DNA of 46,446 nt from the NCBI GenBank assembly GCA_937969495.1, contig CALBVY010000029.1:1-46446 (forward strand), in the 5' to 3' direction. The number at the start of each line of letters is the position of its first letter. Within the stretch, counting starts at the first letter, position 1. The stretch comes from an uncultured Verrucomicrobiales bacterium (GTDB lineage: Bacteria > Verrucomicrobiota > Verrucomicrobiia > Verrucomicrobiales > Akkermansiaceae). Shown here piece by piece: positions 1-46,446 of this stretch. The notes under the pieces were generated by a model. The model worked only from the letters and a program-made list of their open reading frames with translations. It was not told the origin of the DNA and made no database searches. The translations under genes and the position numbers were made by a program.

Positions 1-72
1 CGCACCTGCTTAGTAATCCTCATGCTCGAAGTTTACTACCGCTTTCTCCCTGCTACAGGTTCAAAGAACTAG
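1..72 (+). CDS. C-terminal fragment of an upstream gene (possibly prenyltransferase/squalene-cyclase-repeat protein)
   Basis: The window opens in a reading frame that runs for 23 codons to a TAG at 70-72. Its end contains LMLEVYYRFLP. From memory this resembles the last residues of secreted terpene-cyclase-like repeat proteins that sit beside MoxR/vWA modules in Planctomycetes and Verrucomicrobia. That recollection is the only functional evidence. The fragment has the same strand as the module that follows, with about 140 bp between them. It could simply be a chance open stretch. Confidence 0.4.
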   Translation, partial: RTCLVILMLEVYYRFLPATGSKN

Positions 73-212
73 TAACCTGTGACCCTCTAAAGAACGACCT
101 CATCAATCGGCAGAGCCATGTTTTATACTTTCTTCATGATAATTTTTACACTTCGCATCTTGCCCAGAAATTTTTACCCACTAACATTTATATAGAATGG
201 TAATCACCTCAT

Positions 213-1517
213 ATGTCTGAAGAACAACTATGGCGCAATATAGCCCAACGAACATCACGCAAGATCAATATCGGTTGGTGGTTGCAAGTTCTCATTACGC
301 CTCTCTTAATCACTGGGCTCATTATTGCCTGTGGTATTCTTATCGTCCGCCGTGAGATAGATGAGCTTCCATGGCTGCAAATCAGTCTCGGAATAATCAC
401 CGCACTAGCCATTACCAGTTTACTCAGCTGGCTAGCTGCTCGCTCAAAATTTGAATCTAACCAACAATCCATGGTTCGTATTGAGGCTACTATGAGACTC
501 CGTAATGCACTCACCGCGGCTAACTGTGGCGTAGCGCCATGGCCAGAAGTCCCAGCAAGAATCCATGACGGCACAAGCTGGAACTGGCGACGAATTTTAC
601 CACCATTTCTAGGCACTTTACTGATCATTGCCTGTGGGTTTTTGATCCCTATTCATGCCAAAACTGACTCAGAGAATAGCGCGCAAGAACCCTCAGCATG
701 GAATGAGCTCGATACCAACCTCGATCAACTAGATAACCAAGAAATCGTACAACAGGATTACATTGAAGAAATGCGTGAGAAACTAGAAAAACTCCGCGAA
801 CAATCACCCGATGAATGGTTCAGCCATTCCAGCCTAGAAGCCACGGACACGCTGAAGCAAAATCACCAAAATGAGCAAGAAGCCCTCAACAACAACCTGC
901 AAGCGGCTGAACGTAATCTCGCTGAACTCCAACGCGGCGGCGCTAATATGAACCATGAACAGAAGGAACGGCTCCTTAATAACTTCCATCAAACGTTACA
1001 AAAAATGCAGCAAGGCGGTATGAAGCCTAACCAAAAACTCCTTAAAGAACTCAAAAAAATCAACGCCAAAGAGCTTAATCAACTCACACCACAGCAAATG
1101 GAGCAACTCCGTAAAAACATGCGAGAACATGCCAAAAAGCTCCGACAAGGTGGCCAACAAGGCCCCCAGCCAGGCGAGGGAGATGACTGGATGGACGATG
1201 GAGAACAACAAGGCGAGGGCAAAAATCTAGGTAAAGGAAGCATTAAACGCGGCCCGGGCAAAGCGCCTAATCTACTAGGTGACCCCAACGCCGATGCTGG
1301 AAAAGGAAAATTGGAACAACTAGAATCTGATGACAAAAAAAACGCCCTCCCCGGAGACCTTTTAGAAACTCAGGAGGGCGAACATGATATCAACAAAAGC
1401 AAACAAGGCCCCACCGCCGGTGGCGCTGCCAGCTCAAAAGGCAAAGGCGGCGCCCGCGTCTGGAAAGACTCCCTCCTCCCTGAAGAGAAAAAAGCCCTCA
1501 AGAAATTTTTCGAATAA
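213..1517 (+). CDS. Membrane-anchored coiled-coil protein of the MoxR/vWA module (DUF4175-like)
   Basis: A 434-residue protein with three hydrophobic segments near residues 24-45, 53-72 and 130-147. These are followed by a long Gln/Glu/Lys-rich helical region (about 160-310) that should form coiled coil. The tail is Gly/Lys/Pro-rich, low in complexity, and ends in a short charged helix (LPEEKKALKKFFE). The layout resembles the DUF4175-type proteins that lie next to moxR in many Gram-negative bacteria; I assign that by architecture, not by motif. It is 58 bp upstream of the MoxR gene on the same strand and likely opens the operon. I chose the ATG at 213, which has no recognisable ribosome-binding sequence. 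Biochemical function is unknown. A structural envelope role with a large extracytoplasmic or cytoplasmic helical arm is an inference. Confidence 0.75.
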   Translation: MSEEQLWRNIAQRTSRKINIGWWLQVLITPLLITGLIIACGILIVRREIDELPWLQISLGIITALAITSLLSWLAARSKFESNQQSMVRIEATMRLRNALTAANCGVAPWPEVPARIHDGTSWNWRRILPPFLGTLLIIACGFLIPIHAKTDSENSAQEPSAWNELDTNLDQLDNQEIVQQDYIEEMREKLEKLREQSPDEWFSHSSLEATDTLKQNHQNEQEALNNNLQAAERNLAELQRGGANMNHEQKERLLNNFHQTLQKMQQGGMKPNQKLLKELKKINAKELNQLTPQQMEQLRKNMREHAKKLRQGGQQGPQPGEGDDWMDDGEQQGEGKNLGKGSIKRGPGKAPNLLGDPNADAGKGKLEQLESDDKKNALPGDLLETQEGEHDINKSKQGPTAGGAASSKGKGGARVWKDSLLPEEKKALKKFFE

Positions 1518-1575
1518 ACCTCCTAACCTAGACAAGCACCTCTCTTGTTAGCCTCCATTCATCATTCATCCCACC

Positions 1576-2583
1576 ATGCAATTTGCCACAGAATCAGAAG
1601 TAGCCACAGCTAGTCAACATGTCCGTTCACTCAGCAACACATTAAACCAAGTTCTCTTTGGTCAGGAAGACCTCATCGATCTAGTCACCACGGGCTTACT
1701 CGCACGCGGCCATATTTTATTAGAAGGCCTACCAGGACTTGGTAAAACAGAATTGGTCAAAGGACTGTCTAAAGCACTGAGCCTAGACTCCAAGCGCATT
1801 CAATTTACACCCGACCTCCTCCCTGGTGACATCACGGGCAATCCAGTGCTACAAGAAAAGGATGGGCAGAGAAAGTTTGTCTTTCAGCCCGGGCCACTGT
1901 TTACTAACATTCTGTTAGCCGATGAAATTAACCGCGCATCACCCAAGACACAGTCATCCATGTTAGAGGCTATGCAAGAACGCTGCGTCACCGTCATTGG
2001 TGAAACTCACGATCTACCAGCCCCGTTTTTCGTACTCGCCACCCAGAACCCTATCGAACTCGAAGGCACCTACCCATTACCCGAAGCTCAGCTCGATCGC
2101 TTTCTCTTTAAACTCGAAGTCAAACGCAACAACGTAGACACTCTAGAAAAAATTGTTAACCTCCGCGAACTCGGCGCCGAGCCTGAAGTCACCACCATGA
2201 TGAATGCCACGCAGTTAAACGAGGTTCTCAATCTCGTCCGTAGGATTTATCTCCCTGATGTCGTGGCTAACTACATTGCACGGCTCGTAGACGGCACCCA
2301 CCCTGGTCAGTCTACAGCATCCACTGGCATCAAATACGGCTCCAGCCCACGCGCCGCACTCTCACTCGCATCAGCTGCCAAGGCACGCGCCTTGATCAAC
2401 GAACGCACCCATGCCAGCTTTGAAGATGTCAAATACGTTGCCCCAGCGGTATTACGCCACCGCATTGTGTTAGACTACAATTCAAGAGTGGAAGGTAAAA
2501 CCACTAATGATACCATCACAGCACTTCTCGCCGAGATTCCCTTCCAGTCCAAAGAAGCCCCTCGCACCATGGTTAGCCAGTAA
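1576..2583 (+). CDS. MoxR family AAA+ ATPase
   Basis: A 335-residue MoxR-type AAA+ ATPase, about the usual length for the family. Walker A is GLPGLGKT (residues 51-58), Walker B is ILLADE (112-117) and sensor 1 lies in ATQNP (155-159). The family signature with PLPEAQLDRF follows, and a C-terminal lid domain completes the protein. MoxR ATPases are cytoplasmic chaperone-like enzymes that work with vWA-domain partners in maturing or inserting metal centres and envelope complexes. The partners here are probably the DUF58 and vWA proteins encoded at 6911-9590 and 11330-14017. It sits between two membrane-protein genes with short spacers (58 and 22 bp), which fits an operon. The ATG at 1576 has no Shine-Dalgarno motif. 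Family assignment is firm; the client is unknown. Confidence 0.95.
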   Translation: MQFATESEVATASQHVRSLSNTLNQVLFGQEDLIDLVTTGLLARGHILLEGLPGLGKTELVKGLSKALSLDSKRIQFTPDLLPGDITGNPVLQEKDGQRKFVFQPGPLFTNILLADEINRASPKTQSSMLEAMQERCVTVIGETHDLPAPFFVLATQNPIELEGTYPLPEAQLDRFLFKLEVKRNNVDTLEKIVNLRELGAEPEVTTMMNATQLNEVLNLVRRIYLPDVVANYIARLVDGTHPGQSTASTGIKYGSSPRAALSLASAAKARALINERTHASFEDVKYVAPAVLRHRIVLDYNSRVEGKTTNDTITALLAEIPFQSKEAPRTMVSQ

Positions 2584-2605
2584 ACATCACTGACCCTCCA
2601 TTATC

Positions 2606-4423
2606 ATGCGCTCCCGAGCACTCCCCTACTCCCTAATATTGATGGTGGCCAGCTTCATGCTGCTCACCTTTTCTAACATAAAAGCACAGCATCAGCTCAT
2701 CCGTAAGGTCTATGATACCAAAACGGACACCTGGGTACAAGTCACCGCTTTATTTGATACACTTCCCTCTTATGGATACATGCCTATTAGGGTAGAAATT
2801 AATAATGCCACAAAAATAGATCTAGATCTTAGCCTTAACTTCACTTCTGAAGAACAGACTTATTCACGATCAGAGTCAGACAGCCAGATGGGCTCCAGCT
2901 TTAAGTGCTCCTGCGCCGCAGGACAACGTGAGACCTATGACCTCATTGTCCCAATAAACACCCTTTTTAACAACGTTACATACGGCACAAATAGCGAGCT
3001 TAACATGGTTTTGAAATGCACTGGGTTCGAAACAATCACCGCTAACATGAGCAAAGTAACCAATGAGCAGTGGCCAGCCATTATTGCTAGTAAAGCTATC
3101 TACACCCCTAACGCATCTTCTATCAATGGAAAATCTATGGCGAGCTCAACATCAGGAAATACCCCTGATTTTGCTGGAAGCTTCGACCCTAAAAATATGC
3201 CTACGGACTGGCGTGGCTACATGGGACAGGAAATCATCATGCTCACCAGTAACGATTGGTTAGATCTAGATCCTGGTGCACGCACGGCTATTCTAGATTG
3301 GAACCGACTAGGTGGCCGCCTACTCATCTACACGTCATCCACTTCTGATAGCTTTGCTAGTTTACAAATTGATAACAGTGAAAACGCCAAAGGTGCAAAA
3401 ACCATTTCTCGCAGCATGGGGAGCGCCAGCCTACTTCACTTACCTTCTTCCGGCAGGCTCGATGTCGATAAAACATACAATATGCTCAAACGAGGCTCCA
3501 CTGGAAACCCCTCTTCCCCCACTGACTACCACGGCCTCCTTTATAACTTCTCAAGAAACTGGCCACTGCATCAAATCCTCGGCTCTAAGCATTTTAATAT
3601 CGTACTCTTTATCATTATTCTCGTAGCCTTTGGAGTTCTCATCGGCCCGATCAATTTATTTGTCTTTGCCAAATCTGGAAAGCGGCACAAACTATTTATC
3701 ACCACGCCTATCATTTCATTAGGAACCAGCGCTCTACTGGTTATCTTAATTTTATTCCAAGATGGATTTGGCGGAAAAGGACACCGTGTGGTGCTCATGG
3801 ATATCCAAGCCCAAGAAAATAAGGCCTACATCATTCAAGAGCAGGTGGCACGCACCGGAGTTCTTATGGGGACATCCTTTGAAACATCTGAGCCAACTAT
3901 GATGACCCCTGTGGCTTTATCCTCATCGCGTTGGGCGCGTGTAGTCACAAACAGCAACGTATCCGCCTCCTATGTAGCCAATGATGGCGAGAAAGGTCTA
4001 TCAGCCAGTGGAGACTGGTTTCAGTCTCGCAGTGTGCATGGCCATCTACTCAAAACGGTGCGCTCCACGCGTGGCAGAATAGAGCTATCACCACAGACAG
4101 ATACACCCATGATCTCATCCACATTTGATTATGATTTGGGTCCCATTTATTACCACGCCGCCGATGGCTCTTGGTGGCAAGCCAGTGCTCTCGCGAGGGG
4201 TAATTCTGTTACTCTCACACCAAGTAGTGCCAAAGATTTCAAAAAATGGCTCAACGAACAGGCAAATTTATTTTCTAGCAGCCATGCTAAAAAAATCAAA
4301 AAACTAGCCAATGAACCAGGCCGTTTTTTCACCCTCACAGAAAACGCACCTGCCACAGAGACCTACAAGCCGATCAAGTGGCTCAGCACCAAAACACTGA
4401 TCACGGGTAAAATCAGTCAGTAA
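2606..4423 (+). CDS. Secreted/membrane protein of the MoxR/vWA module, unknown function
   Basis: A 605-residue protein starting with a signal peptide (hydrophobic core about residues 9-24, then a QA cleavage region). A roughly 300-residue extracytoplasmic part follows. Two transmembrane helices lie near 330-352 and 365-385, separated by a short loop with the motif GPINLF, and a second soluble region runs to the end. The stretch around residues 205-250 (DWLDLDPGARTAILDWNRLGG) resembles the Rossmann-like amidotransferase fold seen in several proteins of such clusters. The pair of helices with GPxNxF also occurs in uncharacterised proteins of MoxR/ABC clusters. Its position between moxR and the ABC transporter genes suggests an accessory periplasmic subunit of that transporter. 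No catalytic motif was identified, so the product should be treated as uncharacterised. Confidence 0.75.
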   Translation: MRSRALPYSLILMVASFMLLTFSNIKAQHQLIRKVYDTKTDTWVQVTALFDTLPSYGYMPIRVEINNATKIDLDLSLNFTSEEQTYSRSESDSQMGSSFKCSCAAGQRETYDLIVPINTLFNNVTYGTNSELNMVLKCTGFETITANMSKVTNEQWPAIIASKAIYTPNASSINGKSMASSTSGNTPDFAGSFDPKNMPTDWRGYMGQEIIMLTSNDWLDLDPGARTAILDWNRLGGRLLIYTSSTSDSFASLQIDNSENAKGAKTISRSMGSASLLHLPSSGRLDVDKTYNMLKRGSTGNPSSPTDYHGLLYNFSRNWPLHQILGSKHFNIVLFIIILVAFGVLIGPINLFVFAKSGKRHKLFITTPIISLGTSALLVILILFQDGFGGKGHRVVLMDIQAQENKAYIIQEQVARTGVLMGTSFETSEPTMMTPVALSSSRWARVVTNSNVSASYVANDGEKGLSASGDWFQSRSVHGHLLKTVRSTRGRIELSPQTDTPMISSTFDYDLGPIYYHAADGSWWQASALARGNSVTLTPSSAKDFKKWLNEQANLFSSSHAKKIKKLANEPGRFFTLTENAPATETYKPIKWLSTKTLITGKISQ

Positions 4424-4442
4424 ATTTGCCCCACCAATCACC

Positions 4443-5435
4443 ATGAGCAACGCTATCATCGTCAATAATCTCTACCGTTACTTCGGACCACTGAAAGCAG
4501 TGGATGGAATTAATTTTGAAGTATCACACGGCTCCGTCTGTGGATTTGTAGGGGCAAACGGCGCAGGTAAAACCACAACGATGCGCGTGCTATCAACGCT
4601 CGATTACCCCACCATGGGCACGGTGGAAATCTGCGGTATCAATGTAGTCAATCACCCAGCCAAAGTGCGCTCATTAATTGGCTGGATGCCTGACCACTTT
4701 GGGAACTACGAGCATATGACAGTTCTTGAGTATCTTGATTTCTACGCCAGAGCATTAGGCTACTCTGGTAAAGAACGCCAGATGCGGATTCAGGAGGTCA
4801 TGGAATTTGCCGATCTTATCCCACTGGCAGACCGCCTTTCTAACAAATTATCCAAAGGCATGACGCAACGGCTCTGCCTAGGCCGCGCACTTATCCATGA
4901 CCCACAAGTTCTCATCATGGACGAGCCTGCAGCTGGACTAGACCCCAAGGCACGCGTGGAACTTAAGCACCTGATCCGTATTCTAGCCGAAGAGGGAAAG
5001 ACCATCTTCATCTCTTCTCACATTCTTTCCGAACTTGGAGAAATGTGCGATAGCCTACTGTTCATCAATAATGGCAGAATCGTCCACCACGGCGATGCAG
5101 AATCCCTCAAACAAGGAACTGATGGTGTAGGCGGACAGTTATATGACATCCAACTTTTAGGAAGCCCTCAGGCATTAGCAGACTGGATAGCAACAAACCC
5201 ATACGCAGAGTTTATCGAAAGCCGCAAACAAGGAGGCCGCGTCCGCATTGAATCCTTAGAGACAGCTTCCCGTGTTCTCGCAAGTATGGTGAAAGACGGC
5301 CTTCAGGTCATAGAATTCCACCGTGAGCAGCGTAACCTTGAGGATGCCTTTATAGATATGTTAGAAAAAGTAAATACACCGCCACAGATGCCTAAAGCCG
5401 CAGCTACTGCAAGCACAGAGGGAACACCTCACTAA
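4443..5435 (+). CDS. ABC transporter ATP-binding protein
   Basis: A 330-residue ABC ATPase. Walker A is GANGAGKTT (37-45), the signature is the variant LSKGM (136-140), Walker B is VLIMDEP with D160 and E161, and the switch histidine is in SSH (H193). It belongs to the CcmA/NatA-like subfamily that pairs with separate membrane permeases. A C-terminal extension of about 100 residues follows the nucleotide-binding domain. The permease is the next gene (start 5475, 39 bp on). In Bacteroidetes the similar GldA serves gliding and secretion; whether this one exports or remodels anything comparable is unknown. It probably powers an envelope process shared with the MoxR and vWA proteins around it. 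Confidence 0.93.
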   Translation: MSNAIIVNNLYRYFGPLKAVDGINFEVSHGSVCGFVGANGAGKTTTMRVLSTLDYPTMGTVEICGINVVNHPAKVRSLIGWMPDHFGNYEHMTVLEYLDFYARALGYSGKERQMRIQEVMEFADLIPLADRLSNKLSKGMTQRLCLGRALIHDPQVLIMDEPAAGLDPKARVELKHLIRILAEEGKTIFISSHILSELGEMCDSLLFINNGRIVHHGDAESLKQGTDGVGGQLYDIQLLGSPQALADWIATNPYAEFIESRKQGGRVRIESLETASRVLASMVKDGLQVIEFHREQRNLEDAFIDMLEKVNTPPQMPKAAATASTEGTPH

Positions 5436-5474
5436 ACAAACACCCAATTAATCAGCCTCTTTCACGGTCAAATA

Positions 5475-6914
5475 ATGGCATCTATCAAACATATCGTAGA
5501 TTTCTCTGACAAACTCAATCCCATGCTGGTGAAGGAGCTTCGTCAGGGGCTTCGCGGTATCGGCTTTGTCATTTTATTTATCGCGTTACAGGCTGTTCTT
5601 GGATTTATTTTACTCATTACGGCAAGCATTGCCTCTCATGAAAATGCAGGACACCTCCTCTCACGCACTATTTTTTTCCTCTTTTCCTTTGCTGTTTTAA
5701 TCGTCCAACCTCTCCGGGGTATCTCAGCTTTGTCCTCTGAAATTAAAGGAAATACCATTGATCTGCTCTGCCTTACTAGACTGAGTGCATGGCGGATTAC
5801 TTTTGGCAAATGGATTTCCCTCGTTAGCCAATCTGCGCTCCTTCTTGCAGCAGTCATTCCCTACCTCGTCCTGCGCTATTTTTTCGGTGACATGCAGATT
5901 TTTTCCGAGCTCATATTCCTGCTTATGATCTTTCTGATATCTGCCACACTCACCGCCTTTACCGTAGGCTTCAGCAGCATAAAAACTAACATTTTTAGAG
6001 TGTTACTACCCATTCTAGGAGGAATGTGTATTTTTAGATGTATCTGGCAAATATTTATTGGCAATCGCTATTCCTATCAGGAAGTAGTTCAAATATTTAG
6101 CTTCAGTAATAGCTCAAGCTTGCTGGGAGTGATCGCTTTTATCGTGATGTGTATCTACGCTGGATGGATGTGCCTCCATATCGGCAGTGCTAAGATAGCA
6201 CCGGTAGCAGAAAGTCACTCTGTCCTCCAGCGCAGCATTAGCCTACTCATGATTACCGCAGCTCTTGCTACGGCATTAATCACAACTGCATCCGCATTCA
6301 CATTAATTATGTTAGGGATGTTTCTTGCTATTCCAATTTGTATCATCTGCCTCACTGAGAACCCTTATCTAGCACCTTCTATTGCAGAACCTTTTGTCAG
6401 AAAAGGCATCGCAGGAAGACTCCTTGGTCGGTTTCTCTACCCCGGCTGGGCCACGGGACTTCTTTTTGTGATGGTTGTTTTCGCCCTACTTCAAGGCGCG
6501 ATGTTTTATTATTCCAAAACACAAACCAGTCTTGATGATGGAGTTCAGATTAACGTCAACGCCGTGTTTGCCATGTTATTTTTTTCCATTGCGATGACTC
6601 GCTTACTTGTCAGGAAACATCAAAATCGTTTTGGACTTTTTATCTTATTTCTTAGCACACAATTTCTTATCCTCGCAATCACTTTCGTCTGTGAAGAATT
6701 CTTCCATCAATTTGAAATCATGCACTATTTCTGTTGGATCCCAGCTACATTACTCATCCTCAAGGAAGGGACAATCTTCTCACCCGAGACACTCAAGCTT
6801 ATTGCGTGGCTTAATATAGGCGGGTATTTCCTCATCGCACTTTCTACCTCCTTGCCCATCTGGCGACAGATCAGCGAGACAGAGAAACAAATACCATCCG
6901 ATAAGCAAATATGA
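5475..6914 (+). CDS. ABC transporter permease (ABC-2-like)
   Basis: A 479-residue polytopic inner-membrane protein with about ten to twelve hydrophobic segments and short charged loops. The N-terminal cytoplasmic part has NPMLVKELRQGLRG, a motif typical of ABC-2-type permeases just before the first helix. It follows its ATPase gene by 39 bp, and its stop codon overlaps the start of the DUF58 gene by 4 bases (ATGA at 6911-6914), which shows translational coupling. The substrate cannot be read from the sequence. Linkage to moxR, DUF58 and vWA genes argues for a role in the same envelope process. The permease assignment is firm from topology and context. Confidence 0.9.
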   Translation: MASIKHIVDFSDKLNPMLVKELRQGLRGIGFVILFIALQAVLGFILLITASIASHENAGHLLSRTIFFLFSFAVLIVQPLRGISALSSEIKGNTIDLLCLTRLSAWRITFGKWISLVSQSALLLAAVIPYLVLRYFFGDMQIFSELIFLLMIFLISATLTAFTVGFSSIKTNIFRVLLPILGGMCIFRCIWQIFIGNRYSYQEVVQIFSFSNSSSLLGVIAFIVMCIYAGWMCLHIGSAKIAPVAESHSVLQRSISLLMITAALATALITTASAFTLIMLGMFLAIPICIICLTENPYLAPSIAEPFVRKGIAGRLLGRFLYPGWATGLLFVMVVFALLQGAMFYYSKTQTSLDDGVQINVNAVFAMLFFSIAMTRLLVRKHQNRFGLFILFLSTQFLILAITFVCEEFFHQFEIMHYFCWIPATLLILKEGTIFSPETLKLIAWLNIGGYFLIALSTSLPIWRQISETEKQIPSDKQI

Positions 6915-7789
6915 CCCGTAAAGAACTAGGCAAACTGTATCATCAAGCTTCTGTCTGCACGGAGCGGCTCGCACTGCCGCTACGCAGCCAAGTGTGGCGC
7001 GGTATGGCTGGTGAATTCCAGGGAGCTGGCACGGGCTCATCCATCGACTTCCAAGATCACCGCGCTTATGTGCCTGGTGATGATCCACGGCACATTAACT
7101 GGCAAGCATATGCACGCACGGGTAGCTACTCGATGAAACTTTACCGAGAAGAGGTAAGACCCGTGATCGACATCATTCTGGATGCTTCTGAGTCCATGTT
7201 TTTCGAAACAGAAAAAGCTGCCCGCACCGCAGAGCTTTTTTACTTTGCCGTCATCTCTGCCGTGCAGGCAGGCGCTGCCACACGGCTACACATACTCCGT
7301 GGTGAACATTATCAGGAACTCCCCATGGATGCTGTCCACACGCACCTTTGGTTTGAAAAAATAAAGACCAAGACCACAAATACCCCCTCCGCAGCACTGG
7401 CACTTGATCGAGTACCCATGCGGGGTAATGCCATCAGAGTGCTGATTTCTGATCTGCTTTTTGAAGGTGATCCCAGCCCACCCCTCAAACTCCTTACCCA
7501 CCAGCAAGGCAAGGCGATTTTGTTAGCTCCCTTTTTAGCCAGTGAAGCACACCCTGAGTGGGAGGGAAACTACGAATTTATCGATGCAGAAATTTCCTCG
7601 CGTCATTCACACCGGGTGGAAAAGTCCACTCTCCGCCACTACCACCGCGCCTATGCTGAGCACTTCACACGCTGGCATTCCACCGCCCTGCGCTTCAGCG
7701 CACCTCTGGCTCGAGTCAGTGCTAATCAGGATCTCTTAACGGCCCTAAATGAAGAAGCTGTCTCTACGGGAGCACTCGTCATTTCCTAA
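6911..7789 (+). CDS. DUF58 domain protein (vWA-like MoxR partner)
   Basis: A 292-residue cytoplasmic protein with the DUF58 hallmark YVPGDDPRHINWQAYART at about residues 55-72. A vWA-like fold follows, beginning with the intact metal-site motif DASES (DxSxS) near residue 95. DUF58 proteins are encoded beside moxR in most bacteria and are thought to be its adaptor or substrate. The start overlaps the permease stop (ATGA). The end overlaps the next gene by 41 bases in another frame, so translation of the run is probably coupled. No membrane segment is present. Family assignment is secure; the exact role is not known. Confidence 0.93.
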   Translation: MTRKELGKLYHQASVCTERLALPLRSQVWRGMAGEFQGAGTGSSIDFQDHRAYVPGDDPRHINWQAYARTGSYSMKLYREEVRPVIDIILDASESMFFETEKAARTAELFYFAVISAVQAGAATRLHILRGEHYQELPMDAVHTHLWFEKIKTKTTNTPSAALALDRVPMRGNAIRVLISDLLFEGDPSPPLKLLTHQQGKAILLAPFLASEAHPEWEGNYEFIDAEISSRHSHRVEKSTLRHYHRAYAEHFTRWHSTALRFSAPLARVSANQDLLTALNEEAVSTGALVIS

Positions 7790-9590
7790 TTTTTATCTCA
7801 CTGCTATCAACTTAATCTTCACCAACTTCTACGGCCTCTGGGCGCTAATCGGCATCCCAGCAGTGCTCATTATCCACTTCCTTCAACGGCGTGCCAAGGT
7901 GGAGATAGTGAGCACCTTGTTCTTACTACACCAAACTCAACGAGAGTCGACAAGTGGCAGGAGATTTGATCGGCTCGTTCACTCCATTCCTCTATGGCTT
8001 CAGATCCTCATAGTCCTGTTAGTCACATGGCTACTAGTGCAACCAAAATACATCAAAGCAAAGTCTACTCAACGAATAGCAATTGTGTTAGATAGCTCTG
8101 CTTCCATGCGAGTCTTTAAAAAGAAAATCCCAGAAGTACTCCAGCGAGAAATTTCCAGACTACAGGGAAATGCTGCCAACATCGAAATTTGGCTAATAGA
8201 ATCTGATCCCTCAAAAACAAAAATCTACCAAGGAACTTCCAAAGAAGATATGTTACTGGCTTTAGAAAACTGGCAGCCCAGCTCAGGAGCCACCGACTTC
8301 AGTAACACCCTACGCGTAGCACGGAGCTTAGTGGGCGCAGAAGGCGCCATCAGCTATATTACCGATATTACTCCACAAAGCCCTGCACCTTATAACAGCT
8401 CCAGCATCGCTATTGGTGCACCTTCTGACAACTGCGGCTTCACAGGCGTTACTTTTGAGAAAAACAGCAAAGATCTCATCTGGAAAGCCATCGTTAGAAA
8501 TTACTCTAACACAGAACAAACCCGAACATGGCATCTTGAAACAGCAACGGGTAAAAGCAGTAGTAAAAGTATCACCCTTGCCGCGGGTAGCCTGACTACA
8601 CTTCAGGGAGTATTCCCTGCGAATCAATCTCGCTGCCGCTTACAGCTCAGTGGCGACGCCTTTGATCTTGATGACACTCTCCCCCTCGTCCGCCCGGCAC
8701 CTAAGCCGCTCATTATCACATCTAATCTTCCGCAAGAAATAGCCAAACTTGGCGAAAGAATAACTGCGAGTTTCCCCAATCTCAAAGCTGTCACCGCTAA
8801 TGCTGATCTCGTTATCACCTCCACAGATACCACACCCAAGGAGCAGCACCTTATCGTTTTCCCACAAGACAAAGTAAAAAACCGCCCCTATTTAACAGGA
8901 AATATTGTCGCCACCAAACACCACCTCACTCAGGGCCTCAACTGGCAGACACTTTTAGCCCGAAACAGCATCTCTATCCCACACGATCATGAAGATGAAG
9001 TACTACTCTGGCAGGGAGATCGCGCTCTCATCTTCCTCCGCACTCACCCCCAATCTAAAAACAAGGCCCTAATATTCAACTTTGACATCTATCAATCTAA
9101 CGGAATGAAGCAACCTGCTCTTGTCATCCTCATGCTCCGCTTCTGCGAACAGCTAAGAAGTGAAAAAATCGCACCAGAGACAAAACTCACCGAAACATCA
9201 GAACCTCTTTCTTTTAGCTATCAATCAGCACAAGATGCGCCACCTTTAATTTATACCACAACCTCCCTCGATGGCCAAATCATCTCTAGCAAATCCACCC
9301 GTGGAGATGACATAACAGCACCAGGAACTCCTGGGTTTTTCACCATTCAACAAGGCGAGCAAGCCCTACTAAGTTCCGCTACCTATTTTGCCGATACTCG
9401 GGAGGCCGATTTCTCTGAGTGCTCGACTGGTGAAATACTCGCCAGCAACTTGGCCACAGCTGTAGACCGCCATACCCATGATGATCACCTGTGGCGAGTC
9501 TGGGCATGCCTCATCCTCGTAACACTCCTCTTGGCCTGGCACTTCACTCGCTCAAGAAAAGTCTCCTCGCCTCAAAAACAGAGACGCTAA
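7749..9590 (+). CDS. BatA-type membrane protein with vWA domain
   Basis: A 613-residue protein with the BatA-type N-terminus: a hydrophobic segment (about residues 27-46) followed by FLQRRAKVEIVSTLFLL, then a second helix near 78-97. A vWA domain follows with the metal-site motif DSSAS near residue 117. A beta-rich region, an amidotransferase-like region and a final helix (about 588-605) with a basic tail complete it. BatA/BatB-type proteins are inner-membrane vWA proteins that work with MoxR. The ATG at 7749 lies inside the DUF58 gene (41-base overlap). The family motif begins only about 25 residues in, so the true start could be a little downstream, but no better start codon is visible. Confidence 0.88.
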   Translation: MKKLSLREHSSFPNFYLTAINLIFTNFYGLWALIGIPAVLIIHFLQRRAKVEIVSTLFLLHQTQRESTSGRRFDRLVHSIPLWLQILIVLLVTWLLVQPKYIKAKSTQRIAIVLDSSASMRVFKKKIPEVLQREISRLQGNAANIEIWLIESDPSKTKIYQGTSKEDMLLALENWQPSSGATDFSNTLRVARSLVGAEGAISYITDITPQSPAPYNSSSIAIGAPSDNCGFTGVTFEKNSKDLIWKAIVRNYSNTEQTRTWHLETATGKSSSKSITLAAGSLTTLQGVFPANQSRCRLQLSGDAFDLDDTLPLVRPAPKPLIITSNLPQEIAKLGERITASFPNLKAVTANADLVITSTDTTPKEQHLIVFPQDKVKNRPYLTGNIVATKHHLTQGLNWQTLLARNSISIPHDHEDEVLLWQGDRALIFLRTHPQSKNKALIFNFDIYQSNGMKQPALVILMLRFCEQLRSEKIAPETKLTETSEPLSFSYQSAQDAPPLIYTTTSLDGQIISSKSTRGDDITAPGTPGFFTIQQGEQALLSSATYFADTREADFSECSTGEILASNLATAVDRHTHDDHLWRVWACLILVTLLLAWHFTRSRKVSSPQKQRR

Positions 9591-9604
9591 AGATCCTCAG
9601 CAAC

Positions 9605-11161
9605 TTATGGCGCAAAGGTATCTGTGCGGAATGGGTATGCAGGTAATCCTGTAGCATTGACTAAATTAACAACCGGCTTCCCAGCAAAGGCATAACGAAC
9701 GTAAAGAGGTTTCTTAAGTTTAGATGACCGGAGCACCACCGTGTTACCGTTGATTTTGGCTTCGGCCTTTATCCATTTTTTAGAGTCGTCTGCTAGCCAA
9801 AATGCCGTGGGGGCATCTCCATTATTTGTTTTCAGGCCATCTGCATAATCAAAATAGACCACTAGGTGACCATTTTTGTGTTCAACCTTCTTCATGGTGG
9901 GACCCTGCGCCACAATCTTCATATCTAAGGTATCGCGAGCTGCGAGAAGTGCGAGACGTTTGCCGATGGGTAGTTTATCTTTGGGGTGGATATCGGTTAA
10001 GTGACCAAGGTCGATTGTGTTAGTGACGGAGGTATTTTCCAGGTCCAAGGCTTTGAGTTGTGACTCACGCATCCATGCCCATGAGTGAGCAGCTGGATGC
10101 TCAGGACCATTTCCCTTACCTCCCTTTAACGTCTTCCCATACCCGGGCAACATAACGATTTGAAACTGCATAGCATCATTACCCCATTCCGCTCGGTAGC
10201 GCTTAATCCACTGCTTCAAGGTCTCGCCATACTTAAGAATACCAGAGTGCCTAGCATACCATAAACGTTTAGACATGGCATGCATGGACTGGGTATTTCG
10301 TTCGCCTTGGTACCAGACGAATCCTCGACAAGCATAAGGTGCCAACGGATGAATCATGGCATTGTAGAGAATATTAGTCTGCCTGCGTAAAAAGACATCA
10401 TCATTTAATCTCCAAGGCCTTTTTCCTTCAAGGATCGCCTTAATCTTTCCTCGCCTTTTAGTGTCCGCATCAAACTCCTCCATCATCGTTTTAAAATGCG
10501 GCACTGTCTCCATCATATCACGCGGCATCCACGCCTCGAGTGACGAACTACCCCATGAAGCATGAATAATCCCAACAGGCACATTAGCAGACTTCTGAAG
10601 ATAATAAGCAAATGCCATAGCAACGGCACTAGTCGGTAGCGTATCACTCCATTGACCCTCACATCTGTCCTGCTCCTCGAATGCCACCATTCGGGTTACC
10701 TCAAAAGCTCGGATATTTTTCGCGCGCTGAACCAGTGGCTGAAGGTCTGGAATGTTAGTATGCTCCATCTCCATATTTGATTGCCCAGAACAAATCCACA
10801 CTTCGCCCACAAGAATATCGTTAAGTTTAAGAACTGAAGATCCTGCAGAGCTAATGGATAGAGTTTGGGGTTCTACTGAAGCTTTTAAAGGTGCTAAGTC
10901 GACTCTCCATTTCCCACTATCATCGGCCGTAGTAACTTTTGTTTGCCCAGCAAAATTCACCGTCACCTCCGAACCTGCAACTGCAGTCCCCCAGACAGGC
11001 ATTAGCATATCACGCTGCAACACCGCATGATCGGTAAACGGCGAAGCAATCGTTAATTTAGCAAAAGCTACGGCTGGCACGAATGCCACAACTAACATAA
11101 ATAATGGCAGAGTAGCTCTGAGTAGATAAGTTTTTTTCATATTACATTGATCAAGCACCAT
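9605..11161 (-). CDS. Secreted sialate O-acetylesterase (SASA/DUF303 family)
   Basis: An SGNH-type carbohydrate esterase of 518 residues, predicted to remove O-acetyl groups from sialic acids or related glycans outside the cytoplasm. A signal peptide is clear (hydrophobic core about 17-33, cleavage after AFA). A beta-sandwich of about 85 residues follows, then the nucleophile block CSGQSNMEME (Ser128). The C-terminal block DIHPKDKLPIG holds the catalytic His and Asp. The start at 11161 has AGGG about 8 bases upstream. An alternative ATG at 11140 (MKKTYLL) gives a more standard signal peptide. It runs convergent to the BatA-like gene (14 bp gap) and divergent from the next vWA gene, so it interrupts the module on the opposite strand. 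Verrucomicrobia and Planctomycetes often carry many copies for degrading algal or host glycans. Confidence 0.93.
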   Translation of the reverse strand: MVLDQCNMKKTYLLRATLPLFMLVVAFVPAVAFAKLTIASPFTDHAVLQRDMLMPVWGTAVAGSEVTVNFAGQTKVTTADDSGKWRVDLAPLKASVEPQTLSISSAGSSVLKLNDILVGEVWICSGQSNMEMEHTNIPDLQPLVQRAKNIRAFEVTRMVAFEEQDRCEGQWSDTLPTSAVAMAFAYYLQKSANVPVGIIHASWGSSSLEAWMPRDMMETVPHFKTMMEEFDADTKRRGKIKAILEGKRPWRLNDDVFLRRQTNILYNAMIHPLAPYACRGFVWYQGERNTQSMHAMSKRLWYARHSGILKYGETLKQWIKRYRAEWGNDAMQFQIVMLPGYGKTLKGGKGNGPEHPAAHSWAWMRESQLKALDLENTSVTNTIDLGHLTDIHPKDKLPIGKRLALLAARDTLDMKIVAQGPTMKKVEHKNGHLVVYFDYADGLKTNNGDAPTAFWLADDSKKWIKAEAKINGNTVVLRSSKLKKPLYVRYAFAGKPVVNLVNATGLPAYPFRTDTFAP

Positions 11162-11329
11162 CGCTGACCCTAAAAAGGATAATCTGAGAGTCCCTTTAAA
11201 GCAAGCCCTTTACTTTTCATGGCAAGCCAATCTCAAGGCTGCCATCATATAAGATGTAAGATAATTTGTTCGTAATTTGACCTCAGAGGTATTGCAATCT
11301 TCTGACAGATAGTCAGTATCGTTTCATTC

Positions 11330-14017
11330 ATGTCTTTCAGTGCACCAGAGTGGTTTTTCCTCTTACCTGTTTTTATTTTACTAGGTCTTGTTTGGAAATC
11401 CGTGCAACTAAGGAAGCCTTTACGCATTTTAATTATCTTAACACTCACTTTACTCCTCGTAGACCCGCGCATTACTCGCCAACAGGACGCGCTTGATCTC
11501 TGGGTAATGTTAGATCGCTCAGAATCCACAGAAGACCTGGTGGGCAAAGGCCTCCCAGAGTGGCGCAAACTACTAGAGGACTCCAAACCTTCACGCCGTG
11601 ATAAACTCCGATTTATCGACTACGCCGCTGAAGTAGTGGAGCAAAAACCTGGAACTGAAACAGCGGTATTCACCGGTAGCCGTATGCTCACAAGGACAAA
11701 TCTGGCACTCCAGAACATCATGGCCATGACAGCGAAAGATCGGCCATCAAGAGTGCTTATCTTTAGCGATGGTTATGCCACAGAACCCATTGCCGATGCC
11801 GCAGCAAAACTCTCACGCATGGGAATACCGTTAGACTTCCGCCTCGTGCGGGAAGAAACCGCAGATGACTTCCGTGTAGCACGTCTCCACACCCCTACCC
11901 GAAGTCAAGTAGGCGAGCCTTTTTTGCTAGACGTAACAGTCCGTGGTTACACAGATGCAACCGTACCCTTGTTAATTAAGCGTAATGGCCAAACCCTCTC
12001 TCAGACCACTGTCCAAATAATAGGCGGAACTGGTAAAGCCGAGTTCACAGACCGGATCACCCGTAGCGGATCATACGAATACACAGCGGAAATCATCCCT
12101 GAAAAAGATGCCTATCCAGGAAATAACCAGATGAAGCGATGGACCGAAGTTACAGGAGGTCCTCGTGTCTTACTGGTAACCAAATACATCAATGACCCGC
12201 TCGCCACCGCACTGAAAGACCAAGATTATGATGTTCAAGTAGTCACAGAGCCCGGCAGCCTACGCGTAGGTCAGCTAGCGGGCGCAAGATCTGTGGTATT
12301 TAATAATGTCCCCGCCTTTGAAATACCTTCGGCTTTTCAGGACGCTCTCAACTTCTATGTTAAAGAACAAGGCGGCAGCTTTCTCATGGTCGGAGGAAAA
12401 CAATCATTTGGCGCTGGCGGCTATTTCCAATCAGCCATTGATCCCTTGTTACCCGTGTCCATGGAATTAAAAAACGAACACCGCAAGCTCTCCGTAGCGA
12501 TGGCTATTGTGATGGATCGCTCAGGCTCCATGTCTATGTCAGCGGGGGCTGGGAAAACTAAAATGGATCTCGCAAATACAGGAGCCATACGTGCTGTAGA
12601 GCTCCTAGGAATGATGGATCAGATCACTGTTTTTGCGGTGGATAGCCACGCTCACAAAATGGTGCCACTGATAGAGATCAAGGATAAGAAAAATACTCTC
12701 ATCGGAAAAATCCGGAAAATCCAATCACAAGGAGGAGGCATCTTCGTCTATAATGGTATGTTTGCAGCTTGGCAAGAACTCAAGAAATCCAACGCCGGCA
12801 CGCGACATATGATTCTTTTTTCAGATGCTGCGGACTCGGAGGAGCCTGGTGAATACCGTAGACTGCTAGCAGAAATGACCAAGGAAGGCGCCACCGTTTC
12901 CGTCATTGGCTTAGGAACTCCAGCAGACCCAGATGCAAAACTCCTCCAAGACATCGCTAAACAAGGAAAAGGAAGGTGCTTCTTTACCACTCGTCCTGCT
13001 GATATCCCACGACTTTTTGCTCAAGAAACTGTTACCATAGCGCGCTCTGCTTTTATCAAAGATCCAGTAGGCACAGTCGCCACGGGCAAATGGAGTGAAA
13101 TATCAGACAGACCTTTCAAATGGCTTCCACAAGCTGATGCATACAATCTCTCCTACGCTCGTAGTGACGCCACCACATCTCTCAGCACAACAGATGAATA
13201 CTTAGCGCCACTCGTGGCACACGCTAGGCGCGGCATTGGTCGGACAGCTGCCGTATCCTTTCCGCTAGGTGGAAAATATTCATCAAAGGTTCGAGCATGG
13301 CCACAGTATGGAGACTTCATCCAGACACTAACACAATGGCTCATGGGAGACCAACTCCCACCAGGCATAGGACTACGTCACCGCCTCGAAGGTACCCGCC
13401 TCACCATTGATTTACTTTATGACCATGAAGAATGGGGAAAAAAATTCGCCATTCATCCACCACGCATCAAGCTTCTCGATGGTGACACTACAGGCACACC
13501 ATACGAAATCGCATGGAAGCGTATCGCCCCAGGTAGATTTTCACTAACAAGAGACCTCGAAGAAGGCACCCTCATCCGCGGAGCTATTCAAACTGGCGAA
13601 CACGCCATCCCCTTCGGACCCATTATTGTAGGCTCTAGCACGGAATGGGCGTTCGACCCAGACCGCCTTGCCGAGCTTCGTTCCGTATCAGCTCAAACAG
13701 GCGGCAGAGAGCTCATCGACCTCTCGAAGGCATGGCTACGCCCTCCAGTTATTTATGATGCCGATATCCGCATCCCCCTACTCATCATCGCCCTCACTCT
13801 TATCATGTTAGAAACTCTCGTAACACGCACTGGATGGAAGATCCCTCTCCCAGCACTAGGCAATATGGGTAAAAAAACAACCTCCACAAAAATCAAACCT
13901 AAGCCAGAGCCAGAAAAATCCAGTGCAGCCACCCAAGAGCAGCCTAACATATCACAACCAACACCTCCCAGCAGCAGCCGGAGCTCACGTTTTGATCGCG
14001 CCAAACGTAAAAAATAA
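11330..14017 (+). CDS. Large membrane protein with two vWA domains and an amidotransferase-like domain
   Basis: An 895-residue protein with two N-terminal helices (about 7-22 and 31-46) as in BatA/BatB. A first vWA-like domain starts at DRSES (D62). A beta-sandwich follows, then a glutamine-amidotransferase-like Rossmann region (about 275-385, with GGSFLMVGGKQSFGAGG). A second vWA domain has the canonical site MDRSGS (395-400). A final helix lies near 825-842, and the tail is low-complexity, Lys/Pro/Ser-rich (about 850-895). No amidotransferase nucleophile is evident, so that domain is probably non-enzymatic. It looks like the last member of the MoxR/DUF58/vWA set, separated from it by the divergent esterase gene. 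The start at 11330 has no Shine-Dalgarno motif; 168 bp upstream are non-coding and could hold its own promoter. Confidence 0.87.
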   Translation: MSFSAPEWFFLLPVFILLGLVWKSVQLRKPLRILIILTLTLLLVDPRITRQQDALDLWVMLDRSESTEDLVGKGLPEWRKLLEDSKPSRRDKLRFIDYAAEVVEQKPGTETAVFTGSRMLTRTNLALQNIMAMTAKDRPSRVLIFSDGYATEPIADAAAKLSRMGIPLDFRLVREETADDFRVARLHTPTRSQVGEPFLLDVTVRGYTDATVPLLIKRNGQTLSQTTVQIIGGTGKAEFTDRITRSGSYEYTAEIIPEKDAYPGNNQMKRWTEVTGGPRVLLVTKYINDPLATALKDQDYDVQVVTEPGSLRVGQLAGARSVVFNNVPAFEIPSAFQDALNFYVKEQGGSFLMVGGKQSFGAGGYFQSAIDPLLPVSMELKNEHRKLSVAMAIVMDRSGSMSMSAGAGKTKMDLANTGAIRAVELLGMMDQITVFAVDSHAHKMVPLIEIKDKKNTLIGKIRKIQSQGGGIFVYNGMFAAWQELKKSNAGTRHMILFSDAADSEEPGEYRRLLAEMTKEGATVSVIGLGTPADPDAKLLQDIAKQGKGRCFFTTRPADIPRLFAQETVTIARSAFIKDPVGTVATGKWSEISDRPFKWLPQADAYNLSYARSDATTSLSTTDEYLAPLVAHARRGIGRTAAVSFPLGGKYSSKVRAWPQYGDFIQTLTQWLMGDQLPPGIGLRHRLEGTRLTIDLLYDHEEWGKKFAIHPPRIKLLDGDTTGTPYEIAWKRIAPGRFSLTRDLEEGTLIRGAIQTGEHAIPFGPIIVGSSTEWAFDPDRLAELRSVSAQTGGRELIDLSKAWLRPPVIYDADIRIPLLIIALTLIMLETLVTRTGWKIPLPALGNMGKKTTSTKIKPKPEPEKSSAATQEQPNISQPTPPSSSRSSRFDRAKRKK

Positions 14018-14079
14018 ACTGCAAATAACAGCTGCAATTTTAACTTCGCATTACTCAAAAGATCATCTGCCTTCAAGCC

Positions 14080-14886
14080 ATGCCACCTATTTCTCCAACT
14101 ACTCAACCCATCGCCCTCAGCATCGCCGGATCAGACTGCTCAGCAGGTGCAGGCGTGCAGGCAGATTTAAAAACACTCCAGCAACTAGGCGTCCACGGCC
14201 TCAGCGCTGTAACGAGTATTGTCTCTGAAACCCCCCTCGAAGTTCGGGACATTGAAGCTATTGCTACATCTCTGGTGCAGAGCCAGATTCAAATACTCTT
14301 AGAAACCTATCCTATTGCCGCTATCAAAACAGGCATGCTCCCCTCACGTTCATCTATCATCGCAGTCTGTGAGATACTCAAGGACCACAGCATCCCTATT
14401 ATCACTGATCCTGTTATGATAGCCTCCAGTGGATCCGCCCTGATGCAGGATGACGCCTCACTTGCCATGGCTGAGCGGCTTATCCCACTCTGCACACTCG
14501 TCACTCCAAACATGCCTGAAGCATCCCAACTACTTGGTCGCGAAGTACAAGATCATTCTGACTTGGAGCAAGCAGCCCGAGACATTGGAGAAAAATTTCA
14601 AACCTCCTGTTTACTAAAAGGAGGTCACCTTCCAAGTGGGGTAGATCGCTTAGATATTCTCTGGCACAAAGGAAAATCTCATACCTTCACCCACCCTGAT
14701 GCAGATATTGCGGGGGGGATTCACGGTACGGGCTGCACACTCTCGGCTTCTATCACAGGCCATTTGGCTCTCGGTAAACCTCTCGAACAAGCCGTTGAAA
14801 ACGCCATTTCTCATGTTCAAAAACTCATCGCCAATGCAAAAACTTGGCAACACGGAGGCCAAGCCGTCCGCTGCCTTGGATGGTAA
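14080..14886 (+). CDS. thiD: Hydroxymethylpyrimidine/phosphomethylpyrimidine kinase
   Basis: ThiD phosphorylates 4-amino-5-hydroxymethyl-2-methylpyrimidine and then its monophosphate in thiamine synthesis or salvage in the cytoplasm. The 268-residue length is normal. Visible ribokinase-fold motifs are the N-terminal substrate-binding block SIAGSDCSAGAGVQADLKT, the DPVMIASSG block in the middle, and the C-terminal anion-hole motif GTGCTLSASI. The gene stands alone, 62 bp after the vWA gene; no other thi gene and no recognisable TPP riboswitch was seen nearby. The ATG at 14080 gives the conserved start region with a short 9-residue lead. Pyridoxal kinase activity is a known alternative in this family but less likely. 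Confidence 0.95.
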   Translation: MPPISPTTQPIALSIAGSDCSAGAGVQADLKTLQQLGVHGLSAVTSIVSETPLEVRDIEAIATSLVQSQIQILLETYPIAAIKTGMLPSRSSIIAVCEILKDHSIPIITDPVMIASSGSALMQDDASLAMAERLIPLCTLVTPNMPEASQLLGREVQDHSDLEQAARDIGEKFQTSCLLKGGHLPSGVDRLDILWHKGKSHTFTHPDADIAGGIHGTGCTLSASITGHLALGKPLEQAVENAISHVQKLIANAKTWQHGGQAVRCLGW

Positions 14887-15025
14887 AAACATCAGGTTAC
14901 TTCATTTGTTTTTATATTCAGTTTTTCCTAAATACAACTTGGGGATCCCTTTAGGTATAAGCACGGCCAACCTTGTGACATATTTGTTACGTGCAAATTT
15001 CCTCCATGAATGATAACAATGCCCC

Positions 15026-15457
15026 ATGAGTCCTCTCCAAGACTATATTTCTTTCCCCACTAGAATCGTCCGGATCATCCTCACCCTAACTGCCTGTATA
15101 GGCTTTGCGTCATGCGGTAATTTCAGCGCGACCAATCTAGCGAAAAAATCCGTCAGCTCGGTAAAATCAGTCTCCAAGTCAGTCACTGGCATCATCCCAT
15201 CACGTGTGCCTATTGCCACCGTCCGCACACAGGATTTAAAAGAAATGCCTACAGGTGAAGAACGCGCACTGGCATGGGAACGCCAGCTCAACCGTAAGCG
15301 TTACGCATCTTACTCCGGCGGCTGGGTAGCACCTAAAAATTATCAAGCCCCTACCCTACCCGATGAGGCCAGCTTCCCTATCGATGCTGGCCTGCTTCCA
15401 CCACTGCACCAGAATCAGGGCACCACGCTTCGTGCCAGCGGAGAGCTCCCACAGTAG
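15026..15457 (+). CDS. Small putative lipoprotein of unknown function
   Basis: A 143-residue protein whose N-terminus has an Arg, a hydrophobic stretch (about 17-29) and a lipobox-like FASC, which puts the lipidated cysteine at about residue 30. The mature part is short, basic, and rich in Ser, Pro and Gly, with no recognised domain. It is probably anchored in a membrane facing the periplasm. The lead before the hydrophobic core is longer than usual, but no later start fits well. It stands alone between thiD and deoC, with 225 bp of non-coding sequence after it that contains two inverted repeats. The function is unknown. Confidence 0.65.
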   Translation: MSPLQDYISFPTRIVRIILTLTACIGFASCGNFSATNLAKKSVSSVKSVSKSVTGIIPSRVPIATVRTQDLKEMPTGEERALAWERQLNRKRYASYSGGWVAPKNYQAPTLPDEASFPIDAGLLPPLHQNQGTTLRASGELPQ

Positions 15458-15485
15458 AAAAACTACTGACACCCATACCTCCGGA

Positions 15486-15501
15486 GATACTACGTAGTAT
15501 C
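15486..15501. repeat. Perfect 16-bp palindrome (GATACTACGTAGTATC)
   Basis: A perfect inverted repeat with no spacer, in the 225-bp gap between the lipoprotein gene and deoC. It lies about 180 bp upstream of the deoC start. A dyad of this length and symmetry fits a binding site for a dimeric regulator. It lacks a T-run after it, so it is not a convincing terminator. The bound protein is unknown. Confidence 0.5.
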
Positions 15502-15584
15502 CATCTCATTACGGTAGTCATTTCGTTCTTGAGTTCTCTCAAAGCACGTAGAGCCGCCCTAAGTCACACTTTCAGTGGCACAGA

Positions 15585-15614
15585 AGATTCATCTGAATCT
15601 AGCTTTCTTTTTCC
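15585..15614 (+). terminator. Weak candidate terminator (AGATTC hairpin then T-rich stretch)
   Basis: AGATTC and GAATCT form a 6-bp stem around a 4-base loop at 15585-15600, followed by a T-rich stretch (AGCTTTCTTTTTCC). The stem is short and AT-rich and the T-run is not immediate. It may end transcription of the lipoprotein gene or be part of a regulatory site for deoC. Confidence 0.25.
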
Positions 15615-15682
15615 CGTCATCGGAGCAAGAATAACGCCATTGCTATGATTCAAAATAGCGGCTTGCTTTCACTGAATGCATC

Positions 15683-16609
15683 ATGAAGTCCCACACAAAA
15701 AATACTCCAGCACGCTACATCCCCTCAAGCTCTCCACCAGTTGATCAGGTAGGTATTGCTGAACGTGCCGCGCGCTTTACCACCCGCAGTATTAAGGACA
15801 CTACCAAGCGCGCTGGCTTAAACATGGTGTTAAACATGATCGATCTCACCACCCTCGAAGGCGCAGATACGCCAAACAAAGTGCGCCAACTCTGCTACAA
15901 GTCTTGCCACCTTCATGACTCCATACCAGGGCTCCCCACTACTGCCGCGGTATGCGTCTACCCAACATTTGTCAAAATCGCACGCACAGCCTTAGGGCCG
16001 CATTCAAAAGTCAATATCGCATCGGTAGCCACCGCATTCCCCTCTGGCCACGCCACTCTCAAGCAAAAATTAGAAGAAACAACACAAGCAGTAGGTGATG
16101 GTGCTGATGAAATCGACATGGTCATCTCTCGTGGAAAATTCCTCTCAGGCGATTACAATTACGTTTTTGATGAGATCGCCGCCGTCAAAGAAGCCTGTGG
16201 CAAAGCACGCCTCAAAGTCATCCTAGAAACTGGTGAGCTAGGCACACTTGACAATGTACGGCGCGCCAGTGACATCGCCATTCACGCTGGAGGAGATTTC
16301 ATCAAAACATCCACCGGAAAAATTGCCTCCGCAGCCACTATCCCCGTCACCCTCGTAATGCTGTTAGCCATCCGTGATCATTATTTTAAAACAGGAGAAA
16401 TGGTCGGAATGAAACCCGCAGGCGGCATTTCCAAATCAAAGCTCGCCCTCCACTATCTCGTGATGGTGAAGGAAACGCTCGGTCCAGAGTGGCTGGATAA
16501 TCGATGGTTCCGCTTCGGCGCCAGCAGTCTCGCTAATGATGTTTTAATGCAAGTAGCCAAGCTAGAAAGTGGCCACTACCAAGCCGCCCAATATTTCTCC
16601 AAAGACTAA
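15683..16609 (+). CDS. deoC: Deoxyribose-phosphate aldolase
   Basis: DeoC cleaves 2-deoxy-D-ribose 5-phosphate to acetaldehyde and glyceraldehyde 3-phosphate in deoxynucleoside catabolism. The Schiff-base lysine is K208 in DFIKTSTGK, preceded by LKVILETGEL and by the conserved aspartate region ADEIDMVI (about 141-148). At 308 residues it is of the longer human-DERA-like class; many bacterial enzymes are about 220-260 residues. The first 40 or so residues are an extra N-terminal extension. The ATG at 15683 has no Shine-Dalgarno motif. Two ALDH genes follow at 12-bp spacings, presumably to oxidise the acetaldehyde, so the three form an operon. Confidence 0.95.
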   Translation: MKSHTKNTPARYIPSSSPPVDQVGIAERAARFTTRSIKDTTKRAGLNMVLNMIDLTTLEGADTPNKVRQLCYKSCHLHDSIPGLPTTAAVCVYPTFVKIARTALGPHSKVNIASVATAFPSGHATLKQKLEETTQAVGDGADEIDMVISRGKFLSGDYNYVFDEIAAVKEACGKARLKVILETGELGTLDNVRRASDIAIHAGGDFIKTSTGKIASAATIPVTLVMLLAIRDHYFKTGEMVGMKPAGGISKSKLALHYLVMVKETLGPEWLDNRWFRFGASSLANDVLMQVAKLESGHYQAAQYFSKD

Positions 16610-16621
16610 CCATTTTCCATA

Positions 16622-18085
16622 ATGCCCAAGAAAAAATCTGCACCAGACTGGAACTATGCTCCAGCCCCAGAATCATCCTCTCAGGTCAATCTAGCCAAAC
16701 GCTACGATCACTTCATCGGCGGTAAATGGACGCCACCAAGTAACCAATCCTACTTCACCTCTACCAATCCTGCTACAGGTAAGAAAATCGCTGAAGTGGC
16801 CGATGGTTCACCCACAGATGTGGAGGCGGCCGTTAAGGCTGCACGCGCAGCATACAAGGGGTCATGGGGGAAAATGAGTGGTCGCGAGCGAGGGAAGTAT
16901 CTCTACCGTATCGCTCGTCTCATTCAGGAACGCGCTCGCGAATTCGCCATCATCGAAACACTCGATGGCGGTAAACCTATCCGTGAAGCCCGTGATATCG
17001 ACATCCCTCTCGCCGCAAACCACTTTTTCTATCACGCAGGCTGGGCAGATAAGCTTGATTATGCATTCCCTAACCAAAAAACCGCTCCTTTGGGTGTCGC
17101 CGGACAGATTATTCCATGGAACTTCCCCTTCCTGATGGCCGCGTGGAAGATAGCGCCAGCACTCGCCACCGGAAATACCGTGGTGCTTAAACCTGCCGAA
17201 ACCACCCCTCTAACAGCACTCAAGCTAGCCGAACTCATCGCAGACGCCGGCCTACCTGATGGCGTGGTCAATATAGTAACTGGAGCAGGCGAAACGGGAG
17301 CCGCCATCGTTAATCACGGTGATATTGATAAAATCGCATTCACTGGCTCCACCGCAGTGGGTAAGCTCATCCAAAAGTCTTTAGCACACACAGAGAAAAG
17401 ACTAACACTAGAACTAGGCGGCAAGGCGGCTAATATTATCCTCGATGACGCTCCCATCGATCAAGCGGTGGAAGGAATCGTGAATGGTATCTATTTTAAC
17501 CAAGGGCACGTCTGCTGCGCTGGCTCACGGCTTTTTGTTCAGGAAAATGTATTTGATGAGGTGATGTGGAAGCTAAAACGGCGCATGGATAGCTTAATTG
17601 TTGGTGACCCATTAGATAAGAATACCGACATCGGCGCCATTAACTCAAAAGCTCAGCTAAAAACAATCCAGCGTTACATCAAAGCTGGCATCAAGGACGG
17701 CGGAGAGATCTATCAGCCATCATGTGATCTTCCCGCAAAAGGCAACTGGTGCCTACCCACAGTATTCACCAATGTCGCTCAATCATCCATCATCGCACAG
17801 GAAGAAATATTCGGCCCAGTATTAGCCGTCCAAACATTCCGTACGGTGCCTGAAGTGATCGAAAAGGCAAACAACACACCCTACGGGCTCTCAGCAGGCG
17901 TCTGGTCAGATAAAGGAGCGAGACTCTTCCAGCTTACTAAAAGCCTTCAAGCAGGAGTCGTCTGGGGTAATACCTTTAATCAATTTGATCCTACCTCACC
18001 CTTCGGAGGCTTTAAAGAAAGCGGTTACGGCAGAGAAGGCGGCCTCCACGGCCTAGCAGCCTATCTTAATCTGGAATTCTCATAG
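16622..18085 (+). CDS. Aldehyde dehydrogenase, catalytic half of an ALDH16-like pair
   Basis: A 487-residue NAD(P)-dependent aldehyde dehydrogenase. The general base is E264 in LELGGK and the nucleophile is C298 in GHVCCAGSR. Cofactor-binding blocks (IIPWNFPF, KPAETTPLTAL, FTGSTAVGK) and the C-terminal blocks (EEIFGPVL, FGGFKESGYGREGG) are all intact. Its substrate is probably the acetaldehyde from DeoC, encoded just upstream. The sequence style and the following truncated homologue match ALDH16, in which a full catalytic domain is fused to a shorter non-catalytic one. Here a TAG at 18083-18085 ends the protein, and the second part begins 12 bases later in the same frame. Confidence 0.93.
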   Translation: MPKKKSAPDWNYAPAPESSSQVNLAKRYDHFIGGKWTPPSNQSYFTSTNPATGKKIAEVADGSPTDVEAAVKAARAAYKGSWGKMSGRERGKYLYRIARLIQERAREFAIIETLDGGKPIREARDIDIPLAANHFFYHAGWADKLDYAFPNQKTAPLGVAGQIIPWNFPFLMAAWKIAPALATGNTVVLKPAETTPLTALKLAELIADAGLPDGVVNIVTGAGETGAAIVNHGDIDKIAFTGSTAVGKLIQKSLAHTEKRLTLELGGKAANIILDDAPIDQAVEGIVNGIYFNQGHVCCAGSRLFVQENVFDEVMWKLKRRMDSLIVGDPLDKNTDIGAINSKAQLKTIQRYIKAGIKDGGEIYQPSCDLPAKGNWCLPTVFTNVAQSSIIAQEEIFGPVLAVQTFRTVPEVIEKANNTPYGLSAGVWSDKGARLFQLTKSLQAGVVWGNTFNQFDPTSPFGGFKESGYGREGGLHGLAAYLNLEFS

Positions 18086-18097
18086 AACAATCAAGTT

Positions 18098-18973
18098 ATG
18101 GAACGCATCGAAGTTTTAAAAACATACAAACTCTATATCGGCGGTAAATTCCCTCGTACCGAATCTGGACGCTACTACCAGCCAGCTGGTAAAAATGGTA
18201 AAAAACTAGGTAACATCTGCCAGAGCTCGCGCAAGGATTTGAGAAATTCCGTGGTCGCCGCACGCACTGCACTCGCTAGCTGGGCGCCACGTGATCCTTT
18301 TAACCGTAGCCAGATCCTCTACCGCATCGCAGAAATGTTAGAAGGTCGTAGTGCTCAGTTTGTAGACGAACTTAAACAGCAAGGCTCCACACCTACCGCC
18401 GCCCGCAAAGAGGTGGCAGCCAGCATTGATCGCTGTATTTATTACGCCGGTTGGTGTGATAAATACCAGCAGACATTCTCCTCGGTAAACCCTGTAGCGA
18501 GTGCGCACTTTAATTTTTCAGTGTATGAGCCCATGGGCGTCATCACAGCCATTGCACCCGAGCAATCTTCTCTGCTCGGCTTACTCGGCACCGTGTTACC
18601 AATTATCACTGGAGGTAACAGCTGCATTGTTATCGCATCAGAAACCAAGCCACTATGCGCCATCACTCTAGCAGAAGCATTAGCCACCTCTGACCTCCCC
18701 GGCGGCGTTATCAATATCCTAACAGGTGTTCGCGCCGAGCTACTACCCATCATTGGTAGCCATATGGATATTAATGCCGTAGTGGCATCTGATCTTACCG
18801 ATACAGAGAAATCTAACCTCCGCGCAGAAGCCACGAGCAACCTCAAACGCACCATCTTCTGCAAGCAAGATCCAGCCAAGACCGAGTCCCCATACCCCAT
18901 CCTTGCTACACAAGAAATTAAAACCACCTGGCACCCGGTAGAATCAAGCATCACAGGAGGAAGTGCCTATTAA
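18098..18973 (+). CDS. Short ALDH homologue without catalytic residues (ALDH16 C-terminal-domain-like)
   Basis: A 291-residue protein homologous to the cofactor-binding part of aldehyde dehydrogenases. Conserved style is visible in YKLYIGGKFPRTESG near the start, the SSRKDLRNSVVAAR block and PGGVINILTG. It ends before the region that would carry the nucleophile cysteine, and the ELGGK-type Glu block is also missing, so it should have no dehydrogenase activity of its own. The length and missing region match the second domain of ALDH16. The total with the upstream gene, 778 residues, is close to fused ALDH16 enzymes. It is probably a structural partner of the upstream ALDH. A decayed duplicate is less likely, because the frame is open throughout and the residues look conserved. 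Confidence 0.85.
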   Translation: MERIEVLKTYKLYIGGKFPRTESGRYYQPAGKNGKKLGNICQSSRKDLRNSVVAARTALASWAPRDPFNRSQILYRIAEMLEGRSAQFVDELKQQGSTPTAARKEVAASIDRCIYYAGWCDKYQQTFSSVNPVASAHFNFSVYEPMGVITAIAPEQSSLLGLLGTVLPIITGGNSCIVIASETKPLCAITLAEALATSDLPGGVINILTGVRAELLPIIGSHMDINAVVASDLTDTEKSNLRAEATSNLKRTIFCKQDPAKTESPYPILATQEIKTTWHPVESSITGGSAY

Positions 18974-19098
18974 CCGCCACTCCCTCTGATCACCTGATGT
19001 CATGGAGCTAAAAAATACCAATATGATACCATTGTTTATTTCCATAAATCAGTGGTAACAGTTGAATATAGCAAGACACTTATGCTAGCATCATTCGC

Positions 19099-20040
19099 AT
19101 GAGCAACATTTTCTCTGGGACAATTCCTGCACTGATGACCCCTTGCAACGCCAAAGGGGAGCCTGACTTTGACGCCTTGGTTGCCACCGGGCTAAAACTG
19201 ATCGATGACGGTATGTCATCCGTAGTTTACTGTGGTTCTATGGGCGATTGGCCTCTACTCACAGATGCAGAGCGCCAAACAGGCGTAAAAGCCCTCGTGG
19301 ACGCTGGCATCAAAGTAATCGTAGGCACAGGCGCTCAGAATACCAAGATCGCCGTTGAACATGCTGCACACGCCCGCGAGGTAGGAGCACATGGCCTCAT
19401 GGTCATCCCCAGAGTGCTCTCACGTGGCCTTTCACCCGCAGCACAATACAATCACTTTACCGCCATCCTAGAAGCTGGAGGACCCGATCTTCCAGCAGTG
19501 ATTTATAACTCTCCTTACTACGGCTTTGCCACCAAGGCAGATCTCTTTTTCAAACTTCATAATCAATACCCTCAACTCGTTGGCTTCAAGGAATTTGGTG
19601 GTGCTGATGATCTCAGCTATGCCGCTGAAAATATCACCACTGGCAATGATCAACTTACCCTCATGGTAGGGGTAGATACCCAGGCTTATCATGGCTTTGT
19701 TAACTGTGGCGCCAAAGGAGCAATCACAGGTGTAGGTAATGCCCTCTGCAAGGAAGTACTGCATATGGTCAGCCTCTGCGAGCGCGCAGCTACTGGCGAT
19801 TCACAAGCACGTGAATACGCACTCCAGCTCAGTGAGGCCATGAACGTCCTCTCCACTTTTGATGAAGGCCCTGATCTCGTTCTCTACTACAAGCACCTCA
19901 TGGTGCTAGAAGGACACAGCGCCTATAAATACCAGATCTATCAAGACGATGCCTTAACTCCAGCTCAAAAAGCACACCTTGAGTCCCAACACAGCCTATT
20001 CCGTAACTGGTGGGAATCTTGGGAAGGTAAGAGCTTCTAA
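19099..20040 (+). CDS. DapA-family lyase, probable 1-pyrroline-4-hydroxy-2-carboxylate deaminase
   Basis: A 313-residue class I aldolase of the dihydrodipicolinate synthase family. The Schiff-base lysine is K164 in VGFKEFGG and the catalytic tyrosine is Y136 in VIYNSPYYG. The family includes many aldolases and dehydratases. Context decides here: the hydroxyproline epimerase, D-hydroxyproline dehydrogenase and alpha-ketoglutarate semialdehyde dehydrogenase genes are next to it. The deaminase/dehydratase step (HypD/LhpC type) converts 1-pyrroline-4-hydroxy-2-carboxylate to alpha-ketoglutarate semialdehyde plus ammonia. Transcription is convergent with the dehydrogenase gene, with a strong hairpin between. 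It has its own 125-bp upstream region. True DapA for lysine synthesis is a less likely alternative. Confidence 0.85.
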   Translation: MSNIFSGTIPALMTPCNAKGEPDFDALVATGLKLIDDGMSSVVYCGSMGDWPLLTDAERQTGVKALVDAGIKVIVGTGAQNTKIAVEHAAHAREVGAHGLMVIPRVLSRGLSPAAQYNHFTAILEAGGPDLPAVIYNSPYYGFATKADLFFKLHNQYPQLVGFKEFGGADDLSYAAENITTGNDQLTLMVGVDTQAYHGFVNCGAKGAITGVGNALCKEVLHMVSLCERAATGDSQAREYALQLSEAMNVLSTFDEGPDLVLYYKHLMVLEGHSAYKYQIYQDDALTPAQKAHLESQHSLFRNWWESWEGKSF

Positions 20041-20069
20041 GCTCTACTAGCTACCTCCATCCTATCTAT

Positions 20070-20108
20070 CCACCTAGCTAGAATATCATCTAGCTAGGTG
20101 GTATGTTT
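20070..20108. terminator. Intrinsic terminator between convergent genes
   Basis: A perfect 13-bp stem (CCACCTAGCTAGA at 20070-20082 with its complement at 20089-20101) encloses a 6-base loop and is followed by TATGTTTTT. It lies 30 bp after the DapA-family gene and 26 bp before the end of the convergent dehydrogenase gene. It should terminate plus-strand transcription. It may also act on the opposite strand, although there the T-run is poor. Confidence 0.85.
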
Positions 20109-20133
20109 TTAGGGTTCTGCTTAGTGAGCTAGC

Positions 20134-21693
20134 CTAGACCTCGCTACGCTTGATCGCTAATGGATTACCATCTTTTAGTTCATCCGGTAACAATGCCTGA
20201 GGGCAATCCTGCCAACACACGGCACGAGTGAAACGATAGATCGCCATTGAACCCACTGAAGTGCTACGCCCATCTGAAGTGGCTGGAAATGGTCCACCAT
20301 GCACCATACTTGAACAGACCTCAACACCTGTGGGGAAACCATTAAAGACAAGGCGGCCTGCGCGATCTTCCATCACACTGACAAGTTCTCCCTGAGTAGC
20401 CAATTCTGCATCTGTCCCGTGCACACTAGCGGTGAGCTGCCCCTCCAAAGATTGCATCGCGGTTAATAAATCTGCTTCGTCGTTATAAGTAACAATAATA
20501 CTCGCAGGGCCAAAGACCTCGTCAGTCAGTGCCTCAGAACTTAAAAATGTCTTAATATCCGTCTGGAACAGGGCTGCTACAGCTTGGTTTGCACCATCAC
20601 CGGCATCCGCTTTAGCCAGCCTTACTACCCCAGCATGACTTTCTAGAGCATCTAGCCCACTACAATAGGCATCACAGATACCACTGTTAAGCATCGCTGA
20701 GCTAGCACTGGTAGCAACGAGCTTGGCAGTCTCCGTAGCAAGCACCTCTGCATGATCTTCATGGATAAAAATCAACCCTGGATTCGTGCAGAACTGCCCC
20801 ACTCCGAGAGTCATCGATCCATGAAGACCTTGGGCAATTTGCGCCCCGCGTTCTGCCGCAGCACCTGGGAGAATCACCACAGGATTAATCGCACTCATCT
20901 CGGCATACACTGGGATAGGCTCAGCGCGAGCAGCGGCAAGATCCATCAAGGCACGCCCACCTGCATAAGAACCAGTAAAACCTACAGCTTTAATAACAGG
21001 GTGCTGCACCAGGGCCTGACCAATGGTGCGCCCACCTCCGTAAAGTAAAGAAAACACCCCCTCTGGCAGACCACAGCTAGCTACAGCCTGCTGCACAGCG
21101 AGGCCTACGATTTCCGCAGTACCACTGTGCGATGAATGCGCCTTAACAATGACTGGGCAACCAGCAGCTAGAGCAGATGCCGTATCACCACCAGCAGTAG
21201 AAAATGCTAATGGAAAATTAGATGCCGCAAATACCGCAACAGGCCCAAGGGCACGTAACATACTGCGCGTATCCACCTTAGGAAGTGGCTGGCGTTCTGG
21301 CTGGGCAAAATCAATACGAGCATCAACCCACGAACCCTCTTCTAATAATCCTGCAAAAAGCCGCAGCTGCCCACATGTGCGCCCAGCTTCACCACGGACG
21401 CGCATTTCCGGCAAGCCTGTTTCCAAAGGCATACGTGCCACGAGCTCTTCGATGACTGCTTCGATATTATCAGCAATCGTCCGCAAAAATACCGCCTTAT
21501 CCGCACCACTGGTATGGCGATACGTTTTAAAGGCTTCAGCGGCTAGACTAACTGCTTGCTGCATTTCTGCCTCAGTAGCCGTGATATAGCTTGGATCGAT
21601 TGTTTGATTCGTAGCAGGATTAATGCTCTGCCCCATAGCTTCGCTGCCTTGGCCGCGGTTAGATCCGATGATTGATGTTCCTTGAAGTTTCAT
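20134..21693 (-). CDS. Alpha-ketoglutarate semialdehyde (2,5-dioxovalerate) dehydrogenase
   Basis: A 519-residue aldehyde dehydrogenase of the KGSADH type, which oxidises alpha-ketoglutarate semialdehyde to alpha-ketoglutarate with NAD(P)+. The nucleophile is C302 in GQFCTNPG and the general base is E265 in AEMSAINPV, both in the form typical of this subgroup. FAASNFPLAFSTAGGDTASA and KAHSSHSGT are the cofactor region. It is the last step of hydroxyproline degradation. It follows the epimerase gene on the same strand with 32 bp between, so the two are probably co-transcribed. The ATG at 21693 lacks a Shine-Dalgarno motif. Sugar-acid pathways use the same enzyme, but the neighbours favour hydroxyproline. 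Confidence 0.92.
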   Translation of the reverse strand: MKLQGTSIIGSNRGQGSEAMGQSINPATNQTIDPSYITATEAEMQQAVSLAAEAFKTYRHTSGADKAVFLRTIADNIEAVIEELVARMPLETGLPEMRVRGEAGRTCGQLRLFAGLLEEGSWVDARIDFAQPERQPLPKVDTRSMLRALGPVAVFAASNFPLAFSTAGGDTASALAAGCPVIVKAHSSHSGTAEIVGLAVQQAVASCGLPEGVFSLLYGGGRTIGQALVQHPVIKAVGFTGSYAGGRALMDLAAARAEPIPVYAEMSAINPVVILPGAAAERGAQIAQGLHGSMTLGVGQFCTNPGLIFIHEDHAEVLATETAKLVATSASSAMLNSGICDAYCSGLDALESHAGVVRLAKADAGDGANQAVAALFQTDIKTFLSSEALTDEVFGPASIIVTYNDEADLLTAMQSLEGQLTASVHGTDAELATQGELVSVMEDRAGRLVFNGFPTGVEVCSSMVHGGPFPATSDGRSTSVGSMAIYRFTRAVCWQDCPQALLPDELKDGNPLAIKRSEV

Positions 21694-21725
21694 GTTGTTA
21701 GTAGTCTTAGAATAAAATAAATGAA

Positions 21726-22721
21726 TTAATGCTGAGAGAATGATGCGGAGGAGATGCCGTGACGAAATGGATCATCGTCTTGAATGATAAGCGTTGTTTC
21801 ACCATTGACGTAAGCACTGCTAGTAATGATAGGGGTAATACGACCATTATCAAGTGGTTCTAATTGGCATTCAAAGACCGTATTCAAAACACTCGCTTGC
21901 CGCCAAACTTGCCCAGACTCTAGCTCGCCATCAGCGTAAAGACAAGCCAGCTTTGCACTCGTTCCAGTGCCGCAAGGAGATCGATCATACTCCATCCCCG
22001 GGCAGAGAACAAAGCTACGGCTATCTGAAACACCTTCTGTAGGCTGATCAAAAATCTCTATATGATCAACCTTACCACCATCATCCCCCGTGATATTCTG
22101 ATCCGCAAGCGCCTGAGAGATGGCAGCACCATAGTCCGTAAGCGCTCTAATATTTTCGTATCTCACCGTAGGAGCATCAGCTGAATCAGACACCTTGGTA
22201 AGAAAAAACCAATTCCCCCCCCACGCAATATCTCCCGTCACTTGGCCATAGCCAGGAACAACCAGCTCAACGCCTTTCCGGTATCTATAGCTGGGCACAT
22301 TGGTCACAGTCACACGGCCTTTTTCACATATTTCAACACCCACTACTCCTGCTATGGTTTCAATACGGTGTTTACCGTGCTGAATTTTCCCCATGTGCAA
22401 AAGGGTAACCGCAAGACCAATCGTTCCATGGATACAGCTATGCAGATACCCTACATTATTAAAAAAAATCACCCCAGCTACACAATCTGGATCACTTGGC
22501 TGACAAAGAAGCGCGCCAACCATCGCTTCATGTCCACGAGGTTCATTGACACAGGATTTACGAATCCAATCATACTTACCAGCAAGCAAGTCTCTTCTCT
22601 GAGCCATTGATTCCACATTGATCCCTGTAACCTCCTCTGGCCCATCGATCACAACTCGTGTAGGCTCACCACCTGTGTGAGAGTCTATAATTGAAAGATG
22701 CATATATCGAAAATTATTCAT
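21726..22721 (-). CDS. 4-hydroxyproline 2-epimerase (proline racemase family)
   Basis: A 331-residue cofactor-independent epimerase converting trans-4-hydroxy-L-proline to cis-4-hydroxy-D-proline. The two catalytic cysteines are present: C96 in HSCIHGTIG and C250 in DRSPCGTGTSA. Both being cysteine argues for epimerase and against the Thr/Cys dehydratase class. The first motif reads CIH where the family usually has CGH, a small oddity. PRGHEAMVGALL near residue 61 is also typical. The start at 22721 has AGAGGA 7 bases upstream, one of the very few clear ribosome-binding sites in this window. The promoter is in the 94-bp region shared with the divergent AraC-type gene. Confidence 0.92.
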   Translation of the reverse strand: MNNFRYMHLSIIDSHTGGEPTRVVIDGPEEVTGINVESMAQRRDLLAGKYDWIRKSCVNEPRGHEAMVGALLCQPSDPDCVAGVIFFNNVGYLHSCIHGTIGLAVTLLHMGKIQHGKHRIETIAGVVGVEICEKGRVTVTNVPSYRYRKGVELVVPGYGQVTGDIAWGGNWFFLTKVSDSADAPTVRYENIRALTDYGAAISQALADQNITGDDGGKVDHIEIFDQPTEGVSDSRSFVLCPGMEYDRSPCGTGTSAKLACLYADGELESGQVWRQASVLNTVFECQLEPLDNGRITPIITSSAYVNGETTLIIQDDDPFRHGISSASFSQH

Positions 22722-22740
22722 TCGTAATCCTCTAATTAGA

Positions 22741-22771
22741 CTTGTAAGATTATCACAGTGGTCTTGTATGA
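22741..22771. promoter_or_regulatory. Candidate AraC-type operator: direct repeats CTTGTAAGA / CTTGTATGA
   Basis: Two 9-base direct repeats, 22741-22749 and 22763-22771, match at 8 of 9 positions and start 22 bp apart, about two helical turns. AraC-family proteins often bind such tandem half-sites. They lie between the divergent epimerase and PAS-AraC genes, so one site could serve both. The repeat was not seen upstream of the other pathway genes, and only a CAGTGGT 7-mer is shared with the region before the DapA-family gene (19050-19056). Confidence 0.4.
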
Positions 22772-22815
22772 ATTTCTAGGTGCGCCCCTTCAATTTGTAT
22801 ACCTTCCAGCTATCC

Positions 22816-23568
22816 ATGCACACTACAAAAGATATTCGCAAAGCCTTTTTTGAGCGACTTGATCGACCTTTGGTGAACGAAAGGTTATTTGATCACGTAC
22901 CGGATATTACCTTCTTCATCAAAGATCATTTAGGCCGCTATGTAGCAGTCAATGAAACGCTCGTAAAACGCTGTAATGCCAATACCAAAGAGGATTTAAT
23001 CGGTAAAACAGCAGATGAAGTATTCCCGCCGCCTCTAGGATTCTCTTTTGCAGATCAGGATCAAAAAGTTCTTAAATCAGCATTAAGTATCCACGGACAG
23101 CTGGAGCTACATCTTTACCCTGGAGGACGTCAAGGATGGTGCCTAACTTATAAGGAACCGATCTTCGACCAAAACCAATTTATCATCGGAGTATCCGGCA
23201 TTTCACGCGATCTCCACTCGTCTGCAGATAGCACCGCAGATCTCGCCGTGATCTCGGAGGTCTTAAGCCACATCCGGAAAAATATCGATAAACAACTCCG
23301 CCTACCAGATCTCGCAGAAATGGCAAACCTCTCTGTCTATCAGCTCGATCAGCGCCTAAGGTCACTTTATCACATGTCGGCAGGGCAATGTATTACCCAT
23401 GCAAGAATTGATGCTGCATGCCATATGCTAACAACAACCGCAAAAACCATCTCCAACATTGCTTTGGATTGCGGTTATTCAGATCAGTCTGCGTTTACCC
23501 GGCAGTTCAAGCAAACCGCAGGTATTACCCCAAAGGCATACCGAGACCGCGGCCAGAGACCTAATTAA
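22816..23568 (+). CDS. AraC-family transcriptional regulator with N-terminal PAS domain
   Basis: A 250-residue regulator. The N-terminal part (about residues 20-125) is a PAS fold, recognisable from DHVPDITFFIKDHLGRYVAVN near the start and GVSGISRDLH at its end. The C-terminal part (about 155-247) is an AraC/XylS double helix-turn-helix, with LPDLAEMANLSVYQLDQRLR, IALDCGYSDQSAFTRQFK and GITPKAYR. It lies among hydroxyproline genes and divergent from the epimerase. Pseudomonas LhpR, also AraC type, controls the same pathway, so control of this cluster is the natural inference. The ATG at 22816 is preferred over an in-frame GTG at 22780. Its 3' end overlaps the convergent dehydrogenase gene by 8 bp. 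Confidence 0.92.
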   Translation: MHTTKDIRKAFFERLDRPLVNERLFDHVPDITFFIKDHLGRYVAVNETLVKRCNANTKEDLIGKTADEVFPPPLGFSFADQDQKVLKSALSIHGQLELHLYPGGRQGWCLTYKEPIFDQNQFIIGVSGISRDLHSSADSTADLAVISEVLSHIRKNIDKQLRLPDLAEMANLSVYQLDQRLRSLYHMSAGQCITHARIDAACHMLTTTAKTISNIALDCGYSDQSAFTRQFKQTAGITPKAYRDRGQRPN

Positions 23569-24814
23569 ACCGTAGCGGATCTAGCTTCCTGATATCCATA
23601 CACGGAGCCTCATCAGTGATCATCTGACTAATGAGGCGCCCAGTGACAGGCCCCATACTAAAGCCCATCATGGCGTGCCCACTTGCTGTTGTTAGGTTTT
23701 TATAGCCATGAACACGGCCAATGTATGGTAGTCCATCTGGCGAACATGGACGTAAGCCAGACCATGGCTCTACCCCCTCAAAGTCCACTGGCTGATAAGC
23801 AGGGAAATAATCACTTACCGAGCTGATAATCCCATTCACACGGCGAGGGTTTACAGAGAGATCATTACCACAAATTTCCATCGTCCCACCAAAGCGCAGC
23901 TTATCTCCCATAGGTGTCACCGCTACCTTCGCTTCACATAAAATAGAACACAGCTCAGGCTGTTCACGCGGATTGCTCAGCGTGATAGAATAACCTTTAC
24001 CTGCCTGCATCGGCATCCGGTGACCTAACGATTTCATCAACTCTCCAGACCATGCCCCACAAGCAAGCACAACCTCAAGCCCAGGTGGAGTCTCCACTCC
24101 ATCTAGTGAAACCACTCCCTCACCCCGGTGACTTAGCCCTTTGACCTCCACATCCTCGACAAACTCAGCCCCCATCTCCACCAAGCGAGCACGTAACCCA
24201 TTCACAAATGCAGCAGGATCCATGTGGCAATCATTTTTAAACCACACCCCCCCTTTAACATTCATCTGAATACCACCATCCAGCTCTCGGAGCCGAGCAG
24301 GATCACACACCTCCGCAGTCACACCCAGCCGGCATGCTAGCTCTGCAACTTCCGCCTCTTCATCCAGACCTTTGTTTGTTTTACAAAGCATAAGCAGCCC
24401 TTTTTCCGTAAGCTCACTCCCCGCTTCTTGAGCCATTTCTTTAAAAATCCGACGGCTTTCTAAATTAAGATCACGCAATAACTCCAAACTGGCTTCCACA
24501 TGCCTTGATGTGGCATGCTTCGCAAATAGCTTAACCCAACGGATGAGATCTCCATTAACTCTTGGACGAATGTAAAAGGGGCCCTCTGGATTTGCTAACC
24601 ACTTTAAACCTTGGGAAATAACACCCGGCGCAGCTAGAGGAATAAAATGACTGGGCACCACCATCCCTGCATTCCCATATGAGCAACCAGCCCTCGAAGC
24701 CCCATCACGATCAATCACCGTCACGGGTCTCCCTGCTTTTAAAAGATGCCATGCAGTGCATAGGCCAATCACGCCAGCACCGATCACAATCACTCTATTT
24801 TCATCGTAACTCAT
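23561..24814 (-). CDS. FAD-dependent D-amino-acid dehydrogenase, probable D-hydroxyproline dehydrogenase
   Basis: A 417-residue flavoprotein of the DAO/DadA family with the dinucleotide-binding motif GAGVIG at residues 12-17 and the second nucleotide contact VIDRDGASRAGCSYGNAG. The C-terminal block EPWSGLRPCSPDGLPYIG and TTASGHAMMGFSMGP are family signatures. In this cluster the likely substrate is cis-4-hydroxy-D-proline from the epimerase, oxidised to 1-pyrroline-4-hydroxy-2-carboxylate with electrons passed to the respiratory chain (HypO/LhpB role). General D-amino-acid oxidation (DadA) remains possible. The start at 24814 has no Shine-Dalgarno motif. It is convergent with and overlaps the regulator gene by 8 bp. 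Confidence 0.9.
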   Translation of the reverse strand: MSYDENRVIVIGAGVIGLCTAWHLLKAGRPVTVIDRDGASRAGCSYGNAGMVVPSHFIPLAAPGVISQGLKWLANPEGPFYIRPRVNGDLIRWVKLFAKHATSRHVEASLELLRDLNLESRRIFKEMAQEAGSELTEKGLLMLCKTNKGLDEEAEVAELACRLGVTAEVCDPARLRELDGGIQMNVKGGVWFKNDCHMDPAAFVNGLRARLVEMGAEFVEDVEVKGLSHRGEGVVSLDGVETPPGLEVVLACGAWSGELMKSLGHRMPMQAGKGYSITLSNPREQPELCSILCEAKVAVTPMGDKLRFGGTMEICGNDLSVNPRRVNGIISSVSDYFPAYQPVDFEGVEPWSGLRPCSPDGLPYIGRVHGYKNLTTASGHAMMGFSMGPVTGRLISQMITDEAPCMDIRKLDPLRFN

Positions 24815-24933
24815 TTATCTTACTTTACCAGTAGAGTCTAGGTCTCATCTGAAGCTTCCACCTACCTATTGGCACAGATAATGCCATTAGGAATGGCCCT
24901 CAGCACCTAAAATCTACCCGATCCAAACCTATA

Positions 24934-26286
24934 CTATTTATTAGGAGGCAGGACTAACAAAGCATTCGACATACAGAATGCATTTGCAACTGGCATTCGT
25001 TTCTTGGCATGCCCTGCACCCCAAGAATCCGTATAAATGACTTCCTTGGTCTTTTTATTATAACCAATGATAAGTCTCATATGACCGCCAAACATTTGCG
25101 GCAGCTTACCTTCCTTAAACATACCTAACTGGAGACACCAGCCAATCGGAATACCCTGATCGATGTATTCCTCTATCTTACTCACAAAACGTGTATAGCT
25201 GGACTTAGCCGTCATCACCTCTCGATAGATTTCTGGATCACACTGACTAATAAACTTCGACAGCTTAAAGCCTCTAGCTTTCAAGGCATCTGAAAAAGTT
25301 TGCTTATTTTTTTTCTTGGCGAGCTTATCGTATTTCTTGATGTCACGAGCAAACTCCTTGAGCCCTAGTTCATAGTTCCTAATGAGGCGCATGTACTCTT
25401 GGTCTGAGCTATTTTTATCAGGCATTTTATCAGCCAGTCCTTTGGGATATTCATAAAGGACTAACACCCGAGAACGCACATGACGAGTCACCTTTTTCAG
25501 AGCAGATACCATCTCACCAAGTGAAGTACCTTGACGAGATTTCGTACCAGCAATCTGCGCTAACATATGCTGATCCGTATCAAGTCCATAATACTGATAT
25601 ACTCGCGCAGCAGAAGCCACAGCACAATAGCCCTTTTTCCCTTGGTCAATCATCGGTATATTTTCAATATAAACATCACCACTATCACGGTCTTTCACTA
25701 GATTGCTGCGGAGTGAACTACGATTCGCAATCCCCCCTGAACGTGCATTCTGTGCCTTTATCCTGATACGAAGAAACTCAGGCTTTACCCCCTTAGCACT
25801 CGTGCTTCGCTCAACGAGAATAGCACTATTTTCCCACATCCACAGCATTCTGGTGAGCTCTACGGTTTTTTTGCCACTCATATCCCTAGGTTTTTGGCCC
25901 GTAACTTCAGTGATCTTTGCTACCGCATAATCATAGCGCGCCATCAGATTTTTCAACTTGATCTCACCGTTATCACCACGATTGTAGAGCGATATATTAA
26001 CATCAGAGATTAGGTCTTTATTAGACCGTAACACTACCTCACCAGCTTGTTTCCCAAAGAAAGTAAAATTTTTCCCCTCTGCTCTTACCGCCTTTTTGGC
26101 GCTCGACATGTATTTAAATCCGTTGAGGTGATGATGTTTGGCAAAACTCTCCAACTTTGTCTCCCAAAGCTTTTGGTTAAGTAGAATATCTTCCACCTGC
26201 ATCGGCTTTGGCGGCTTGGCCCGAGCGGCCTGGATCGTACCACACAAAATAACAGCCAAAATAGGAATAAAGATTTTTTTCACCAT
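24934..26286 (-). CDS. Secreted C39-like papain-fold cysteine peptidase
   Basis: A 450-residue protein with a Sec signal peptide (residues 1-23, ending ARA). An N-terminal region of about 180 residues is unassigned. A C39-like papain-fold domain starts at MIDQGKKGYCAVAS: Q215 for the oxyanion hole and C221 as nucleophile. The partners are H402 in GGHMRLIIGY and D420 in YTDSWG, so the triad is complete. An insertion of about 110 charged residues (280-380) lies inside the peptidase domain. C39 domains usually cleave double-glycine leaders inside ABC exporters; this one is free-standing and exported, so its substrate is probably an extracytoplasmic protein or peptide. It is monocistronic, 119 bp from the dehydrogenase gene. 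Confidence 0.82.
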   Translation of the reverse strand: MVKKIFIPILAVILCGTIQAARAKPPKPMQVEDILLNQKLWETKLESFAKHHHLNGFKYMSSAKKAVRAEGKNFTFFGKQAGEVVLRSNKDLISDVNISLYNRGDNGEIKLKNLMARYDYAVAKITEVTGQKPRDMSGKKTVELTRMLWMWENSAILVERSTSAKGVKPEFLRIRIKAQNARSGGIANRSSLRSNLVKDRDSGDVYIENIPMIDQGKKGYCAVASAARVYQYYGLDTDQHMLAQIAGTKSRQGTSLGEMVSALKKVTRHVRSRVLVLYEYPKGLADKMPDKNSSDQEYMRLIRNYELGLKEFARDIKKYDKLAKKKNKQTFSDALKARGFKLSKFISQCDPEIYREVMTAKSSYTRFVSKIEEYIDQGIPIGWCLQLGMFKEGKLPQMFGGHMRLIIGYNKKTKEVIYTDSWGAGHAKKRMPVANAFCMSNALLVLPPNK

Positions 26287-26549
26287 GAAATTAATGAGTT
26301 AGATATTTTTGCAACCGAATTACAAACAACATGTCCTAAAACAAATCTTTTTCCAAAGACAAAAATGATGAGTTCTGCTCCTCATTTAAGAAATTCTATC
26401 CACATGTGCTAGAAGCGCGCATTATCCATTCTGCAGCATCAGCCGTAGCAGCATTCACACATAAAACAACAAGTCCAAAACAGAAATAGACGATGTTCTA
26501 GTACAGCTCGCGCTTGCAGAAAGAGCTGTCACCATGTATGTGCCATGGC

Positions 26550-27845
26550 ATGAAAATCCTCAGCTACAAGGACACTGCTTACGCAAAATTTGTCCGCAGC
26601 CTAGATCGCCGCGCCACACCTGGCGGCACAGCGAAAAACGTAGAGACCATCGTCTCGGATATCATTGCTGACGTCCAGAAGCGTGGTAATGCCGCCGTGT
26701 TTGAATACACCCAGCGGTTTGATGGACTGAAGCTCAGTGCAAAATCACTTTTTGTTAGCTCAAAAGAAATCGAGGAAGCTTACACTCTGGTAGATGACGA
26801 GGTAAAAAAAGCCGTCGCTATCAGCCGCAAAAATATCCACGCTTTTGCCAAGCGTAGCATGCGCAAGGACTGGAAGATGAAAAACCCTCAGGGTGTTGAA
26901 GTAGGGGAGCGTTTTACCCCATACGATCGCGTAGGAGTCTACGTCCCAGGAGGGAAAGCGCCCTTAGTCTCTTCAGCTCTGATGACCGCTGCCTTTGGAC
27001 AAGCCGCAGGCGTACCAGAAATTCTTGCCGCCACACCCGCCGGCGCTGATGGTAAGATTAACCCCTCCCTACTCTACGCCCTTGTGGAAAGTGGTGCCAC
27101 GGAAATTATCAAAATAGGTGGCTCACAAGCGATCGCCGCCATGGCACTCGGCACGCGTTCCATCCGCCCAGTAGAGAAAATCTTTGGCCCAGGGAACAGC
27201 TTTGTTGTAGAAGCCAAACGCCAGCTCGTGGGTGCCGTGAGCATTGACCTCCTCCCTGGACCCAGTGAAGTGCTCATCGTTGCCGACAAATCTGCTAATG
27301 CCGAGTTCATCGCCGCCGATATGCTAGCACAAGCTGAACACGGTGGAGACAGCGTCATTGGCTTTGTTACCGATTCAAAAAGACTGTTAGCACAAGTGGA
27401 AAAAGCCCTCGAGAAGCAAGCCTCACAATTGAGCCGAGAGAAATATCTCCGCGAAGTTTTAAAAAAAGGAACCTTTTGTCTACTTACCAAGTCTCTAGAA
27501 GAAGCCATTGAAATCTGTAACGCCTTTGCACCCGAACACCTTTCGTTAGTCGTAGAAAATGAAGAAAAAGGGCTTGATCAAATCAAAACAGCAGGAGCTA
27601 TCTATGTAGGTGCATTATCTGCTGTCGCGGTGGGAGACTTCCTCGCTGGCCCCAGCCACACGCTACCCACAGGGGGATCTGGAAAATCATTTTCCGGCTT
27701 ACGTGCAGACCAGTTCCAACGCCGCGCTAGCATCGTGCGCATGGATCAAAAAGCTCTACAAAAATCACTTCCCACCGTAGAAACATTCGCTCGAGTAGAA
27801 GGTCTTGATGCGCATGGTGAATCTGTTAGCATCCGAGTCAAGTAG
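26550..27845 (+). CDS. hisD: Histidinol dehydrogenase
   Basis: HisD is a zinc-dependent enzyme that oxidises L-histidinol to histidine in two NAD+ steps, the end of histidine synthesis. From the ATG at 26550 (MKILSYKD) the product is 431 residues, the usual length. In-frame upstream starts (TTG 26514, ATG 26538) would add an atypical lead. Family motifs seen are YVPGGKAPLVSS, GPGNSFVVEAKR, the zinc-site region AQAEHGGD, the catalytic FAPEHLSLV and the signature GPSHTLPTGGSGKSFSGL. No other his gene is in the window. It is convergent with the next gene (18 bp apart), and 263 bp of non-coding DNA lie upstream. Confidence 0.96.
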   Translation: MKILSYKDTAYAKFVRSLDRRATPGGTAKNVETIVSDIIADVQKRGNAAVFEYTQRFDGLKLSAKSLFVSSKEIEEAYTLVDDEVKKAVAISRKNIHAFAKRSMRKDWKMKNPQGVEVGERFTPYDRVGVYVPGGKAPLVSSALMTAAFGQAAGVPEILAATPAGADGKINPSLLYALVESGATEIIKIGGSQAIAAMALGTRSIRPVEKIFGPGNSFVVEAKRQLVGAVSIDLLPGPSEVLIVADKSANAEFIAADMLAQAEHGGDSVIGFVTDSKRLLAQVEKALEKQASQLSREKYLREVLKKGTFCLLTKSLEEAIEICNAFAPEHLSLVVENEEKGLDQIKTAGAIYVGALSAVAVGDFLAGPSHTLPTGGSGKSFSGLRADQFQRRASIVRMDQKALQKSLPTVETFARVEGLDAHGESVSIRVK

Positions 27846-27863
27846 AGCTTTTTACTCTACCCA

Positions 27864-28829
27864 CTACTCTGGCGGGAGGATGGAAATACTTTGAACTTCT
27901 CCACCTTGGATTAAACCACTTGGAGATTGAGATTCCAGATTTTCGCGATATTTCTCAAGCTGGCTTTCATTAAGCACAGTGCTCATACGCTGCACTTGAT
28001 CATCAATCTCCTTCTGCTGCGCTTCTGTCTTTTGTCCTAATTTCCCTAAATTCAAACCCTGCCCCACCTGCGAAATGACGTCTCCAATCCCCGGCATTAT
28101 AGCATTCATAACTACCTCCTGATCACTGCGCTCAGCGAGTTTTTTCTCTGCATCTTCTATCAGAAGATCATACATAGCGTCTTTCTGATCTTGATTGAGA
28201 TCAAGACTCTTTTGAAACTTGGCCAAATCTTTAAGCGCTAAAGATTCAATTTCGTTTTCTTTTTTGCGCTCCTGCATGGCATTAAAACTTTCTAACTGAT
28301 CAGGAGATAAATGATCTTCCATATACTCACCCAGGCCATCACCGCGTAACAAAGCCGCAGTCTCCTTCATTTTTTCTTTATCCTTCATGAGCGATCCTAG
28401 ATTACTCATATTGATATCGTCAAAATAATCACCATAAAACGCACGTAATGCCTTTGCTTGCTCAGCATTAAGGTTCAATTCTTTCACCATATCAGTAATT
28501 TTACTATCCAGCCGATCCTTAAAACGTTTTTTTACCCGCTCGTCATGATTAGCCTTCATCTTTTCAAGTTTTCGCTTCATTTCAGGGTTCGTTTCCTTCT
28601 CAAGATCTCCACCATAAACAACCACCTTCGGCTCACGCTTCTCACGTTTACTTGGTCTAGGAGCATCATCTTGTAATGGTTGAGATGCTGCCGTCACACG
28701 GCTACTTGGCCGTGCCATTTCTGAAGATTCACTTTCTAGCTTTGAGTTTTGAGGTTGACCTTTAATAAGCCAGCCAGCTGTAAAACCAATGACAATGCTT
28801 AGAAGAATGAGTGATAGAGTAGTTTTCAT
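27864..28829 (-). CDS. Membrane-anchored helical protein, Spy/CpxP-like repeats, unknown function
   Basis: A 321-residue protein with one N-terminal hydrophobic segment (about 4-22) that may anchor it in the inner membrane. A Ser-rich linker and a highly charged, almost wholly helical body follow. Several segments show an LTxxQ-like pattern (LNLNAEQAKALRAFY, LSPDQLESFNAM, LDLNQDQKDAMYDLL). These recall the periplasmic Spy/CpxP stress chaperones and the similar repeats common in Verrucomicrobia. The similarity is one of pattern, not clear homology. It lies 107 bp downstream of the antiporter gene on the same strand. The ATG at 28829 has no Shine-Dalgarno motif. Confidence 0.65.
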   Translation of the reverse strand: MKTTLSLILLSIVIGFTAGWLIKGQPQNSKLESESSEMARPSSRVTAASQPLQDDAPRPSKREKREPKVVVYGGDLEKETNPEMKRKLEKMKANHDERVKKRFKDRLDSKITDMVKELNLNAEQAKALRAFYGDYFDDINMSNLGSLMKDKEKMKETAALLRGDGLGEYMEDHLSPDQLESFNAMQERKKENEIESLALKDLAKFQKSLDLNQDQKDAMYDLLIEDAEKKLAERSDQEVVMNAIMPGIGDVISQVGQGLNLGKLGQKTEAQQKEIDDQVQRMSTVLNESQLEKYRENLESQSPSGLIQGGEVQSISILPPE

Positions 28830-28870
28830 GATTTTTTTAGGTTAAATTCTTCAATAAAAACGGCACTCTT

Positions 28871-28893
28871 TATTCAATTTGTTTAATTGAATA
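28871..28893. repeat. AT-rich inverted repeat between two minus-strand genes
   Basis: TATTCAATT (28871-28879) and AATTGAATA (28885-28893) form a 9-bp perfect stem with a 5-base loop, next to an A-run on the plus strand. For minus-strand transcription the T-run comes before the hairpin, so it is not a normal terminator. It could be an operator or a weak structure in the upstream region of the gene that starts at 28829. Confidence 0.35.
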
Positions 28894-28936
28894 AAAAAAA
28901 TTAGATGACATGCATCTATAACAAGAAATATCTCAG

Positions 28937-30622
28937 TTAAATCTTCACCGAGTAACAACCAAGCACCGCCTGCACCATAGCATCTCCACTCGTGGCTTCA
29001 TCATGGAAAATATAATGCACACGTTCTTTTTGTAATAACTCAACTCCTGGAGAGAACTTAGCGCGAGCGTAAGTAACAATGCCAGGGTTCAGCACCCGAG
29101 CTGCACGAATACCATCGCAAGCTAGACGGGGTTCAGGAAAGGTAAATGCAATAGCTCTAGCAGCTTCAACTCTCGCAAGTTTCATCGTATCTTCCTGCGT
29201 AGCATCTGCAAACATCACGCGCACTCCACGCTGATGAAGATCACGCACTGTTTCCGCATTCATTTCTAACACAACAACAGGGATAGAAGCTCGCTCCATC
29301 TCCTCATGGAGCCTCTTCCCCACTGGACCATAACCACAGATAATAACATGATCACGAAGTGCGCTCGCGTCTGCATGGTATGTCAGATTATCATGCGCCG
29401 CCTTAGGCTTACACCAGCCACGCGCTTCTAACTTTACAGAAAGCGGAATCATACCGCGCATCAAGCCAGGTACAAGTGCCATAGAAACAGCCGTGCAGGC
29501 TAACAATATCTGCTCTAGCTCTGGGGGTAACCCCCCAAGATCCGCAGCGCGATTCATCAGCACAAGGGAAAACTCACCACTACTTGAAAGCGCGGCACCA
29601 GCTAACATCGCCTGCCGCAAACGCAACCCCATCCAACGCCCTATCCCAATGACAATAAGACCTTTCACAATCAAAATTCCCGTAACAGCGAGAGCAATAA
29701 CCCACCAAGACTCCCTAACAACCGAGAGATCGATCATTAGCCCAATCGACACAAAAAACACCGTGAGGAACAAATCTTTAAACGGAAGAATATCTGACAT
29801 AACACGGTGTGAATAAATAGATTCACTCACTACCAGACCTGTAGCAAAAGCCCCAAGGGCAAGACTAAGTCCAAACCAGTTTGCCACCCACGCAATCACC
29901 GCACACAAGGCCACCACCGTAACAGTAAACAGCTCCCTACTGCGTGATAACGCAACGGCATGAAACAAATGCGGCACACCTACTCTGCTTAAGAGCCAAC
30001 AAAGTAATAAAAATACCACTCCCTTCAGCAGGGAAATACTAATCGCCATAGCGCCACCAGCTCCATCTCCAACAATCGATGGTAACACGACCATAAAAAC
30101 AATCACGGCAAGGTCCTGGAAAATGGCAATCCCTAGCGCCATCCGCGCGCCAGGGGTATCTGGCTGACCTAGGTCTTGAAAAGACTTGATACTCACTGCC
30201 GTAGATGAAAGCGCTAGCGCAAAACCAACAACAAGTAGAGTGCTGCCTGAAACCCCAAAGACCCAGCATACAGCCATCGCCGCAATTGCACTCAGCAGCA
30301 TCTGCAAACCACCCCCACCTAAGACCACACGTCGTAAATGAAGCAATTCACGGATAGAGAACTCAAGACCTAACGTAAACATCAACAACACCACGCCTAA
30401 CTCAGAGAGACCTGCCACAGCATCATCTGGAGCATCACCCAGCCACTGGTAAACCCCCGTATTTGCCAAGATCACTCCACAAATAAAATAGCCTACAAGC
30501 AATGACTGCTTAAACCGAATAAGCAGTAACGAAACAAGCACCACGCCCCCTAAAACCATGGCCATCAAGGCCACTACTGGAGCCACCTCACTCGAGGCTG
30601 CTAGAAGTGCAGAGTCAAACAT
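28937..30622 (-). CDS. KefB-type monovalent cation:proton antiporter (CPA2) with TrkA-N domain
   Basis: A 561-residue inner-membrane antiporter. The first 390 or so residues form about twelve helices of the CPA2 sodium/proton exchanger family, with the family blocks LGVVLLMFTLGLEFS and GIAIFQDLAVI. From about residue 410 a cytosolic TrkA-N/RCK domain begins with HVIICGYGPVGK, an NAD(H)-binding motif that gates such antiporters. The family exports K+ or Na+ in exchange for protons under electrophilic or osmotic stress. The start is the ATG at 30622, directly after an in-frame GTG at 30625; neither has a Shine-Dalgarno motif. It is 33 bp downstream of the preceding gene on this strand, so possibly co-transcribed with it. 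Confidence 0.93.
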   Translation of the reverse strand: MFDSALLAASSEVAPVVALMAMVLGGVVLVSLLLIRFKQSLLVGYFICGVILANTGVYQWLGDAPDDAVAGLSELGVVLLMFTLGLEFSIRELLHLRRVVLGGGGLQMLLSAIAAMAVCWVFGVSGSTLLVVGFALALSSTAVSIKSFQDLGQPDTPGARMALGIAIFQDLAVIVFMVVLPSIVGDGAGGAMAISISLLKGVVFLLLCWLLSRVGVPHLFHAVALSRSRELFTVTVVALCAVIAWVANWFGLSLALGAFATGLVVSESIYSHRVMSDILPFKDLFLTVFFVSIGLMIDLSVVRESWWVIALAVTGILIVKGLIVIGIGRWMGLRLRQAMLAGAALSSSGEFSLVLMNRAADLGGLPPELEQILLACTAVSMALVPGLMRGMIPLSVKLEARGWCKPKAAHDNLTYHADASALRDHVIICGYGPVGKRLHEEMERASIPVVVLEMNAETVRDLHQRGVRVMFADATQEDTMKLARVEAARAIAFTFPEPRLACDGIRAARVLNPGIVTYARAKFSPGVELLQKERVHYIFHDEATSGDAMVQAVLGCYSVKI

Positions 30623-30655
30623 CACTCATGGTGTATCACCAAGAAGCTAGAGGGG

Positions 30656-31444
30656 CTAGCGCATTTCTAATTTCGTTTTTGCCCACATCCATTTGTGAAT
30701 ACCATCATCTTTGATTAAGGCGATGGCATCATGCTCTTGAACACCAAGGATAGTCTGCGCTTTAAAGGTCACAATCCCAGTCTGGTATGTCTCACCGTCA
30801 AATTCCATGTCATTTCCTGCCTTCCAAGAAGTAACTTGAGAGGTTTCAAACTCGGAGACTTCTCCATCCTCAACGCTTGCTTTCATAACAAGCACGATCG
30901 CAGCTTCATCGAGCTTATTGACCACTGGTTCAGGAGCGGGGGCAGGCTCTGGAATTGTAACAGGTTCTGGATCAGGTGTTACGGCAGAAGGGGGATCATT
31001 TTTCGCGATACTCCGTTCTTTCTGTAAGCGAGCCAGCATACGAGGAACTGCTAGCTGAACGAAATTTGTCTCTTTAACATCGATTTTCCCTTCCACAGGA
31101 AATGCAACTGACTGGATGACTAGTTGATCACCTTCTAAACGTAGAGGCTGCACCTCATTACCCTTTTTAAAACTCATACTAGCACCACTGGCGGCATCTT
31201 TGATGGTGAAAGGAACTTTAAGAGCTACTTTTTCAGGGAAGTCATCCGCAGTAATTTTATTGAGATCTACTTGCAACTCTGGCTCAGTATTTTCAACTGG
31301 TTTAATAACGTCTTCGCCAGCACTATCGATACTGTCTTCAGCCTTTTGCTCGGCTAGTTTTTTCGTATCAGAAATTAAAATAGGCTCTAGTACGTAGCCT
31401 ATGCCAATGGAAACAAGAATAAAAATAATGGGGCCAGCGTTCAT
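30656..31444 (-). CDS. Membrane-anchored protein of unknown function between ftsZ and an antiporter gene
   Basis: A 262-residue protein with one N-terminal helix (about 5-21) and then an acidic, mostly beta-forming region. A Pro/Glu-rich linker (PEPVTIPEPAPAPEP, about 156-172) separates it from a C-terminal domain of about 85 residues. I recognise no motif. It probably faces the periplasm with the linker spanning the wall region. It lies 136 bp after ftsZ and 33 bp before the antiporter gene, all on the minus strand. A link to cell division is possible from position only. Confidence 0.65.
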   Translation of the reverse strand: MNAGPIIFILVSIGIGYVLEPILISDTKKLAEQKAEDSIDSAGEDVIKPVENTEPELQVDLNKITADDFPEKVALKVPFTIKDAASGASMSFKKGNEVQPLRLEGDQLVIQSVAFPVEGKIDVKETNFVQLAVPRMLARLQKERSIAKNDPPSAVTPDPEPVTIPEPAPAPEPVVNKLDEAAIVLVMKASVEDGEVSEFETSQVTSWKAGNDMEFDGETYQTGIVTFKAQTILGVQEHDAIALIKDDGIHKWMWAKTKLEMR

Positions 31445-31580
31445 CGTTTAAGCAATTTAGCATTTAAGAGATGATCCTACAAGATTCATTGCATATGAGA
31501 TTTTACTTACGAATCAAAACCTATATTTCTTAGTCTTCTTTTAAAAAGCTGTCGCCAATCAATCATTATAACCTCTTTTG

Positions 31581-33104
31581 CTAACGTCGCTTTTTACGCA
31601 GGAAGGGTGGTATATCAAGGTCTTCACCTTCATGGAAATTCGGGCTTTCACCTTCAAACTTACCCTTTGGCCCGCCATCAAGCTCAAGTTCAGACTGGGA
31701 TGGCGCCACGGACTTACGGCGTGGTGGGAGATGAGATTTTCTCTCTGGTTCATTTTCTGGCTCAATACTTCCAATGGCATCCTCCTCTAGCTCAGCTGAT
31801 ACCGGCTCACCTTCTTGAGCATCATCCTCTTGAGTGAGAGGATCTGCAAGCAGAGGAATATCTTCGCTATCATGCTCGGGCTTATCGATCTCTAACTCAA
31901 CCTTCACCTCATCTGCTGTAGCAAAGAATGGATCATCATCCATACTGGATTTTTCAGGCTCAGAATCTTCTCCCATACTAAAGCCCTCGGCAGGCTCCAT
32001 GATAGGCTCCTTCTCAGCAACATCGATCAACTCAGTAGCCACTACGGTAGAAGCCACAGCTTGCTCATTGTCTTCAGCTTCATCTAACTTTTCCTCATTT
32101 GGCAATACCTCATCCTGATGTTCAGGATTTAATTTATCCTCTGGTAGGGCGCTAACGAGGGTAACACTGAGGCTATCACCCATAGCTGGATCAACAGCTG
32201 CGCCAAAAAGAATATGCGCACTAGACGGCACATGCTTAGCCAGCCCACGCATGAGTAACTCAACTTCGTAGAGAGTAAGACTCTCTCCACCACAAATATG
32301 CACCAGCACCGTGGTGGCATCTGCCAGCAAGCTTCCTTTATCAAGTAAAGGACTGGTAAGCGAATTATCCAGTGCAGCTTGAGAGCGATCTTCTCCCTCC
32401 GCAATACCGGAACCAAACAGGCATCGAGAGCGCGTGGTAGACAGAGCAGACATCAAATCATCAAGCCCAACATTGATTAACCCCGGTCTAACAACTAACC
32501 GAGTAACAGCTTTGATCGACTCTGAGATCATCCGATCTGCTGCGGCAAAAGCCTCATGAATCCCCTGCTTCGCCAATACCAGCTCACCCATACGGCCGTT
32601 ATCAAAAGTAACCAGAGCGTTCGAGAGCACGGCGATTTCATTGAGAGCGGTCTCTGCCTGCTCACGACGTCGGGCACCCTCAAAGCTAAATGGCATGGTT
32701 GCAAAAACCACCACAAACGCGCCTTCCTCGCGTGCGATACGGCAGATCAACGGAGCTGCCCCAGAACCTGTACCGCCACCGAGTCCTACACAGAGAAAAA
32801 TCATCTTCCGCTCGCGCAATGAGTCACGGATTTCCTGTTCTGACTCCTGCGCTGCTTTCAACCCAAGATAAGGGTCTCCGCCTGCACCTAGCCCCTTGGT
32901 AAGATTACGACCAATCTGAATTTTCCCTCCCGCTACCGAGCTTGAGAGGGTGCGCATATCTGTATTAATACACATCATCTCAGCCCCTGTCATACCATCA
33001 AGAGCCGCACGATCTAACATATTTGCTCCAGCACCACCGAGTCCGATGATTTTAACTGAAGATTCAGGGATGGTCTGCTGAGGGTCTTTTTCGTAGGAAA
33101 TCAT
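31581..33104 (-). CDS. ftsZ: Cell division protein FtsZ (divergent)
   Basis: FtsZ is the tubulin-like GTPase that forms the division ring. The GTP-binding loops are clear: GLGGAGANM (residues 21-29), NTDMRTL (47-53) and the tubulin signature GLGGGTGSGAA (107-117). The T7 loop reads NVGLDDL (211-217); E. coli has NVDFADV there, so D209 is replaced by glycine while the equivalent of D212 is kept (D216). From about residue 320 a long acidic Glu/Asp-rich linker of about 170 residues leads to a C-terminal peptide DIPPFLRKKRR, which should bind membrane-tether proteins. Total length is 507, longer than the typical 350-400 because of the linker. It is not in a dcw cluster; upstream genes encode a small membrane protein and a TPR protein. 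Confidence 0.95.
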   Translation of the reverse strand: MISYEKDPQQTIPESSVKIIGLGGAGANMLDRAALDGMTGAEMMCINTDMRTLSSSVAGGKIQIGRNLTKGLGAGGDPYLGLKAAQESEQEIRDSLRERKMIFLCVGLGGGTGSGAAPLICRIAREEGAFVVVFATMPFSFEGARRREQAETALNEIAVLSNALVTFDNGRMGELVLAKQGIHEAFAAADRMISESIKAVTRLVVRPGLINVGLDDLMSALSTTRSRCLFGSGIAEGEDRSQAALDNSLTSPLLDKGSLLADATTVLVHICGGESLTLYEVELLMRGLAKHVPSSAHILFGAAVDPAMGDSLSVTLVSALPEDKLNPEHQDEVLPNEEKLDEAEDNEQAVASTVVATELIDVAEKEPIMEPAEGFSMGEDSEPEKSSMDDDPFFATADEVKVELEIDKPEHDSEDIPLLADPLTQEDDAQEGEPVSAELEEDAIGSIEPENEPERKSHLPPRRKSVAPSQSELELDGGPKGKFEGESPNFHEGEDLDIPPFLRKKRR

Positions 33105-33194
33105 AGTTTGAGGTATCAGTAATCTGGAATATTGCTTAAGTTTTCTTTAGCAAATTTATAAGATCATGGCGAGTAAAGAATCCTAATCAAGGCA

Positions 33195-33845
33195 TCAAGG
33201 CACTAGTCGCGAGAGGATACCGGGTAATATAGCACGCCAAGCGTGGGCACGCGCGGAGGTAATCACCGCTTCTTCATCACTAAGTCTTGGAAAAATACGT
33301 TTTTTCTCTAGCACCACCGCAGTCAAGGCGCAGGCACGGCGTTCAGCACTCAAGGCAAGTAACTGGGCGCAAGCCGCAAGACCACAAGATGCCATGATGA
33401 TGCCAAAGCCCCACAACCCTGCTAACCGTGCTACAATCACTGCAAAAATAACCACCATGGTGGTAAAAACAGGAAAAACATGTCCAAAGCGAATAGCCCA
33501 GCGACGGCGCGCAAGTGCCTTGGGGTCTTTTAAGGAAAGCAGATAGAGCCCTACCTGAAGGGCTGCCTGCCCATGAGCATACGCGGTCATACCACTTGCA
33601 CTATCGCGCGGCAAACTCAGCCATTGCCCTCCCATATCAGCGGCCGCGGCCCAGCGTTGAGCAGGCGTTCTCACTTCTACCTTTTCCTGCTGCACAGAAT
33701 CTAACATTTTCCGCGCAAGCTCCCCTGCCGTTAAGCTCAGCCGAACATCCTTTAACCGGTGTAGGACACGATCCGCATTAAATTTCCTCAATGCCACAGC
33801 TGCAAGAAGTGTGAGGAGTGAAAAGAGTAACAAGATACGATGCAT
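33195..33845 (-). CDS. Small membrane protein of unknown function upstream of ftsZ
   Basis: A 216-residue protein with an N-terminal hydrophobic segment (about 3-19) and two more helices near 125-141 and 147-166. The rest is Arg/Ala-rich and helical. I recognise no domain. It begins 9 bp after the stop of the large HEAT/TPR gene and ends 90 bp before ftsZ, so these minus-strand genes may be one transcription unit. The reading frame, its length and the spacing support it as real. Function unknown. Confidence 0.65.
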   Translation of the reverse strand: MHRILLLFSLLTLLAAVALRKFNADRVLHRLKDVRLSLTAGELARKMLDSVQQEKVEVRTPAQRWAAAADMGGQWLSLPRDSASGMTAYAHGQAALQVGLYLLSLKDPKALARRRWAIRFGHVFPVFTTMVVIFAVIVARLAGLWGFGIIMASCGLAACAQLLALSAERRACALTAVVLEKKRIFPRLSDEEAVITSARAHAWRAILPGILSRLVP

Positions 33846-33854
33846 GAGAAAAAC

Positions 33855-36572
33855 CTACTTAGGCAGCGCTCCCTCTTTAAAACGGCGTAGCTGCTTCATC
33901 AGCTGATTGAAATTATCCAACACTTGCGACTCTCCACGTGGTATCCCCTGGGCATTACCGATACTTGCAGCAACCGCACGCTCTCCCCACTCTACCGCTT
34001 TAGCCCGATTCCCACGAGCAAACCAAACTTCCCCCATCGTATCCAGATAAGCCCCCTGAAGAGGGCGTTCTTGCAAGGCCGCCTCAGCATGTTGATGCGC
34101 ATCGTCCAGACGCCGAACAGCACGGGACGCCAACCACGCAGCTGTATTTTGTGAGTTATGAGCACGAGGATAAGCTTCACAAACAGACGCGATATGGCGG
34201 TAACTATCCTCAAACCACCGATCATAATATGCCCCTAACCCAGCTTTTCTCAACGCTGGGAAAAAATGATCCGCTAGAGAGCCGTCACCAGGGATCAGCT
34301 GACGCGCTTTATCCAACTTAATTATTGCCTGTTCACGACCACCATTTTCCAACAGATACATAGCATGGTAGAAATTCGCATAAAAACGCACGCGTAATAT
34401 ACTGCTTAAATAACTACTCCTACTACGTCCACGCATGAGAATACTCGCACAAACTTCGTGAATAGCCGCAGCTTTTTGCCACTGTTTGGACGTGTATAAA
34501 TGCTCTCCAGATAAAGCAAGATACAAAATGGCGCTATCATATTCTGCAGAACCTGATGCCGCCATGATAGCAGCATGCTCACAGATAGCAGCCGCCTCAT
34601 CGTCATAGCCCGCGTTTGCTAGCTCCAATCCTATTCTATGCAACGCACTGGCATCGCCCATGCTTAACATTAAAGCTCGATCATAAGCTTCAGCCGCCTC
34701 ATCCACACGCCCCAGCTTACGCAAACTCATGCACCATTTCATCAGGGTTAAATAATCTCCTGGACGCTCCTCAACTATCGCAGCATAGGCGGGCTCTACC
34801 TTTTCCCAACGGTGTAGCAAGTAATCTAGATACATTTGGTAAGCCCTCCAGCGATTGTTCCGAGCTGCTATGATATCCAATAGCCGCGAGGCCTCTACGG
34901 CGTTATTGCGCTTAAATGCAAAATTAAACAGCGCCTCTATATACTTGTCTTTGATCAGATCTGGGTCCGGATTTTCACCGATGACAGCATCGAGTAGAGT
35001 TTGATGAATTTGGTCTGTCTCTTGATTTGTATCTGGTATGATTCCCGCTAGCAGAGCTAGCTCGTGTAGAGCTTGATTGATATCATCGGGGTTCCGCTTT
35101 TTAAGAACACCCCAGATCATTGTTACGTCATCACGAGCACCGAGGATTTTTTTCACCGATAAATCCATCATCATGTCTTCATTCCCCCGCTCTCTAGCAA
35201 ACGTAATCGCTAGCCAGCCGAGATCTTGTGAACGTAGCTTAGCAAGTAAATCAAACCATGCATCCGGGTCACCTTTCTCCAGTGCCTTCATGATCGGGCG
35301 CATCACTGATAGGGCGTGTTCTCCATGGCCGCGCCCGTCAAGAAATCCAGCAAGCATCAGTAGCCTGTCTTGTGCCTCTTTGTCCTCCAGGGCTACTGCC
35401 GTAACATCCTTGACCCATGTAGGGTAAGGAAGCTTGGCCGTCTTCGGAATACCTAATAACTCCAAACTACGCTGCGGCATTTCAATCCTATCAAAATAAT
35501 CAACAGCGGAGTTTTGATCATGACGAATCATCAGATCTACTGCCTGATCTCTATAACCATTCGCCGCTAAACAAGTAGCAACTCGACTAAAAGAATCTTC
35601 ATCATGATTCATCCCTGAGAGCTCAAAAGCAATGGCATCCGCCTTCCTGTCTTCACCTAACAATTTTAACTGCTGCATCTGGAAGCCCATACCAAGAATC
35701 GAGCTCACATCACCATTTTTTGCCAATGCCCTTAACAAGGGCAAGGAATCTCCTGTAAAAACAACCATCCCAGCAGCAAGATCATTGAATCCCGATTTCT
35801 TGGCTTCAGCGATTGCTGCTTTTACATCCCCATTAGCACGGTGCAGAGACATTCGCCACGCAGAGCCTTTTTTCTCAGGCATTGCCTTAGATTTCTCCAA
35901 CTGTTCTTTAAACTTTCCCTGGCGCACATAGAACCAAGCACGCATCAACATATTCCGCTCATCGTCACCAGTGAGTTCAAGAATTTCCGAGGCTAGATCA
36001 AAATTATCTAACATGATAGCATCGCGGACAGCTCGCGACGCAGCCTCCTTGACTAAAGTTGCCATTTTGGCTTGCGCAGCAGGACTCTTCTCAAGGCGCG
36101 CCAGATGCAGCACTTGTTGCCACTGTGAGATATCAATCAGTTTCCGCAGGATAACAAGCTGATCGTTCAGAGCACTACGGGAGAACCTTAAAACAAGTTC
36201 CTTAACCTCTTCGGGACTATTCGGAAGCACACCAGCAGATATATAGAGTACTAGCTCGCTAGCTCGTTTTGTAACTTCTGGATCTTTGTCATCAAGAACT
36301 GCGCGTAAGGAAGGGAGCGCAACTATACCTAGCTCCCATAGCTCCTGCATCGCCTTAACACGAATTGGGTAAGAATCGGCTCCGAGTTGCGCTACCAAAG
36401 CGGGGATATCGTTTTTCTCAGCAGGCTCATTTTTACCCTCAAAAGGAGGATCCTCCGCCTGAACCGAGATGGAGGTCAGGGTGAGGAGAATCATAGAAAA
36501 AAGCACCCCCATCTGAGGAGGACGCCAGCTAGGCACCTTCTTCTTTTGCCTACAGTTTTCGATTCTATCCAT
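33855..36572 (-). CDS. Large secreted HEAT/TPR-repeat protein
   Basis: From the ATG at 36572 the product has 905 residues. Upstream in-frame starts (36584 and 36587 ATG, 36626 TTG) would add up to 18. A signal peptide lies about 20 residues in (MGVLFSMILLTLTSISVQA). A HEAT-like segment follows (VAQLGADSYPIRVKAMQELW and VLDDKDPEVTKRASELVLYI), then a long helical solenoid with several TPR-type units, clearest between about 600 and 890 (for example DEAAEAYDRALML and AHQHAEAALQERPLQGAYLD). Such solenoids mediate protein binding in the periplasm. It precedes the small membrane protein gene and ftsZ on the same strand. No enzymatic motif is visible. The partner is unknown. Confidence 0.85.
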   Translation of the reverse strand: MDRIENCRQKKKVPSWRPPQMGVLFSMILLTLTSISVQAEDPPFEGKNEPAEKNDIPALVAQLGADSYPIRVKAMQELWELGIVALPSLRAVLDDKDPEVTKRASELVLYISAGVLPNSPEEVKELVLRFSRSALNDQLVILRKLIDISQWQQVLHLARLEKSPAAQAKMATLVKEAASRAVRDAIMLDNFDLASEILELTGDDERNMLMRAWFYVRQGKFKEQLEKSKAMPEKKGSAWRMSLHRANGDVKAAIAEAKKSGFNDLAAGMVVFTGDSLPLLRALAKNGDVSSILGMGFQMQQLKLLGEDRKADAIAFELSGMNHDEDSFSRVATCLAANGYRDQAVDLMIRHDQNSAVDYFDRIEMPQRSLELLGIPKTAKLPYPTWVKDVTAVALEDKEAQDRLLMLAGFLDGRGHGEHALSVMRPIMKALEKGDPDAWFDLLAKLRSQDLGWLAITFARERGNEDMMMDLSVKKILGARDDVTMIWGVLKKRNPDDINQALHELALLAGIIPDTNQETDQIHQTLLDAVIGENPDPDLIKDKYIEALFNFAFKRNNAVEASRLLDIIAARNNRWRAYQMYLDYLLHRWEKVEPAYAAIVEERPGDYLTLMKWCMSLRKLGRVDEAAEAYDRALMLSMGDASALHRIGLELANAGYDDEAAAICEHAAIMAASGSAEYDSAILYLALSGEHLYTSKQWQKAAAIHEVCASILMRGRSRSSYLSSILRVRFYANFYHAMYLLENGGREQAIIKLDKARQLIPGDGSLADHFFPALRKAGLGAYYDRWFEDSYRHIASVCEAYPRAHNSQNTAAWLASRAVRRLDDAHQHAEAALQERPLQGAYLDTMGEVWFARGNRAKAVEWGERAVAASIGNAQGIPRGESQVLDNFNQLMKQLRRFKEGALPK

Positions 36573-36662
36573 AAATTTAACCATCATCCTTACGTATGAA
36601 TTTGCAATGATATTAGTAAAAAGCAAGATTCAGAAGTAATTACCCAATGATTAGCGTGATAG

Positions 36663-37661
36663 CTACTTCAGCTGATCAATCCATTTTGCAGCATCTTTAA
36701 AGATTTTTTCCCTGTTCTCATCATACATCAGGAGGTGATAGGCATCTGGATAGAATTTTCGCGTCGTCGTTAACTCGTCTGGGAAACTTTGTGTAAACTT
36801 CTTAACACTCTCCGCGCCGGTAAAAACATCATGCCCGCCATGCAGCACAAGGACAGGGCACCTTACTTGCGCAGCCTGACGAGACATCTCACCTGCTAGA
36901 TTCCCAAGCTCAAGAAGTAGTCGTAAGGTGTAGCGACGAATATACCAGGCATTCTTAGCCGCCTGTTCTTCATGGATATCTGCCTGAGTGACCTGACGTT
37001 TTCCCTCATCGGAAAGTGACTCGAGCGAAAGACGTAAGGTGGGCAAAAGAAACGCGCTAACTCTTAGCGCCATGATCTTCCATGGTGCTACTTTCGCCTG
37101 GATATTAACAATAGGGGACGAGACGATCATCGCGTCTGGCTTCTTAGAACCAGGCGGAGTCTGGTGATAGGCATGCATGATAATCAAGGACCCCATACTC
37201 TCACCAAACCAGACCACCTTGGCATCTGGATATAGCTTCCGCACTAAATCAGTGAATGTGTAAAGATCCTTAAACCACTCTTTGGCATCGCGGATGTCAC
37301 CACGCCGTTCCACCTTGGGATCCATACCCTGGCCCCTCGTTTCTGCGGCGTAGAGAGCTGTTGTTGGATAGTTTTTTTTGAGAAACGCACCTAAATTATC
37401 ATAATCATCTGCGTGACCAGATATACCATGGACTCCTATAATAATTGTCTTTGGCTTAACCTCTGGCTTTTCGGATACCCACTTACTGTATCCTAATCGA
37501 TCTCCATCGTAGGTAATGTATTCTTGTTCCTGCAGCTGTGGTTTCACGTTAACTTGAGGTTTGCCATTGATGGCAGTGGCACATGACGACACCAGCACCA
37601 TAATCACACAGGCCATAGCAAAGCGCAGTGAGCTACGCCGTCTGGATACAATATCAGCCAT
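36663..37661 (-). CDS. Lipoprotein alpha/beta hydrolase (monoacylglycerol-lipase-like)
   Basis: A serine hydrolase of about 332 residues from the ATG at 37661. An in-frame ATG at 37718 would add 19 atypical residues. The N-terminus has basic residues, a hydrophobic stretch and a lipobox VSSC, so it is probably membrane-anchored through lipid. The nucleophile elbow is GESMG, with HGISGH as the likely oxyanion-hole segment. VLHGGHDVFTG carries the acid and the final catalytic His lies in DAYHLLMY. This matches the monoacylglycerol lipase/lysophospholipase family (Hydrolase_4). It probably acts on lipid esters at the envelope. It is divergent from the next gene, with a 100-bp gap. Confidence 0.88.
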   Translation of the reverse strand: MADIVSRRRSSLRFAMACVIMVLVSSCATAINGKPQVNVKPQLQEQEYITYDGDRLGYSKWVSEKPEVKPKTIIIGVHGISGHADDYDNLGAFLKKNYPTTALYAAETRGQGMDPKVERRGDIRDAKEWFKDLYTFTDLVRKLYPDAKVVWFGESMGSLIIMHAYHQTPPGSKKPDAMIVSSPIVNIQAKVAPWKIMALRVSAFLLPTLRLSLESLSDEGKRQVTQADIHEEQAAKNAWYIRRYTLRLLLELGNLAGEMSRQAAQVRCPVLVLHGGHDVFTGAESVKKFTQSFPDELTTTRKFYPDAYHLLMYDENREKIFKDAAKWIDQLK

Positions 37662-37761
37662 CAATGTGCCATCAGCATGATACCCGCTCCCCCTGATGGC
37701 AAGCTCCCATCTCCTCATACTACCGCTTGATCTTTCCCTAGTTCCAGTGTTCTCTTATTCC

Positions 37762-38142
37762 GTGCTTCAAATAGTTTTCAACGAAATCAGCGCTGCTGAA
37801 ATATCACGCCTAGACACGCTCGAGCAGCTTGAGCTCTTGGATGCATTTAAGGTAACTGAAACTGATCTACACAATCTAGATTCCAGCCATGATGAAGATG
37901 GCCATCACCTAGGCAAAATGATGCGTGATGGAAAAACTTTGTATCGCTTCCGGACAACAGATTTTCGGATCTATTTCGAAGTCGTTGATGAGTCCGTAGT
38001 CGTCCACCGGGTGCTCAGCAAAAACACCCTCTCAGATTTCCTTTTTAGATCAAAAATGCCTCTCTCTGAAGACGAGGAGCTCTCCCAGTCCAAACACTTC
38101 TGGAGCCTGATTGATGAAGGCCGTAATGCACGCCGCATGTAA
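37762..38142 (+). CDS. RelE/ParE-fold protein, orphan (no antitoxin beside it)
   Basis: A protein of about 126 residues from the GTG at 37762; the frame stays open upstream to 37696, but that would add an unlikely lead overlapping the region before the hydrolase. The pattern LYRFRTTDFRIYFEV followed by VVVHRVLSKNTL is that of the RelE/ParE toxin fold: a basic strand pair, then a strand leading to the active site. From memory, similar proteins occur singly in many Verrucomicrobia. No antitoxin-like small gene lies next to it, so it may be a housekeeping RNA-binding or RNase relative instead of a toxin. The extended acidic C-terminus (EDEELSQSKHFWSLIDE) is not usual for toxins. Confidence 0.7.
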   Translation: MLQIVFNEISAAEISRLDTLEQLELLDAFKVTETDLHNLDSSHDEDGHHLGKMMRDGKTLYRFRTTDFRIYFEVVDESVVVHRVLSKNTLSDFLFRSKMPLSEDEELSQSKHFWSLIDEGRNARRM

Positions 38143-38224
38143 TAAGCGCTGACACATAAACCCTCTTCCTGCAAAAGATTCTCTCTTTTCCTGATCAGAT
38201 CATTGTGATAGAAAACCTTTCATC

Positions 38225-38821
38225 ATGACTAAATGGATCGTTCACACTCTCATTTTTCTTTTTGTAGCAGGGATAGTCACTATGGCCTTTGTCAGCACCG
38301 ACAGTGAGGATGACACCAGCGCTGTTATCCAACTCCCAGCACTCATGTTAGCAGGCATCTACGCAGGTGGGCTATTTATCATGTATATCCTCCCTGCCAT
38401 CACGGATAAAGCCACGAACATGGTCTATGACTCTGGCGAGCAGGTAGAAAGTGACCCACTCCACGATGCCCGTGCCGCCCATGCGCGTGGCGACTACCAA
38501 GAAGCCATCGCAGTTTATCTCAGCGTCACTAATACCGATCCCTACAACCGCCTCCCATGGGTAGAAATCGCCAAAATCCAACACGATAATCTAGAAGATC
38601 CTGATGCCGCCATCCACACCTTGCGCAATGCTCTGGAAAGCAATGAATGGCCGATCGACGACGCTGCCTACTTCATGGGCCGCCTCTCAGAAATCTATAT
38701 TGAGGATAAAGAAGACCAGGAATCTGCGGCAGATGTCCTCAAACAAATCATAGAAACCTTTCCTGAAACGCGCCACTCAGCCAATGCCACACACAAGCTG
38801 CGTGAAATGGGAGAAATATAA
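38225..38821 (+). CDS. TPR-containing membrane protein
   Basis: A 198-residue protein with two hydrophobic segments (about 6-24 and 38-57) and a soluble helical part of 140 residues. Three TPR-like units are visible (ARAAHARGDYQEAIAVYLS, PDAAIHTLRNALES, ESAADVLKQIIETFPETRHS). It probably sits in the inner membrane with a cytoplasmic TPR domain that binds another protein. It lies 82 bp after the RelE-fold gene and 51 bp before comEC. No enzymatic motif is present. The ATG at 38225 has no Shine-Dalgarno motif. Confidence 0.78.
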   Translation: MTKWIVHTLIFLFVAGIVTMAFVSTDSEDDTSAVIQLPALMLAGIYAGGLFIMYILPAITDKATNMVYDSGEQVESDPLHDARAAHARGDYQEAIAVYLSVTNTDPYNRLPWVEIAKIQHDNLEDPDAAIHTLRNALESNEWPIDDAAYFMGRLSEIYIEDKEDQESAADVLKQIIETFPETRHSANATHKLREMGEI

Positions 38822-38872
38822 GCGCACCCCAGTCTAGCAGACCCCTCAAAACTAACAAAAATCACCAGCCTT

Positions 38873-41176
38873 GTGCTAACTTTTAGCCCTATCCGCAAGG
38901 CTCTTGTCCGCTGCCCGCTTTGGTCACTAATGATCGGAGTCATCCTCGGTGTTGTCTTTGGCGATCACTACGGCACGTCATGGTGGTGGCTAGGGTTACT
39001 CTGCGGCTCCATCCTTGGCATTTTAGTTCGTAACCAAGCATTGAGCCTATTTATAACAGGTACCATTCTCGCACACGGCCTACACGGGAGCACCATTGAT
39101 AGGCAACAATCTTGGGTGAAATCCTTAGATCCTACTCATCAAATCCGTCATACCGAGTTGACGGGTGTGATCATTGATACGGGAGCAAACGGTAGCGGAC
39201 CCTATTTAGTCAAAGTAACCAGTAACGATACACAACATCTGCTTCACTCAGGAGTCCGCATCCAACTTTCCATTCCTAGATCAAATCTCATAAATGAAAC
39301 AGCTAATCCCCCTCTCAAATATGGCGATCAAATCCACGCCACAGGAAACCTAACCATCATCCCCGAACTACGAAACCCTCATGGATTCGATCGCGCCAAG
39401 TGGCTCCATAGACAGGGCGCTAATCTAACTTTACACGCTCAGAAAGTCACCCCCATCAGAGGCATTCACCCCATGCGCCAACCACTGCGCATCACCAACG
39501 AGTGGCGGCTTCATTTACGTGATCAGATGACACTTGGGCTGGACAATAACTCTCAGGAGGCCCAGCTCATCCGCGCTGTAGTGTTAGGGGAGAGACCCCC
39601 ACAGCCCTCTACCATGCTAGAGGACTTTAGACACAGCGGCACCCTGCACGTCTTTGCTGTCAGCGGCCTCCACGTAGGCATGGTAGGCACGCTTATCGGT
39701 TTAGTCTTATGGTTTCTACGTGTCCCCCGCTGGATGCTTATCACACTAACCCTTCTAGGAATGGCTTCTTATGCTGGAATTACAGGACTACGCCCACCTT
39801 CGGTAAGAGCCGTTTTAATGGCTACAGTATTCCTATCAGGCTTCCTCATTCAGAGACGCCCCACCCTTATCAATAGCCTCGCTGCTAGTGCAGTAATCGT
39901 TTTACTCTGGGATGGCCATCAGCTTTTCACCCCAGGATTTCAGCTCTCCTACGGTGTACTTTTAAGCCTAGCATTACTAGCAGGCATGTGGGCTCGCGTT
40001 CTAAAACCCATGGCGCAAATCGATCCCTTCATGCCACATCTCCTCCTCACATCATGGCAGGAAATGCGACTCAATGTTAGGAAATGGCTAAAAAATTCAC
40101 TATCCATTTCAATGGCAGCGTGGATGGGATCAGCCCCCTTAATGTGGGTGCATTTCGGCATCATTACCCCCATCGCTGTTTTCGCCGGCATTCCTCTGAT
40201 GGTCATGGTATTTCTCATCCTCGCCATGACCATGTTCAGCCTGACGAGTGGCGCACTCTGGCAGCCAGCTAGCAGCATGATTAACCAAGCCACTGCCGTC
40301 ATCGCGCACGGGACTTACCAGACGGCATCTTTTTTTGCCCATTTGCCGGGGAGCTATTATTACAAAAAATCCGCAGCTGACGGAGAACGCCAAATCATCG
40401 TCTTTGATATCCCCCACGGTGGCGGATCTAGCCTCATCGATCTAGGTGGCGGAATACTGCTAGACTCAGGCAAGAAAAACCATTTCATGTGGCATGTCTT
40501 TCCTACTCTGGAAGCACGGAGGACATCTCTGGACTCCATCATCGTGAGCCACGCAGAATCTGCACACAGCGGCGGCATGAGCCAGTGCCTCAATCATTTC
40601 CAACCAAAACAAGCACTCATCCCACGAACAGATCTCCGCAGCACAAGTTATCAAGAGTTTCTCACTAAAGCACAGCAAACAACATGCAAACTCATTGTTC
40701 CTCAGAGAGCTCAAACCTTCCAGATTGAGCCCGGTGCCTATCTCGAAGTCCTCCATGCCCCTGCAGAGCTAGATGGCTATGGCCTCGCTGATGACACAGG
40801 CTTGGTAGTCCGTTTGCACTGGCAGGGCTGGCGGATTCTTTTCACAGGTGACGCAGGCTTTATCACCGAAACACGACTACTGGAATCAGGCATGGATCTA
40901 TGCGCAGATGTTATTGTCATGGGACGAAACTCAGACGATTTCTCAGGCACCGAGACTTTTATCCAAGCAGTCTCTCCACAGGCGATCATCAGTACCAATA
41001 CTGATTTCCCAGCCCACGAGCGTATCCCAAAACATTGGCGCATGTTCTTACAACGAGAGGGTATCACCCTATTTGATCAACAGATGACAGGTGCCGTGAC
41101 GATGAGTCTAGAAAATGACAGTCTCAGTATGAAACCCACACTCTCTGGAGCACAAACGCTTATCCTACAGCATTGA
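38873..41176 (+). CDS. comEC: ComEC/Rec2-family DNA uptake channel protein
   Basis: ComEC carries transforming DNA across the inner membrane. The 767-residue protein (GTG start) has an N-terminal DUF4131-like region with helices. An OB-like periplasmic segment follows, then the competence domain with its hallmark FAVSGLHVGMVG (about residues 258-269) and further helices. A C-terminal metallo-beta-lactamase-like domain (about 490-767) is thought to degrade one strand. Its metal motif is degenerate: SHAESAHSGG where the family has HxHxDH or HxDxDH. GDAG is retained. Length and order are normal for the family. No other competence gene is nearby. Confidence 0.92.
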   Translation: MLTFSPIRKALVRCPLWSLMIGVILGVVFGDHYGTSWWWLGLLCGSILGILVRNQALSLFITGTILAHGLHGSTIDRQQSWVKSLDPTHQIRHTELTGVIIDTGANGSGPYLVKVTSNDTQHLLHSGVRIQLSIPRSNLINETANPPLKYGDQIHATGNLTIIPELRNPHGFDRAKWLHRQGANLTLHAQKVTPIRGIHPMRQPLRITNEWRLHLRDQMTLGLDNNSQEAQLIRAVVLGERPPQPSTMLEDFRHSGTLHVFAVSGLHVGMVGTLIGLVLWFLRVPRWMLITLTLLGMASYAGITGLRPPSVRAVLMATVFLSGFLIQRRPTLINSLAASAVIVLLWDGHQLFTPGFQLSYGVLLSLALLAGMWARVLKPMAQIDPFMPHLLLTSWQEMRLNVRKWLKNSLSISMAAWMGSAPLMWVHFGIITPIAVFAGIPLMVMVFLILAMTMFSLTSGALWQPASSMINQATAVIAHGTYQTASFFAHLPGSYYYKKSAADGERQIIVFDIPHGGGSSLIDLGGGILLDSGKKNHFMWHVFPTLEARRTSLDSIIVSHAESAHSGGMSQCLNHFQPKQALIPRTDLRSTSYQEFLTKAQQTTCKLIVPQRAQTFQIEPGAYLEVLHAPAELDGYGLADDTGLVVRLHWQGWRILFTGDAGFITETRLLESGMDLCADVIVMGRNSDDFSGTETFIQAVSPQAIISTNTDFPAHERIPKHWRMFLQREGITLFDQQMTGAVTMSLENDSLSMKPTLSGAQTLILQH

Positions 41177-41340
41177 TCACACCATAATTCAGTGGACAAT
41201 CAGCTCTTCAGGTATCACTTTTTTGTGGCCTCAAAGAAACCGGCATCCACGTTATCGTTAGAAAAAACTTCAGCCTTCTACTCGCTCTGCGGTATCTTAA
41301 TCCGCTACGCACACACGTCTCCGTCATCACTCTCATCTCC

Positions 41341-42909
41341 TTGGCCGGTGTCGCCATTGGTGTGATGGTGCTCATCGTAGTGCTCTCCGTTTTTGGCGGT
41401 TTTGAGAAACTCGTAAAAGACAGAGTACTAAGCTACACGCCGCACATCACCCTAGAGAGAATCAGCCCTTGGCCCACTCCAGATGAACAACCTGATTTCA
41501 ATGTGGAGAAGGACTGGCGTGCTGTGGAGAGCGCCATGAGCTCACTCAAGGGCGTGGAAAGCGCCTATGCACTAGTGAATGATTTCATACTGTTAGATCG
41601 CAATGGCGCAGTCGCTCCAGCCTCTATGCAGGCTATCGATACCACCAATGAAGCACAGCTCCGCTCACTGGAAAAACTGATCAATCCTGGTGATGGCACT
41701 GCCGATATGGGACTAGGCGAAACTGCTGTCATCTCATCACTCACCGCAGAGAAATTTCAAATCCAAGTGGGCGATACCATTCAGATCCACACTAACCGTA
41801 ACCTGCAACAGCTTCAGCCAGCGATGGATCGTATCGGCGCAGATTCCGCATGGCTAAGCTACTCTGAGCCTATCGATTTCATCATCAACGATATGAAAAA
41901 AGCAGTAAAACCTGCCGGAGAAAAAGAAGCCGTAGCCATCACCGCTATTGAAAATTTTTACTTCAACAGCCTTCCCAATCTCAGAGATAATAATCTAAGA
42001 AACGGTGAAAAAGAAATCATCGAGAGTGTAAGAGACCACCTCGCAGATAGCCTTGAACGCACCACGGAACGGCCAGATCAAAGTGGTGACTACATCTTTG
42101 AAAAAGGCCACATGCAACAAGCCATTAAGCTACTACAAACATTAGAACAAATCGACACCAAGGAAGAAGACATCAACGATGTCAAAAACCTCAAAAACAT
42201 CGTCCTTCCCAAAGACCTCAAGGTCATCGGTATCTATCAAGCTACCCGCCACGCATACAGCCCAGATGTCTTTGTCCCTCTACCAACCGGACAAGACCTA
42301 ACAGGAGTAGGCGATGGCGTACGTGGCATCGCCCTTCGCTTAGACGATCCCTACTACGCAGCGCAAGTTCTCAATGAGGTAGTATTACCCAATATGCCAA
42401 ATGGTAATGACTGGCACGCTAAGACATGGATGGAGGACCACCAGCAACAGTTCTCATTGATTAAAACACAACGGCAGCTCCTCAGCTTCTCACTTTCTTT
42501 TATCATGATGGTCTCCGCATTTTCCATCATGGCCGTCATGTTCACTGTCACCATTCAGAAAAAGCGCGAAATCGGCGTCATGAAAGCACTCGGCGCAGCT
42601 CCCGCCCAGCTCATCCGAGTCTTCCTCTATCAGGGTGTTATCATCGGTCTCTTTGGCGGCCTGATTGGCCTCGGTATAGGCTATCTTGTTATTTTAAATC
42701 GGCAATCTATCCTAAGCATGTTTGCCTCTTGGGGCTTTGATCCTTTTCCTTCTGAATTCAATGGCTTCGAAGGCCTCCCAGCCATCCTAAACCCAGCGGA
42801 ATTCATCGGCGTATTTACGTTTGCCTTTGTGATGTGTATTTTTGCCACCCTCATCCCAGCCATTGCGGCCTCCCGCAGTGATGCCGCGAAATCTTTACGA
42901 AATATGTAA
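41341..42909 (+). CDS. LolC/LolE-type ABC transporter permease (FtsX-like)
   Basis: Inner-membrane permease of the type that extracts lipoproteins from the membrane. The first helix is in AGVAIGVMVLIVVLSVFGGF. The last three helices form the FtsX domain, with VTIQKKREIGVMKALGA, GLFGGLIGLGIGYL and a final helix before AASRSDAAKSLRN. From the TTG at 41341 it has 522 residues, but the conserved N-terminus (LALRYLNPLRTHVS) lies upstream of it in the same open frame, starting about 41281. No ATG, GTG or TTG occurs in that frame after the stop at 41185. The real start may be an unusual codon (ATC 41254 or CTG 41287). Between the first and second helices is an insertion of about 100 charged residues. 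No LolD-type ATPase gene is in the window. Confidence 0.85.
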   Translation: MAGVAIGVMVLIVVLSVFGGFEKLVKDRVLSYTPHITLERISPWPTPDEQPDFNVEKDWRAVESAMSSLKGVESAYALVNDFILLDRNGAVAPASMQAIDTTNEAQLRSLEKLINPGDGTADMGLGETAVISSLTAEKFQIQVGDTIQIHTNRNLQQLQPAMDRIGADSAWLSYSEPIDFIINDMKKAVKPAGEKEAVAITAIENFYFNSLPNLRDNNLRNGEKEIIESVRDHLADSLERTTERPDQSGDYIFEKGHMQQAIKLLQTLEQIDTKEEDINDVKNLKNIVLPKDLKVIGIYQATRHAYSPDVFVPLPTGQDLTGVGDGVRGIALRLDDPYYAAQVLNEVVLPNMPNGNDWHAKTWMEDHQQQFSLIKTQRQLLSFSLSFIMMVSAFSIMAVMFTVTIQKKREIGVMKALGAAPAQLIRVFLYQGVIIGLFGGLIGLGIGYLVILNRQSILSMFASWGFDPFPSEFNGFEGLPAILNPAEFIGVFTFAFVMCIFATLIPAIAASRSDAAKSLRNM

Positions 42910-42967
42910 GGTTCTAGTTGCGTATTTATCTCGTATATTGGGCATACCCTTGCCCTCTATTGATATC

Positions 42968-44899
42968 ATGAAGCTACCCGCCCAAATCCCAACGCTACTA
43001 CTCACTTTATGTGCTTGGGGAAGCCTACTTGCCTCACCCTCTGCTGCACCAATCAAGCGTGGCCCCTATCTCCAACTAGCCACAGAGAACTCCATCAGAA
43101 TAGTCTGGAGAACTCAAAAAAAAATCACGCCTGTAGTCCGCTATGGCTTCAAAGCTCATGATCTTAATATGACGAGCTCAGGAAGCTCCATCCTACTCCG
43201 CCAGACTCAAAAAGCCCACCAGAGTCATTTCACCAAACCTCTTTCCCAAGCCCCACGCGGCACCCACCAGTATGAAGCCACCGTTTCACAGCTTCAGCCG
43301 GATACCCTCTATCACTATGCTGTTTATGATGGCGACCAGCGCTTAACATCAGCAAACCAGCGCTTCACCTTCCGCACCCACCCAAGGCCAGGCACCAAAC
43401 GTGATACTTATATCTGGGTAGTTGGAGACTCAGGAACGGGAGAACAGGCGCAAAAGCAAGTGCACCAAGCAATGCTTCGTTATAACCAAAAAAACAAGCT
43501 GACCCTCGATATGTTCCTCCACGTTGGTGATATGGCATACGGCAGCGGCACCGATCCTGAATTTCAGAAAAAATACTTTAAGGTCTACCAACAAACTTTA
43601 CAGAACACCGTATGCTGGCCCGCCATGGGGAATCATGAAGGAAAAACTTCACAGGGAAAAACAGGCACCGGCCCTTATTATGACGCTTACATCACCCCTA
43701 CCAAAGCTGAAGCAGGCGGCGTAGCTTCAGGAAACGAGTCTTACTATTCCTTCGATTACGGCCGCATCCACTTCATCGTTCTTAACTCTCATGATTTAGA
43801 CCGCCGCCCCACAGCCACCATGGCTCAGTGGCTACGCGAAGATCTAGCTAAAACATCTCCTAAGAAAACAGACTGGCTCATCGCCTACTGGCACCATCCA
43901 CCTTACACCAAGGGATCTCATGACAGTGACACTGAGCACCAACTCATCGAAATGCGTGAGCATATCATGCCGATTTTGGAGTCAAACGGCGTCGATCTCG
44001 TGCTCTCAGGCCACTCCCACATCTATGAGCGCTCCATGCTGATGGATGGCGCTTATGAAACACCCACCATCGCAGAAAATAAAATCCTCGATGATGGAGA
44101 CGGTGATCAAAAAGGTGATGGCGCTTACCAGAAAAGCCCCGGCCTCAAGCCAAATCAAGGCACCGTTCAGATCGTCACCGGACACGGCGGTAAAGGCATG
44201 AAGCGCAAAGGCTACTCACCAGTCATGCGCCGCAGCATCCTCCAGTACGGCTCGACACTCATTCAGGTAAAAGGCTCAGAGCTCATAGTATCAATGCTGA
44301 ACAAAGACGGCAAAATCGCGGATACATTCCAAATTCACAAAAAGAAACCCATACAGCCTAAGCGTATCGCCCAGCCATGGCAACCAGGCGTCATCAAAGT
44401 AGGCAAACCCATCATCCCACAAAATGCGCTCTGGAAATACCACACCATGAGTCACCCAGCCGACCACTGGACAGCACCCGATTTTTCCACCTCCGAATGG
44501 AAACAAGGCAGGGCAGGCTTTGGCTACGGAGATGAAGATGACAGCACTCCACTCGCCATTAAAAATCAGTTCCCCAGCGTCTACATTCGCCGAGATTTCA
44601 CCTTGGATAATGTGGGAGATGCACAGGATCTCTGGCTTTCCATCAGCTACGATGATGCTTTTATCCTATACATCAACGGCCAAGAAGCACTGCGCAAAGG
44701 TGTCGGTAAAGGCAGAGGAGCAAAGGCTCGGCGCATCGTCAGCCATGAAGCCCAAGGTAAGTTCGAGCTATTCCACCTCGCCCCTTCAGCACAACTTTTC
44801 CGAAAAGGCCGCAACGTCATCGCCGTAGAAGGTCATAATATAAAAAAGAATAGTTCAGACTTCACCCTGCACCCTTCACTCTTGCTCAAAACACGCTAA
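42968..44899 (+). CDS. Secreted purple-acid-phosphatase-like metallophosphoesterase
   Basis: A secreted phosphoesterase of 643 residues from the ATG at 42968; an upstream in-frame start at 42842 would lie inside the permease gene. A signal peptide is present (MKLPAQIPTLLLTLCAWG region). A purple-acid-phosphatase N-terminal fibronectin-like domain follows (about 30-140, GPYLQLATENSIRIVWRT). The dinuclear-metal motifs appear in order: VGDSGTG, HVGDMAYG, GNHEG, WHHPP and GHSHIYERS. The last 150 residues are a jelly-roll-like domain (SVYIRRDF, WLSISYDDAFILYINGQEAL, GRNVIAVEGHN). That domain is seen in various secreted Verrucomicrobia and Planctomycete proteins and may bind glycans. It probably releases phosphate from esters outside the cell. 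The next gene starts 2 bp after its stop. Confidence 0.92.
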   Translation: MKLPAQIPTLLLTLCAWGSLLASPSAAPIKRGPYLQLATENSIRIVWRTQKKITPVVRYGFKAHDLNMTSSGSSILLRQTQKAHQSHFTKPLSQAPRGTHQYEATVSQLQPDTLYHYAVYDGDQRLTSANQRFTFRTHPRPGTKRDTYIWVVGDSGTGEQAQKQVHQAMLRYNQKNKLTLDMFLHVGDMAYGSGTDPEFQKKYFKVYQQTLQNTVCWPAMGNHEGKTSQGKTGTGPYYDAYITPTKAEAGGVASGNESYYSFDYGRIHFIVLNSHDLDRRPTATMAQWLREDLAKTSPKKTDWLIAYWHHPPYTKGSHDSDTEHQLIEMREHIMPILESNGVDLVLSGHSHIYERSMLMDGAYETPTIAENKILDDGDGDQKGDGAYQKSPGLKPNQGTVQIVTGHGGKGMKRKGYSPVMRRSILQYGSTLIQVKGSELIVSMLNKDGKIADTFQIHKKKPIQPKRIAQPWQPGVIKVGKPIIPQNALWKYHTMSHPADHWTAPDFSTSEWKQGRAGFGYGDEDDSTPLAIKNQFPSVYIRRDFTLDNVGDAQDLWLSISYDDAFILYINGQEALRKGVGKGRGAKARRIVSHEAQGKFELFHLAPSAQLFRKGRNVIAVEGHNIKKNSSDFTLHPSLLLKTR

Positions 44900-44901
44900 G
44901 T

Positions 44902-45801
44902 ATGCCACGCACACTCGTCATCTTCTTCAGCTGTCTCATCTGCCACACTCAGGCACACGAGAGCCCCAGCCATTCTCTTGAGCTTCTCAACGAGCATATT
45001 GAAGAGCATTCCACACCCTCCCTCTTGTTTCAGCGAGCCATGGCATATAAGGAATTAGGAAAAATGAACCTCGCCATAGCCGATCTAACCCTTGCCCTAA
45101 AGGAAAAACCTAATCACCTCCCATGGCTAATCGAACGCTGCCGCATCGAACTCATCAAACACCAAGCAGACATTGCCCTGGGCACAGCCAACAAATGCCT
45201 CAAACTTGCTAAATCCAACACCCAACGCGCAGAAATCCACATCCTACGCGCCCAGGCCTACCAGCTCAGCAGCAAACCCAAACCATCTCTTCACGCATGC
45301 CAGCTCGCATTTAAAGAAGTCCCCGATGGTAAAATCGATTGGTTCTTACTTCGCTCAGAGAATCATTATTTATTAGGACTTCACAAGGAACGTATTCGCG
45401 GACTGAAAGCCGGCCTCAACACTTATCCAGAAACCATTCTCAAGCCTCACTACGTAGATGCCTTAATCGATGCCGGCCAACACCAAGCCGCGCTCTCCAT
45501 CATTGAAAAAGAACTCCCCACTCTACGCTGGCAAGCACACTGGCAGATCAAAAAAACACGCGTCCTCATCACTCTCGACCGCCAGATAGAGGCTCAGACT
45601 TGCCTCCAGATCGCCACTCAAGAAATTCAACAACGGCTCAACCCTGCCCACCCAGATATCTTTCTCCTCGCAGACCAAGCACACACAGAACTTCTCATGG
45701 GAAAACAAAAAGAAGCCAAGGCCACTCTGCGCAAACTCCGCAAACACCGCGCCCCCAGATGGCTAACCTCCCGCATTCAATCTCAAATCACTAAGGACTA
45801 A
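44902..45801 (+). CDS. Secreted TPR-repeat protein
   Basis: A 299-residue protein with a signal peptide (hydrophobic core about 5-15, cleavage after QA) and a helical repeat body. TPR-like units are visible (LLFQRAMAYKELGKMNLAIADLTLAL, HILRAQAYQLSSKPKPSLHACQLAF and later repeats). The start is 2 bp after the phosphatase stop, so the two are translated from one message, and the protein may act with that enzyme. A role in binding or export is inference only. Its frame is open throughout. Confidence 0.82.
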   Translation: MPRTLVIFFSCLICHTQAHESPSHSLELLNEHIEEHSTPSLLFQRAMAYKELGKMNLAIADLTLALKEKPNHLPWLIERCRIELIKHQADIALGTANKCLKLAKSNTQRAEIHILRAQAYQLSSKPKPSLHACQLAFKEVPDGKIDWFLLRSENHYLLGLHKERIRGLKAGLNTYPETILKPHYVDALIDAGQHQAALSIIEKELPTLRWQAHWQIKKTRVLITLDRQIEAQTCLQIATQEIQQRLNPAHPDIFLLADQAHTELLMGKQKEAKATLRKLRKHRAPRWLTSRIQSQITKD

Positions 45802-45845
45802 CTCCGTCCTTGCTTCTTGGCTCCCGATTCTTAAACCTAGCCGCC

Positions 45846-46406
45846 ATGCGCAACATCGTTTATTTTGATTTGGAAACCCAAAGAAGCTTCGGCGATGTCG
45901 GCGGCGCCAAGAATAAAGATAAAATGGGAATCTCCGTTGGAGTAGCCTACTCCACACACACCGAGCAATATCATGTCTTTGGCGAGGACCAAACAGACGA
46001 TCTCGTCGATATGCTCATCAAGGCAGACCTCGTTGTAGGCTATAATCACATGTACTTCGATTACCCCGTACTCCAAGGCTACACCATCCTCGATCTCCCT
46101 AACCAAACCGTCAACCTCGATATGATGGTTGATATCGAGCAGATACTCGGCCATCGCCTGAAGTTAGACTCTCTAGCATCTGCCTCCCTAGGCACTGGCA
46201 AGTCCGCAGACGGACTCGATGCCCTGCGCTGGTGGCAGGAGTATAAAAAAACCGGCAATAATGAACCGATGATGAAAATCGCCGAATACTGCTGCTACGA
46301 TGTAAAAGTCACCAAGGAAGTACACGAATTCGGCATTAAAAACGGCTTTTTAAAATACAACGATCGCAACGGCAACCCCACCCAAGTGGATGTCAATTGG
46401 TCATAA
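45846..46406 (+). CDS. DnaQ/RNase H-fold 3'-5' exonuclease-like protein
   Basis: A 186-residue protein with an exonuclease fold of the YprB/PolB-like kind. Motif I is YFDLET (acidic DxE), motif II is NHMYFD and motif III is YCCYDV, so the acidic metal-binding residues are present. The ATG at 45846 (MRNIVYFD) fits; an upstream in-frame TTG at 45810 would add 12 residues of poor fit. It probably trims or processes DNA or RNA in the cytoplasm, but the substrate cannot be told. It stands 44 bp after the TPR gene. About 40 bases remain to the end of the window with nothing recognisable. Confidence 0.85.
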   Translation: MRNIVYFDLETQRSFGDVGGAKNKDKMGISVGVAYSTHTEQYHVFGEDQTDDLVDMLIKADLVVGYNHMYFDYPVLQGYTILDLPNQTVNLDMMVDIEQILGHRLKLDSLASASLGTGKSADGLDALRWWQEYKKTGNNEPMMKIAEYCCYDVKVTKEVHEFGIKNGFLKYNDRNGNPTQVDVNWS

Positions 46407-46446
46407 ATAATAGCCCCTAAAGCTCCCCAGCTAACAATAAGCAGCC

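Follow-up and report, generated by a model that had tools for sequence, protein, structure and literature searches.

According to published work, the two aspartates of the T7 loop in FtsZ are conserved between species and hold the attacking water together (PMC8936486). In the Staphylococcus aureus protein (SaFtsZ), the side chain of D210, which corresponds to D209 of Escherichia coli FtsZ, swings to place the catalytic water while D213 stays put, and Q48 of the neighboring subunit secures K+ in the loop (PMC8936486). The D210N and D213N changes abolished assembly of SaFtsZ, and the D210N crystal showed no K+ at T7 and a loop that was shifted by 2 Å (PMC8936486). E. coli FtsZ with D209C or Q47K did not support division (PMC13423816), and the D209A protein aggregates in yeast (PMC3684127). 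These mutant phenotypes count against a working site with one acid.

Verrucomicrobial FtsZs have been noted as the most divergent group (PMC9871819). In Verrucomicrobium spinosum, ftsZ is essential and division occurs by binary fission (PMC12283558). The V. spinosum protein was called canonical by Yee et al. (2007), who marked eight deviating residues in a figure, among which the counterpart of D209 may be included (PMC1845146). The main texts of the two V. spinosum articles mention no change in the T7 loop (PMC1845146; PMC12283558). The divergence of verrucomicrobial FtsZ and its long linker are already published; in the literature searched, outside which most subscription papers lie, no report of the T7 pattern in Verrucomicrobia/Verrucomicrobiota was found.

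The window, the whole stretch of 46,446 nucleotides of DNA that was analyzed, derives from an uncultured member of the Akkermansiaceae, and its nearest named records are Akkermansiaceae MAGs, Haloferula, Luteolibacter and Roseibacillus. The ftsZ gene occupies 31581..33104 on the minus strand, begins with ATG and specifies a protein of 507 aa; the plus strand is closed over the same interval when inspected for open reading frames. The protein matches the Pfam profiles Tubulin (PF00091; 126.8 bits, cut-off 33) and FtsZ_C (PF12327; 66.8 bits, cut-off 27). Its score with the NCBIfam ftsZ equivalog TIGR00065 was 274.4 bits, which is below the curated cut-off of 295.2 that was reached by 13 of 14 named controls and by 0 of 80 further genomes, the latter having been picked among weak or missing matches. 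Residues 1-330 were modeled with AlphaFold using 63 aligned sequences (pLDDT 89.7, pTM 0.87), and the top PDB match of the model was 7ohk, SaFtsZ with GDP, BeF3 and Mg (TM 0.82/0.87). An FtsZ fold is supported by the model, which speaks to predicted structure and not to catalysis. Adjoining ftsZ, the open reading frame at 33195-33845 matches the profile of a putative zinc peptidase (PF04298) with a score of 28.2 bits that is barely over the cut-off of 27. Elsewhere in the window, positions 7749-14017 encode proteins of the BatA-like and von Willebrand factor A types, as found in aerotolerance-type clusters, and several preceding open reading frames have no Pfam match.

Alignment to E. coli FtsZ located the T7 loop at I210-L217 (INVGLDDL; 32454..32477, minus strand), in which Gly213 corresponds to E. 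coli D209, Asp215 to A211 and Asp216 to D212. Thus, within the canonical two-aspartate set of N207, D209 and D212, the first and third positions are kept as N211 and D216 and the second is Gly213, which bears out the preliminary description of an NVGLDDL loop with glycine in place of D209 and with D212 retained. The T2/H2 segment I46-L53 (INTDMRTL; 32946..32969, minus strand) has Asp49 at the position of D45 and Arg51 at that of Q47, and the T3 loop G73-P78 (GAGGDP; 32871..32888, minus strand) has Asp77 at the position of N73. The coordinates of these three segments were derived from residue numbers. Residues of the window protein are named below in its own numbering (N211, G213, D215, D216, R51 and D77) and alignment positions in that of E. 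coli.

The conservation of these residues was assessed in the window's family, f1 (f and g are working codes for families and genera, and L and G for loci and genomes). The window FtsZ as protein query elicited matches in 138 of 145 family genomes and in 278 of 288 genomes of the phylum. In the main family set of 119 loci (L002-L040 and L171-L250), position 209 was Gly in every sequence, and Arg at the Q47 position, Asp at the N73 position, D45 and R142 were equally invariant (119/119 each); position 212 was occupied by Asp in 89 sequences and by Glu in 30. An enlarged set of 141 sequences, in which the main set was joined by the rest of the family loci and by genus g3, possessed Gly at position 209 in 140 cases and Asp or Glu at position 212 in 140. 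The glycine was encoded by GGC (42), GGG (38), GGA (31) and GGT (29); as some genomes are present in both collections, the count of 121 of 122 unique domains with Gly209 is safer than either 140/141 or the codon numbers. The glycine is fixed while synonymous change proceeds freely over the four codons, and the residue itself is thus judged to be kept by selection in the family. The sole family FtsZ without Gly209 is L135 (G003, genus g4; 1.1 Mb, 69% complete), whose T7 loop reads IEVIQL with Glu at position 209 and Gln at position 212.

A profile search with PF00091 in the genome that contains the window (2.47 Mb, 98 contigs, 96.3% complete) produced one match, the window ftsZ, which is the only gene of the tubulin/FtsZ family found there. 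The suggestions in the preliminary description that relatives might carry a normal D209, or that a second, canonical FtsZ might perform the main work, therefore did not hold: the relatives share the glycine, and no second FtsZ was found in the 96.3%-complete genome. A sequencing error or a paralogue can be ruled out for the same two reasons, namely Gly in 119/119 relatives and a single copy, and retains a negligible probability. FtsA of this genome scored over the cut-off on contig C73, and the window is on C29; the usual, although not defining, location of ftsZ beside ftsA consequently is not seen. In G012, from the window's genus, the two genes are ~256 kb apart, and they adjoin in G002 (genus g3) and in G314 and G202 (family f2). 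Hence, separation of ftsZ from ftsA seems to have taken place in the part of the family that includes the window's genus. Among the FtsZ-like proteins encountered were those encoded by two short, unannotated Listeria phage records (OR849061.1 and OR847077.1), which perhaps represent host or contaminant DNA.

The preliminary description proposed that D215 might act in compensation. By this account, Asp215, located two residues beyond Gly213, took over the role of D209 such that the site retains two acids and the usual working. The exchange of D209-A211 for G209-D211 has the expected look of compensation and, in a dereplicated set, Asp at position 211 accompanied Gly209 in 60 of 65 sequences compared with 0 of 118 others. 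That part of the proposal stands. However, nearly all of the 60 sequences derive from one clade, which makes the association close to a single event. Moreover, 9 of the 141 family sequences have another residue in place of Asp215 (six Gly, two Ala, one Ile), members of the window's own genus among them (L009, L012, L018 and L025), position 211 is Ala in two of six f2 sequences, and Asp211 is missing from other families without D209 (f7, f8, f11, f20, f25, f28 and f43). Asp215 arose with Gly213 and yet was lost in these nine sequences: it may help, but would not be needed, and its takeover of the D209 role is a tentative possibility.

The T7 loop also was compared across the phylum in a hand-picked sample that represented each family by one or several FtsZs, totaling 269 loci without the duplicate L001. 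Among 186 sequences in the window's class (families f1-f15), 154 possessed the acid at position 212 only, 27 had D209 only, five had neither and none had both, with the labels of f4 being unreliable because its T7 loop cannot be aligned. When near-identical f1 rows were removed (n = 100), the values were 68, 27, five and none, respectively. In contrast, the remainder of the phylum (n = 83) included 36 sequences with both acids, 31 with D209 only, 11 with the position 212 acid only and five with neither. The four f4 loci (L267-L270) are too divergent in the T7 region to align, and their matches span only approximately the first half of the ftsZ model. The class is divided by family: f1, f2, f6, f7, f8, f11 and f14 have the acid at position 212 only, and f3, f5, f9, f10, f12 and f13 have D209 only, their residue at position 212 being Thr, Ala, Ser or Gln. 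Family f2, which belongs to the order of V. spinosum, has Gly209 in 6/6 sequences. As aligned, the pattern is class-wide, with each sampled FtsZ holding at most one of the two T7 aspartates, and the loss of opposite aspartates by sister families suggests that one acid can suffice.

Controls from outside the phylum comprised E. coli K-12 together with 17 ftsZ stretches taken from records of plasmids (Pseudomonadota, Bacillota, Fusobacteriota, Actinomycetota, Bacteroidota and a Haloarcula). D209 was present in 18/18 and D212 in 17/18, the exception being a Marinomonas plasmid protein with His; many of these genes are extra copies on chromids and the set is thus not a sample of main FtsZs, and the Microbacterium row aligned well at T7 only. 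The fewest changes needed were 13 at position 209 and 13 at position 212 on a 178-row tree, and 12 and 10, respectively, on a 141-row tree built with a mixture model and with long branches removed, counts which are rough because deep support in the trees is uneven. The first tree, which carried a warning of long branches meeting, excluded six very divergent rows (four of f4 and one each of f15 and f32), and the second excluded 15 rows. The majority states of 61 families were both acids in 20, D209 only in 24, the position 212 acid only in 13 and neither in four (Fisher p 0.044, uncorrected for kinship); a rule that one acid is never missing without the other being kept was rejected.

The numerous changes at both positions might signify instead that constraint on the T7 loop is relaxed, such that it drifts in the phylum as FtsZ matters less and some lineages lose the protein. 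FtsZ is absent from the related Planctomycetota and Chlamydiota (PMC12283558), and two small genomes of genus g5 in the window's own family (G004 and G017; 1.5-1.6 Mb, ~90% complete) encode FtsA over the cut-off (L279 and L278, respectively) and gave no FtsZ match with two queries. The latter genomes possibly reflect loss of FtsZ within the family, the alternative being incomplete assemblies. Against relaxed constraint, the glycine is fixed in the family despite free synonymous change and ftsZ is essential in V. spinosum (PMC12283558); this explanation is improbable.

Candidate partners of the altered loop were evaluated at several positions. Tree-aware tests of coupling between position 209 and positions 47, 73 or 211 had seven pairs to compare on branches with good support and pointed neither to coupling nor away from it. 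In f1 and f2, position 47 is as a rule Arg, and Gly209 occurs with Gln47 in f6 and f14; Arg47 may thus be a later refinement. As an obligatory partner of Gly209 it was rejected, because Arg or Lys was present at position 47 in 4 of 18 family groups without D209 compared with 16 of 44 with D209; together with Gln47 in f6 and f14, these values speak against phylum-wide coupling of positions 47 and 209. Across the phylum, many families have R, K, A, E, S or still other residues where the K+-securing glutamine would stand at position 47, and K+ use by those FtsZs may vary accordingly. Asp77 in the T3 loop (N73 in E. coli) was rejected as a replacement base: although present in 119/119 family sequences, it also occurs in two-aspartate FtsZs of the phylum and in the haloarchaeal control with both aspartates, and the tree-aware pairs yielded nothing. 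A change of Thr110 to Ser in the tubulin signature is only a lead to the T7 acids, Thr being present in 26 of the 37 sequences that have both acids compared with 14 of 141 others; the column ranked second best of 304 scanned, and the median p of the sign test was 0.375. A broader proposal holds that cells of the window's class divide by means of one-acid FtsZs, D212-only or D209-only per lineage and never both, and that in Verrucomicrobiales the neighbor's Arg47 replaces the K+ of T7 to give a K+-independent FtsZ in which the Q47 and D209 changes, each inactivating in E. coli, cooperate. It is considered unlikely.

The favored reading, with a probability of roughly 0.6, is that the window gene specifies the sole FtsZ of the bacterium, a working protein whose T7 loop is rewired and which would hydrolyze GTP via one strictly kept acid. 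In this reading, the N-x-D-x-A-D loop has been rewired to N-x-G-x-D-D, and the protein most likely still polymerizes and hydrolyzes GTP. Asp216 would be the one indispensable T7 acid; its position, that of E. coli D212, is also that of the catalytic glutamate of alpha-tubulin. The catalytic water that is steered in S. aureus by the swinging D210 may here be held by Asp216 and by the T3 backbone of the neighboring subunit, and Arg51 may supply positive charge that the loop otherwise would draw from K+. The single copy, the selected glycine, the kept acid at position 212, the tail motif, the predicted fold and the presence of FtsA elsewhere in the genome favor this reading; the NCBIfam score below its cut-off counts against it, as does the pairing of Gly209 with Gln47 in f6 and f14. 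Alternatively, the protein might be a weak or non-hydrolyzing FtsZ that acts mainly as a scaffold, with filament turnover that is slow or achieved by other means. Slower GTP turnover had been put forward as a possibility in the preliminary description. Inactivation of E. coli FtsZ by D209 and Q47 substitutions and of S. aureus FtsZ by D210N (PMC13423816; PMC8936486) favors this alternative, as does a thaumarchaeal FtsZ without the T7 motif that does not polymerize (PMC3684127). However, the thaumarchaeal protein has lost the GTP motif too, whereas the signature motif, R142, D45 and the acid at position 212 are kept throughout the window's family, and a scaffold of this type is improbable.

An acidic variable linker of 174 aa (residues 323-496; 31617..32138, minus strand) contains 55 acidic and 13 basic residues. 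It is followed by a C-terminal tail of the FtsA-binding type that ends the protein with DLDIPPFLRKKRR (31584..31622, minus strand), in which the motif DIPPFLR starts at residue 497; the conserved tail of FtsZ is therefore present. The length of about 170 residues given in the preliminary description was close, but the linker is not unusual for the family: values in f1 ranged from 126 to 407 with a median of 211 among the 119 of 129 sequences that have a recognized tail motif, the other ten rows, several of which are cut at contig ends, having no linker value. Linkers or tails outside f1, g3 and f2 mostly were 34-145 residues. Judged from these lengths, the long acidic linker is a trait of the lineage.

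Overall, the alignments describe a variation in the active site of FtsZ that is real, selected and class-wide, and the window gene is an ordinary example of it. An essential division machine seems to run in more than one way in nature. A class without any sampled two-aspartate FtsZ, in which sister lineages keep opposite acids, supplies naturally occurring single mutants that are expected to be viable and that make the role of each T7 aspartate directly testable. Moreover, the absence of one T7 aspartate is a doubtful ground for calling an FtsZ homologue dead.

The window FtsZ shares with that of V. spinosum the order, the GGGTGSG signature and a long C-terminal extension, which in V. spinosum is described as disordered and essential in a protein ranked among the most divergent FtsZs of bacteria (PMC1845146; PMC12283558). 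In Nitrosopumilus maritimus FtsZ, the T7 motif likewise is not conserved (PMC3684127). Unlike the window protein, N. maritimus FtsZ also is without the GTP-binding motif and does not polymerize, and Cdv proteins are thought to divide the cells. The canonical FtsZs of E. coli and S. aureus have the GTPase fold, D45, R142, D212 and the tail motif in common with the window FtsZ, which differs from them by Gly for D209, Arg for Q47, Asp for A211 and Asp for N73. In alpha-tubulin, the catalytic acid, E254, occupies the D212 position and an Asp is kept at the D209 position; the window FtsZ therefore matches alpha-tubulin in the former acid and differs from it in the latter.
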